Source: a virus | IMG/VR virus record: IMGVR_UViG_3300009151_000016 | Span: 1 to 37,257 of that record | Length of the DNA: 37,257 nucleotides | Strand: one strand, 5' to 3' | Shown here: positions 1 through 37,257 of the stretch, one piece after another | How positions within the stretch are numbered: position 1 is the first letter of the stretch | Layout: each line of letters begins with the position of its first letter | The notes under the pieces: model-generated | Databases searched by the model: none | Told to the model about the DNA's origin: nothing | Seen by the model: the letters and a program-made list of their open reading frames with translations, nothing else | Translations under genes and position numbers: made by a program

Positions 1-123
1 ATCTGTGGACACTTCGGTGTACTACCAACACAGTTAGGTATGACCGCTTCTGGTGCGCTAGGAGAAACAGGACATCAGCAAGGCGAAGCATCCACCGCTG
101 AAAACATTGGTATGCGCCCACTC
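1..123. repeat. Left copy of terminal direct repeat (circular assembly overlap)
   Basis: Bases 1-123 match 37135-37257 base for base. The portal reading frame is in phase across the join, so the simplest reading is that a circular or circularly permuted genome was written out with a short overlap. A true 123-bp physical terminal repeat is possible but would have to lie inside the portal coding region, which is unusual. Confidence 0.93.
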
Positions 124-2385
124 ATCATGTGGCTTGAAGATCTGTTGAATCAACTGTCATACCGCTTCCTTGATATGCCTAAAGACTTACGCTTCCAGTT
201 CAGCGATGGAACAGAAGCAGACGAAATGGCTCAAACCAGTCGCAGACAAATGGAGTTCTTTAGTGGTCTTAAACCATTGAATGAGGTTCGTAGCGAAATG
301 GGTTTGCCATTGTTCTCATTCCCTGAAGCCGATCAGCCATTAGTTGTTGCTGGTTCTGTATTAACTCCTGTAGCCGCCGCTTTTGAAACGGTTGCTGTTG
401 ACGCAGGAGAAACAGATCAGCAAGCGTTAAATGCAACTAATGATGTGGCTGTAGAAACAGAATCCAAATCTGCTGAACTAACTCAATTCATTAAATGGTC
501 TAAAGGTGACCGTAAGCGTGACTTCATGTTCAAAACTGTTGATGGTGAAACTGCTGACCGTTTGAATCATCTTGTCCGTCACGACACACAAGCCGCTCGT
601 GATTTAGCCGTGCATCTGCGTAAGGCAGGTGGTGTCCACCCAAAAGTCCACAAGGGAAGGGAACCCTTCCCCAAGAACCATCCAGCGCGAACGGTGTCGG
701 ACAGGCTCGTACGGATTTATACAGACCGATTCGCTTCGGTTGGGAGCGTTGACGCAGAGCGTTTAGCCAGTCAATTTCTGGAGACACCTACTTCGGCTCC
801 GCGCCAATGGTTGAAAGAAAAAAATGTTGTTGTTTATGGTGCTGACGCTGTAAGCCTGTTGGAAGATTTGTTTTACGAATCTGCATGGATGGGGACTGTG
901 GGTGCGCGTGTGTTGGTGCGCCGTTTGAAGAAAGCACAGAAAGCCCCATTGTCTGCGTCATCGGCTGATTGGGTTGATTGGAAGGCTGGCGATGCTGACG
1001 CGGCTAAACAACTGGTGTCTGACGGTATGGGTGCTGGTATGCGAGCAATGCTTGACCGTGCTTCTATTGAAATTAAGGGTATTAACGAAACCACTCTTGA
1101 TCGTATTAGCAACATCCTGAGCCGTGGTGTTGAGGCAGGTGCTACGCCTGTAACGGTTGGTAAAGAGATCCGCGACCTTGTTGGTGATCCACGCAGGGCT
1201 GAGATGATTGCTAATACTGAGATGGCTCGTGCTGTTAATGCTTCTAATGTGGATGAGTATCGCAATGCTGGTGTGACGATGGTTGAGTGGCAAACCGCTG
1301 GTGATGATGGTGTGTGTGAGGATTGCGCCGCTAATGAGGCTGACAATCCGTATGAGATTGGTTCTGAACCTGAAGCCCCTGCACATCCGAATTGTGGTTG
1401 CCAGATTGTTCCTGCGGCGTTTGAGGATTTGGTTGAGTTGACTCCTGATGAGCAGGCTGAGGCTGACGCAATTTTTGGTGATGTTCCTTTTGTTGAGCCT
1501 GAGTCTGATGAGGATCATGCGAATGTTCAGGACACGCATGAGTTGGTGAGTGAGGCTGAGATTCTTTCTCCACCAGAAGAATTGAAACCTGTACGCAACG
1601 AACCTAAATACGCTAGTGAAGAAATACAAAGCCGTATTCAACAGTTCTATGACGAAGTTCTTTATGACGCTAAAGGTAATTTTGTTCACGATTGGGATGG
1701 TTACACAGGTAAGGGTGACAAACTGATGGAACGCTTGTGGCGTGAACAAGGCTTTGATGCCAAACCCACACTTGTTAATGATGTTCAATATGACACATTA
1801 AAAGCACAAGGTTGGGAACCTGTCTATAGAGGCATCGCCGCCGAAACACCAGAAGTAGTACAGCAATATGTTGACGCATACAAACAGGGTGACCCGTTTG
1901 CAGGTAAAGGCATTTTTGGTAACGGCACCTATGCTTCTATCTCTGAAGAAACCGCAGTTCACTTCAGCGAACACACCGCTACTGGTAAAGAAGTCCCACA
2001 CGGAAAAGTTATGGACTTGTTAATAAATCCAGAAGCGCGAATTGTTGATTACGAAACCATGAAAACACAATTCAGGGAATCAATAACCGACATTTTGGCT
2101 GAGAAAAATGCGATCAAACAAGAGTACGGCTTAATGAAGGATTACATGATGACCCCTTCTGAACTTGAAGCGGCTAAAGCAAAAATGCCTGAGTTTGCCA
2201 GAAGCGAACTGCAACGCTATGAAACCCTGCAAGACACATTGGGTGCTGATCCGATGCGTTGGGCAACAGCAGAAGGAATAGATGTTGTCAGGATTGTTAA
2301 CCCAACAGTCAACCTTGCCGAAGGCGCATTGAACGATACCTACCTAGTTATTCTTAACCGTGGCGTAGTAGCCATAAGAAAGTAA
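1..2385 (+). CDS. Portal C-terminus fused to MuF head protein and ADP-ribosyltransferase-like domain (3' part)
   Basis: The frame is open from base 1 and continues the gene that starts at 36007; together they encode about 1170 residues. The portal part ends near base 400. The MuF part (about 480-1430) has the usual core with TEMARAVNAS, VEWQTAGDDG and a metal-site-like CEDC followed by HPNCGC (Cys near residues 815 and 818 of the joined protein). A Glu/Asp-rich linker follows. The last 270 residues contain YRGI (Arg near 986), GIFGNGTYAS and a terminal YLVILNRG strand, the layout of phage and toxin ADP-ribosyltransferases. The catalytic Glu is not assigned with confidence. MuF proteins are minor head proteins, and some carry C-terminal toxin domains. 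Fusion to the portal would hold the enzyme at the DNA exit vertex, which is inference. Base use changes from G/T-rich to A/C-rich near 1565, at the MuF/ART boundary. Confidence 0.85.
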   Translation: MCGHFGVLPTQLGMTASGALGETGHQQGEASTAENIGMRPLIMWLEDLLNQLSYRFLDMPKDLRFQFSDGTEADEMAQTSRRQMEFFSGLKPLNEVRSEMGLPLFSFPEADQPLVVAGSVLTPVAAAFETVAVDAGETDQQALNATNDVAVETESKSAELTQFIKWSKGDRKRDFMFKTVDGETADRLNHLVRHDTQAARDLAVHLRKAGGVHPKVHKGREPFPKNHPARTVSDRLVRIYTDRFASVGSVDAERLASQFLETPTSAPRQWLKEKNVVVYGADAVSLLEDLFYESAWMGTVGARVLVRRLKKAQKAPLSASSADWVDWKAGDADAAKQLVSDGMGAGMRAMLDRASIEIKGINETTLDRISNILSRGVEAGATPVTVGKEIRDLVGDPRRAEMIANTEMARAVNASNVDEYRNAGVTMVEWQTAGDDGVCEDCAANEADNPYEIGSEPEAPAHPNCGCQIVPAAFEDLVELTPDEQAEADAIFGDVPFVEPESDEDHANVQDTHELVSEAEILSPPEELKPVRNEPKYASEEIQSRIQQFYDEVLYDAKGNFVHDWDGYTGKGDKLMERLWREQGFDAKPTLVNDVQYDTLKAQGWEPVYRGIAAETPEVVQQYVDAYKQGDPFAGKGIFGNGTYASISEETAVHFSEHTATGKEVPHGKVMDLLINPEARIVDYETMKTQFRESITDILAEKNAIKQEYGLMKDYMMTPSELEAAKAKMPEFARSELQRYETLQDTLGADPMRWATAEGIDVVRIVNPTVNLAEGALNDTYLVILNRGVVAIRK

Positions 2386-2389
2386 AACA

Positions 2390-3007
2390 ATGACAACCTT
2401 TTCATCATTCAGGGAACTGCGTGGACAAGCAGAAACAACCGTGTTTTTATTAGACGGTATAACTCGCATGGATTTTGTGGATGTTATTAAACAGTATGCA
2501 GACATTAACGATGTTCCAGAGCCGTACCATTCATGGATTGTTGACCCATCTTCCATACCTGAAGATAAGCGTTCATCGGTACGCCGACCATCTGACTATA
2601 GGAAACCTAAAGCATCCAAAGCGGTAGAACCTGAACTTGTAAAGGTGTATCGCAACGCCATAGATCAAGCCATAGACAAACTCAACGCACTCAACACAGA
2701 TGATGAAGGGCGCATAGAAGTCCCGTGGGTACAACACGCCCGACCTAAAATAGAAACCGAACGATGGGCAGACGCAAAACTACGATCATTCCTCATTGAA
2801 GAACTGCAAGCCACACAAAAATATGTGAAACGCGAAACCGTGCAATGGCACATAGAACACCTCAACGACTCTGCACACGACAACCGCGCAATGCCCAATG
2901 TGCTTGTAGCCGACACCGAATATCTCATCTACGATGGTCATCACCGTCTAGTCGCTTTATGGCTTTTGGGTGCTGACACAGCAAACTGCTGGAAACTGGA
3001 GATTTAA
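2390..3007 (+). CDS. ParB/sulfiredoxin-fold-like protein next to the MuF-ART gene
   Basis: A 205-residue protein that starts 4 bases after the portal-MuF-ART stop, so it is very probably co-translated with it. Its C-terminal half ends in YDGHHRLVALWLLGAD, the D-G-H-H-R signature of ParB/Srx-type domains, which in relatives bind or cleave nucleic acid or use ATP/CTP. The N-terminal half is mostly helical and not recognised. It shares the A/C-rich base use of the ART domain, suggesting the two arrived together. It could be a second packaged enzyme or a partner or immunity factor for the ART domain; nothing in the sequence decides this. Confidence 0.6.
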   Translation: MTTFSSFRELRGQAETTVFLLDGITRMDFVDVIKQYADINDVPEPYHSWIVDPSSIPEDKRSSVRRPSDYRKPKASKAVEPELVKVYRNAIDQAIDKLNALNTDDEGRIEVPWVQHARPKIETERWADAKLRSFLIEELQATQKYVKRETVQWHIEHLNDSAHDNRAMPNVLVADTEYLIYDGHHRLVALWLLGADTANCWKLEI

Positions 3008-3009
3008 CC

Positions 3010-3288
3010 ATGAAACATTACGATGTAACCGTGAACACAACAGCAACGCTTGTATTCCAAAGCAATAACCCTTTTGGAGACAACATTATTATCAACACAA
3101 CCAGCACAGGTAAAGATGTTCACTTTGGTGACTCAACCGTGAACACAACATCCACATGGGGCTTTCGTTTGCCTACCTCTACTGACTCGTATGTTTTGAA
3201 TGTTCCGTTTGGAGAGAAACTGTATGCCGCGGTTGGAGCAACAACAGGTGTCATTCACATTCTTGAAACAGCACCAAACAGCAACTAG
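3010..3288 (+). CDS. Small beta-rich head-region protein
   Basis: A 92-residue protein starting 2 bases after the ParB-like gene. It is rich in Thr, Asn and Ser with alternating hydrophobic residues (NTTATLVF, NIIINTTSTG, VNTTSTWGF), which suggests a small beta-sandwich. There is no signal peptide or membrane segment. Small beta-rich proteins near protease and capsid genes are often head decoration or fibre proteins, but I do not recognise the family. It ends in TAG, showing that TAG serves as a stop in this genome. Confidence 0.55.
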   Translation: MKHYDVTVNTTATLVFQSNNPFGDNIIINTTSTGKDVHFGDSTVNTTSTWGFRLPTSTDSYVLNVPFGEKLYAAVGATTGVIHILETAPNSN

Positions 3289-3303
3289 GTGACAAACACC
3301 CTC

Positions 3304-3332
3304 ACTTGTTGTTATCTTGTGAGCAGTATCTA
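3304..3332 (+). promoter_or_regulatory. Possible promoter for the protease-capsid genes
   Basis: The 61-bp gap before the protease gene contains a -10-like TATCTA (3327-3332) and a weak -35-like ACTTGT 17 bp upstream. The downstream gene has its own ribosome binding site (AAGGA, 6 bases before ATG 3350), so its mRNA would be leadered. The -35 is poor and the call is tentative. Confidence 0.3.
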
Positions 3333-3349
3333 TCCATGAAGGAAACCCG

Positions 3350-4519
3350 ATGACCAATAATGCATCTGTGTTCGCACGAATCATCAAAACCGACAAACAA
3401 TCTGACGGGACACTAATGGTTACGGGTATCGCAACTGACGACACCGTAGATGTGGATGAACAAATCTGTGATCCTGAATGGTTGAAATCAGCAATGCCTG
3501 AATGGTTTTCTTGGGGCAACATCCGCGAACAGCACAGCAACATTGCCGCTGGTGTCGCTACAGAGTATGAGGCTAAAGGTTCTCAACACATCATCACAGC
3601 ACGGGTTGTTGATCCTGCTTCGGTGAAGAAAGTGGAGAACGGTGTTCTCAAAGGTTTCTCTATTGGTATCCGCAATCCGCGTGTTATCAAAGACGAAAAG
3701 GCTATTGGTGGTCGCATTGTTGACGGACAAATTGTGGAAGTGTCACTTGTTGACCGCCCTGCAAACCCGACTTGTGTATTGACTATGGCTAAAGCAGTAG
3801 ATGGGCTTTTGAAGTCCGTGGAAGGAAACATGATGAGTGAAGTAATTAAAGCCGCTGAGGAATCAACTGAGGAATCAACCGAGATGACAGCAGAGGCAAC
3901 TAGCGAAATGAAAGCAGTTGAAGAATCAACTGAAGAATCAACAGAGGGTTCAAACCCTGCTGAAGAATCAACCGAGGAATCAACCGAAGTTAAAGCAATG
4001 GAAGAATCCACAATGAGCAAAGAAGCCATGTGTAAAGAATGTGGCAAAGCCGAATCTGAATGCAAATGCGCTGAAGGTGGTTTTGAACGCAAAGCCGTTG
4101 AAGAATCATCACAGGCAGAAGGCGAAGAATCATCGCAAGAGATCGGTGAGGAATCATCGCGTGAAGGTGGCATTGCTGGCGTTGCTGGCAAATCCATTGA
4201 AGCAATTACAGAGCAGTTGACGCGCATTGAAAAGTCACTTACTCTGATGAACGAAACATACGGAAAATTGTTGAAAGGCGTTTCCACTACCGAGGACATC
4301 GCGAAGTCTGTGCAAGAGGTCACAGAGCGTTTGTCAGTAGTTGAAAAGTCACCAGCATCATCCGCACCTGTTCGTATGGCTGTTATAAACAAAGCCCCAA
4401 CCGTGAATCCAGACATTGCGAAAGCATCTGAATACCGCTCTAAGGCAATGGCAACAACAGACAGAAAACTCGCTGACGGGTACTTAGCACTCGCCGCCGA
4501 ACTTGAAACCAACCTCTAA
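3350..4519 (+). CDS. Prohead protease fused to scaffold-like domain
   Basis: A 389-residue protein. Residues 1-150 match the HK97-type (S78) maturation protease, with candidate catalytic His62 (EQHS) and Ser104 (LKGFSIG), and the diagnostic VEVSLVDRPANP. Residues about 165-280 are a low-complexity acidic tract with many EEST repeats, interrupted by a Cys cluster (CKECGKAESECKC). The C-terminal 110 residues are helical and coiled-coil-like (ITEQLTRIEKSLTLMNETYG), as expected of a scaffold. Protease and scaffold in one chain suits capsid assembly followed by self-cleavage. The ATG at 3350 has AAGGA 6 bases upstream. The major capsid gene follows after 18 bases. Confidence 0.88.
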   Translation: MTNNASVFARIIKTDKQSDGTLMVTGIATDDTVDVDEQICDPEWLKSAMPEWFSWGNIREQHSNIAAGVATEYEAKGSQHIITARVVDPASVKKVENGVLKGFSIGIRNPRVIKDEKAIGGRIVDGQIVEVSLVDRPANPTCVLTMAKAVDGLLKSVEGNMMSEVIKAAEESTEESTEMTAEATSEMKAVEESTEESTEGSNPAEESTEESTEVKAMEESTMSKEAMCKECGKAESECKCAEGGFERKAVEESSQAEGEESSQEIGEESSREGGIAGVAGKSIEAITEQLTRIEKSLTLMNETYGKLLKGVSTTEDIAKSVQEVTERLSVVEKSPASSAPVRMAVINKAPTVNPDIAKASEYRSKAMATTDRKLADGYLALAAELETNL

Positions 4520-4537
4520 CCCAAAGGAACCCCCCTA

Positions 4538-6232
4538 ATGGCTACACCAAATCCATCCCAAATCTTCGGCACAGATGATGCCAAAGAACTTGCTATCCGT
4601 AAGGAAGCATTTGACTCAGCACTAACTAAGTCTTTTGACACAGCCGCCGCTGGTCAGTTCCGCCCTGAAGGTTTGAACCTTCCTGTCGGTGACTCTCCTG
4701 CATACGCTCTTGCAGAACTTGAAAAAGCAGTTGGCAACCCAATGCTTGCAAAGTCAATGTCACCAGACGCTTTCTCATCGTTGCAGGCACAAATTGCCGC
4801 ACAGCGCGAGATTGTTAAAGACATCACGATCGGTAACGGTTCAACAACTGGTTCACCAATCGGAACTGGTCTTGTACCGTTTGACCTTGAAGCACCAGCG
4901 AAGTATCTCGCTCCACGCCCAACACCACTCCGTAACCGTTTGCCACGCGAAAAGGGACAAGGCACAAGCCGCCGTTTCAAGCGCATCACAGGTATCACGG
5001 GTTCTGGAACTGGTGGAACAACCAACATTCACCCCGGTATTGCTGAAACCACTCAAAACAACTTTGCTGTTTCGGGTTCGTCAAACGCTCTTTACCTGAA
5101 CCGTGGAAGCAAAATTGCTTACGCTGGTGATGATCAGATCGTTCCTTACTTCCAGTTCAGCCTTTCGGATGAAGTCTCTTGGCAGGCTCAGTACGCAGGT
5201 CAGAACTTCCAAGACATTCGTGCATTGTCGGCAATGAGCCTTCTGTACTCCTCAATGTTGATGGAAGAAAAAATGCTCCTCATGGGTCGTGGTACTAACG
5301 CCGCGTTCTCTGGCGCACTTGCCGCACCAACCGTAACCATCACGGCTCGCGCCGCGGCTACTGGTGAAACTGCACTTGGTCTTACAACTAAGTTGACCGT
5401 CTATGTAACCAGCGATGCTGGCGCATTCGGTGAATCAGTTGTTTCAACTCAGACAGTTATGGGTACAGCATTAACTTCAGGTCAGGTTGCCGATATCACA
5501 GTTTCTTCTGTGACTGGCGCACTTGGTTACAAGGTTTATGTTGGTCAAGCCGCTGGTGCAGTCGCCGCGGCATCGTGCTTCTATGTTGGTCGTACAGGCT
5601 CACGCCTTTACACCGTTCAGGGAACACTTCCTACAACTGGTGACAACGCTGGTAACCACGCCGCAGACACATCTGCATACGGCAACGGTTATGACGGAAT
5701 CATGCCGATCGTTACAGGTGCAAACTCTGGCTACACAAAGAGCCTGAACAGCACATTCAACGCGGTCAGCCCGGGTGCTGAGTTCCAGACAGCCTTTTCA
5801 AGTCTTTATGACTCCGTTAAGGCTGACCCTGACACCATCTTGTTCAACGGTGCAGACCGTAAGCAGTTGTCAGAGTTGTTGAAGAACTCGTCAAGCACGA
5901 ACTACCGCCTCACACTTCAGCAGGATGAAGTTGGCAACGCCGTTATCGGTTCTGTCATCACCGCAATCCAGAACGAAGTAACAGGAAAAGTTGTTCCAAT
6001 GGAAGTCCATCCGTGGATGCCACAAGGAAACACCGCGATCCTTTCGTACACCCTTCCAATTCCAGACTCGCAAGTGTCTAATGTTTGGTCGGTTGTCAAT
6101 GTGCAGGATTACACAGGTATCAACTGGCCGGTTACGCAGTTCGCGTACGAGTCCAGTTCATACTGGTACGGTTCATTCGTGTGCTACGCACCTGCATGGA
6201 ACGCATCAATCACAGGAATCCAAGCCGCCTAA
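4538..6232 (+). CDS. Major capsid protein (HK97 fold) with an inserted domain
   Basis: A 564-residue protein directly after the protease-scaffold gene, with AAAGGAACCCCCC before the ATG. The N-terminal part (to about residue 260) and C-terminal part (from about 380) read as an HK97-type capsid protein. Examples are the APRPTPLRNRLPREKGQG loop and the ending that contains TGINWPVTQFAYESSSYWYG. Residues about 261-380 form a Thr/Val/Gly-rich beta segment containing TKLTVYVTSDAGAFG and GYKVYVGQAAG, which resembles an Ig- or fibronectin-III-type insertion displayed on the capsid. It is longer than many HK97-type capsid proteins, consistent with the insertion. Confidence 0.9.
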   Translation: MATPNPSQIFGTDDAKELAIRKEAFDSALTKSFDTAAAGQFRPEGLNLPVGDSPAYALAELEKAVGNPMLAKSMSPDAFSSLQAQIAAQREIVKDITIGNGSTTGSPIGTGLVPFDLEAPAKYLAPRPTPLRNRLPREKGQGTSRRFKRITGITGSGTGGTTNIHPGIAETTQNNFAVSGSSNALYLNRGSKIAYAGDDQIVPYFQFSLSDEVSWQAQYAGQNFQDIRALSAMSLLYSSMLMEEKMLLMGRGTNAAFSGALAAPTVTITARAAATGETALGLTTKLTVYVTSDAGAFGESVVSTQTVMGTALTSGQVADITVSSVTGALGYKVYVGQAAGAVAAASCFYVGRTGSRLYTVQGTLPTTGDNAGNHAADTSAYGNGYDGIMPIVTGANSGYTKSLNSTFNAVSPGAEFQTAFSSLYDSVKADPDTILFNGADRKQLSELLKNSSSTNYRLTLQQDEVGNAVIGSVITAIQNEVTGKVVPMEVHPWMPQGNTAILSYTLPIPDSQVSNVWSVVNVQDYTGINWPVTQFAYESSSYWYGSFVCYAPAWNASITGIQAA

Positions 6233-6248
6233 TAAATCGGTAAGAGTT

Positions 6249-6288
6249 GGAAAGTGCGTGACCGCCCCATCCGTGTCACGCACTTTCC
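6249..6288 (+). terminator. 14-bp perfect hairpin after the capsid gene
   Basis: GGAAAGTGCGTGAC (6249-6262) pairs perfectly with GTCACGCACTTTCC (6275-6288) around a 12-base loop. It begins 16 bases after the capsid stop codon. No clean U-run follows, so it may be a partial terminator or an mRNA 3'-end stabiliser that raises capsid expression over downstream genes. Confidence 0.6.
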
Positions 6289-6311
6289 TTCACTTGATGG
6301 GAGTGTAAATT

Positions 6312-6566
6312 ATGAAGCGTTTAGTACCGCCAGATAAAGCCGTAGCAGAGACGCAAGTTGGCTCACGGCTTTATCGCCAAATGAAAGATGGAACCGTTCA
6401 CGCTAATGACGCTGATGTGAAGGTGTTGAAAGAAGCAGGGTTTTTTGAACCTAATGCTGGTGGATTCGCCAAAACTAAGGGTTGGGTGTGTGACGATTGT
6501 GGATTCCACGGTTACTTCAAAGTTTGTGGTAAGTGTGGTTCTACAAAAATGAAACAACCAAAGTGA
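6312..6566 (+). CDS. Small zinc-ribbon protein
   Basis: An 84-residue protein with GGGAG upstream of the ATG. The C-terminal third has two Cys pairs, CDDCG and CGKCG, spaced as in a zinc ribbon (WVCDDCGFHGYFKVCGKCG). The N-terminal part mentions no known enzyme motif. It sits between capsid and connector genes, where head accessory proteins are common. A structural or assembly role is inferred from position only. Confidence 0.65.
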   Translation: MKRLVPPDKAVAETQVGSRLYRQMKDGTVHANDADVKVLKEAGFFEPNAGGFAKTKGWVCDDCGFHGYFKVCGKCGSTKMKQPK

Positions 6567-6576
6567 GGACTAGGAA

Positions 6577-7464
6577 ATGACGCAAGAAGTAACTACGATT
6601 TCTGCGTTGTTTTCTACTCCTTATTTGACTGTTGCTGAATATAAGCAGGCACCAACAGCGGTAGATGTTGATGACCTTGTGGGTGGCGGTAGTGCTTCTA
6701 TCAATGATCAGGAGTTAGCGAACTGTATTGCTCGCGCATCTTCGTGGATTGATGCTCATTGCAATCAGGTGTTGGGTGCCACTCTTGATACGGAGTCGTT
6801 TCGTGCGCGTATTTCGCGTGATGGGATGTTGAAATTGCATCCGCGTTTCACTCCGATTATGGGTGTTGTTTCAGCGGCGTATGGCAATGCGCCACAATCA
6901 CAGACTGCTCTTGATCCTTCTACGGCGTGGATTGAATCCATGTCGGTTGTGTTTCCGTTGGGTGGTGTTGTTTCTTCGTTTTATGGGGCTATCCAGTTTG
7001 CTCCTATTTATTCTCAAAATCAGGAACAGTATGTAACCCTGTCGTATGTGAATGGCTATGCCAACACTCTGTTGGCTTCTAGTGCCTCTGCAACGGCTTC
7101 TACGCTGTCTGTAAAGGATCTGACGGGCTTTGTACCCAATCAGCAGTTTCAGATCTATGACGGGGCTTCTAGCGAGTTGCTGAGGGTGGCTTCTAGTTTC
7201 ACGGTGTCACAGGGCGCAGGGTCACTTCCGTTGGCTTCTGCTACCGCGTATGCACACACCGCTGGTTTGTCGGTGTCAGCGTTGCCACCAGCAATCAAAC
7301 TTGCCACGATCTACATGACCAATGTTGTTTTGAAGTCACGCGGTAATGGTGCGCTTGTATTGGGTGGTTTAACTCCGACTGTTATTGAATCAGATAACAG
7401 CGCAGTAGGTAGCGACTATTCATCCGCTATGGACATTCTGAAACCGTACAGGCGTATCCGATGA
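6577..7464 (+). CDS. Head-tail connector (adaptor) protein
   Basis: A 295-residue protein. The N-terminal pattern (LTVAEYKQAPTAVDVDDLV, then NCIARASSWIDAHCNQVLGA) matches the helical start of gp6/gp15-like adaptors that bind the portal ring. The middle is beta-rich and the C-terminus again helical with a short MDILKPYRRIR tail. It is longer than the usual 100-200 residues because of a Ser/Ala-rich beta insertion at about 160-230. The position between capsid and neck genes agrees. It overlaps the next gene by 4 bases. Confidence 0.7.
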   Translation: MTQEVTTISALFSTPYLTVAEYKQAPTAVDVDDLVGGGSASINDQELANCIARASSWIDAHCNQVLGATLDTESFRARISRDGMLKLHPRFTPIMGVVSAAYGNAPQSQTALDPSTAWIESMSVVFPLGGVVSSFYGAIQFAPIYSQNQEQYVTLSYVNGYANTLLASSASATASTLSVKDLTGFVPNQQFQIYDGASSELLRVASSFTVSQGAGSLPLASATAYAHTAGLSVSALPPAIKLATIYMTNVVLKSRGNGALVLGGLTPTVIESDNSAVGSDYSSAMDILKPYRRIR

Positions 7465-7952
7465 GCAGAGCCACTATCCGTAATGCGGTGGCTACATACT
7501 TTGCGGCTCCAGCAGTCACGGGACTGAACAAAGTTTTTACTGCACACCCGAAGCGTATTGAAGCGTCATGGTATCGCTATGGTCAACCAGCAGGCACATA
7601 TTCTGGTGGTGTAGCCATTGTTGCAATCTTGGGTGAGAACGAAGAACGCCGTGGAATAGGTGGTGCTACTTCAGGTAAGAAATGGGTTCACTACGAAGTG
7701 CAACTAGAAGTTTTTATGCACTCAATTCAGCGTCACTCAGAGACAGCGATGGCTGATTTTGATACTCTTATGGACAACATCAAAGACAAATTAAGAGCAG
7801 ATAGATACTTAAATGCGTATCCGTCTGTGGTCTTTGAGGCAGGTGAAATGTATCTTGATGGGGTGTATGGTGAACCAAGAGTTCTTCAAGACGGGTCAAC
7901 CGAGATTTGGGGAGCGATCAGATTTGAAGTTAGTGAGTTTATAAACGCATGA
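7461..7952 (+). CDS. Neck protein, probable tail terminator
   Basis: A 163-residue protein that starts inside the stop of the connector gene. Features such as HYEVQLEVFMHS, DFDTLMDNIKDKLRAD and a C-terminal beta strand (EIWGAIRFEVSEF) fit the alpha/beta fold of siphovirus tail terminator proteins, which cap the tail tube at the head interface. A head-closure protein is the alternative. The stop overlaps the next ATG (ATGA), showing translational coupling. Confidence 0.55.
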   Translation: MSRATIRNAVATYFAAPAVTGLNKVFTAHPKRIEASWYRYGQPAGTYSGGVAIVAILGENEERRGIGGATSGKKWVHYEVQLEVFMHSIQRHSETAMADFDTLMDNIKDKLRADRYLNAYPSVVFEAGEMYLDGVYGEPRVLQDGSTEIWGAIRFEVSEFINA

Positions 7953-8092
7953 AAATTACAGTTAATGAAGAACGCGTCTTTCCTACTATTGGTTTGATTG
8001 CTAATGCTGGTGACACCGTTGATGTTCCTCACGAAGATGATGAAACAAGTAAGCCTGAGAAGGCTGTAACAAAGAAGGTTGGTGACATCTAA
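7949..8092 (+). CDS. 47-residue small protein before the major tail protein
   Basis: A short frame with ATGA overlap to the neck gene upstream and TAATG overlap to the major tail gene downstream. The product has a beta start (MKITVNEERVFPTIG) and a charged Asp/Glu/Lys tail. Tight coupling on both sides supports a real gene. Function is unknown; its place suggests a tail-tube or neck accessory. Confidence 0.65.
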   Translation: MKITVNEERVFPTIGLIANAGDTVDVPHEDDETSKPEKAVTKKVGDI

Positions 8093-9084
8093 TGGCTTTA
8101 CCACGCAGTAGGTCTTATTTAGGCATAGCAAAAGAAACACGCCCTGCGGCTGGAGTAGCACCCACAGCAGTAGCGGCTACGGATTTCATTCCGTTCACAA
8201 GCATCACACCTGTTGACAACATTGTTTATCTTGACGATAAAGGTATGCGTGGCTCAATGGTTGACGAGTACGATGTCATTCAGGGAAACATTCATTCAGA
8301 GTTTGAGTTCGCTGGTGATGTCTTTGCTGACACCATTGGTTACCCTCTTGCTGGTGTTCTTGGCGATGTGACTTTCACGGCTGGTACTCCGAACACACAC
8401 GCCATTTCGGTTTTGAACAGTCAAGCCACTAACGGTCAGCCTGTTACATACACGATCAGCGACTACTACTCTCTTGGTTCTTCTTCTACTCGTCAGTTTG
8501 CTGGCGCACAGTTTGAATCCATTGATTTCAAGTTTTCGGCTGATGCGTTGTTGACTTACACAGCGAAGGCTAAGGCTTACCAGTCGGCTACCGCTTCTAA
8601 CCCAACACCATCGTTTTCAACTGTTACACCTACACCATCATGGGAAGGTGTAGTTAGCCTTAACGGTGCTACTTCTACGCTTCTTGCTGAAGGTAACTGC
8701 AACATTAAACGACCTGTTGACGCAATCTGGACTGTTGACGGAAACCAACGCCCTTACCAGTTGTTTGCTGGTGCGGTAACCGTTGACGGTGCTTTGACTC
8801 TTATCTTTGAGTCGGATACTGAACTTGGTTTGTACTTGAACAACACAAAGCCAATTTTGGATATTGCGTTCTCGCACGGTACTGGTGCTTCTACTCAGGC
8901 AATCAAAATCCACATGACTAAGTGTGCTTTTACGGGTGCAAAGATTCAGCGCGGTAAGGAATACATTGAACTTGCTGTGAACTATAAGGCTCTTGCGAAT
9001 ACAACTGATGCTGGTACTTCTGCTGGTTACTCACCGATCAAGGTGACGCTTCAGAACACGAAGGCAACTGGTACTTACGCTTAG
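8092..9084 (+). CDS. Major tail tube protein
   Basis: A 330-residue protein starting MALPRSRSYLGIAKETRPAA, a beginning common in actinophage major tail proteins. It then shows a beta-rich body (FTSITPVDNIVYLDDKGMRG, YDVIQGNIHSEFEFAGDVF) fitting a tail-tube fold. It lies just before the tail chaperone and tape-measure genes and is followed directly by a strong terminator. It ends in tandem TAG stops. Confidence 0.85.
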   Translation: MALPRSRSYLGIAKETRPAAGVAPTAVAATDFIPFTSITPVDNIVYLDDKGMRGSMVDEYDVIQGNIHSEFEFAGDVFADTIGYPLAGVLGDVTFTAGTPNTHAISVLNSQATNGQPVTYTISDYYSLGSSSTRQFAGAQFESIDFKFSADALLTYTAKAKAYQSATASNPTPSFSTVTPTPSWEGVVSLNGATSTLLAEGNCNIKRPVDAIWTVDGNQRPYQLFAGAVTVDGALTLIFESDTELGLYLNNTKPILDIAFSHGTGASTQAIKIHMTKCAFTGAKIQRGKEYIELAVNYKALANTTDAGTSAGYSPIKVTLQNTKATGTYA

Positions 9085-9093
9085 TAGCAAACA

Positions 9094-9136
9094 AAAAAAG
9101 CCCCACCCGATTGTTGTGTTCGGGTGGGGCTTTTTT
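9094..9136. terminator. Strong bidirectional rho-independent terminator
   Basis: AAAAAAGCCCCACCCGA (9094-9110) pairs with TCGGGTGGGGCTTTTTT (9120-9136), a 17-bp perfect stem with a 9-base loop. It has U-runs when read in either direction. It closes the head operon on the plus strand and the small reverse-strand gene at 9153-9398. Confidence 0.95.
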
Positions 9137-9152
9137 ATTTGGGGGGACTTTA

Positions 9153-9398
9153 TTATTTGCCTGCCTTTGCAAATGCGATTGCTTCGGACAACTGCGTGAA
9201 GCGTTCTGATTTTGTGCCGTTAACCAAAGTGGTTTGGTATCCGCTTTTTTGTGATCCCGTGATGCGAGCAACACGACCTTCTGTTTTGTGATTGACATAC
9301 CAAACAGCAGGTGATTCACCTTTAACTGATGTGTACGGATCATTGAAATAATCTGCTGTGTTGACTCTGACTGGCTGTGTGTTTGTGTTTGTTTCCAT
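9153..9398 (-). CDS. Small leaderless reverse-strand protein
   Basis: An 81-residue protein beginning METNTNTQP. It has no ribosome binding site; a promoter -10 box ends only 5 bases before the ATG. The body (AVWYVNHKTEGRVARITGSQ, then a C-terminal helix LSEAIAFAKAGK) resembles the alpha/beta layout of other small genes in this window such as 33949-34167. It is convergent with the major tail gene and uses the shared terminator. Function unknown. Confidence 0.75.
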   Translation of the reverse strand: METNTNTQPVRVNTADYFNDPYTSVKGESPAVWYVNHKTEGRVARITGSQKSGYQTTLVNGTKSERFTQLSEAIAFAKAGK

Positions 9399-9433
9399 AC
9401 AGATATCTAATCACAACTTGTCAGGGATTACAA
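9399..9433 (-). promoter_or_regulatory. Leaderless promoter with CTGACAA spacer element, reverse strand
   Basis: Read on the minus strand: -35 TTGTAA (9433-9428), an 18-bp spacer containing CCTGACAAGTTGTG, and -10 TAGATA (9409-9404). Then come 5 bases and the ATG of the 9153-9398 gene. The spacer element contains the palindrome ACAA-N-TTGT and recurs in other promoters of this genome. Confidence 0.8.
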
Positions 9434-9465
9434 CAATCAAACCAACATTTTTTTAGAAATATCCC

Positions 9466-9488
9466 AAACCCTTGCCACACAAGGCTTT
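9466..9488. repeat. Imperfect AAACCCTT/AAGGCTTT inverted repeat
   Basis: AAACCCTT (9466-9473), 7 bases, then AAGGCTTT (9481-9488). One pair is mismatched compared with the hairpins at 23301 and 32215. It lies between the reverse-strand promoter and the tail-operon start. Confidence 0.5.
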
Positions 9489-9508
9489 CACCAGCCATAA
9501 GATATACT
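9472..9508 (+). promoter_or_regulatory. Possible promoter for the tail operon
   Basis: After the bidirectional terminator the tail genes need their own promoter. A -10-like TATACT lies at 9503-9508, or TAAGAT at 9498-9503, with TTGCCA at 9472-9477 as a loosely spaced -35. The downstream gene has AAGGAG at 9525-9530, so the mRNA would be leadered, unlike the small-gene promoters. Confidence 0.4.
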
Positions 9509-9536
9509 CCAAACACACCAAAACAAGGAGATGGGC

Positions 9537-9911
9537 ATGAACCGACAATCATTACAAGGCGGATGGGTTGAATACCGAGAGCCAGAAAATGTGCCAGAAC
9601 GCCTACGGCGCGAAGTCACCAAACTCTCAACCAAAGGAGCCAAGTTCTCCACCCTCGCTGAAACAGATCCAGCAGAAATGAACGAAGAAGAACTAGAAAG
9701 CATGACCGATTTCATGTCAGCCTTCAACGATTCAGTAGCACTAGCACTTGTATCCGCATGGTCATTTGACGCACCAGTAACAAAAGACGGACTACTAGAC
9801 CTTCCATCATCTGCATACGATGAAATTGTTAAACATTGCACACCACTCGTATCACGACTCATGCCTAACTTCGGAGTTGACACAGACCCAAAAGCCCCTA
9901 CCGACATTTAA
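9537..9911 (+). CDS. Tail assembly chaperone, short product (gpG-like)
   Basis: A 124-residue acidic protein between the tail-tube and tape-measure genes, the standard place for the first tail assembly chaperone. ATG 9537 is chosen over ATG 9531 because AAGGAG ends at 9530. The C-terminal coding sequence contains a CCCAAAA slippery heptamer (9887-9893) in the correct phase for a -1 shift into the next frame. The stop overlaps the following ATG (TAATG). Confidence 0.8.
   Translation: MNRQSLQGGWVEYREPENVPERLRREVTKLSTKGAKFSTLAETDPAEMNEEELESMTDFMSAFNDSVALALVSAWSFDAPVTKDGLLDLPSSAYDEIVKHCTPLVSRLMPNFGVDTDPKAPTDI
9887..9893 (+). other. Programmed -1 frameshift site in the tail chaperone gene
   Basis: CCCAAAA is phased C-CCA-AAA, the X-XXY-YYZ form. 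A -1 slip continues at base 9893 with no stop and runs in frame into the 9911-10117 gene, giving a product of about 193 residues. Siphoviruses widely make a short and a long chaperone by -1 shifting at this position. The site is 16 bases before the zero-frame stop. Confidence 0.75.
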
Positions 9912-10117
9912 TGCGCATCGGTCACGCTGTTAAAACAGGTGTTGTTGATCATCGTTATCCTTTGCGTGAGGAGTTTCGCGATTATCAACTTGCAACAAAG
10001 TTTGGTTGGACTAAAAGCGAAATAAACGAGCAACCTGCCGTTTGGCTAGACTGGATGTTGGCGATTGACGCTGAGGTTCAGGAAGCGAGAGCAGATGCAA
10101 ATGGAAGCGACTTTTAA
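9911..10117 (+). CDS. Tail assembly chaperone, downstream frame (gpT-like extension)
   Basis: A 68-residue frame containing LREEFRDYQLATKFGWTKSEINEQPAVWLDWMLAIDAE, a pattern typical of the second frame of actinophage tail chaperones. It is probably mostly translated as the C-terminal extension of the upstream gene by -1 frameshifting. An ATG at 9911 would also permit separate initiation. Confidence 0.75.
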   Translation: MRIGHAVKTGVVDHRYPLREEFRDYQLATKFGWTKSEINEQPAVWLDWMLAIDAEVQEARADANGSDF

Positions 10118-10550
10118 CGACAATGGCGCGTTAAAACATTTCAATTCTTTGCCTAAGCATATTGATGATGCTGTGAAGAAGGCTGTTGATTTTGCTGGTG
10201 CTGAAGCGGTGCGTGAGATGACAGGCAAGCAGGGTTTGTCTATGTACGGTCGCCACAAGAAGGGAACACCTACACCTTCGCCTGCTGGTGATCCACCTGC
10301 ACAGGTAACAACGAACCTTCGTAAGTCGGTGAAGAAGTTTGCGGCACACCGTATTGGTTTTGGTAACTACTCTGTAAAAGTTATGCCTACTGCGATCTAT
10401 GCAAAAGCACAGGAACTTGGATTACCCGAAAGAGGTTTGCCAGCACGACCTTTTGTTGCACCTGCTAGAAATAGACTTAGTAAAAACAAACGACTAGAAC
10501 GAATGTTCCGTCACACTATGTATCAGGAGTTGAAGAAGCATCATGGCTGA
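10095..10550 (+). CDS. HK97-gp10-like neck/tail protein
   Basis: About 151 residues from ATG 10095 (a second ATG lies at 10101; an upstream TTG is less likely). Features include HIDDAVKKAVDFAGAEAV, the basic LRKSVKKF segment and GLPARPFVAPARNRL near the end, as in HK97 gp10-type proteins. Those normally sit before the major tail gene; here it follows the chaperones and precedes the tape measure. It overlaps the chaperone extension upstream and the tape measure by 8 bases. Confidence 0.6.
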   Translation: MQMEATFNDNGALKHFNSLPKHIDDAVKKAVDFAGAEAVREMTGKQGLSMYGRHKKGTPTPSPAGDPPAQVTTNLRKSVKKFAAHRIGFGNYSVKVMPTAIYAKAQELGLPERGLPARPFVAPARNRLSKNKRLERMFRHTMYQELKKHHG

Positions 10551-12882
10551 CGAATCAATCCAGATTAACTTCACGGGTAACGCAACTTCCCTGCAACACG
10601 CCGCGCAACAGGTGTCGCAATCGTTGAATCAAGTTGCGGCTAACACTAAGTCAATGTCGGCTGGAACCGTTGCGGCTGGTACCGCTATGGGTGCTGTCTT
10701 GGTTCAGATGGGTCAAAAGGCTTTAGGTTTTGCTAAGGATGCTGTTGGTTCGTTTTCATCGGTTGCTGGTGAAGTTCGCAAGATGCAAGGAGTCATGGGT
10801 GGCTCTGCTGAGGATGTTTCGCGTTTGCGGTTTGCCGCTGAAGAAGTTGGTGTGTCTGCTGACACGGTTTCTAAGTCGTTTCGTATTTTATCTACGCACC
10901 TTGTTACTCACGATAAGGCGGCACAGGCTGTAGGTGTGTCTTATAAGAATCTTGATGGTTCTTTGAAAGCCCCACAGGAGTTGTTGGGTCAGGTTGCTGA
11001 TCAGTTAAATAAACTTCCTGCTGGTGCTGAACGAAGCGCGTTGGCTTCAAAACTTTTGGGTCGTGGTTTTGCTGAGTTGAATCCGTTGTTGAAGCAGGGT
11101 TCTGAGGGTATCAAGAAGTTTTCTGAGGAGTCCGACATTCTTGGTTTGACGATGAGTCAGAAAGATGTTGATGCGGCTAAAGCGATGACGATGGCTAACC
11201 GTGAACTTCATGCTGTTGTTAAGGGTGTGTTTGTTGAGATTGGTAGGTCAATCATGCCTACTTTGGCGGCGTTTGCTACGACTATTTCTCATGGTGCTTT
11301 GCAGATTAAGAACTTTATTAACGAGCATCAGAATCTTGGTACTGCTCTTAAAGTTATGGGTGGCATTGTTGCTGGTGTTGCTGGTGTCATTATTCAGTAC
11401 ATGGCTATTCAGAAGGCTTCAGCGATATTTGAATCTGCGTATGTTGCTATTAAAACTGCGTTTGGTGTGGCTACTGTGGCTGAAGGTGTTGCTACTGAGG
11501 GTGCGGCTGTTGCTCAATGGGGTTTGAATGCGGCTATGGATGCCAACCCTATTGGTGTGATCGTGTTGGCTTTGGAAGTGTTTGTTGCCGCTCTGATTAT
11601 TTTGGTTAAAACTTTCAAGCCTGTTCAGGATGCGTTGATTTGGTTGTTTGGTTTGATTGGTAATGTTGGCGGTAAGGCGATTGCTATTGCTGTTAAGTAT
11701 TTAGAGTTTATGGGTGTTGCCTATATTAACCTTGCACGGATTGTGGTTAAGGCTGGCGAGATTATTACGGGTAACCGAGTGTGGAAAACTTTGTTTGGTG
11801 GTGGGGCTAATGATGCGATGAAGGGTGCGCTTGATGCTCTTGATGGGTTTGAAAAGAAGTTCAAAAGTGTTGCTGATGGTATTGCTAAAACAGCATGGAA
11901 TGACGGAACTACTATTGGTAAGAATCTTGGTGCTGGTCTGGTCAATGGTATTAAGAACCTGAAGTTGCCTTCGTTGAAAGTTCCTAAAACTGCCGACAAG
12001 GGTAATAACGGTTTGGGTATGCCAGACATTTCGTTGTTGGATTCCACTCCTGACAACTCAGCCGCGTTAGCCGCCGCAGAGAAAGCGGCACTTGAAAAGA
12101 AACTGGAAGCCACTAAAGATTTTTGGGATAAGCGAATCAAAACGGCTAAGGATGCTTTTGATTATGCAAAAGGTATTGCTGATAAAGCAAAAGCAGATAT
12201 GGCACAGATCGCGTCTAGTGTTGCTCAGTCCATAACTTCTGGTTTTGATATTACGGCTTTAACTTCATCTTCTTTTGCTAAGTATCTTGGTGCGGATGCG
12301 TTGGTGGCTTCGTTCCGTAAGAAATTGACTGATGCTAAAGAGTTTGTTGCTGATTTGCAGGCGTTAAAAGCGCAGGGGCTTCCTGTTGAGATGCTTCAGC
12401 AGATGGCGGCGGCTGGTGTTGAGGGTGGTTTGGATGCGGCGCGTGTCCTTGTGGGTAATACGGGTGCTATTCAGGAACTTGCCGCTTTGCAGGCTGAATT
12501 AAATATCGCTTCTGGTCAGGCTGGCGAAACGGTGTCTGTGGCTGTTAAAGGTCAGGATGTGTTGGCGGCTACTTCTGCTCAGACTACGGCTCGTGCTGGT
12601 TTGACTGCTGAGGAGCGTGGTGCTGGTGCGGCTGGTGTTGTTGTTAATGAAACAACTTCGGCTAATGGTGATGTTAATATCACGGTGCAGACGGTTACGA
12701 ACGCTAGTCCTTCTGATATTGCTGATGCGATTGCGTTTGCTATTGTGACGAACACGCCTGCGGTTACTCCTACGGCTACACCTGTGGATTTGACTAATAC
12801 AGATTGGTCTAACTTCCAGTTACCAGCCGACTTTGTTCCTGACTTGTCAGGTTTCTCTGTTGGCGGATTGGCAACATTATGA
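10543..12882 (+). CDS. Tape measure protein
   Basis: A 779-residue protein that starts with helical segments (TSLQHAAQQVSQSLNQVAAN). It continues with a central block of hydrophobic helices near residues 265-375 (MGGIVAGVAGVIIQYMAIQ, VIVLALEVFVAALIILVKTF) and a Lys/Ala-rich coiled coil at about 490-560. This is the usual tape-measure plan. Its length sets the tail length; at about 1.5 angstrom per residue the tail would be near 115-120 nm. It follows the chaperones and overlaps the distal tail gene by 4 bases. Confidence 0.9.
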   Translation: MADESIQINFTGNATSLQHAAQQVSQSLNQVAANTKSMSAGTVAAGTAMGAVLVQMGQKALGFAKDAVGSFSSVAGEVRKMQGVMGGSAEDVSRLRFAAEEVGVSADTVSKSFRILSTHLVTHDKAAQAVGVSYKNLDGSLKAPQELLGQVADQLNKLPAGAERSALASKLLGRGFAELNPLLKQGSEGIKKFSEESDILGLTMSQKDVDAAKAMTMANRELHAVVKGVFVEIGRSIMPTLAAFATTISHGALQIKNFINEHQNLGTALKVMGGIVAGVAGVIIQYMAIQKASAIFESAYVAIKTAFGVATVAEGVATEGAAVAQWGLNAAMDANPIGVIVLALEVFVAALIILVKTFKPVQDALIWLFGLIGNVGGKAIAIAVKYLEFMGVAYINLARIVVKAGEIITGNRVWKTLFGGGANDAMKGALDALDGFEKKFKSVADGIAKTAWNDGTTIGKNLGAGLVNGIKNLKLPSLKVPKTADKGNNGLGMPDISLLDSTPDNSAALAAAEKAALEKKLEATKDFWDKRIKTAKDAFDYAKGIADKAKADMAQIASSVAQSITSGFDITALTSSSFAKYLGADALVASFRKKLTDAKEFVADLQALKAQGLPVEMLQQMAAAGVEGGLDAARVLVGNTGAIQELAALQAELNIASGQAGETVSVAVKGQDVLAATSAQTTARAGLTAEERGAGAAGVVVNETTSANGDVNITVQTVTNASPSDIADAIAFAIVTNTPAVTPTATPVDLTNTDWSNFQLPADFVPDLSGFSVGGLATL

Positions 12883-13748
12883 CGACTCCTGCTAATGCTT
12901 ATGTTTTTGCTTTCAACGGTTGGCTGTTTGGCGGTGTTGACGGTGGCGGTGTTCAAGTCTTAACTGTTGACGGTCTTGAAGATCTACCAACGCTCCGCAC
13001 ACAAGATGAAGGGCGTGGATATTCCGATGGTATGTTCACAGGTCGCGACTTCCTGAATGGGCGTACGATCACGATGCAACTGCAAATCATGGGTGCTGGT
13101 GCTGGTGCTGGTTCAGATATGCAAACTTATATTCAGCAGTTGAAGCAGTATTTGATTAGTCAGACTTCGGGTACTGGTGTGCTACAGATTTATCTTCCTA
13201 GTCGTGGTGTTCAGCGTTTGAATGCGCGTGTCCGTGCTAGGGCTATCCGTATTGATCCGAATTATACTTATGGTCGTGCTGAGGCTACGGTGCAGTTTTA
13301 TTGCCCTGATCCTCGTATCTACAACGACACGGTTTCTACTTTCACGCTGAACCCTAACGGCGGTAATATGCGTACCTACCCTGAAACTTTCAACATTGCG
13401 TACAACATCACAGGTTCGGGTACTACCTCAGCAACGGTTACAAACACAGGTAACTACGAAACTTGGGGTACTTTCACTATTACGGGTGCCTGTACTAACC
13501 CTCGTATTTTGAACACCACCACGGGTGCTTTCCTTAGTTTCCCTGCTGTAACAATGACAGCAACCGACACTTTGGTTGTCAACACCGACCTTAAAACTGT
13601 GACTTTCAATGGTGGAGCCGCCCGTAACCTTTTGGGTAACGCATCCACTTGGTTCAGTTTTCCCCCTGCAACACCAACCAACATCAACTATTCAGTCGCC
13701 AGCGGCGCGGCGTTGTGTAACCTGTCATATCGTGACGCATACATCTAA
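12879..13748 (+). CDS. Distal tail (Dit-like) protein
   Basis: A 289-residue protein directly after the tape measure. The N-terminal half (LPTLRTQDEGRGYSDGMFTG, GRTITMQLQIMG, then RIDPNYTYGRAEATVQFYCP) matches the distal tail family that forms the hexameric hub ring at the tail tip. The C-terminal half is a beta-rich galectin-like domain (NTTTGAFLSFPAVTMTATDT). Position and length agree with siphovirus Dit proteins. Confidence 0.78.
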   Translation: MTTPANAYVFAFNGWLFGGVDGGGVQVLTVDGLEDLPTLRTQDEGRGYSDGMFTGRDFLNGRTITMQLQIMGAGAGAGSDMQTYIQQLKQYLISQTSGTGVLQIYLPSRGVQRLNARVRARAIRIDPNYTYGRAEATVQFYCPDPRIYNDTVSTFTLNPNGGNMRTYPETFNIAYNITGSGTTSATVTNTGNYETWGTFTITGACTNPRILNTTTGAFLSFPAVTMTATDTLVVNTDLKTVTFNGGAARNLLGNASTWFSFPPATPTNINYSVASGAALCNLSYRDAYI

Positions 13749-13757
13749 GGAGACATC

Positions 13758-15398
13758 GTGGCTTTTACATTAACGCAACCGCTTTATGGACAGGGTGGTT
13801 CATACACAGCACAGCAGGACAGGTTGTTTATTCAAGCAACAGCGGTGACGCAGGGTGTCCGTAAATTAACTGCGGCTTCTGGTGGTGTGATGACTGGTGA
13901 TCTTGCGGTTACAACATCGGGTACTACTAACGGTTCTGTGTTTGTTGCGGCTGGTGCAGTTGTTGTTGCTTCTTCTACTGCTAGTCAGGGTCATTATTTT
14001 GCTAACAACGATGGTGCTACTTTGGTTGGTTCTTTCACGGCCAACTCGTCTGGTAACCCTCGTATTGACTTGGTGACGGTTTTGATTACTGATACGGGTG
14101 CTACGCCTGTTGTTTCGTTTGCGATTGTTGCTGGTACTCCTGCGGCTACACCTTCTGCACCTGCTACTCCGTCTAACTCTTTGGTGTTGGCGCAGGTTGC
14201 TATTCCTAATGGTTTTACGGTGACTACTACGGTGGCGGCTGGAAACATTACTGATGTTCGTCAGAAGGCTTTTGTTCCCGACTTGTCGGTTACTTCTACT
14301 TCTGCAACGGTGATTCCTTCACCTACTCATGGAAACATGGCTTATCGTTCTGATGACCAGCGTTTGAATACTTACAATGCAAATGCTGTTGAGGGTGCTA
14401 GGTGGGAGAATGTTCCTGAGCGTACTGGTTTTCGCAATGCGATTATTAACGGCAAAATGGATATTGCACAGCGCGGTACAAGCGTTACTGGTAATACAAT
14501 TGGTGGATATACAACGGTAGATAGATTTACTCTTGGGTTGTCATCATTGGGTACTTGGACAATTACACAAACAGCAGATGCACCAACGGGTACTGATTTT
14601 CGTAACTGTTACAAAGTTGCTTGCACTACCGCTAATGCTTCACCTGCGGCTGGTGCGTTTATGCAGTTGTCACACATTATAGAAGGTCAAGACCTTCAGC
14701 ATTTTCGTAAAGGTACATCAAGTGCCAAACCTTTTACTTTGTCATTTTGGACTAAATCGTTTCAGACAGGTACTTTTATTGTTGAGTTGTTAGACCTTAC
14801 TAATAGTCGTTCTGTTTGTGCGTCTTATACTATTTCTGCTTCGGGTACTTGGCAGTATGTTTCTTTAACTTTTCCTGCGGATACTACTGGTGCGTTAGCC
14901 AATGATAACTCTGGTGCTTTATATATTAACTGGTGGTTGGGTGCTGGTTCTACTTATACTTCTGGTACTTTGCCTTCTGCGTGGGGTGCTTTAACTAGTG
15001 CTAACCGTGCTGTTGGTCAAACAAACATTGCTTCTTCTACTTCTAATTATTGGCAAGTTACGGGTTGTCAATTGGAGCAGGGTTCTGTTGCTTCACCGTT
15101 TGAACGCCGACCTATCGGTGCTGAACTTGCGTTGTGTCAAAGGTATTATCAAAAAGAAAGTGATGCTGGAATTGTTATGGGTGTAGACCAAAACGGAACA
15201 CCCTCTACGGGTAGATATGTAGGAGTGCAATTTCCTGTAACTATGAGAACAAATACATATACTGCAAGCGCACAAACTGCTGCTGGTGCTGGAAGTATTT
15301 ACAAGAAATCACTTAGTGGAATGTCAGTTTCCAGAGCGTCTTCTGGCACTTCTTTAGGTGTAGACCTTTGGTCTTGGATAGTAGATGCGGAGTTATGA
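13758..15398 (+). CDS. Tail fibre / receptor-binding protein with carbohydrate-binding-like domain
   Basis: A 546-residue protein preceded by AAGGAG. Residues 1-210 are Ala/Thr/Val-rich beta structure as in fibre shafts. Residue about 230 begins NAIINGKMDIAQRGTS, a motif common at the start of phage fibre binding modules. It is followed by a jelly-roll-like segment (KPFTLSFWTKS, WQYVSLTFPAD) ending in EQGSVASPFERRPIGAEL and CQRYYQK. The last 75 residues form a terminal tip. It is the best candidate for host recognition. Confidence 0.75.
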   Translation: MAFTLTQPLYGQGGSYTAQQDRLFIQATAVTQGVRKLTAASGGVMTGDLAVTTSGTTNGSVFVAAGAVVVASSTASQGHYFANNDGATLVGSFTANSSGNPRIDLVTVLITDTGATPVVSFAIVAGTPAATPSAPATPSNSLVLAQVAIPNGFTVTTTVAAGNITDVRQKAFVPDLSVTSTSATVIPSPTHGNMAYRSDDQRLNTYNANAVEGARWENVPERTGFRNAIINGKMDIAQRGTSVTGNTIGGYTTVDRFTLGLSSLGTWTITQTADAPTGTDFRNCYKVACTTANASPAAGAFMQLSHIIEGQDLQHFRKGTSSAKPFTLSFWTKSFQTGTFIVELLDLTNSRSVCASYTISASGTWQYVSLTFPADTTGALANDNSGALYINWWLGAGSTYTSGTLPSAWGALTSANRAVGQTNIASSTSNYWQVTGCQLEQGSVASPFERRPIGAELALCQRYYQKESDAGIVMGVDQNGTPSTGRYVGVQFPVTMRTNTYTASAQTAAGAGSIYKKSLSGMSVSRASSGTSLGVDLWSWIVDAEL

Positions 15399-15562
15399 TG
15401 TTTGCTACATGGAATCCTGAGCGTGGCGAACCTGCCATTGTTCGTTTAAGTGATAATGCTTTTATTTCTATTTCAGAAAATAATCGTGATTATCAAGAAT
15501 ATCTTGCGTGGGTTGCTGAAGGTAACACCGCTAAACCGTGGGTAGAAACAACCGAGAAATAA
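15395..15562 (+). CDS. Small fibre-associated protein
   Basis: A 55-residue protein whose ATG overlaps the fibre stop (ATGA); a second ATG at 15398 is possible. The tail DYQEYLAWVAEGNTAKPW resembles the C-terminal motif of small fibre-assembly and tail chaperone proteins. Coupling with the fibre gene suggests a role in fibre folding or attachment. Confidence 0.6.
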   Translation: MMFATWNPERGEPAIVRLSDNAFISISENNRDYQEYLAWVAEGNTAKPWVETTEK

Positions 15563-15565
15563 ATC

Positions 15566-16726
15566 ATGGCGACATACCGCTACCTCACCACAGACCTGTT
15601 AACCAACACCGTCATTGCTGAACTTCCACTTACGGGAGTGACATGGGGGCAAGCGTTAAACGATGCAGGACAATTTCAAGGTCACATGATGCTGTCCGAC
15701 AGCCGCATCACAAATGTCTTGGGTACCTACAATGCTTCTAACCAGTTCACACTTGACTATGTAACAACCCCTGCCAAAGTGGGTTTGTATGTTGAGCGTG
15801 ACGGTGCAATCGTATGGGGCGGTGTCATCTGGTCACGCCAGTATGATTCGCTGTCACAAACAATGTCGCTAGGTGCGCGAGAGTTTGATTCGTATCTACA
15901 ACGCAGGCGTTTCTCTGAAACTAAAGCATGGGTGACGGGTACTGACCAGTCCACGATTGTTAAATACATTCTTGACGCTATGAACAATGCACCGTACGGA
16001 AACATTGGTATTGATACTTCTGCGATCACGGCTATGGGTAGGGCAATACCTAATGTGTTTGTGGCTTATGACTATCAGAAACTTGTTGTCTTTGATGTGA
16101 TTAAACAGTTGTCTCAACAGTCGGCACCGTACGGGTTTGATTTTTCTATTGATTGTGCGTATGACTCAAACAAAACAATCACTCGTACTTTTAATGTGTT
16201 TTATCCGCGTAAGGGTCTAGCGGTGTCGGCTAACTACAACAACCCAATGTTGGAGTTCCCTTCGGTAATGTTGAAATACGCATACCCTGAAGATGGTGCA
16301 AACCTCACAAATCGTTTGTATGGTTTTGGTGCTGGCTCATCTGAAGGTCAATACATTTCAACTGTCCAAGCGGCTTCATCGTTTGGTCAGGGTTATCCGT
16401 TGCTGGAAGATACATATTCTTATACACAGGTTCCTGACCCACGAATGGTGGATGCTTTAACTGCTGGACAGGTAGCCGCTAGGTCTATTCCTGTTGTGGT
16501 GTTAAGCGCATCGTGGTTCCCTACTAGCGATACTGTGTCTGGTACGCCTGTGGCTCCGAACATTGGTGACTTCCAGTTAGGTGACTTTTTTCGTATTCGC
16601 ATAACCGATGATCGTTTCCCTAACACTCTTGATACGGCTTTGGGTTTATCTAAGTTTGATGTTGCTGTTGGTGATAATGGTTCGGCAGAAGTTGTTTCTG
16701 GTTCGTTTGTTATTCCGTCTTATTAA
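15566..16726 (+). CDS. Tail hub / minor tail protein (Gp37-like)
   Basis: A 386-residue protein with a beta-rich N-terminus (ALNDAGQFQGHMMLSDSRI, KVGLYVERDGAIVWGGVIWS) as in actinophage minor tail proteins and siphovirus hub proteins related to phage T4 gp27. The middle (SLGAREFDSYLQRR, then helices) and C-terminus (DFQLGDFFRIRITDDRFP) fit the same group. No peptidase motif is visible. It probably forms the tail-tip hub below the Dit ring. Confidence 0.65.
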   Translation: MATYRYLTTDLLTNTVIAELPLTGVTWGQALNDAGQFQGHMMLSDSRITNVLGTYNASNQFTLDYVTTPAKVGLYVERDGAIVWGGVIWSRQYDSLSQTMSLGAREFDSYLQRRRFSETKAWVTGTDQSTIVKYILDAMNNAPYGNIGIDTSAITAMGRAIPNVFVAYDYQKLVVFDVIKQLSQQSAPYGFDFSIDCAYDSNKTITRTFNVFYPRKGLAVSANYNNPMLEFPSVMLKYAYPEDGANLTNRLYGFGAGSSEGQYISTVQAASSFGQGYPLLEDTYSYTQVPDPRMVDALTAGQVAARSIPVVVLSASWFPTSDTVSGTPVAPNIGDFQLGDFFRIRITDDRFPNTLDTALGLSKFDVAVGDNGSAEVVSGSFVIPSY

Positions 16727-16738
16727 GGAGAAAAGGTT

Positions 16739-17416
16739 ATGGGTGTATTAAATCAAGATCCTGCGTTGGCGCAGATGTTTAACGATTTGAATAAGCGGAT
16801 TGCTGGTTTGGAGCAATCTAAACGGTTCACGGTTCCTACTGTTGTGGACTCAACTAAATATCCGCAGTACCCACAGTCGGGTGACATGATTCTTGATGCT
16901 TCATCGGGTTATTTGTATATTTTTATTGTGCAGTCAGGTATCAACTATCAGGGCATTGTTTCTACTTCTAGTAACACGGTTGCATCGTCTGGTTCTTTAA
17001 CTTTTTTGACTTCTAATACTGGTTCTTTTTTGAAGCAGGATCGTTTGCGTATTTATTCAACGGCTTCTCCTGCGAATTATATTGATGCGACAGTTTCAGC
17101 GGTTACTACGAATGTGTCTTTGACTGTTACTGCTACTGGTTCGGCAGGGTCGGGTACTTTTGCGGCGTGGACTATTACGGCGTATGGAACTTGGCGACAA
17201 CTTTTGACAACTGTGGATTTGGTTGCTTCTAACATTTATGTGGCTACATCATCGGGTGCCGCGGCGACTGCAACGATTTCTAGTGTTGTTGGTGGTGGCG
17301 ATGGTTCTTCACAAACTGGTGCCACGATTGGTACTGGCGGTGACGGAATTGTTCGTGCTACTGGTTTTTCACCTGACTTTGGTGGTATCTCGTTTGGCAT
17401 CGGAACGCTGGTCTGA
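16739..17416 (+). CDS. Minor tail protein of unknown type
   Basis: A 225-residue protein with AAGGAG upstream. Residues 5-28 form a short helix (LAQMFNDLNKRIAGLEQ) typical of trimer-forming starts. A beta-rich Ser/Thr/Ala body follows, ending in a Gly-rich tail. It is the last gene of the tail block before the lysis genes and is probably a tail-tip or fibre component. Confidence 0.55.
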   Translation: MGVLNQDPALAQMFNDLNKRIAGLEQSKRFTVPTVVDSTKYPQYPQSGDMILDASSGYLYIFIVQSGINYQGIVSTSSNTVASSGSLTFLTSNTGSFLKQDRLRIYSTASPANYIDATVSAVTTNVSLTVTATGSAGSGTFAAWTITAYGTWRQLLTTVDLVASNIYVATSSGAAATATISSVVGGGDGSSQTGATIGTGGDGIVRATGFSPDFGGISFGIGTLV

Positions 17417-17461
17417 TTAGACTGCGTAAAGCGGATGGGCAACCCTACAGATGGAGAACCC

Positions 17462-17704
17462 ATGAATACCGCACTCAGTATCGCTCAACGAATCGTTAGC
17501 ACTTTCATTGTCAACGCTATGGCAATTATTGGTGGAGCCTCAATTATTGGTGGTATTCCTGTTGTGAAGTCGGCGTTGCTGGCTGGTGTGTCTGCGTGTG
17601 TGACTGTTGTTGAGCGTTTGGCTCGCGCATCGGTTGACGGTAATTTGACGCAAACAGAGATCTCTGAAGCGTTCATTGGTGTTGTACCAAGAGAAGATAA
17701 ATAG
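17462..17704 (+). CDS. Holin-like membrane protein
   Basis: About 80 residues from ATG 17462, chosen over an earlier ATG because GGAG precedes it. Two hydrophobic stretches (TFIVNAMAIIGGASIIGG and VVKSALLAGVSACVTVV) are followed by a charged C-terminus, the layout of small holins. The endolysin gene starts 2 bases downstream, which supports a role in timed membrane permeabilisation. Confidence 0.7.
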   Translation: MNTALSIAQRIVSTFIVNAMAIIGGASIIGGIPVVKSALLAGVSACVTVVERLARASVDGNLTQTEISEAFIGVVPREDK

Positions 17705-17706
17705 TT

Positions 17707-18210
17707 ATGGCTCGCCCGTATCCCTATTATCCAAGTTTTGATGGAAAAAAAGAATCCGACATTATTCGTAAGGTCGTGGATTTGTGTCATGCCCGTTGGA
17801 AAACTTCTTGTCTAGGCACTTATCAAGTTAGGTTGATGAAGAACGATCAAACTAAGAACATGAAGGTGACTGATCCTGATGCTGGTAAGTGGATGTCAAC
17901 GCACGGAACTGGTTTCGCGGCTGATATCTCTAGTAATGACCAGTCTGTGTTGTCTGCAATGTTTGAGTATTTTGTTCAGCATTCTGAGGAACTTTTAATA
18001 AGTGAATGCCATCACTATTCGTATAAAGACTATGGGCGTGGGTATAGGTCAAGTCGTGGGGCTGGCAGTAAAGGCGTAAAAGTTTTCACTAAAGATGACA
18101 ATGCTGGTTCGTATCGTGCTGGTGGCACAGTTGCTAATTGGATTCATATTGAGGTTGAACAGCAAGATGTGGCTCATTGGGAAGAAGTATTTAGATCGTT
18201 GAAGCCATGA
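17707..18210 (+). CDS. Endolysin, M15/VanY-type peptidase
   Basis: A 167-residue protein with the zinc-peptidase pattern H-x2-G-x-A-x-D at His66-Asp73 (STHGTGFAADI) and a C-terminal His in NWIHIEVE near 152. These are the metal ligands and active-site region of M15 D,D- or L,D-peptidases that cut peptidoglycan cross-links. It has no signal peptide, so it would need a holin. It sits between a holin-like gene and further membrane genes. Confidence 0.82.
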   Translation: MARPYPYYPSFDGKKESDIIRKVVDLCHARWKTSCLGTYQVRLMKNDQTKNMKVTDPDAGKWMSTHGTGFAADISSNDQSVLSAMFEYFVQHSEELLISECHHYSYKDYGRGYRSSRGAGSKGVKVFTKDDNAGSYRAGGTVANWIHIEVEQQDVAHWEEVFRSLKP

Positions 18211-18290
18211 GTCCGTTTTTGTTTGTTGGCATTGGTGCAGGTGCTTGTTTGTTTGTGTTGTTGCTTCTTGAATTGTTGTTTGACGAGTAA
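18207..18290 (+). CDS. 27-residue single-span membrane peptide
   Basis: Coupled by ATGA to the endolysin stop and by TAATG to the next gene. The product is almost entirely one hydrophobic helix (FLFVGIGAGACLFVLLLLE) with a short acidic end. Overlaps on both sides make chance unlikely. It may tune holin function or be a lysis accessory. Confidence 0.6.
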   Translation: MSPFLFVGIGAGACLFVLLLLELLFDE

Positions 18291-19645
18291 TGCGTAAATG
18301 GCTGGCACTTTCTGTGTTGGTCATTGGGTTGACGGTGGGCTTGTCTAAAGCCGATGGTCAGCAAATAGGTTCGGGGTTGGATGCTGTTGGGTATTCAATT
18401 TCTGATGTTCCACCTTTGCGTTCTGATACTGAGTATCCGCAATGTGCTTCTGGTGTGTATGAGCAGATTAATTACACTTGGGATTACGAGCAGAACTTGT
18501 TTGGTGATTGTGGGTGGGATTCTTTTATGATTCATTACACGGGTGCGATCACTATTCCGCGTGGTGTTCAGTCGGTGCGTTTTGGTATTGCATCGGATGA
18601 TGGGTCTGATGTGACGATTGATGGTGTCAACTTTGGTTTGTGGGCTGACAAGGGTTGTTCGGTTGATTATTCGGATCGTGTTGTGTTGCCTACTGGTAAG
18701 CCGTTGAAGTTGGATGCGTGGTTTTACGAAAACGGGGGTGGCACTTGCTTCATGTTGTTTTGGCAGTTTGATAATGATTATGAGGATTGGGCTGTTGTTC
18801 CTGCGTGGGCGTTTTCTAGTGATGTTGTTGAGCCGACTACTACGACTGAAGAACCAACAACGACTACGACAACCACCAGCACAAGTACAACCACAACGAC
18901 ACAGGCACCAACCACAACCAGCACATCTACTACCACCACCGTTTTGAAAACGACAACGACAACAACGCCGCCGACAACGACAGAACCACAAACCACCACA
19001 TCAACATCTACGACCTCTACTTCCCTTGCTCCTAAAACTACTACTTCTACAAGCACGACTACGACCACTACGGAGCCTGAAACCACCACGACAGCCACGC
19101 CTAGAAGTACCACCACAAGCGTTGTAAGCCCCGTAGAGCCGACTTCTACCGTTCCCCCTACAACGACAACCACCACAATTCCTTCTACAACCACGACCCT
19201 GCCATCACCAGACAAGCCAGAGTTGGTGTCACCAGCCGTAGTTGAACTTTTGACCAACGCCGCGCAACTGCCACAAGCCGAAATCCAAAAAGCCGTGGAC
19301 AACATTGTGTCTGACGGAATCAGCAAATCAGAAGCAACAATGCTTTCCAGTAATCCAGACATCATTGCAAGCGTCACACCAGAACAAGCACATGAAATCT
19401 TTAACGCTGTTGATCAAGGAACATTGACTGATGCACAGGGAGCCGCGATTGTTGAAGCGGTGCAATCGGCACCTGTTGAGATCAGAAAACAATTTGAATC
19501 AGCAATAAATGTTTATGACGGTCACACCGATGGTTATGTTCCTGTCGGTTCCCTAGTGACGGTTAAGCAAAGACGAGTTATCATCGTAACTGGACTTGCA
19601 TTAGTGGCAGTTCCAATAGTGCCAGCAAGGAAACAAGATGAATAA
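18290..19645 (+). CDS. Secreted PA14-like protein with long Thr linker and C-terminal membrane anchor
   Basis: A 451-residue protein. It has a signal peptide (MRKWLALSVLVIGLTVGLS), then a PA14-like beta-barrel at about 35-180 with FGIASDDGSDVTIDGV and AWFYENGGGTCFMLFWQF. A linker of about 125 residues is made almost only of Thr, Ser and Pro. A helical domain at about 315-415 (VTPEQAHEIFNAVDQGTL) and a hydrophobic end (RRVIIVTGLALVAVPIV) with a basic tail follow. PA14 domains bind sugars. The plan is that of a host surface protein, not a virion protein. Being in the lysis block, it may cover receptors late in infection, act as a cell-wall adhesin, or help disrupt the envelope. Base use turns A/C-rich at the linker. 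Confidence 0.75.
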   Translation: MRKWLALSVLVIGLTVGLSKADGQQIGSGLDAVGYSISDVPPLRSDTEYPQCASGVYEQINYTWDYEQNLFGDCGWDSFMIHYTGAITIPRGVQSVRFGIASDDGSDVTIDGVNFGLWADKGCSVDYSDRVVLPTGKPLKLDAWFYENGGGTCFMLFWQFDNDYEDWAVVPAWAFSSDVVEPTTTTEEPTTTTTTTSTSTTTTTQAPTTTSTSTTTTVLKTTTTTTPPTTTEPQTTTSTSTTSTSLAPKTTTSTSTTTTTTEPETTTTATPRSTTTSVVSPVEPTSTVPPTTTTTTIPSTTTTLPSPDKPELVSPAVVELLTNAAQLPQAEIQKAVDNIVSDGISKSEATMLSSNPDIIASVTPEQAHEIFNAVDQGTLTDAQGAAIVEAVQSAPVEIRKQFESAINVYDGHTDGYVPVGSLVTVKQRRVIIVTGLALVAVPIVPARKQDE

Positions 19646-19802
19646 GTTTGCTTCTTTTATTCGTGACTCAGCATGGACATGGGGTGGTGCAGTCATTGTA
19701 TTAGTGACGCTTAGTGGGGATACGCGCACGATTGGGTTGTGGATTTCTATCAGCGCATTTGTAGGGCAATTTGTCGGATTCCTTTTGGCTGGCGATGAAT
19801 AA
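19638..19802 (+). CDS. 54-residue two-span membrane protein, second holin candidate
   Basis: The ATG lies 8 bases inside the end of the PA14-like gene. Two hydrophobic segments (WGGAVIVLVTLSG and IGLWISISAFVGQFVGFLL) are joined by a short polar turn, fitting a small holin or antiholin. The end overlaps the next membrane gene. Confidence 0.65.
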   Translation: MNKFASFIRDSAWTWGGAVIVLVTLSGDTRTIGLWISISAFVGQFVGFLLAGDE

Positions 19803-20049
19803 CCTCACCGCGATCATTGTTGCTTTGATTGGTTCTCCAATCGTTATATGGCTTGTGTCTCGTTTTGATAAACGCAACACAGAACAACACGCCGCCAATA
19901 TGGGCATCTTGCGAGACATACAAAAGGATGTGAATACAGTTGGGGAAGATGTCAAAGCCGTACGCCTAGACCTTTACAATCATGTTGCACACCACGCACA
20001 TAAGGAGAGCCAAGATGGGAACCCTGAGAGAAGAACTGAAACAGTTTGA
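19795..20049 (+). CDS. Membrane-anchored coiled protein (holin/lysis accessory-like)
   Basis: About 84 residues from ATG 19795, overlapping the previous gene by 8 bases. One N-terminal hydrophobic helix (LTAIIVALIGSPIVIWLVS) is followed by a charged helix with heptad-like spacing (ILRDIQKDVNTVGEDVKAV) and His/Lys-rich end. Similar one-span coiled proteins follow lysins in actinophages and are often called holin or lysis-associated. Confidence 0.65.
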   Translation: MNNLTAIIVALIGSPIVIWLVSRFDKRNTEQHAANMGILRDIQKDVNTVGEDVKAVRLDLYNHVAHHAHKESQDGNPERRTETV

Positions 20050-20254
20050 ACACAGAACCAATATCTGTTCGGTAGGAAAACTTCTGGAATCTTTAGAACC
20101 AGCAGTACGAAAAGAACTAACAGAAATAATTGATGACCATAATGTGAGTGCGGCATCCATTGAACGCCTTGCAACCGCTAAAGGTTGGCGTATTAAACGA
20201 GAAACTTTCTCTAACCACAGAATGAAAGCGTGTCGTTGTGTCGCTCAAAGATGA
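20015..20254 (+). CDS. Putative HTH DNA-binding protein
   Basis: About 79 residues from ATG 20015 with AAGGAG upstream, inside the end of the previous gene. The C-terminal half (NVSAASIERLATAKGWRIKR followed by NHRMKACRC) looks like a helix-turn-helix plus a basic Cys end, a pattern seen in small actinophage DNA-binding proteins. It overlaps the phosphoesterase gene by 17 bases, so the two are probably made together. Confidence 0.55.
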   Translation: MGTLREELKQFEHRTNICSVGKLLESLEPAVRKELTEIIDDHNVSAASIERLATAKGWRIKRETFSNHRMKACRCVAQR

Positions 20255-21314
20255 ACTAGAAAATAATAATGAGCGTTTGGAACTTCTTGCTTTTCAACGC
20301 CAAATTGAAAAGGCACAACGCGAAACAAGTGACGCTAAAGATCGTGCGCGTATTGCGGAAGAATCTTTTGACCGTGTTTCTAAGGAATTGGATTTGATGC
20401 TTGGTTTAACTACCAAAGTTTCTGAACCGCCTACTTGGTTAACAGCACCAAAGAAAGCAACTAAACACAGGGCTACTCCGTGGTTGTTGTTGTCGGATCT
20501 GCATTTGGATGAGGTTGTGCAACCTTTAGAAGTGTTGGGCATGAATGCGTACAGCAGAAAAATTGCTGAAATGCGATTGGCAAATGTTTTTACTGGTACA
20601 ACAAAAGTTTTAAGGGACTATTGGACTGGCATTAACTATGACGGAATTGTTTGTCCTTTAATGGGTGACATTTATTCGGGAGATATCCATGAGGAACTCA
20701 CACAAACAAACGAGGACACCCTTTTGGGATCTATTATTCATTGGGTTGATCATCTTGCCGCTGGTATTTCTTTACTTGGTGACGAGTTTGGCAAGGTTCA
20801 TGTGCCTGTGGTTGTTGGGAATCACAGCAGGCGTACCAGAAAGCCACGAAGCAAGTTCCGCGCACGAGATAACTTTGATTGGTTCACAGGAAAACTTCTC
20901 CAAAAAATGTTCCAGAACGACAAGCGCATTACCTTTGATGTGTCGGAATCGCCAGACACAATAGTTACTACTTACGGTCATCGTGTGATGGTTACTCATG
21001 GTGATCAAGCGTCTGGTGGTAATGGTATTGGTGGTGCGTTCATGCCTGTGATGCGTCTTGACGCTAAGAAGCGCGCACGGCAAGCGGCGGTGAATCAGCA
21101 GTTTGATTTGATGGTGTTGGGGCATTGGCACACGCTGATGTTTGCACCAAACTTTGTGGTGAATGGAACCACTAAGGGATATGACGAATACGCTTTTACT
21201 TCTAACTTCGGATATGAGGAACCTTCGCAAGCGTTGTTTCTTATGACTCCTGAACACGGCAAAACTTTTACTGCACCAATTCATTGTGCTGACCGTAAGA
21301 AAGAGGGCTGGTGA
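20238..21314 (+). CDS. Calcineurin-like metallophosphoesterase
   Basis: A 358-residue protein with a GTG start. After an N-terminal coiled coil (RLELLAFQRQIEKAQRE) it shows the ordered metal motifs of the family: SDLHLD, MGDIYSGD, VVGNHSRR, VTHGDQ and GHWH. These ligate two metals for phosphodiester or phosphomonoester hydrolysis. Relatives include Mre11/SbcD nucleases and cyclic-nucleotide phosphodiesterases. A DNA end-processing role is plausible beside a DNA-binding protein, but the substrate cannot be read from sequence. Confidence 0.82.
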   Translation: MSLKDELENNNERLELLAFQRQIEKAQRETSDAKDRARIAEESFDRVSKELDLMLGLTTKVSEPPTWLTAPKKATKHRATPWLLLSDLHLDEVVQPLEVLGMNAYSRKIAEMRLANVFTGTTKVLRDYWTGINYDGIVCPLMGDIYSGDIHEELTQTNEDTLLGSIIHWVDHLAAGISLLGDEFGKVHVPVVVGNHSRRTRKPRSKFRARDNFDWFTGKLLQKMFQNDKRITFDVSESPDTIVTTYGHRVMVTHGDQASGGNGIGGAFMPVMRLDAKKRARQAAVNQQFDLMVLGHWHTLMFAPNFVVNGTTKGYDEYAFTSNFGYEEPSQALFLMTPEHGKTFTAPIHCADRKKEGW

Positions 21315-21559
21315 ACATTGACCCGTGGGATGAAGATGATGAAGATGATGAGATCAGTAACTTTGCTGACACCGATTTGTATCCGTACAACATCTTCATG
21401 GTTCAACGACTTGTAGAAGTGAACCCTGATGGTGTGTCCACTTCTATCGTTGTGTTTCTTGGCGACTCTGAACACGAAGCACAGGTGGGTTTGATGTTGC
21501 ATCCTAAAACGGCGTTGCAGTTGGCGGCAAACATTATTGAAGTGGCTATTGAGTCGTGA
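21311..21559 (+). CDS. Small acidic protein between phosphoesterase and Ntn-hydrolase
   Basis: An 82-residue protein with a GTG start coupled (GTGA) to the phosphoesterase stop, and ending in a GTGA overlap with the next gene. The first 20 residues are very acidic (PWDEDDEDDE); the rest is alpha/beta with MVQRLVEVNPDG and KTALQLAANIIEVAI. Function unknown; coupling suggests a shared process with its neighbours. Confidence 0.65.
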   Translation: MNIDPWDEDDEDDEISNFADTDLYPYNIFMVQRLVEVNPDGVSTSIVVFLGDSEHEAQVGLMLHPKTALQLAANIIEVAIES

Positions 21560-22125
21560 CAACGATTGTGGCGGTGCAGGGCAACGGGTGGGTTGTTGTG
21601 GGGTGGGATGCTCGTGTCGCTGAGGATGGTGGGCGTGTCTTTAATGCTGGTAAGAACTGGTCAAAGGTTGTTCGGAACAATGGTTACTTGTTGGGTGCCG
21701 CTGGTGATGTTCGCGCAATCAATCTTTTGCATCATGTGTTTCACCCTGCAAAGGCTGACGGTTTGACGGGTATCAAGTTGGATCGGTTTATGACTGGCAA
21801 GTTCATTCCTTCTTTGCGTGAAGTGTTTGAGTCTGAGGGGTACATGGCTGGTTCGCGTTCACAGGCTGAGGAGCATGGGTCAACTGTGTTGGTGGTGGTG
21901 AATGGTGTGGTGTTTGAGATCGGTAGCGATTGGGCGTGGGTGCGTGACGACTCTGGTTTGTATGCGATTGGTTCTGGTGGTGATTATGCGTTGGGTGTGT
22001 TGGCGGTGTCGGATGTTTCTACGGTTGACGCTTGCAAACAATCTGTGCTTGCTTCGTTGAAGGTGGCTTCACGGTTTGATGCGGCAACTGCTTCGCCGTT
22101 CTTCACACAATCTGTTCTTACATAA
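21556..22125 (+). CDS. Proteasome/HslV-like Ntn-hydrolase
   Basis: A 189-residue protein with a GTG start. It begins MTTIVAVQGNGWVVVGWDAR, matching HslV and proteasome beta subunits. Removal of Met would expose a catalytic Thr; the family Asp (WDAR) and a Lys (GKNWSK) follow, and AIGSGGDYALG is the conserved GSGG stretch. These enzymes are self-compartmentalised threonine proteases. No ATPase partner such as HslU is seen here. It may process virion or host proteins or act with or against the host proteasome; this is inference. Confidence 0.78.
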   Translation: MTTIVAVQGNGWVVVGWDARVAEDGGRVFNAGKNWSKVVRNNGYLLGAAGDVRAINLLHHVFHPAKADGLTGIKLDRFMTGKFIPSLREVFESEGYMAGSRSQAEEHGSTVLVVVNGVVFEIGSDWAWVRDDSGLYAIGSGGDYALGVLAVSDVSTVDACKQSVLASLKVASRFDAATASPFFTQSVLT

Positions 22126-22193
22126 TCTGCAAGTGACACGCGTTGTTTGTGTCTTGATAGAACTGGTGTCCCCCCTAAAGATGGAGATGCAAG

Positions 22194-22328
22194 ATGAGTG
22201 TTGATGATGTGATGTTGGCTTTGGAGTTTCTGCGCCGTTGTGTTCCGCGTGGTCATGTTGAGGAAGATGCGTTGGTTGGTGTGATCCAACGGTTAGAACG
22301 CGCTGTTGGTTTAGTTCCTTCGGTCTGA
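22194..22328 (+). CDS. 44-residue small helical protein
   Basis: ATG 22194 has GGAG about 8 bases upstream. The product (VMLALEFLRRCVPRGHVEED) is helical and mildly amphipathic. It is the last plus-strand gene before the convergent SprT-like gene, ending 3 bases from that gene's end. Function unknown. Confidence 0.5.
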   Translation: MSVDDVMLALEFLRRCVPRGHVEEDALVGVIQRLERAVGLVPSV

Positions 22329-22331
22329 GGT

Positions 22332-23051
22332 TCATCCCGTTGCAGGGAACTTCAATCCGACTATCCCTTGTTTCTCTAGCGAGTTGATAATGATGCTGTC
22401 CACTTTGTATCCCCACGCTTTTGATGTTGCGGTGTGTCCGTTGATTGTGTGCCATCCGTCTATGCGTACTTTCCATCTGCGTTCTGTTACATCGCGCAAC
22501 ATCTTGTAGAAGGTTTCTCCGTGACCGCCTTCGTTTCCTCTGCCGTGAACGCTTCGGTATGCGGCGTGGCATAGTTCGTGCGCTAATACTTCCCATGCGC
22601 GTACGCCACCTTCGTGACCACGCATCACACGGATTGTTGCTGTTGCACCATCACACCATCCTGACTCGCCACGCTTTTGACGAGTATAAACAATTCTAAG
22701 TTTTGGCATTGGTCGGTGTGAGTGTGCGCCGAACAATTCCCAAAGGCGTTCTGCTTCTTTTTGAAAGATTGCATCGCGTTGTTTGATTTTCTTTTGTTCG
22801 TCACGCACCGCTTTTGTTTGTGTAGAAACTTTAGCGCGTTTTGTTTTTGTTTTGATTGCTGACTTTTCTTTTGATGCTTCGCGTTTCTTTTCTAATGCTG
22901 GTGCAACTCGCATAACAAGTGTTCCTTGTTTTGATGAGCATGGTAAGCAGTAACGGCGTATGTCGTTCATGCGTGGTCGTGATGGTGCTAGTAGTCCGTG
23001 ATCGCAGGTTGGGCATTTCCAACGAACTTGTTTTGTTGTTGTGGTTGTCAT
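22332..23051 (-). CDS. SprT-like zinc metalloprotease
   Basis: A 239-residue protein with an N-terminal zinc ribbon (Cys13, 16, 35, 38), a Lys-rich linker to about 95, and a protease core with HELCH (His158, Glu159, His162) and a downstream His177 in GGHGETF. This is the SprT/Spartan layout. Spartan enzymes cut proteins cross-linked to DNA. In a phage it could remove host proteins from DNA, or be an anti-defence protein; this is inference. It is the second gene of a reverse-strand operon, 14 bases after 23066-23254. Confidence 0.78.
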   Translation of the reverse strand: MTTTTTKQVRWKCPTCDHGLLAPSRPRMNDIRRYCLPCSSKQGTLVMRVAPALEKKREASKEKSAIKTKTKRAKVSTQTKAVRDEQKKIKQRDAIFQKEAERLWELFGAHSHRPMPKLRIVYTRQKRGESGWCDGATATIRVMRGHEGGVRAWEVLAHELCHAAYRSVHGRGNEGGHGETFYKMLRDVTERRWKVRIDGWHTINGHTATSKAWGYKVDSIIINSLEKQGIVGLKFPATG

Positions 23052-23065
23052 CGTGTGTTCCTTTC

Positions 23066-23254
23066 TTACAAGATGATGTTGGCTTGAAGAACTGTGTTGT
23101 TCTCAATGAGCAAGTTTGTGTAGTAAATCTTTTTTCCGTTTGGTCGTTTGACTGCCGCGAAGTGTGTCCATCCGAGTTGTGTGCGAAAGTTGTCGGTGTG
23201 GGTTTTGATTTCCACGATTGTGTATTGATTGTTTTTGTGTGTGAATGTTTCCAT
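23066..23254 (-). CDS. Small leaderless protein, first gene of the SprT operon
   Basis: A 62-residue protein beginning METFTHKNN. A -10 box lies 6 bases before the ATG and there is no ribosome binding site. The body is alpha/beta (NQYTIVEIKTHTDNF, WTHFAAVKRPNGKKIYY). The start resembles those of the other leaderless genes. Function unknown. Confidence 0.72.
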   Translation of the reverse strand: METFTHKNNQYTIVEIKTHTDNFRTQLGWTHFAAVKRPNGKKIYYTNLLIENNTVLQANIIL

Positions 23255-23290
23255 GTACTCATTCTAAGCACAACTTGTCAGGATGCGCAA
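23255..23290 (-). promoter_or_regulatory. Leaderless promoter with CTGACAA spacer element, reverse strand
   Basis: On the minus strand: -35 TTGCGC (23290-23285), 18-bp spacer with ATCCTGACAAGTTGTGCT, and -10 TAGAAT (23266-23261). Six bases then lead to the ATG. The stretch ATGACTTGCGCATCCTGACAA is shared with the plus-strand promoter at 32247, apart from the strand. Confidence 0.85.
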
Positions 23291-23300
23291 GTCATTTCGC

Positions 23301-23323
23301 AAACCCTTATACAGCAAGGGTTT
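23301..23323. repeat. AAACCCTT/AAGGGTTT hairpin between divergent promoters
   Basis: AAACCCTT (23301-23308) and AAGGGTTT (23316-23323) form a perfect 8-bp inverted repeat with a 7-base loop. It lies upstream of the reverse-strand promoter at a distance matching that of the 32215 hairpin from its own promoter. It could be an operator or a terminator-like element. Confidence 0.75.
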
Positions 23324-23344
23324 CCCGACCTTGAAAAGAAACAC

Positions 23345-23379
23345 TTGCTTTTGTTGACAAGTGCTGATTAAATAGAGAC
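23345..23379 (+). promoter_or_regulatory. Leaderless promoter for the recombination operon
   Basis: -35 TTGCTT (23345-23350), an 18-bp spacer containing TTGACAAGTGCTGAT, and -10 TAAATA (23369-23374). Five bases then lead to ATG 23380. The spacer carries TGACAAG like the other members but differs at its 3' end. Confidence 0.75.
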
Positions 23380-23631
23380 ATGGAACAAAACACCAACACA
23401 GCAACATCCACTCACAACTATTTCTGCCATTGCGGATGCGGAGAAATTATCAAGGTTTCTTTTCCAAATGGTTTTCAAGGAACCACAGCAATCATTACTC
23501 CTTGCTCAAAGGCTCCTAACTACATCGCTTCATTTGAAGTTCGCAAAAGTGCGGTACTAGAAATGACACCAGCAGATCAGGGCTACACAGTTCAACACAT
23601 CAATGGTCTAGTAACAATGGATGTGAAGTAA
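23380..23631 (+). CDS. Small leaderless Cys-containing protein
   Basis: An 83-residue protein starting MEQNTNTATSTHN with no ribosome binding site. A CHCGCG cluster near residue 18 suggests metal binding; the rest is beta-rich (TTAIITPCSKAPNYIASFEV). It is the first gene of the recombination block and overlaps the next ATG (TAATG). Function unknown. Confidence 0.7.
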   Translation: MEQNTNTATSTHNYFCHCGCGEIIKVSFPNGFQGTTAIITPCSKAPNYIASFEVRKSAVLEMTPADQGYTVQHINGLVTMDVK

Positions 23632-23882
23632 TGAGCGAGTACACAACAAACATCATTCGCTTCACCGAAGGCGAACAACTATCAGCACGATCACTTGGCG
23701 ACTACGACTGCATCTTCCGATTCACAGTCATCAGCCGTACAGCAAAGTTTGTAACACTTCAGTATTACAACGACACAAAGCGCGTAGGAATAAAAGTGCG
23801 TGACGGTCGCGAGTATTGCTACCCACTTGGTAACTACTCAATGGCAGTAAGTGTCGGCGCAAGAGAGCAGGTCACACAATGA
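23631..23882 (+). CDS. Small beta-rich protein
   Basis: An 83-residue protein coupled by TAATG upstream and ATGA downstream. Alternating hydrophobic residues (CIFRFTVISRTAKFVTLQYY, then GIKVRDGREYCYPLGN) indicate a small beta-barrel. Function unknown; co-transcribed with the recombination genes. Confidence 0.7.
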   Translation: MSEYTTNIIRFTEGEQLSARSLGDYDCIFRFTVISRTAKFVTLQYYNDTKRVGIKVRDGREYCYPLGNYSMAVSVGAREQVTQ

Positions 23883-24031
23883 GTGATTACGCAATCATCA
23901 ATCTGATCTTGTGGGGTGGCTTTATCGGCTCCTACTTAATCGCGGTATTTGTTGGGGGCTACCGAAACTGGATACGCCAGTTCCGTGACACACCCCCTCA
24001 GTACATTCGTAAATCAAGAAGCCACTACTAA
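23879..24031 (+). CDS. 50-residue single-span membrane protein
   Basis: ATGA-coupled to the upstream gene. One hydrophobic helix (IINLILWGGFIGSYLIAVFV) is followed by a basic tail (YRNWIRQFRDTPPQYIRKS). It ends 7 bases before the exonuclease start. A membrane protein in the early region could be involved in superinfection exclusion, but nothing proves it. Confidence 0.6.
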   Translation: MSDYAIINLILWGGFIGSYLIAVFVGGYRNWIRQFRDTPPQYIRKSRSHY

Positions 24032-24038
24032 GGAACAC

Positions 24039-24983
24039 ATGATGGGAACACACAACAAACCAGCACACGGAAGTCTTGAATGGTTGCAACTGCGACACAA
24101 AGACGAAAACAACCGCACACGATTCGGAGCATCCGAAGCACCCGTACTTATGGGTGTATCCAAATACAGAACCATTACCGATCTTGCGATACAAAAATGG
24201 TCAACACCAGAAATCAAAGAACAAAACGAAGCCATGATGCGCGGTCACATTCTTGAACCTGCGTTGATTGAATACGCATCACAAGTTTTAGGTGTTCCTT
24301 TAACAACACCAGATGAGATGTATTCACACGGTCGCATGATTGCCACGCTGGATGCCATTACAGGTGACGGTGAAACAATCGTTGAAGCCAAAACTTCAAC
24401 TTGGTATTCGTGCGATGATCAAATGCCGTTGGAGTTTTACTGGCAAGCAGTCGCGCAACTTGCGTGTTGCCCATCAGCCGTTGAAGTGATCTTTGTGATC
24501 TTAGATATGCGTATGAGACTTGCAACGCCTCAGCATTGGGTTGTGTACCGTCATCGTGCAGAGAACGACATTGCTGAACTGCTGGCAACTGCCGACAGCG
24601 TTGGTGACTCTCTTGACAGCCATGAACTACCTGCTGGTGCGATCATCACGGAAGATAATGTGAAGTCGCTGTACCCTTCTCCTCATGGAATCAAAGAACT
24701 TGGCTCTATTGGGATCACTCTTGTGACTCAATGGCAATCCGCTAAATCAGCGCGTGACGAAGCAGAAGCAAATGAACAATCTGCTCGTGATGCCCTTTGT
24801 GCGCTTCTTGGTGAAGCCGAAGTTGGCATCGTTGACGGACAACAGATCGTTTCCTACAAAGCCCGTAGCACGGGTTCTAGGTGGGATACGAAACGGTTAG
24901 AGCAGGAACATCCTGAGTTAGCCGTGGAATACAAAAAACAAGCAGGCACAACCCGTGTCCTGAAATCATCATTGGGAGATTAA
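24039..24983 (+). CDS. YqaJ/lambda-type exonuclease
   Basis: About 314 residues from ATG 24039 (AAGGA upstream; 24042 is an alternative). It has the YqaJ recombinase pattern: SLEWLQLRHKDENNRTRFGA near the start, then RGHILEPALIEYA, MIATLDAI and IVEAKTST, which carry the acidic and Lys residues of the PD-(D/E)XK core. It degrades one strand of DNA ends to leave single strands for annealing. The ERF-type partner follows 3 bases later. Confidence 0.88.
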   Translation: MMGTHNKPAHGSLEWLQLRHKDENNRTRFGASEAPVLMGVSKYRTITDLAIQKWSTPEIKEQNEAMMRGHILEPALIEYASQVLGVPLTTPDEMYSHGRMIATLDAITGDGETIVEAKTSTWYSCDDQMPLEFYWQAVAQLACCPSAVEVIFVILDMRMRLATPQHWVVYRHRAENDIAELLATADSVGDSLDSHELPAGAIITEDNVKSLYPSPHGIKELGSIGITLVTQWQSAKSARDEAEANEQSARDALCALLGEAEVGIVDGQQIVSYKARSTGSRWDTKRLEQEHPELAVEYKKQAGTTRVLKSSLGD

Positions 24984-24986
24984 GAA

Positions 24987-25676
24987 ATGGAAATTATTAA
25001 AGCAATGTCGGCTGTTATGGAAGCAGTCGGCGGTGTTTCTAAAAAGGAACGCAATCAACATCAGGGGTTCAACTTTCGTGGCATTGACGCGGTTGTGAAC
25101 GCTGTATCACCAGCGTTACGCGCTAACAATGTTGTGGTGGTACCACGAGTGCTGGATTCAATTTATGAAACCGTCACAGTCGGCAAGAACCAAACACAAC
25201 AGGGACACGCACGGGTCACGGTTGAATACACTTTTTACGCTTCGGATGGTTCCAGCGTGTCGGCTACGGTCGCGGCTGAAAGCATGGATAGCGGTGACAA
25301 GGCAACAGCAAAGGCTATGAGTGTGGCGTTCCGTACTGCGTTGCTTCAGGCGTTGTGTTTGCCTACGGATGAGAGTGATCCTGATGCGGATAGTTATGAG
25401 CGTTCACCACGAGTGGAACCAACACGATCAGAACCAACTGTGCAAACAAAAGAACTGAAAGCAACAAAGACAAAACCAAATGTTCACGAGAACATCAGTC
25501 CTGTAGCGTTGACGAAAGCCCAACAGACTTGGGTGCAGAAACAAGTGGCAGAAAAGTTTGCTGGCGAAATACCGTTAGTGGTGATTGGGGACATTTTGAA
25601 GCGCGAGATCAAATCGTTGAATGACATTAACGCTGATGAAGTTCGTGTTTTGATTCCAGCATTGGCTGGTAAGTGA
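24987..25676 (+). CDS. erf: ERF-family single-strand annealing protein
   Basis: A 229-residue protein with the ERF hallmark start (IKAMSAVMEAVGGVSKKERN, then QGFNFRGIDAVVNAVSPALR) and AESMDSGDKATAKAMSVAFRT. Its DESDPDADSYE end of domain is followed by a Pro/Lys-rich linker and a short C-terminal helical domain. It anneals complementary single strands, forming a recombination pair with the upstream exonuclease. Confidence 0.88.
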   Translation: MEIIKAMSAVMEAVGGVSKKERNQHQGFNFRGIDAVVNAVSPALRANNVVVVPRVLDSIYETVTVGKNQTQQGHARVTVEYTFYASDGSSVSATVAAESMDSGDKATAKAMSVAFRTALLQALCLPTDESDPDADSYERSPRVEPTRSEPTVQTKELKATKTKPNVHENISPVALTKAQQTWVQKQVAEKFAGEIPLVVIGDILKREIKSLNDINADEVRVLIPALAGK

Positions 25677-25924
25677 TGGAAGGTTTCTATAACGGTACGC
25701 AAGGTTCGGTTGATAGACCCACAAGCAAAAGCAGAAAAACTACCAACCTTGAATCGGTGTTGGAGTTGATCCGCAAAAGCGGAAGGGTCGGTGTCACCTA
25801 TAAAGATGTTGATTCTTGGTTGGGTACTAACCACGGTGCGTCATCTGGTGCGCTCAGTAATCTGCACAAACTTGCGTTGGTGTTTGTAACAAACGAAACA
25901 CGCCAGCATTGTCAGGTGTACTAG
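25676..25924 (+). CDS. Winged-helix-like protein ending at an amber codon
   Basis: 82 residues from ATG 25676 (TGATG overlap with ERF; a GTG at 25673 is possible). It contains SVLELIRKSGRVGVTYKDVD and GASSGALSNLHKLALV, a winged-helix pattern. The frame ends at TAG 25922-25924 right after QHCQVY, then stays open for 63 more codons. In a longer gene this TAG would be internal, so this may be the 5' half of one gene. Confidence 0.7.
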   Translation: MEGFYNGTQGSVDRPTSKSRKTTNLESVLELIRKSGRVGVTYKDVDSWLGTNHGASSGALSNLHKLALVFVTNETRQHCQVY

Positions 25925-25942
25925 CACCATGAACTGCGAGAT

Positions 25943-26116
25943 ATGTTCCCTGATGCGGAACGACATGATGAACCTGTGCGTACAGGCTCTAAACAAAAGC
26001 AAATGATTTCTGCCGTTTTGGATGCGGCTGAAAGAGTTGTGGCTTCAGGTGGTACACCGCTTGATGTTGCACTTCTAGAAAACATCCTCAATCAATATAA
26101 GGAACAAATAAAATGA
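25943..26116 (+). CDS. Downstream in-frame segment after the amber codon
   Basis: The same frame as the winged-helix gene continues from 25925 to the TGA at 26114-26116. An ATG at 25943 would give a 57-residue protein; no clear ribosome binding site precedes it. The end overlaps the SSB start (ATGA), as expected of a true coding end. The product (PDAERHDEPVRTGSKQKQ and a C-terminal helix) looks like the tail of the upstream protein. Options are a split gene, a nonsense mutation or amber readthrough. Confidence 0.55.
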   Translation: MFPDAERHDEPVRTGSKQKQMISAVLDAAERVVASGGTPLDVALLENILNQYKEQIK

Positions 26117-26433
26117 ACAACATGGTTGCGTGTGGAAACTCCACAGAAATTGAATTGCGTTACACACAAAGCGGTAAAGCCGTTGTGTCTTTCAGCATTG
26201 CGATGAAAAGCAAAAAGGGTGAAGAAGTAATTACAACTTGGCAGAAAGTTGAAGCGTGGGATTCTCTTGCTGAGAACCTTGCGGCAAATGTGCAAAAGGG
26301 TGATCGTGTCATGGTGTCGGGTCGTATCAAGACTGATGAGTACACAAACAAAGAAGGCGAGAAGCGCACCACGCCTGTTCTTGTTGCTGATGAGGCTGGT
26401 GTGTCTCTTAGGTGGAGTCGTGACCGAGACTAG
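26113..26433 (+). CDS. ssb: Single-stranded DNA-binding protein
   Basis: A 106-residue OB-fold protein: SGKAVVSFSIAMKSKKG, then TWQKVEAWDSLAENLA and KGDRVMVSGRIKTDEYTNKE match SSB. It lacks the long acidic C-terminal tail of bacterial SSB, ending in WSRDRD. It coats single strands in replication and recombination, in keeping with the neighbouring exonuclease and annealing genes. Confidence 0.88.
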   Translation: MNNMVACGNSTEIELRYTQSGKAVVSFSIAMKSKKGEEVITTWQKVEAWDSLAENLAANVQKGDRVMVSGRIKTDEYTNKEGEKRTTPVLVADEAGVSLRWSRDRD

Positions 26434-26797
26434 GGAACACGGAACTAATAGTCGTTTTCAGTCTGGTTGTCGGTGTTCTGACTGCATCTACGCAAATAAG
26501 TTTGTGTTGTTGCAGTTGGAATACCACGAACCGCACATTGATGAGACAAGACAGTTTTGTTCTGTGCGACCTTCTAAGAGCAGACCTTTTCCAGCACGGG
26601 ATTTAGTATTGGCTATTGGTCAACCGAACGCGGTTGTTCTTGCCAGCATGATTGGTGTGACGCGCTATACGGTCGCGGCGTGGCTTCGGCGTGGTGTTTG
26701 TTTCACTCCGTACGAAGCGGATCGTTACGCGATTCGTGGCGGTACACATCCTGCGTTGGTGTGGGGAGAGCGTTGGTACCATGATGAACTGGTATGA
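26420..26797 (+). CDS. Putative HTH protein with N-terminal Cys cluster
   Basis: 125 residues from a GTG at 26420 that overlaps the SSB end, with GGAG just upstream. The N-terminus (REHGTNSRFQSGCRCSDC) is a CxC-x2-C cluster. The C-terminal half (VVLASMIGVTRYTVAAWLRR, then YEADRYAIRGGTHPALVWGE) reads as a helix-turn-helix region typical of small actinophage DNA-binding proteins. It overlaps the WhiB gene by 17 bases. Confidence 0.65.
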   Translation: MTETREHGTNSRFQSGCRCSDCIYANKFVLLQLEYHEPHIDETRQFCSVRPSKSRPFPARDLVLAIGQPNAVVLASMIGVTRYTVAAWLRRGVCFTPYEADRYAIRGGTHPALVWGERWYHDELV

Positions 26798-27014
26798 AAT
26801 GGCTTCGTGTCGTGGAATGAATGTGAATGTGTTTTATCCGAAACATAATGAGTATGCAGAACCGCGCCGTGTTTGTAAGGATTGTGTTGTTCAGCGTGAG
26901 TGTTTGGATTCCACTTTGTATCGCGACAATGACAACTATGGAATGTTTGGTGGGTTGACTCCTATGGAGCGTCACACTTTAAGGGAGAGCCAAATGAGGT
27001 GGAAACCGCTGTGA
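26781..27014 (+). CDS. whiB: WhiB-family Fe-S transcription regulator
   Basis: 77 residues from ATG 26781 (26784 is possible). Four Cys at 10, 32, 35 and 41 have the WhiB spacing (C-x21-C-x2-C-x5-C), followed by GMFGGLTPMER, the variant of the G-[IV]-W-G-G turn and basic tail. WhiB proteins are found in Actinobacteria and their phages, bind a 4Fe-4S cluster and contact the main sigma factor. Phage WhiB can silence host genes and block superinfection. This is the strongest single host indicator. Confidence 0.88.
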   Translation: MMNWYEMASCRGMNVNVFYPKHNEYAEPRRVCKDCVVQRECLDSTLYRDNDNYGMFGGLTPMERHTLRESQMRWKPL

Positions 27015-27748
27015 AAGCGCACCAGCGGATCATTCGTGAGCGCGAAGCATCAGGAGATACAACCGATTGGCGTTTGTTTGAAGATGATTACCAGTCCGTT
27101 AATTGCGACATCAGTAACGCCGTTGTTCGTGAAGTCTCGTATGGAACTGCAAAAGAAATCATTATGAAATACGAATGGCTTGGCTCTATGCCTGCCGCTG
27201 TAATTAAATGTTTTGGTATTTTTTATGATCATTTGTGTGCTGGTGTTGTTGTGTATTCAACGGAGTATTCAGAAAATCTTGGTGTGTGGGACAAGTTTGG
27301 TTACACAAACAAAATGATTTTGTTGTCTCGTGGTGCGTGTGTTCATTGGGCGCATGAACATTCTGCTTCTAAATTGATTCGTCAATCTATGCGAATGCTT
27401 CCCGATAAATATGAGGTTGTTACTTGCACGGTTGATCCTGCGGCTGGCGAGATAGGAACCATTTATCAGGCGTGTGGGTTTTATTATGTGGGGGCTATGC
27501 GTGAGGCTAATCGTGATGCGTGGATGATTAACGGCAAACTTGTTGGTGAACGGTCGTTGCGTAAGATGATTGGAACTCAAAAGAAGGAAGAAGTGTTGAA
27601 GCGTTTTCCTCATGCTGAGTTTGTTAAACAATTTAATAAGGGTCGGTACTTTGCTTTTCGTGGTTCACGATTGGTTAAGAGAACGCATCTGGCGGCTCTT
27701 GAACATTTGATAAAGCCGTACCCTAAGAGAGTGAATGATGGAATCTAA
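26999..27748 (+). CDS. Mom-like DNA-modification enzyme (GNAT fold)
   Basis: 249 residues from a GTG at 26999, with AAGGGAG upstream. The core (GTAKEIIMKYEWLGSMP, then LSRGACVHWAHEHSASKLI and GTIYQACGFYYVGAM) matches the GNAT-like phage Mu Mom group, which alters adenine in phage DNA to resist restriction. The basic C-terminal region (RGSRLVKRTHLAALEHLIK) could bind DNA. It lies between WhiB and a putative nuclease. Other GNAT roles cannot be excluded. Confidence 0.68.
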   Translation: METAVKAHQRIIREREASGDTTDWRLFEDDYQSVNCDISNAVVREVSYGTAKEIIMKYEWLGSMPAAVIKCFGIFYDHLCAGVVVYSTEYSENLGVWDKFGYTNKMILLSRGACVHWAHEHSASKLIRQSMRMLPDKYEVVTCTVDPAAGEIGTIYQACGFYYVGAMREANRDAWMINGKLVGERSLRKMIGTQKKEEVLKRFPHAEFVKQFNKGRYFAFRGSRLVKRTHLAALEHLIKPYPKRVNDGI

Positions 27749-28166
27749 TTTGAAACCGAAGGCTGAATGTGCGTGTGGCTGTGAACTGTTTGGTACACCA
27801 TTGAAACGCCCTGAAGGTCATGTGCGTGGGTGTAAATGCAAACGCTGTATGGGTAAACGCAACCGTGCGAAGGGTGACGGTAAGGCGCGTGTGGCTCGTA
27901 AAAAGTTAGGGATCACGGGTGTGAACAGTAGGCATGAAGAATTGTGGGGCGGTAAGTGTCGTGTTGAAATGAAAGCAGGCAAACAGATTCAACCGATTGC
28001 TACACGGTTTGAAGATGCAAGGGGGCAGTCGGAAGCGGCTAGACCGTATGGTGATTGGCGACCATTTATGATGGTTGCGATGCCTGATGGTACGCAGGAT
28101 GGAATTGTTTTGATGTTGCTTTCAGATTTTGTGACTACTTACGGCGATCTAGGCGTAGAGTCTTAA
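27735..28166 (+). CDS. Putative nuclease / Holliday junction resolvase-like protein
   Basis: A 143-residue protein overlapping the Mom-like gene by 14 bases. The N-terminus has a Cys-rich cluster (CACGC, then CKCKRCMGKRNRAKGDGKAR). The centre (EELWGGKCRVEMKAGKQIQP) resembles an E...E-x-K nuclease core, with RPFMMVAMPDGTQDGIVLM after it. Actinophage proteins of this type are often called resolvases or endonucleases. No catalytic assignment is certain. Confidence 0.5.
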   Translation: MMESNLKPKAECACGCELFGTPLKRPEGHVRGCKCKRCMGKRNRAKGDGKARVARKKLGITGVNSRHEELWGGKCRVEMKAGKQIQPIATRFEDARGQSEAARPYGDWRPFMMVAMPDGTQDGIVLMLLSDFVTTYGDLGVES

Positions 28167-28175
28167 TAAATAAGT

Positions 28176-28206
28176 GACCCCCTCACCGCAGAAACGGCAG
28201 GGGGTC
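28176..28206. repeat. GACCCCCT/AGGGGGTC hairpin upstream of the replication gene
   Basis: GACCCCCT (28176-28183) and AGGGGGTC (28199-28206) form an 8-bp G/C-rich stem around a 15-base loop. It starts 9 bases after the previous stop and ends 24 bases before ATG 28231. No U-run follows. It may be a regulatory mRNA hairpin or weak terminator. Confidence 0.55.
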
Positions 28207-28230
28207 GGAACAACTATCAAGGAGTTGAAC

Positions 28231-29079
28231 ATGAATAATTCTACAAACCCAACGACACAGAACAAAGGTTTGTGGGCAAAGTTGGCTGTGAACTATTACG
28301 ACAACCCGAAGTTTGATTTGGTGTCGCCACTTGCCGAGTTGCTGTATGTGCGTTCTATTTCTTTTGCCAAGACTGAGAACACGGGTGTGTTGTCGTTGAA
28401 GGCTGGTGCGCGACTTGCTTTTGATTTGGGTGATCACTCACCATTGATTCAAGAGTTGCTAGATGCTGGTTTGTGGAGTCATGTTGATGATGGTGTGATG
28501 ATTACTAATTGGCATGAATGGCAAGAAGATTCTGGCAGGGTTGAAGCAAAGCGTGAGCAAGGTCGCTTTAATGCGCACAAGCGTTACCACGCTGTTAAGG
28601 CTGACTCATCTTGTACTTACTGCAATAATGATGGGTCACCCAATGGGTTACCTAGTGGGTCTGATGCTACGACCCCAATGGAAGAGAAGAGTAGAGAAGA
28701 GAAGAGTAGAGATATATCTCTTACTCACGCGCCTGACGGCTTTGATGAGTTTTGGTCTGTCTATCCGCGCAAGGTGGGCATTGGTGATGCTCGTAAGGCA
28801 TGGAAGCAAACTGTGAAGGTTCGCCCTGATGTGTCGGTGTTGGTTGCGTCTGTTGAAATGGCTAAGGCTGGCTGGCTTGATCCAAAGTTCATTCCGTACC
28901 CTGCTTCTTGGCTGAGGGGGCATAGGTGGGCTGATAACGCTGTTCTGCCTTCAGAGGTGGTCAGGAGCCTTTTGGAGCCTTGTAGGGGCTGTATTGGTAC
29001 TGGTAGGCAGGATTACGGCTCTGAGGTGGGTAAGGAGCCTTGTAGGGATTGTGGCGGTTCAGGCAAGGTTGAAAAGTAA
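28231..29079 (+). CDS. Phage replication (initiator/loader-like) protein with zinc knuckles
   Basis: 282 residues from ATG 28231, with AAGGAG 6-7 bases upstream. The N-terminal part (GLWAKLAVNYYDNPKFDLVS, ITNWHEWQEDS) is the winged-helix start common to phage replication proteins. After a linker, FDEFWSVYPRKVGIGDARKA is a typical DnaT/loader-like domain. The C-terminus carries two DnaJ-type knuckles, CRGCIGTG and CRDCGGSG, set in a duplicated 15-bp sequence. It probably starts replication or recruits helicase; no helicase or polymerase gene is seen, so host enzymes must be used. Confidence 0.75.
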   Translation: MNNSTNPTTQNKGLWAKLAVNYYDNPKFDLVSPLAELLYVRSISFAKTENTGVLSLKAGARLAFDLGDHSPLIQELLDAGLWSHVDDGVMITNWHEWQEDSGRVEAKREQGRFNAHKRYHAVKADSSCTYCNNDGSPNGLPSGSDATTPMEEKSREEKSRDISLTHAPDGFDEFWSVYPRKVGIGDARKAWKQTVKVRPDVSVLVASVEMAKAGWLDPKFIPYPASWLRGHRWADNAVLPSEVVRSLLEPCRGCIGTGRQDYGSEVGKEPCRDCGGSGKVEK

Positions 29080-29082
29080 TGC

Positions 29083-29117
29083 TTGCTTTTGGTCGTGGAA
29101 CTGGTAAAGTTCTACTT
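29083..29117 (+). promoter_or_regulatory. Possible leaderless promoter, divergent member
   Basis: -35 TTGCTT (29083-29088), 16-bp spacer, -10 TAAAGT (29105-29110), then 7 bases to ATG 29118. It lacks the CTGACAA element. The downstream gene starts METHTNT like the other leaderless genes, which supports the call. Confidence 0.45.
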
Positions 29118-29414
29118 ATGGAAACACACACAAACACAGAAATTGTCCACCTCAACGGAACTGATATTTACTTTGACTTGTCGGACACGACACGAGTAAC
29201 ACATCAGATGTTCGTAATTGGCAATAGTTACTACGCACACATCACCAAAGAAGTAGCACAAGCAACGATCAATACTGGAATAGTTGGTGACAACATTTCG
29301 GCAATCACTCTTTGCAACAAGACCTACACAAACGGTGACGCATGGGAGTTCACAGAGAACACTAACGATGCAATAAAAGTTTGCAAGGCTTGTGCAAAAA
29401 AGGCTGGCAAGTAA
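29118..29414 (+). CDS. Small leaderless protein
   Basis: 98 residues from ATG 29118; a longer frame from 29079 is less likely because this start has the METHTNTE sequence and promoter spacing of the leaderless group. The body is beta-rich (VHLNGTDIYFDLSDTTRV, SYYAHITKEVAQATI) with a CKAC pair at the end. It overlaps the next gene by TAATG. Function unknown. Confidence 0.7.
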   Translation: METHTNTEIVHLNGTDIYFDLSDTTRVTHQMFVIGNSYYAHITKEVAQATINTGIVGDNISAITLCNKTYTNGDAWEFTENTNDAIKVCKACAKKAGK

Positions 29415-29593
29415 TGAGCCACGAACGATTCAAATATGTCATTGAAGTAGCACTCAACAACAACACATCAATAGACGAACAACACACAATGGACAGAGAA
29501 CAAATGCTTTCACTACTCGTGGAATGCATAGACGCAAGCAAAATCATCACCGTTCACAAACTGTCGCCATACATTCAAGGGGCAAAACAATGA
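29414..29593 (+). CDS. 59-residue helical protein
   Basis: Coupled by TAATG to the upstream gene and by ATGA to the next. The product (FKYVIEVALNNNTS, then REQMLSLLVECIDASKI) is helical. I do not recognise it. Confidence 0.65.
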   Translation: MSHERFKYVIEVALNNNTSIDEQHTMDREQMLSLLVECIDASKIITVHKLSPYIQGAKQ

Positions 29594-29928
29594 CACCGTT
29601 AGAACAAGTCACTAACGCAATCTCAACACACGGCAGACCAACATGGGTTGCTTATGTACCAAGTCACATCGTTAAACAAATCCCATACGCCGATCTACTG
29701 GTGCTTCTAGAAAACGCAGAACAAACACGCCGACAAGACAAACACAAACTAACTATTGCGTGGCTGTTAAAGAACACATACGAAACAATCACCGCGAAAC
29801 AACTTGCTGAACAAATGGATGTTAGTGATCCAACAGCACGGCGATTCATTCAAGACAACCCGTTTTACTTTCGCACCAATGGTCGTGGCACATGGGAAAT
29901 CCGCAACCCGAAAGAGGACAGGAAATGA
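29590..29928 (+). CDS. Winged-helix DNA-binding protein
   Basis: 112 residues from ATG 29590 in an ATGA overlap. The C-terminal half (ETITAKQLAEQMDVSDPTAR, then FIQDNPFYFRTNGRGTWEI) is a clear helix-turn-helix with a wing. The N-terminal half (WVAYVPSHIVKQIPYADLLV) is not recognised. It may regulate early genes. Confidence 0.65.
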   Translation: MTPLEQVTNAISTHGRPTWVAYVPSHIVKQIPYADLLVLLENAEQTRRQDKHKLTIAWLLKNTYETITAKQLAEQMDVSDPTARRFIQDNPFYFRTNGRGTWEIRNPKEDRK

Positions 29929-30062
29929 TTGCTGAAGTGACAATTCACTTAGGACAAGAATGGCGCGACCTTGCGTACTGTTTTTTGGGTATGGCTGGTG
30001 GCGGTTTTCTTGGATGGCTGTTTACATACGACTGGCACACCAGACAAAGGAACAAGAAATGA
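29925..30062 (+). CDS. 45-residue single-span membrane protein
   Basis: ATGA-coupled on both sides. The central hydrophobic helix (LAYCFLGMAGGGFLGWLF) is followed by a basic tail. Function unknown. Confidence 0.6.
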   Translation: MIAEVTIHLGQEWRDLAYCFLGMAGGGFLGWLFTYDWHTRQRNKK

Positions 30063-30271
30063 TGCGCGAATGGCGATCACTTCAGGCTGATGATTACTTC
30101 AGACTCAAAGACGAAGAACGATTCACCCTTGACAACAAATGGGTTCCAGTCACATACCGAATCACCATGCTTCAAGGCAACACCGTTCAGTATCATGCAA
30201 TCCATGACAAAACAAAAACACACACCTGCACACTTGGCTGGCTGATTGACAATGGACACGACTTCCTATGA
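30059..30271 (+). CDS. 70-residue unknown protein
   Basis: Starts in an ATGA overlap (a second ATG at 30062). The product (KWVPVTYRITMLQGNTVQYH) is beta-rich with a His/Thr/Cys end. The last 20 bases overlap the zinc-knuckle gene at 30252. Function unknown. Confidence 0.62.
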   Translation: MMREWRSLQADDYFRLKDEERFTLDNKWVPVTYRITMLQGNTVQYHAIHDKTKTHTCTLGWLIDNGHDFL

Positions 30272-30407
30272 AAACTGTGATGCCTGCAATGGAACAGGAA
30301 ACGAATCTGAGTACGAATCGTACTTTAGTAAATGCCACGCCTGTAATGGGCTTGGCTACACAACAGGTGAAAGGAACACCACCAATGAAAGAAAGAAAGA
30401 ACAATGA
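30252..30407 (+). CDS. 51-residue double zinc-knuckle protein
   Basis: This short frame encodes two DnaJ-type knuckles, CDACNGTG and CHACNGLG, separated by 15 residues. That is far stronger evidence than the other frame through the same bases. It overlaps the previous gene by 20 bases and the next by 23. It is one of three proteins here with this motif, which binds zinc and often acts in protein or nucleic-acid contacts. Confidence 0.68.
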   Translation: MDTTSYENCDACNGTGNESEYESYFSKCHACNGLGYTTGERNTTNERKKEQ

Positions 30408-30684
30408 CCGAACTAGCAAAGTGTTATCTCATGTTTATCTCGTTGCTGATGACGGTGAGCGCGTGGAACTCACCCACGGAAGCACCACAACTTCGGGTGG
30501 GTATCCGTTTGGGTTGCATAGCAATGGTGGTGGCAACTCTGCTGATCTGGTGACTTGGCGCAAGATGGCTGAGGTGTTGGCGTATGCGTTGAGATATTCA
30601 AATCATCCTTCTGTTAATTCTGTTGAAGGTCATTTACTTCGTAAAGATGCGCTTGCTGAATATGACGAGTTGGTTGGTGAATGA
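30385..30684 (+). CDS. 99-residue unknown protein with W-x-x-M-A helix
   Basis: ATG 30385 (AAAGGA upstream) is preferred to an earlier ATG at 30268, since the earlier segment reads as the zinc-knuckle gene in another frame. The product has VYLVADDGERVELTHGS and a helix WRKMAEVLAYALRYS similar to WKKIADDLASALLL in 31037-31222. It overlaps the next gene by 4 bases. Function unknown. Confidence 0.6.
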   Translation: MKERKNNDRTSKVLSHVYLVADDGERVELTHGSTTTSGGYPFGLHSNGGGNSADLVTWRKMAEVLAYALRYSNHPSVNSVEGHLLRKDALAEYDELVGE

Positions 30685-30947
30685 GTACCGAATACATCCA
30701 TGTTGATGATGCGTATGCGTGGCTCCGCGAGAAAGAAGTTCAGTTTGCTGAACAGGATTTTGCGAAGGTGCAAGCGGAGCGTGATAAGTGGAAGCAAATA
30801 GCCACTATGTATTTTGTGCCTTTCCATGAGGGCGGTTGTCCAGCAAGTCCTAATGCCATTAAAAACAACAGGCAATTAGTGCATCCAAGAAGTGAACAAT
30901 GCGATTGCGGTCACGACGCATATTTGAAAGCAATTAATAATGACTGA
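30681..30947 (+). CDS. 88-residue coiled protein, AERDKWK family
   Basis: Coupled by ATGA. It carries a charged helix with QAERDKWKQIATMY and a C-terminal CDCGHDAY cluster. The AERDKWK segment recurs in 31037-31222, so the two are probably duplicates. Function unknown. Confidence 0.65.
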   Translation: MSTEYIHVDDAYAWLREKEVQFAEQDFAKVQAERDKWKQIATMYFVPFHEGGCPASPNAIKNNRQLVHPRSEQCDCGHDAYLKAINND

Positions 30948-31023
30948 TTTCTTCACGCTCATAATCATGGTCACAGCCGTATTTGTATGCGGTGTATTTG
31001 CAGGTCAAAAGCACCGTGGGTAA
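30940..31023 (+). CDS. 27-residue membrane peptide
   Basis: ATG 30940 overlaps the end of the previous gene. The product is one hydrophobic helix (FFTLIIMVTAVFVCGVFAG) with a basic end. It is the fourth very small membrane protein in the genome. Function unknown. Confidence 0.5.
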   Translation: MTDFFTLIIMVTAVFVCGVFAGQKHRG

Positions 31024-31036
31024 AGGCTCAGTAACA

Positions 31037-31222
31037 ATGAACAACTACTTTGAAATGCAAGCCGAGCGTGACAAATGGAAAAAGATTGCTGACGATCTTG
31101 CATCTGCATTGCTTCTACCTGTAGGCGAAGAATGGTATGACGCTCAAATACTGGAATCCGCACTTGCTCAATACACAAACGCTATTGAACCCAACCCGAT
31201 ACAATCAACAGTTAAGGAATAA
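31037..31222 (+). CDS. 61-residue coiled protein, AERDKWK family
   Basis: ATG 31037 is preferred over an earlier in-frame ATG at 30983, which would cover the membrane peptide. The helix (MQAERDKWKKIADDLASALL) matches that of 30681-30947. Function unknown. Confidence 0.62.
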   Translation: MNNYFEMQAERDKWKKIADDLASALLLPVGEEWYDAQILESALAQYTNAIEPNPIQSTVKE

Positions 31223-31224
31223 CT

Positions 31225-31458
31225 ATGACTTATGACAGCCACATGGCAACCGCAACAATCACCGAACAACACACAACCATTGATCGCCTACGACACGAAC
31301 TAGCACAAGAGCGTGAACTAGCCGACCTACTACAACACAGCCTTAACGCGTTAATGAAAGACTATGTAACAAAAGACCTAGACCCACGAACCGATGAAGC
31401 AATCCGAAACGCGCTATCCGCATTCCGCGACCAACGCAACTACCCCCTAACCAACTGA
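31225..31458 (+). CDS. 77-residue coiled-coil protein
   Basis: AAGGA lies 7 bases before the ATG. The product is a long charged helix (TTIDRLRHELAQERELADLL) with Leu spacing of a coiled coil. It sits directly before the XRE regulator gene. Function unknown. Confidence 0.65.
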   Translation: MTYDSHMATATITEQHTTIDRLRHELAQERELADLLQHSLNALMKDYVTKDLDPRTDEAIRNALSAFRDQRNYPLTN

Positions 31459-31471
31459 AAGAAACCAACCA

Positions 31472-31708
31472 ATGTCCCCCTTCTCTGAACTGTTCCGCAC
31501 ACACCGCACCAGAATGAACCTCACACAACGAGCAGTCGCAAACGCAATGAATGTAAGCCAAACAGCCGTGTACCTATGGGAAAGTGGCAGAGCCACCCCA
31601 ACACTTGCTAACTTGGTTTTCTTAGAACAACTCTTTGAAGTTGATCGTGGCACATTGCTCATACCTTGTGCCTATGCAATATCCGCCAAACAAGGAGAAG
31701 CAGGCTGA
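31472..31708 (+). CDS. XRE/Cro-family HTH regulator
   Basis: A 78-residue protein with a complete XRE helix-turn-helix: RMNLTQRAVANAMNVSQTAV, then LWESGRATPTLANLVFLEQL. It is the best candidate for a phage repressor or activator. One possible target is the ACAA-N-TTGT/CTGACAA element in the leaderless promoters; that is inference. No integrase or second repressor is visible. Confidence 0.85.
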   Translation: MSPFSELFRTHRTRMNLTQRAVANAMNVSQTAVYLWESGRATPTLANLVFLEQLFEVDRGTLLIPCAYAISAKQGEAG

Positions 31709-32214
31709 AGGTTCGTGCGCTACTGCTGATGATGGGATTGATTGTGATTCCAAGTCAGCAAGTGAGCGCAAAAGGTGACCCTTCACAACGGGTGCCTGAA
31801 TCAGAACTTCAACTGCAAATGCTTCACCCACGCGTGATGCCTGTCCAGTATTGGGATGCTGTTGCTGTATGTGAATCATCATTGGATGGCTCAACAGCGC
31901 GTTGGAACGATGGTGGCAACTTCTCTGGTGGTCTTGGCATTGCAACTTCTACTTGGCTTGCTTTTGGTGGTCGCCAATTTGCTTCTACTGCTGGTCGCGC
32001 CACAAAGGAAGAACAGTTGATTGTTGCTAACAGGATCAGCGTGTTGGGTTATCAAACAAAGAATCGTTTTATGACTGTGGATGACAGGTTAAATAACCGC
32101 CCGTGGTTTCAGTATCCCGTGTCCTTTTTTGGGTGGGGTTGCATCAAGGCTCATAAACGGCTTCACCCTCAAAACTGGCTGAAATCTCATGCCCGACCTA
32201 TGAGGCGTGGCTAA
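31705..32214 (+). CDS. Secreted Rpf-like transglycosylase, probable CTG start
   Basis: AAGGAG at 31692-31697 is 7 bases before CTG 31705, which overlaps the XRE stop (CTGA). Starting there gives a complete signal peptide (Lys2, Arg4, hydrophobic core, SQQVSA cut site). The first ATG, at 31726, would lose the basic end. After it, WDAVAVCESSLDGS with candidate Glu57, then FSGGLGIATSTWLAFGG, match the Rpf/lysozyme-like core that cuts peptidoglycan glycan strands. Rpf proteins can wake dormant Actinobacteria. It could act in lysis or in wall remodelling of resting hosts. Confidence 0.8.
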   Translation: MKVRALLLMMGLIVIPSQQVSAKGDPSQRVPESELQLQMLHPRVMPVQYWDAVAVCESSLDGSTARWNDGGNFSGGLGIATSTWLAFGGRQFASTAGRATKEEQLIVANRISVLGYQTKNRFMTVDDRLNNRPWFQYPVSFFGWGCIKAHKRLHPQNWLKSHARPMRRG

Positions 32215-32235
32215 AACCCTTATATTGCAAGGGTT
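32215..32235. repeat. AACCCTT/AAGGGTT hairpin after the Rpf-like gene
   Basis: AACCCTT (32215-32221) and AAGGGTT (32229-32235) form a 7-bp stem with a 7-base loop, directly after the Rpf stop. It is nearly the same as the hairpin at 23301 and has the same spacing to the following promoter. It may also act as a weak terminator. Confidence 0.75.
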
Positions 32236-32246
32236 AAAAGAATGAC

Positions 32247-32282
32247 TTGCGCATCCTGACAATCTGCGGTTATAGTCAGGGT
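32247..32282 (+). promoter_or_regulatory. Leaderless promoter with CTGACAA spacer element
   Basis: -35 TTGCGC (32247-32252), 18-bp spacer with ATCCTGACAATCTGCGGT, -10 TATAGT (32271-32276), then 6 bases to ATG 32283. Together with the hairpin upstream it repeats the layout of the reverse-strand promoter at 23255-23290. Confidence 0.88.
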
Positions 32283-32702
32283 ATGGAAAACAACACAGAC
32301 ACAAACAAAAGCCATCTCACGATGAAACAAGAACGCGCCGACAGAATGTTTGACGCATTACAAGAACAACTCAACAACTCAGACGGACTCATCCAGACGA
32401 TCGCACTATTCACAACCGAAGGCGAATGGGTACCAGCAAAAATGGTTTCAAGCCAATACGGAACATCATGGATGGTTCTCAACGAAAACGGAAAATCAAC
32501 AGGCGTGTTCGTTCCCTTCCGTTCAAAGAAGCGCGAAACACAAGCCAAGCGCGGATTTGTTGAAGGCTTTGTAAAAGTAACCGCGATGGTTGCTTACTCA
32601 GGTGGTTTCAGCCCAACCGCAAGCATTGTTTCAGCAAAAGAAGTTGGAACAGGCAAGCCAGTAACAATCGTAAGCACCGACCGATTCCAAGACGGTTTGT
32701 GA
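32283..32702 (+). CDS. Leaderless 139-residue unknown protein
   Basis: Begins MENNTDTNKSH with no ribosome binding site and the -10 box 6 bases upstream. A helix (KQERADRMFDALQEQLNNSD) is followed by beta strands (WVPAKMVSSQYGTSWMVLNE) and a Ser/Thr/Val C-terminus. It is the largest of the leaderless group. The stop overlaps the next ATG. Function unknown. Confidence 0.72.
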   Translation: MENNTDTNKSHLTMKQERADRMFDALQEQLNNSDGLIQTIALFTTEGEWVPAKMVSSQYGTSWMVLNENGKSTGVFVPFRSKKRETQAKRGFVEGFVKVTAMVAYSGGFSPTASIVSAKEVGTGKPVTIVSTDRFQDGL

Positions 32703-33019
32703 TGAACACATACAAGCCAAACAAGTTTGACGGTTACTGCGGTTGCGGAACAAAAGTATTAGCAGGCGCAGGTTTCTACATTTACGGACAAACATTCTGC
32801 CAAACACCAAACGATCTAACCCGTTGCCCAACAGAACAAGAAACACTAAACAAACTGGTCACAGCAAACGAAGCCCACACCAACGCAATATGGGAATCAA
32901 GTTTCACACCAACACCAGACGGTGCCTGCGACAAATGCGGTGGCAACGGCAAATATGTATTCAGCAACGGCACAATCGGTGTTTGCTACCAATGCAACGG
33001 AACAGGCAAAGACAAGTAA
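32702..33019 (+). CDS. Zinc-knuckle protein
   Basis: 105 residues from ATG 32702 in a TGATG overlap. It has an N-terminal CGCG cluster and two C-terminal DnaJ-type knuckles, CDKCGGNG and CYQCNGTG. This is the third protein with the CxxCxGxG pair. Function unknown; nucleic-acid or protein binding is likely. Confidence 0.7.
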   Translation: MNTYKPNKFDGYCGCGTKVLAGAGFYIYGQTFCQTPNDLTRCPTEQETLNKLVTANEAHTNAIWESSFTPTPDGACDKCGGNGKYVFSNGTIGVCYQCNGTGKDK

Positions 33020-33059
33020 CACCACCAACGCTCCGTGGCTTGCACCAGAAAAGGGTGGT

Positions 33060-33644
33060 ATGGAACACACGCAAACCACGGAGACATCATTGGGGGAAAC
33101 CAAATCATACGCCCCCACGATTACTGTTGTCCCCATGAACCACGAAACAATCCCCATCACCAACATCACCAGCCACCCACAAAATGTCAGACAAGGCGAC
33201 ATCGGATCAGTCATTGAATCCCTAAAAGCCCACGGACAATACCGACCCATCGTGGTACAAAAATCCACAGGACACATCCTCGCTGGAAACCACACATGGC
33301 AAGCCGCCAAGAAACTCAAAATGAAAACCATCGCAGTCACATGGTTGGATGTAGATGATGACGAAGCCCTACGCATCCTGCTGGTGGACAACCGCACAAA
33401 CGATCTCGCTTCCTACGATGACCACGGGTTAGCCGACCTGCTCACAGGGCTGATGAAAACAGAAGGGAAACTGTCTGGCACAGGATTTGATCCAGATGAC
33501 CTTGACAGCCTGCTGAGGGCTTTGGAGTTGCCACCTTTGCCAGATACGCCAGATGAGCCTGAGAAGCCTTCCAGAAGCCCTTTGAGGTGTCCTGAGTGTG
33601 GTTTTGAATGGCATGAGGGCAAAGACGGGTTTGAGCCTGTTTAG
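33060..33644 (+). CDS. ParB-like nuclease-domain protein
   Basis: 194 residues from ATG 33060. It has the ParB N-terminal pattern: IPITNITSHPQNVRQGDIGS, then LKAHGQYRPIVVQKSTGHIL and AGNHTWQAAKKL. These are followed by DVDDDEALRILLVDNRTND, typical of ParB-like proteins found with phage methylases and terminases. The C-terminus has a Pro-rich linker and one CPECGFEW pair. It probably binds or nicks DNA and may act in packaging or replication. It differs from the ParB-like protein at 2390. Confidence 0.75.
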   Translation: MEHTQTTETSLGETKSYAPTITVVPMNHETIPITNITSHPQNVRQGDIGSVIESLKAHGQYRPIVVQKSTGHILAGNHTWQAAKKLKMKTIAVTWLDVDDDEALRILLVDNRTNDLASYDDHGLADLLTGLMKTEGKLSGTGFDPDDLDSLLRALELPPLPDTPDEPEKPSRSPLRCPECGFEWHEGKDGFEPV

Positions 33645-33681
33645 GGGCTAAAAAAGATTTTTGGGGAAATGTGCTGAAAAG

Positions 33682-33718
33682 TTGCACCAGCCTGACAATC
33701 TGTGGTTATAGTTAAGTC
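33682..33718 (+). promoter_or_regulatory. Leaderless promoter with CTGACAA spacer element
   Basis: -35 TTGCAC (33682-33687), 19-bp spacer with CCTGACAATCTGTGGT, and -10 TATAGT (33707-33712). Six bases then lead to ATG 33719. It is nearly identical to the promoter at 32247 from CCTGACAATCTG through TATAGT. No hairpin lies upstream. Confidence 0.85.
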
Positions 33719-33949
33719 ATGGAAAACATCACAAACCACAAAGCAATCAAAATTAGCGACAAAGAATGGATGTGCAATGGCATCACAATCACCACTATGC
33801 GTTTTGATAAACGCAGCAAGCGTTACACATTCAAGAAGCCTGAAGCCTTCTTGACCAATCACCCAATGGAAACCAGTCGCATTTATTGCACAACACTTGA
33901 AGCCTGTGTTGCAGCAATCAACAACATCTACTCAAAGGAAGCAAAGTAA
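33719..33949 (+). CDS. Leaderless 76-residue protein
   Basis: Starts MENITNHKAIK directly after a -10 box. The alpha/beta pattern (GITITTMRFDKRSKRYTFKK, then a C-terminal helix ACVAAINNIYSKEAK) resembles the next gene. It overlaps that gene by TAATG. Function unknown. Confidence 0.75.
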   Translation: MENITNHKAIKISDKEWMCNGITITTMRFDKRSKRYTFKKPEAFLTNHPMETSRIYCTTLEACVAAINNIYSKEAK

Positions 33950-34167
33950 TGAACGCCACACCAAAAATGCACAGACACCCAATGGGACTGATCACAACAG
34001 AAGGAGACTTTGTTGTAACAAACGAAGGCAGAAACAGTTGGGCAATCCGACCCACACTCAACGGCGAAGTTGACTTCTACGATGAATGGAACAAAACCAG
34101 TTACGCACACACAACAAAACAAGAAGCAATCGCCCACATCACATACATAAGAAACAAGCACAACTAA
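33949..34167 (+). CDS. 72-residue small alpha/beta protein
   Basis: Coupled by TAATG. The pattern of beta strands followed by TKQEAIAHITYIRNK repeats the fold pattern of the upstream gene and of 9153-9398. It lies just before the terminase genes. Function unknown. Confidence 0.7.
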   Translation: MNATPKMHRHPMGLITTEGDFVVTNEGRNSWAIRPTLNGEVDFYDEWNKTSYAHTTKQEAIAHITYIRNKHN

Positions 34168-34188
34168 TAAACTGACCACTCAACAACC

Positions 34189-34635
34189 ATGAGTTACACT
34201 CAACACATGGCACAATCAAAATCACCCAAACCAGAAGTCATAGACAAAGAACGACAAGTCCTAGAACTACGCCGCGCAGGAGCCACCTATGACGACATCG
34301 CACGAACAGTCGGATACGCAGACCCATCAGGCGCATACACCGCATTCAGACGCGCACTCAAACGCACACTCCTAGACGCAGGATCAGAAGAAATCCGCGA
34401 AGCCGAACTAGACCGCCTTGACCGTATGCAACGCGCACTCTGGAACAAAGTCACCACAGGCGATGTCAACGCAATCAACACCGTTCTACGCATCATGCAC
34501 AGACGCGCCCAATACTTAGGGCTTGACTCACCAATCAAACAAGAAATCAAAGTGGACATAGCCGACACAACCAGCATTGACGCTGAAGTAGCACGACTCA
34601 TAGAAATGCTCGCCACCAACGACACACCTGCATGA
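34189..34635 (+). CDS. terS: Terminase small subunit
   Basis: A 148-residue protein with an N-terminal helix-turn-helix (QVLELRRAGATYDDIARTVG, then GAYTAFRRALKRTL) and a helical oligomerisation region, the layout of small terminase. ATG 34189 has no ribosome binding site; an ATG at 34207 is possible. It overlaps the large subunit by 4 bases and would choose the packaging site. Confidence 0.78.
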   Translation: MSYTQHMAQSKSPKPEVIDKERQVLELRRAGATYDDIARTVGYADPSGAYTAFRRALKRTLLDAGSEEIREAELDRLDRMQRALWNKVTTGDVNAINTVLRIMHRRAQYLGLDSPIKQEIKVDIADTTSIDAEVARLIEMLATNDTPA

Positions 34636-35954
34636 GCGACATAAACACACGCATCGCCGCATCACAGTTCCGTTGGGAACACCAACAAGCCCGACCCGAC
34701 CAGTTACCACCAGACGGTGACTGGATGATCTGGCTAATTCAATCAGGGCGTGGATGGGGCAAGACCCGTGTAGGTGCTGAAACGATCGCTAAGTGGGCAA
34801 TACGACAACCCAACACCAGATGGGCGATACTTGCACCAACCTTCGGTGACGCTCGTGACACCTGCGTAGAAGGTGAGTCGGGGCTACTCAACATTTTAAG
34901 ACGATACGGAATGCTCCGAGACAAAAACGGATGGAACAGATCTATCGGCGAAATCCACCTCACCAACGGTTCACGCATCAAATGTTTCTCAGGTGACGAA
35001 CCAGACAGACTCCGTGGCTCTCAACACCACGGCGCATGGGTAGATGAATACGCCGCGTTCCGATATCCAGATGCGTTTGACCAACTTCAATTCGGTTTAC
35101 GACTAGGGCAACACCCACGCACAGTCATCACCACCACGCCACGATCAAAACCCTTTATCCGTGCGTTACTGAAACGCCAAGACGGTTCCGTGATCATCAC
35201 CCGTGGCGCAACCTTTGACAACAAAGACAACCTTGCACCAGCCGCACTTGCTGAACTACTCGCAAGATACGAAGGCACCCGTTTAGGCAAGCAAGAGTTA
35301 TACGGCGAACTATTAGAAGATGTAGAAGGCGCACTCTGGACACTCGCACTCATTGAATCCGCACGAATCACCGAAGCCCCACACCTATCACGCGTCATTG
35401 TCGCTGTTGACCCTGCCGTAACCGAAACAGGAGACGAAACAGGCATCATCGTTGCAGGCAGAGACACCAACCACAACGGCTATGTACTCGCTGACTATTC
35501 AATGCGTGGCAGACCTGACGCATGGGCAAGACAAGTCATAGAAGCATACGACATCCACATGGCTGACTCCGTAGTAGTGGAAGTCAATCAAGGCGGTGAA
35601 CTTGTATCCCAAGTCCTACGCACCATCAGACCATCACTTCCGATCCGTGAAGTACGCGCATCCAAAGGCAAACGGTTACGCGCCGAACCCATTAGTGCTT
35701 TATACGAACAAGGCAAAGTTCACCATGTCGGTGTGTTTGACAACCTAGAAAACCAAATGTGCGAATGGACACCAGACGACCCCAAATCACCCGATCGTTT
35801 AGATGCACTCGTATGGGCAATGACCGACCTGATACAACATTCAGGTGTGCAATCGTTCCTAGATCAACTCGCAACAATGTGTCCATCGTGCAACTACCCA
35901 AACAAAAAAGAAGCGATTATGTGTGTCTCTTGTATGCGCCCAATCACAGGATGA
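34632..35954 (+). CDS. terL: Terminase large subunit with C-terminal zinc ribbon
   Basis: A 440-residue protein with Walker A SGRGWGKTR (Lys44, Thr45), Walker B in GAWVDEY near 135, and nuclease Asp in VIVAVDPAV near 256, then WAMTDLI near 410. It cuts and pumps DNA into the head. The last 25 residues form an extra zinc ribbon, CPSC and CVSC. The portal gene follows. Confidence 0.9.
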   Translation: MSDINTRIAASQFRWEHQQARPDQLPPDGDWMIWLIQSGRGWGKTRVGAETIAKWAIRQPNTRWAILAPTFGDARDTCVEGESGLLNILRRYGMLRDKNGWNRSIGEIHLTNGSRIKCFSGDEPDRLRGSQHHGAWVDEYAAFRYPDAFDQLQFGLRLGQHPRTVITTTPRSKPFIRALLKRQDGSVIITRGATFDNKDNLAPAALAELLARYEGTRLGKQELYGELLEDVEGALWTLALIESARITEAPHLSRVIVAVDPAVTETGDETGIIVAGRDTNHNGYVLADYSMRGRPDAWARQVIEAYDIHMADSVVVEVNQGGELVSQVLRTIRPSLPIREVRASKGKRLRAEPISALYEQGKVHHVGVFDNLENQMCEWTPDDPKSPDRLDALVWAMTDLIQHSGVQSFLDQLATMCPSCNYPNKKEAIMCVSCMRPITG

Positions 35955-36028
35955 GTAAGATGCACTATTCAAGACGCAAAGCAATCAAGATTGGAAGGCG
36001 TAACACATGGGCATTCGTGACCGCATAG
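35951..36028 (+). CDS. Possible 25-residue basic peptide
   Basis: ATG 35951 overlaps the terminase stop (ATGA). The product (MHYSRRKAIKIGRRNTWAF) is very basic. It ends 22 bases inside the portal gene. Coupling favours translation; it may serve only to carry ribosomes to the portal start. Confidence 0.35.
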   Translation: MSKMHYSRRKAIKIGRRNTWAFVTA

Positions 36029-37257
36029 GCAAAGCATTGGCACTACCTTCAGGTGCAACAACATTGTCACCAGCGCAAATACAGGCAATGCAAAACATTC
36101 CTCAATCAGGCATGAGGGCTGTACCACTTGAACGCGACATCCAAGACGCAATCGTTCCGTTCCCTGCGGCAACACCACTAATCCCTGCACTCATTAACGC
36201 ACCACGCGATGATGGTCGTGCTGACCCACGCAAATACGAATACCCCGTTGCATGGAACCTTCAACTAACTGAACAACGCGCAATCCCATTCAAACTGTTG
36301 CGCGAAGTTGCTGATCAGGCTGACATTGTTCGTAAATGCATTGAGATTGTTAAAGCCACCGTTGCAGGTATGGAATGGGACATCACCATGACCGATAGTG
36401 CTGTACGGCGTGTCATGGAAGAACAAGAACTAGGACAGACACTCGCCGCAAAGGTTGCTCGCGATGCTTTACAGCCTGAGATGACACGCGCTAAAGACTT
36501 CTGGATTTCACCAGACCGCATGAACGGCATGAGTTTCCAAGAGTGGATAATGATGGCGTTAGAAGAAATGCTTGTCCTTGACGCGCTTTCCATCTATCCG
36601 AACCGCACCCAAGACAACAAAGATTTACATTCACTTGAAATCCTTGACGGGTCAACCATTAAACCATTGTTGAATCAGCGTGGCTCACGCCCACTCCCAC
36701 CACACCCTGCGTTCCAACAGATCCTTTGGGGTTTCCCTCGTGGCGAGTTCACCGCATCAGCAGACAGCAACGGCGAGTTCACACAAGACGACCTTGTGTA
36801 TGCGCCACGCACACGCCGAACAAACACACCATACGGTTACTCACCTGTAGAGCGTTGCTTAACACTTGTTGACCTTTACATGAAACGCCTTCAATGGCTT
36901 CGTACAGAGTTCACAGATGGTGTCGCTCCTGATGTGATGATGCAAACAGATGCTTCGTTTGGTTCAAACCCTGAACTACTGCGTGGCTATGAACAAGTCT
37001 TTAACGATGCACTTGCAGGAAACCTAGAACAACGCAGGCGTATGCGCATCTTGCCTTCAGGCATGAACCCCATATTCCCACCAGCATCCGACAAGAAACA
37101 CTCATCAGAGTTTGACAACTGGCTCATCCAACAAATCTGTGGACACTTCGGTGTACTACCAACACAGTTAGGTATGACCGCTTCTGGTGCGCTAGGAGAA
37201 ACAGGACATCAGCAAGGCGAAGCATCCACCGCTGAAAACATTGGTATGCGCCCACTC
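36007..37257 (+). CDS. Portal protein, N-terminal part of the portal-MuF-ART fusion
   Basis: ATG 36007 opens a frame of 417 codons to the window end with no stop. Codon 377 begins at 37135, which equals base 1, so the frame continues there. Portal features include PVAWNLQLTEQRAIPFKLLR, EWIMMALEEMLVLDALSIYP and YGYSPVERCLTLVDLYMKR. Portals form the 12-fold ring through which DNA enters and leaves. In most relatives portal and MuF are separate genes; here they share one chain. Confidence 0.88.
   Translation, partial: MGIRDRIGKALALPSGATTLSPAQIQAMQNIPQSGMRAVPLERDIQDAIVPFPAATPLIPALINAPRDDGRADPRKYEYPVAWNLQLTEQRAIPFKLLREVADQADIVRKCIEIVKATVAGMEWDITMTDSAVRRVMEEQELGQTLAAKVARDALQPEMTRAKDFWISPDRMNGMSFQEWIMMALEEMLVLDALSIYPNRTQDNKDLHSLEILDGSTIKPLLNQRGSRPLPPHPAFQQILWGFPRGEFTASADSNGEFTQDDLVYAPRTRRTNTPYGYSPVERCLTLVDLYMKRLQWLRTEFTDGVAPDVMMQTDASFGSNPELLRGYEQVFNDALAGNLEQRRRMRILPSGMNPIFPPASDKKHSSEFDNWLIQQICGHFGVLPTQLGMTASGALGETGHQQGEASTAENIGMRPL
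37135..37257. repeat. Right copy of terminal direct repeat (circular assembly overlap)
   Basis: This is the second copy of the 123-bp sequence at the left edge. It lies inside the portal gene and is in frame with it. Removing one copy leaves about 37,134 bp of unique sequence. Confidence 0.93.

Follow-up and report, generated by a model that had tools for sequence, protein, structure and literature searches.

A proteasome-like N-terminal-threonine hydrolase from a widespread, almost wholly viral clade

The window analyzed here, i.e., the whole 37,257-bp IMG/VR virus record IMGVR_UViG_3300009151_000016, carries on its plus strand a gene (positions 21556–22125) that opens with GTG and encodes a protein of 189 amino acids, which family profiles and a predicted fold place among the proteasome-like Ntn hydrolases. 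Its start codon overlaps the stop codon of the upstream gene in the form of GTGA. The upstream gene (21311–21559, plus strand) encodes a small protein of 82 amino acids with an acidic N-terminus and shares a GTGA overlap with each of its two neighbors, while the gene before it (20238–21314, plus strand) encodes a calcineurin-like phosphoesterase/exonuclease of 358 amino acids matching phrog_284 “exonuclease” at 5e-45. The acidic protein and the phosphoesterase pointed out in an earlier reading of the sequence only are hence both real genes. The 82-aa protein has homologs at three loci (L014, L095, and L096, of which L096 has no protease), and the acidic N-terminus is poorly conserved in them. 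A single-protein scan of viral contigs with the 82-aa protein found nothing, and its model, a low-confidence beta-beta-beta-alpha fold, matched no PDB entry at E ≤ 0.001. Downstream of the protease, a 44-aa ORF (22194–22328, plus strand) is conserved in L014, L095, and L096 and marks the 3′ edge of what we describe below as an exchangeable slot.

Several other features of the window were noticed in passing. A similar short leader, GTGTCCCCC..TA.AGATGGAG, was recognized by eye ahead of the 44-aa gene both in the window (22160–22195) and in L095 (about 7470–7504). Beside the slot, on the opposite strand, 22332–23051 encodes a SprT-like zinc metallopeptidase, the Pfam SprT-like match of which (6.8e-6) is barely above the cut-off. 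No RNA family or tRNA was found near the protease locus. The plus-strand gene at 18290–19645 encodes a protein with a long Thr-rich low-complexity stretch, whose ends are conserved in L014, L095, and L096 and weakly in L094. The head genes are located at 0–7 kb, and one long ORF among the first positions (40–2385, plus strand) has matches to portal PHROGs as well as to head-morphogenesis PHROGs, which points to a fusion. Also, a Mom-like DNA modification protein (26999–27748, plus strand; phrog_1384, 7e-23) has distant relatives in Proteus and Staphylococcus phages. Comparison of the terminase, tape measure, tail, and Mom-like proteins gave no clear prophage or host assignment.

The family signal of the 21556–22125 product far exceeds chance. 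Among the PHROG profiles, phrog_1040 “peptidase HslV family” was matched with E = 2.3e-19, and the profile of the family matched the solved structures of HslV (1.7e-18), the betaproteobacteria proteasome homolog (BPH; PDB 5ovs, 5ovt, and 5ovu) (6e-16), and bacterial 20S beta subunits (about 5e-11). The Pfam Proteasome model (PF00227) was matched by 23 of the 31 family members at E ≤ 0.01, with 3e-8 as the best value. The window protein alone scored 15.6 bits against PF00227, which is under the curated cut-off of 22.4, but we weigh the profile and fold evidence more heavily than this single-sequence score for the family placement. In tblastn, Actinomycetia phage DSL-LC01 encoded the closest phage relative (50.5% identity, 2e-49), with the next ones in phages of Vibrio, Psychrobacter, Microbacterium, Arthrobacter, Tenacibaculum, Geobacillus, and Moorella; the cultured phages with a relative include Microbacterium phage Pumpernickel and Arthrobacter phage Hum25.

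The AlphaFold2 model of the protease, built from 25 sequences (pLDDT 89.1, pTM 0.86), is of a single chain and shows the alpha-beta-beta-alpha fold with helices at residues 52–60, 72–93, 142–151, and 157–174. By using VIA-align, BPH (5ovs) was its best structural match (Z 19.6, rmsd 2.7, 175 residues), and 20S beta, Anbu, and HslV came next at about Z 18; the matches in Foldseek were also BPH, 20S beta, Anbu, and HslV. The motifs that had been picked out by eye (the MTTIVAV start, WDAR, and GSGG) are all present in the product, and the predicted catalytic residues, all on the plus strand, are Thr2 (mature T1; 21559–21561), Asp18 (mature D17; 21607–21609), Lys37 (equivalent to K33; 21664–21666), the oxyanion Gly47 (21694–21696), Ser140 (equivalent to S129; 21973–21975), and Asp175 (equivalent to D166; 22078–22080). 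Thr2, Asp18, Lys37, and Gly47 thereby correspond to the Thr/Ser1, Asp17, Lys33, and Gly47 that define the proteasome-like family. Across the 31 aligned sequences, Asp18, Lys37, and Gly47 are invariant; position 2 is Thr in the phage representatives, with Ser in one, and a lone His at mature position 1 comes from the wrongly set start of L012, which reads Thr in the 31-sequence alignment. The position of Ser140 is occupied by Ser in most relatives and by Thr or Cys in the others, and that of Asp175 is mostly Asp. A catalytic Lys in the GKNWSK stretch had been proposed, and it does fall there; nonetheless, the predicted catalytic residue is K37 of WSK and not K33 of GKN, because Lys37 (in WSKVV) is invariant in the 31 sequences while K33 varies. 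The catalytic Lys of HslV was shifted by a gap in the MAFFT alignment and was placed on K37 by the profile alignment.

The relatives of the protease are under purifying selection, with a median dN/dS of ~0.05 over 112 pairs that were drawn between relatives, leaving out the window itself, and that include some redundant near-copies; values near 1 were obtained in two pairs of highly divergent, saturated sequences. The product of 21556–22125 is therefore, as its conserved residues, profile matches, and model agree, a proteasome-like N-terminal-threonine hydrolase; it belongs to group I of Fuchs et al. 2021, the compact group of HslV/BPH-like proteins, and the complete active site suspected from the motifs was borne out. 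The protease is probably active.

The name HslV, in contrast, did not hold for this protein. While it shares with HslV the fold, Thr1/Asp17/Lys33/Gly47, and the GSGG motif, its scores against the NCBIfam HslV equivalogs were only 26.1 against a cut-off of 137 bits and 24.6 against 157.75, and the residues aligned with the pore cluster of HslV (Arg86/Arg89/Lys90) are Gly, Ala, and Gly. Furthermore, the pore loop (about residues 94–109) is longer than that of HslV and similar in length to that of BPH, without a run of Asp/Glu. A strict HslV identity is ruled out by the equivalog scores, the position in the trees (see below), and the missing basic pore cluster. As the sequence-only reading had also remarked, no HslU or other unfoldase was seen with the gene: a search of the 37,257-bp record for AAA and AAA_2 ATPases gave neither, although this record is possibly incomplete and the virus may still encode one. 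Among 14 other protease-bearing records, which are possibly fragments, AAA_2 was present in only one and away from the protease. HslV without HslU was noted in 2020 in the Salmonella jumbo phage pSal-SNUABM-04 (PMC7823757), and BPH is likewise without a partner ATPase (PMC5777263).

Relatives of the protease are very widespread among viruses. An alignment-based scan was needed, as a single-protein scan of viral contigs with the protease had found nothing, and 408 IMG/VR contigs encoding a relative were thereby detected. Of two pattern scans that covered 85,000 species genomes of bacteria and archaea, the first found no relative, and the second found a single one (L094, a contig in a Gammaproteobacteria metagenome-assembled genome); both of these scans reach close relatives only. 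L094 may be a phage contig inside this genome, because the phosphoesterase adjoining its protease belongs to the large-phage family. In a profile search of 398 Pseudomonadota genomes, the inspected hits were HslV and BPH apart from the L094 contig, and two strong matches (E 4e-50 and 1.5e-46) came from the same kind of search in 385 Alphaproteobacteria; one of them is in an ordinary chromosomal setting and the other is amid possibly phage-derived genes, as read from the translations of the neighbors only. A protease relative at L144 (about 9764–10342) is located in an alphaproteobacterial chromosome, where the neighbors read like 2-oxoglutarate dehydrogenase components and no obvious phage genes were noticed. 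Searching plasmids by tblastn with the protease hit two Bacillus licheniformis plasmids at 23%, and with the Arthrobacter-phage relative as the query there was no match.

In the trees, HslV (100/99–100) and BPH (99–100/99) each form a separate clade with the window protein inside neither, and a branch with the support of 97/89 sets the phage proteins together with the two alphaproteobacterial ones apart from HslV and BPH; the long branches leave the deepest order unsure. The window protein falls into a sub-branch (99/94) with ct2KA10, the proteins of Microbacterium and Arthrobacter phages, and those of aquatic viral contigs. Apart from this sub-branch is a group of the two alphaproteobacterial proteins and the proteins of Vibrio, Psychrobacter, Geobacillus, and Moorella phages, which we take as the AAH type described by Fuchs et al. 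(2021), judging by its hosts. The window protease is in an almost wholly viral clade, which in the trees is the sister of this putative AAH-type clade.

Among the known systems, BPH is the closest in structure, and its sequence is matched over the full length. The two proteins share the spacing of the catalytic Lys, the long pore loop, the absence of a propeptide, and the lack of a known unfoldase, but are only 17–19% identical and belong to separate clades; also, the window pore loop has no acidic run, and a counterpart of the acidic cavity of BPH is not clearly evident. Like AAH, the window protein is a group I proteasome-like protein without a propeptide, of a kind found in bacteria and many phages, and the putative AAH-type clade is a close relative in the trees, yet the window belongs to the separate 99/94 branch, which may or may not itself be of the AAH type. 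No actinobacterial phage bearing AAH was reported by Fuchs et al. 2021 (PMC8665760). Another phage-encoded group I proteasome homolog, PPH, is about 140 amino acids long and lacks helix H2, and the identity with PPH is excluded by the size of the window protein (189 amino acids) and by its modeled H2 (helices 52–60 and 72–93) (PMC8665760). With HslV of pSal-SNUABM-04, which is from another type of phage, the likeness is at the level of the broad phage family (phrog_1040) and in the absence of an HslU partner.

Taking these together, the reading that we favor, with a confidence somewhat above even, is that of an ATP-independent, BPH-like homo-oligomeric Ntn peptidase, in which Thr1 would be exposed by removal of Met and the gene of which would probably be optional to the phage. 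Methionine aminopeptidase of the host would remove fMet, leaving Thr1 at the N-terminus; no self-processing would be needed because Thr2 directly follows the initiator Met, and the self-processing at Thr2 that had been suggested is hence not expected, in line with BPH, which also has no propeptide (PMC5777263). Thr1 would then attack peptide bonds with Lys and Asp as partners, and the subunits would, by analogy with BPH, form a homo-oligomeric chamber of one ring or two; BPH itself forms heptameric double rings and binds epoxomicin with neither an unfoldase nor a propeptide (PMC5777263). During infection, such a chamber would need no dedicated ATPase, and its substrates would be unfolded or specific proteins of the host or the phage. 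Of the three roles considered at the outset (joining host chambers, forming its own ring, and interfering with protein turnover of the host), its own ring thus appears the likeliest on the BPH analogy. No cleavage of standard peptides or casein by BPH was observed, however (PMC5777263), and homology to it does not guarantee a general protease. A wider proposal, which we put forward only tentatively, is that ATP-independent proteasome-like chambers make up a large clade carried by phages, with the window protein among them; this clade would be sister to AAH, would include actinobacteriophages, would not have been described by Fuchs et al. 2021, and would act during infection by degrading or processing certain proteins of the host.

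Alternatively, an AAA+ unfoldase of the host might feed the phage chamber, such as Mpa/ARC if the host is an actinobacterium, or another ring of the Clp type. A proteasome ATPase is present in many actinobacteria, and the presence of the protease relatives in Microbacterium and Arthrobacter phages would fit with such a supply. The inertness of BPH relatives in vitro, possibly for want of a cofactor, would fit as well (PMC5777263). Given that the basic pore residues of the HslV type are not conserved and the pore loop exceeds that of HslV in length, nonetheless, we regard feeding by the host as rather unlikely. It is also quite unlikely that the protein is a substrate-specific processing enzyme or ligase instead of a shredder. 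A precedent is provided by the monomeric connectase, a specific ligase with a proteasome-like fold (PMC8665760), but connectase lacks the first helix pair, whereas the window model has both pairs of the ring-forming members and no counterpart of the helical insertion of connectase.

The neighborhood of the gene bears on a further proposal, in which the phosphoesterase, the small protein, and the protease would constitute one functional module. All three genes are linked by the GTGA overlaps, and their order (with the phrog_284 phosphoesterase) is the same in the window and L095, to which extent the coupling of three genes described in the sequence-only reading stands. In L014, the small protein and the protease are kept, but the phosphoesterase is of phrog_20266 and has no detectable similarity to that of the window. 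Relatives of this other family recur just upstream of the protease in many contigs of a separate large-phage lineage and also in L094. When the protease-bearing records were searched with phrog_221, a match was obtained in four of the 22, the only match of that type being a phosphoesterase of this kind, and the matched enzyme adjoins the protease at all four loci, L014 and L094 included. These recurrences favor a module; against it, L096 has retained three of the genes (phosphoesterase, small, and 44-aa) while an unrelated 90-aa ORF (L096: 9281–9553) fills the slot of the protease, and no protease was found on the L096 record. Members of both phosphoesterase families are also present in phages in which no such protease is annotated alongside, and in Clavibacter phage CN1A the enzyme comes after the lysis genes; the two genes may hence be neighbors through a common site of insertion. 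Most of the protease clade, furthermore, has no phosphoesterase beside the protease. A functional module is accordingly improbable in our view, and we read the locus as an exchangeable slot beside a common position of the phosphoesterase. Because the sister phage L096 has an unrelated ORF in its place, the protease is probably an accessory, i.e., optional, gene.

Two other roles are less probable still. The subunit could join the proteasome rings of the host and poison or redirect them, for which its fold near bacterial 20S beta subunits (Z about 18) might speak; this is very improbable, however, in that purifying selection maintains the active site, whereas an inactive poison subunit could do without one, and that the protease sequence is far from that of 20S beta. 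A role as a virion or prohead maturation protease, hinted at by some large relatives (L069, L080, and L093) in which portal-like genes directly follow the gene, is the least probable of all, as the window protease is outside the head module, the gene is missing from the sister L096, and known prohead proteases have other folds.

Phage proteasome homologs including AAH and PPH have already been published (PMC8665760), HslV without HslU is also known, and the family is annotated in PHROGs, so that the window mainly extends the annotation. What it adds is a member, complete-looking and strongly conserved, of a large branch of viral proteins to which phages of actinobacteria contribute, and no study on the function of this clade was found in the literature searched.

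Most work on proteasome-like chambers has dealt with cells in which a motor supplies the chamber. The phage clade described here is broad, has a complete and strongly conserved active site, and is motor-less in nearly all records searched; it offers a tractable system, in which the role of motor-less members such as BPH and AAH, a question open since 2017–2021, can be addressed, and the relatives in Pumpernickel and Hum25 make knock-outs feasible.

What the first reader, a model, noticed from the sequence alone, without database searches (positions are those of the whole stretch)
36007..37257. Portal, MuF head protein and ADP-ribosyltransferase-like domain in one chain
Seen: one open frame runs from 36007 through the circular join to 2385, about 1170 codons, with portal, MuF and a C-terminal domain carrying YRGI, GNGTYAS and a terminal LNRG strand. 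Known: MuF proteins sometimes carry toxin domains, and T4 injects ADP-ribosyltransferases from the head. Inference: a toxin fused to the portal could be presented at the exit pore or released by the maturation protease for injection, in up to 12 copies.
Basis: partly seen in the sequence, partly recalled or inferred. Interest (0 to 1): 0.88.

Follow-up and report, generated by a model that had tools for sequence, protein, structure and literature searches.

The report
Phage portal protein carrying swappable enzyme cargo
This phage makes its DNA-gate (portal) protein, a head protein (MuF) and an ADP-ribosyltransferase-like enzyme domain as one chain, and its relatives swap that last domain for other enzymes, which suggests that the phage head carries an exchangeable effector into the bacterium.

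Summary
One 1170-codon frame runs from 36007 across the circular join to 2385. An independently assembled, 100% identical contig carries it uninterrupted. Portal and MuF are clear Pfam hits.

The C-terminal ~225 residues have no database hit of their own. They belong to a phage domain family with invariant RG, G.GxxGNGxY and LNR, whose other members give weak hits to ART-PolyVal and PARP. The AlphaFold model's credible PDB matches are all PARPs or diphtheria toxin. I judge it an ADP-ribosyltransferase (ART) fold, but catalysis is doubtful: the third catalytic acid is a Thr here and acidic in only 15 of 46 relatives.

The strongest new evidence is exchange. In near-identical phages (portal 98-99%, MuF 96-99%) the tail after MuF is this ART, a canonical ART or a zincin-like protease. 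In two relatives with the same portal-MuF fusion it is a ParB-like domain, which here is a separate gene after the ART. So the ART is a modular cargo cassette.

Portal-MuF fusions and MuF-ART toxins are both published. The three-way fusion is a new variant of a known kind, and it recurs once (portal-MuF-Nudix-ART). Virion release, injection and enzymatic activity are inferred, not shown.

The parts
36007..37257 (+). Portal domain, residues 1-417 of the 1170-aa chain (continues at window 124)
   Evidence: PF04860 1.7e-12; phrog_2662 1.7e-43
1..1101 (+). Rest of the portal and the linking helical region (chain residues 377-743; window 1-123 repeats 37135-37257)
   Evidence: phrog_2662 continues through it, 3.2e-33; 58.6% identical to L009 over chain residues 1-899
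1102..1407 (+). MuF domain (chain residues 744-845)
   Evidence: PF04233 3.6e-11; TIGR01641 3.7e-10
1408..1707 (+). Acidic linker after MuF, its last part of low confidence in the model; last point of homology to L009 at chain residue 899
1708..2382 (+). ART-like cargo domain (chain residues 946-1170): R986 in YRG, GNGTY with Y1020, T1156/D1155 before the LNR strand
   Evidence: AlphaFold2 pLDDT 82.8, pTM 0.78; fold searches; family alignment A4; Pfam hits of relatives
2390..3007 (+). Separate downstream gene; residues 77-205 are the ParB-like domain that is fused directly behind MuF in L009 and L010
   Evidence: 60% identity to L009 residues 908-1036; phrog_1033 9.3e-5
3350..4519 (+). Probable head maturation protease plus scaffold, candidate for releasing the cargo
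   Evidence: phrog_80 head maturation protease 1.8e-10
34632..35954 (+). Terminase large subunit, directly upstream of the portal gene
   Evidence: PF03237 1.1e-23, PF17289 2.1e-20

Best explanation
The gene makes a portal subunit with a MuF domain and an exchangeable C-terminal effector of the ADP-ribosyltransferase superfamily. The portal part builds the ring at the head vertex, which places MuF and the cargo inside the head (inferred). The cargo is then set free, most likely by the head maturation protease, and enters the new host with the DNA, where it modifies a host target (inferred). The ART-like cassette lies between MuF and a ParB-like domain that is a separate gene here but fused to MuF in relatives (shown by comparison).
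For: Intact frame in two assemblies. Portal and MuF profiles. ART-like fold: confident model; every PDB match listed with probability of 0.2 or more is a PARP or diphtheria toxin; BFVD matches at E<=1e-3 include an annotated PolyVal ART; 11 of 32 family members hit ART-PolyVal and 7 of 32 hit PARP in Pfam. The domain sits in one chain with MuF in most related loci. Exchange at the MuF tail: L136/L142 (this ART), L132 (zincin-like), L148 and L143/L151 (canonical ART) share portals at 98-99% and MuF at 96-99% and then differ completely; canonical ART confirmed as PF03496 at 4e-18 and 3e-13 in cluster members L125 and L107. Cargo against ParB in the window's own lineage. Precedent: the MuF-ART Bxa has antibacterial ART activity (PMC11699363).
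Against: The window domain itself matches no Pfam, PHROG or PDB sequence profile; the relatives' hits are below Pfam's cut-off (20.9 against 31.2 bits); no PDB fold match reaches 1e-3; profile comparison with ART-PolyVal is inconclusive (E 0.067). The third catalytic acid is missing. There is no direct evidence of cleavage, virion content or injection. Twelve copies of a ~30-kDa cargo tethered to the portal could hinder packaging.
Confidence: 0.6

Rival explanations
1. The C-terminal domain has the ART fold but no enzymatic activity; it is a structural or binding module of the portal-MuF complex (for example NAD, nucleic acid or protein binding) that stays in the head.
For: The third catalytic acid is Thr in the window and acidic at the canonical position in only 15 of 46 relatives, while the RG, GNGxY and LNR residues are nearly invariant.
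Against: The same slot holds canonical PF03496 ARTs and HExxH-type proteins in near-identical phages, as expected of effectors. Some active mono-ARTs also lack the Glu (own knowledge of PARP10-like enzymes).
Confidence: 0.22
2. The ART acts during assembly in the producing cell (on portal, capsid, packaging or host proteins) and is not injected.
For: It is encoded among the head genes; Iyer and colleagues raise protection of packaging components as an alternative (PMC9503650).
Against: Cargo exchange among near-identical phages would be hard to bear for a part needed in assembly; SPP1 gp7 is dispensable for assembly but helps infection (PMC6316719).
Confidence: 0.08
3. The C-terminal domain is not an ART but an unrelated fold with look-alike motifs.
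For: No significant sequence-profile hit for the window domain; PDB fold match only E 0.065; profile comparison inconclusive.
Against: All listed PDB fold matches with probability of 0.2 or more are ART superfamily; BFVD match to an annotated PolyVal ART; ART-PolyVal hits from several separate subfamilies, L034, L036 and L052.
Confidence: 0.09
4. The fusion is an artefact of circularising the contig.
For: The join lies inside the portal part.
Against: Uninterrupted in a second contig, 100% identical on both sides; L001 carries the same chain architecture with a divergent N-terminus; L053 is a separate three-way fusion.
Confidence: 0.01

Closest known systems
MuF polymorphic toxins of phages (Jamet 2017, PMC5576092; Bxa, PMC11699363)
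   Same: MuF domain followed by an exchangeable C-terminal effector, often an ART, in the head gene cluster next to terminase and portal
   Different: Here portal and MuF are one chain; the ART belongs to a different family; no recognised immunity gene; no integrase found, whereas the published toxins were tied to temperate phages
Portal-MuF fusion proteins (Microbacterium phage clusters EA and EB, PMC7302621; Arthrobacter phages Sonali and Mufasa8; phrog_2662)
   Same: Portal and MuF in one chain; the two Arthrobacter ones also carry an enzyme domain (NUDIX)
   Different: No ART at the C-terminus in the two Arthrobacter proteins tested here; NUDIX lies between portal and MuF in them
MuF-VIP2 ART fusions (Microbacterium clusters EH and EJ, PMC7302621); Alt/VIP2 and N4-type ARTs on MuF (PMC9503650)
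   Same: ART fused behind MuF, predicted virion component
   Different: VIP2-type ARTs have the R-STS-ExE pattern; this domain has RG-GNGxY-LNR
ART-PolyVal (PF18760), Tox-ART-HYD2 clade (PMC5512222)
   Same: Similar landmarks: Y[HR]G, GxGxY, A..Y, YDxI, YxVxx strand; predicted structures match
   Different: Arg in place of the strand-1 His, no conserved strand-5 Asp, below Pfam's cut-off
Phage T4 Alt
   Same: Head-packaged ART as working model
   Different: Alt is a separate protein of another sequence family (own knowledge); injection not tested here

Membership tests
Portal-MuF fusion (phrog_2662) | One profile spanning portal and MuF | tested here: met
   1.7e-43 for the N-terminal piece, 3.2e-33 for the rest up to the end of MuF
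MuF polymorphic toxins | MuF domain upstream of the effector, beside terminase and portal | tested here: met
   PF04233 3.6e-11, terminase at 34632-35954
MuF polymorphic toxins | Variable C-terminal domain behind a conserved MuF | tested here: met
   Tail exchange in L132, L136, L142, L143, L148, L151; ART against ParB in L009/L010
MuF polymorphic toxins | Carried by a temperate phage | tested here: inconclusive
   No PF00589 or PF00239 match in the window or 13 relatives; several of those records are fragments
MuF polymorphic toxins | Adjacent immunity gene | tested here: inconclusive
   Next gene is ParB-like with an unassigned 76-aa N-terminal extension
MuF polymorphic toxins | Toxicity of the C-terminal domain | not testable with these tools
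   Needs expression
ART superfamily fold | ART-type fold | tested here: met
   Met with moderate strength: model pLDDT 82.8; all credible PDB matches are ARTs but at E>=0.065; BFVD PolyVal ART at 7e-4
ART-PolyVal (PF18760) | Score above Pfam's gathering cut-off | tested here: not met
   Window: no hit; best relative 20.9 against 31.2 bits
ART-PolyVal (PF18760) | H-Y-D active site | tested here: not met
   Arg for His, Tyr kept, Thr (Asp beside it) in the third place
R-S-E ARTs (VIP2, PF03496) | R, STS and ExE motifs and a PF03496 hit | tested here: not met
   R present; no STS or ExE; no PF03496 hit
T4 Alt-like injected ART | Protein in the virion and injected | not testable with these tools
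   Needs virion proteomics and an infection assay

The most novel reading that the evidence does not exclude
The portal ring is an obligate, stoichiometric carrier: twelve copies of a swappable enzyme are built into every particle through the portal subunit, are cut free in the head and enter the host with the DNA, in phages without an integrase; and the ART uses an unusual R-Y-x active site without a conserved acid.
Probability: 0.25. Interest if true: 0.72.

Novelty: new variant of a known kind. Interest (0 to 1): 0.52.

Why it matters
If the cargo is active, the portal subunit itself fixes how much effector each particle carries, which makes dose and release testable. The set of near-identical environmental phages that differ only in the domain behind MuF is a natural swap experiment: it can show what a virion-borne ART, protease or ParB-like domain buys a phage. 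The ART family, with its missing acid, also asks whether such phage ARTs are enzymes at all.

Tried and rejected
Assembly artefact at the join: rejected. Whole-chain AlphaFold2 with only four sequences: mean pLDDT 35, no use. PDB sequence searches with P0003, A4 and A5: nothing meaningful. Profile comparison of A4 with ART-PolyVal and with the canonical ART tails: inconclusive (E 0.067 and 0.12; ParB control 0.48). The first genome-contig scan found nothing, the second three loci. L101, L130, L132, L155 and L163 first grouped with the ART tails by single linkage through L122, which carries both; they are zincin-like, not ART. A bad frame in the L053 reference was corrected and L172 was dropped. 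ART-PolyVal was not found in the three cellular genomes that hold this domain, so examples came from other Clostridia.

Full report
Observation. The window is a circular phage record with a 123-base terminal overlap. The frame starting with ATG at 36007 runs to 37257 (417 codons) and continues in frame at 124 to the stop at 2383-2385, giving 1170 residues. I did not splice the halves. A second contig from another IMG sample (IMGVR_UViG_3300009154_002895) contains the same 1170-aa ORF whole (L002:3454-6966) and is 100% identical on both sides of the join. The perfect identity means it may be the same phage population, but it is a separate assembly. L001 has the same C-terminal part with a divergent first ~240 residues (96.4% then 100% at DNA level), either a mosaic or an assembly chimera.

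Domains. The N-terminal piece matches Phage_portal (1.7e-12) and the second piece Phage_Mu_F (3.6e-11). phrog_2662, 'portal protein', spans both, so the portal-MuF fusion is an established architecture. It is annotated as such in Arthrobacter phage Sonali and described for Microbacterium clusters EA and EB (PMC7302621). The last ~320 residues match nothing in Pfam, PHROGs, NCBIfam or the PDB by sequence.

The C-terminal family. tblastn found weak relatives in Gordonia phage Phendrix gp66, cyanophage PSS2 gp030 (a MuF protein) and a Nocardia plasmid. An alignment search of viral contigs returned 70 loci. In the 32-member alignment the invariant columns are RG, G.G..GNG.Y, a Gly and LNR. In most loci the domain is in one chain with MuF. 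Taken one by one, 11 of 32 members hit PF18760 ART-PolyVal (best 6.5e-4) and 7 of 32 hit PF00644 PARP (best 1.1e-4), all below Pfam's curated cut-offs where scores were shown. AlphaFold2 on this alignment gives a confident model (pLDDT 82.8, pTM 0.78). Foldseek against the PDB has no match at 1e-3, but every listed match with probability of 0.2 or more is a PARP or diphtheria toxin chain. Against predicted viral proteins there are 20 matches at 1e-3, including one annotated PolyVal ART and a 1499-residue protein that by its length is probably PSS2 gp030. Profile comparison with ART-PolyVal aligns the expected landmarks (YRG to YHG, GNGTY to GxYF, A..Y) without significance (E 0.067, control 0.48). 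I conclude ART superfamily with about 85-90% confidence, as its own branch.

Active site. Counting 46 members, the RG is found in 44 and the GNGxY-type motif in all 46 (which partly follows from how they were found), but an acid at the PARP-Glu position is found in only 15, and within the three residues before the strand in 23. The window has N-D-T-Y: Thr at the canonical place, Asp one before it. This is neither the R-S-E nor the H-Y-D pattern. Mono-ARTs without the Glu exist (own knowledge), so this lowers but does not exclude activity.

Exchange of the cargo. L009 and L010 share 58.6-58.9% identity with the window chain up to residues 899 and 851. In both, the chain then continues into a ParB-like domain. 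In the window, that ParB-like domain (60-62% identical) is residues 77-205 of a separate gene whose start lies 4 bases after the ART stop codon. The ART, plus a 76-residue leader of the ParB gene, thus lies between MuF and ParB. A portal-profile search returned at least 578 relatives, the best 80 kept. In most, portal and MuF are neighbouring genes. The tail behind MuF is short, or holds a ParB-like domain, this ART, a canonical ART (PF03496: L125 4e-18, L107 3e-13), a zincin-like HExxH protein (weak ATLF hits), a GNAT-like or an unassigned domain. In L136/L142, L132, L148 and L143/L151 the portals are 98-99% and the first ~287 MuF residues 96-99% identical, after which the tails are unrelated: this ART, zincin-like, canonical ART. 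Where a cargo tail and a stand-alone ParB gene are both present, ParB lies immediately behind (L089, L104, L116, L125 and the window); where ParB is fused to MuF (nine cases) there is no other cargo. L120, with ParB in the portal and a canonical ART tail, is a further arrangement.

A second three-way fusion. L053 carries portal, MuF, NUDIX (1.2e-12) and this ART in one chain; L050 shows the C-terminal end. Arthrobacter phages Mufasa8 and Sonali are portal-NUDIX-MuF. L031 has the unfused state: a portal related to the window's and a separate MuF-ART.

Mechanism. Shown: architecture, intact frame, modular exchange, probable ART fold. From the literature: the SPP1 portal gp6 targets the MuF protein gp7 to the procapsid interior in few copies, gp7 is dispensable for assembly and helps infection, and toxins fused behind MuF are proposed to be delivered at the start of infection (PMC6316719); MuF-ART Bxa kills E. 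coli when expressed (PMC11699363); ARTs on MuF and on head or portal proteins have been catalogued (PMC9503650). Inferred: covalent fusion to the portal makes targeting obligatory and could give up to twelve copies on the head-interior side; release would need a cut, for which the protease-like gene at 3350-4519 (phrog_80) is a candidate; the free domain travels with the DNA.

Lifestyle and host. A WhiB gene (9.3e-15) points to an actinobacterial host. No tyrosine integrase or serine recombinase was found in the window or in 13 relatives, though several records are fragments. Jamet and colleagues found MuF toxins only in temperate phages (PMC5576092); lytic Microbacterium phages with MuF-VIP2 (PMC7302621) are already exceptions.

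Verdict. Real, probably an ART-fold cargo on a portal-MuF carrier; a new variant of the known MuF effector theme. The exchange evidence is the strongest part; enzymatic activity and injection remain open.

Noticed in passing
26999-27745 (+): Mom-family DNA modification protein (PF25680, 1.4e-21), next to a WhiB gene.
   Followed up: no
26691-27014 (+): WhiB transcription factor (PF02467, 9.3e-15), which points to an actinobacterial host.
   Followed up: partly
L053:1771-6315 and L050:1-2163: Portal-MuF-NUDIX-ART in one chain: an ADP-ribose-type hydrolase fold and an ART on the same portal subunit.
   Followed up: partly
L132, L136, L142, L143, L148, L151: Near-identical phages differing in the domain behind MuF (zincin-like, this ART, canonical ART).
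   Followed up: yes
L005:446-4945 (cyanophage PSS2 gp030): MuF protein with, by eye, a P-loop segment (ASGKG), a second ART-like segment (VYRGM...EWEVLMP) and the GNGTY domain in one chain.
   Followed up: no
L001:1-1680: Portal N-terminus diverges and then becomes 100% identical to the window: phage mosaic or assembly chimera.
   Followed up: partly
2390-2617 (+): 76-residue leader of the ParB-like gene, absent from the fused ParB versions; origin unknown, could be part of the inserted cassette.
   Followed up: no
3854-3997 (+): EESTEEST-type repeats inside the protease/scaffold gene (repeat family D1).
   Followed up: no
22332-23051 (-): SprT-like metallopeptidase gene (6.8e-6) on the opposite strand to its neighbours.
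   Followed up: no
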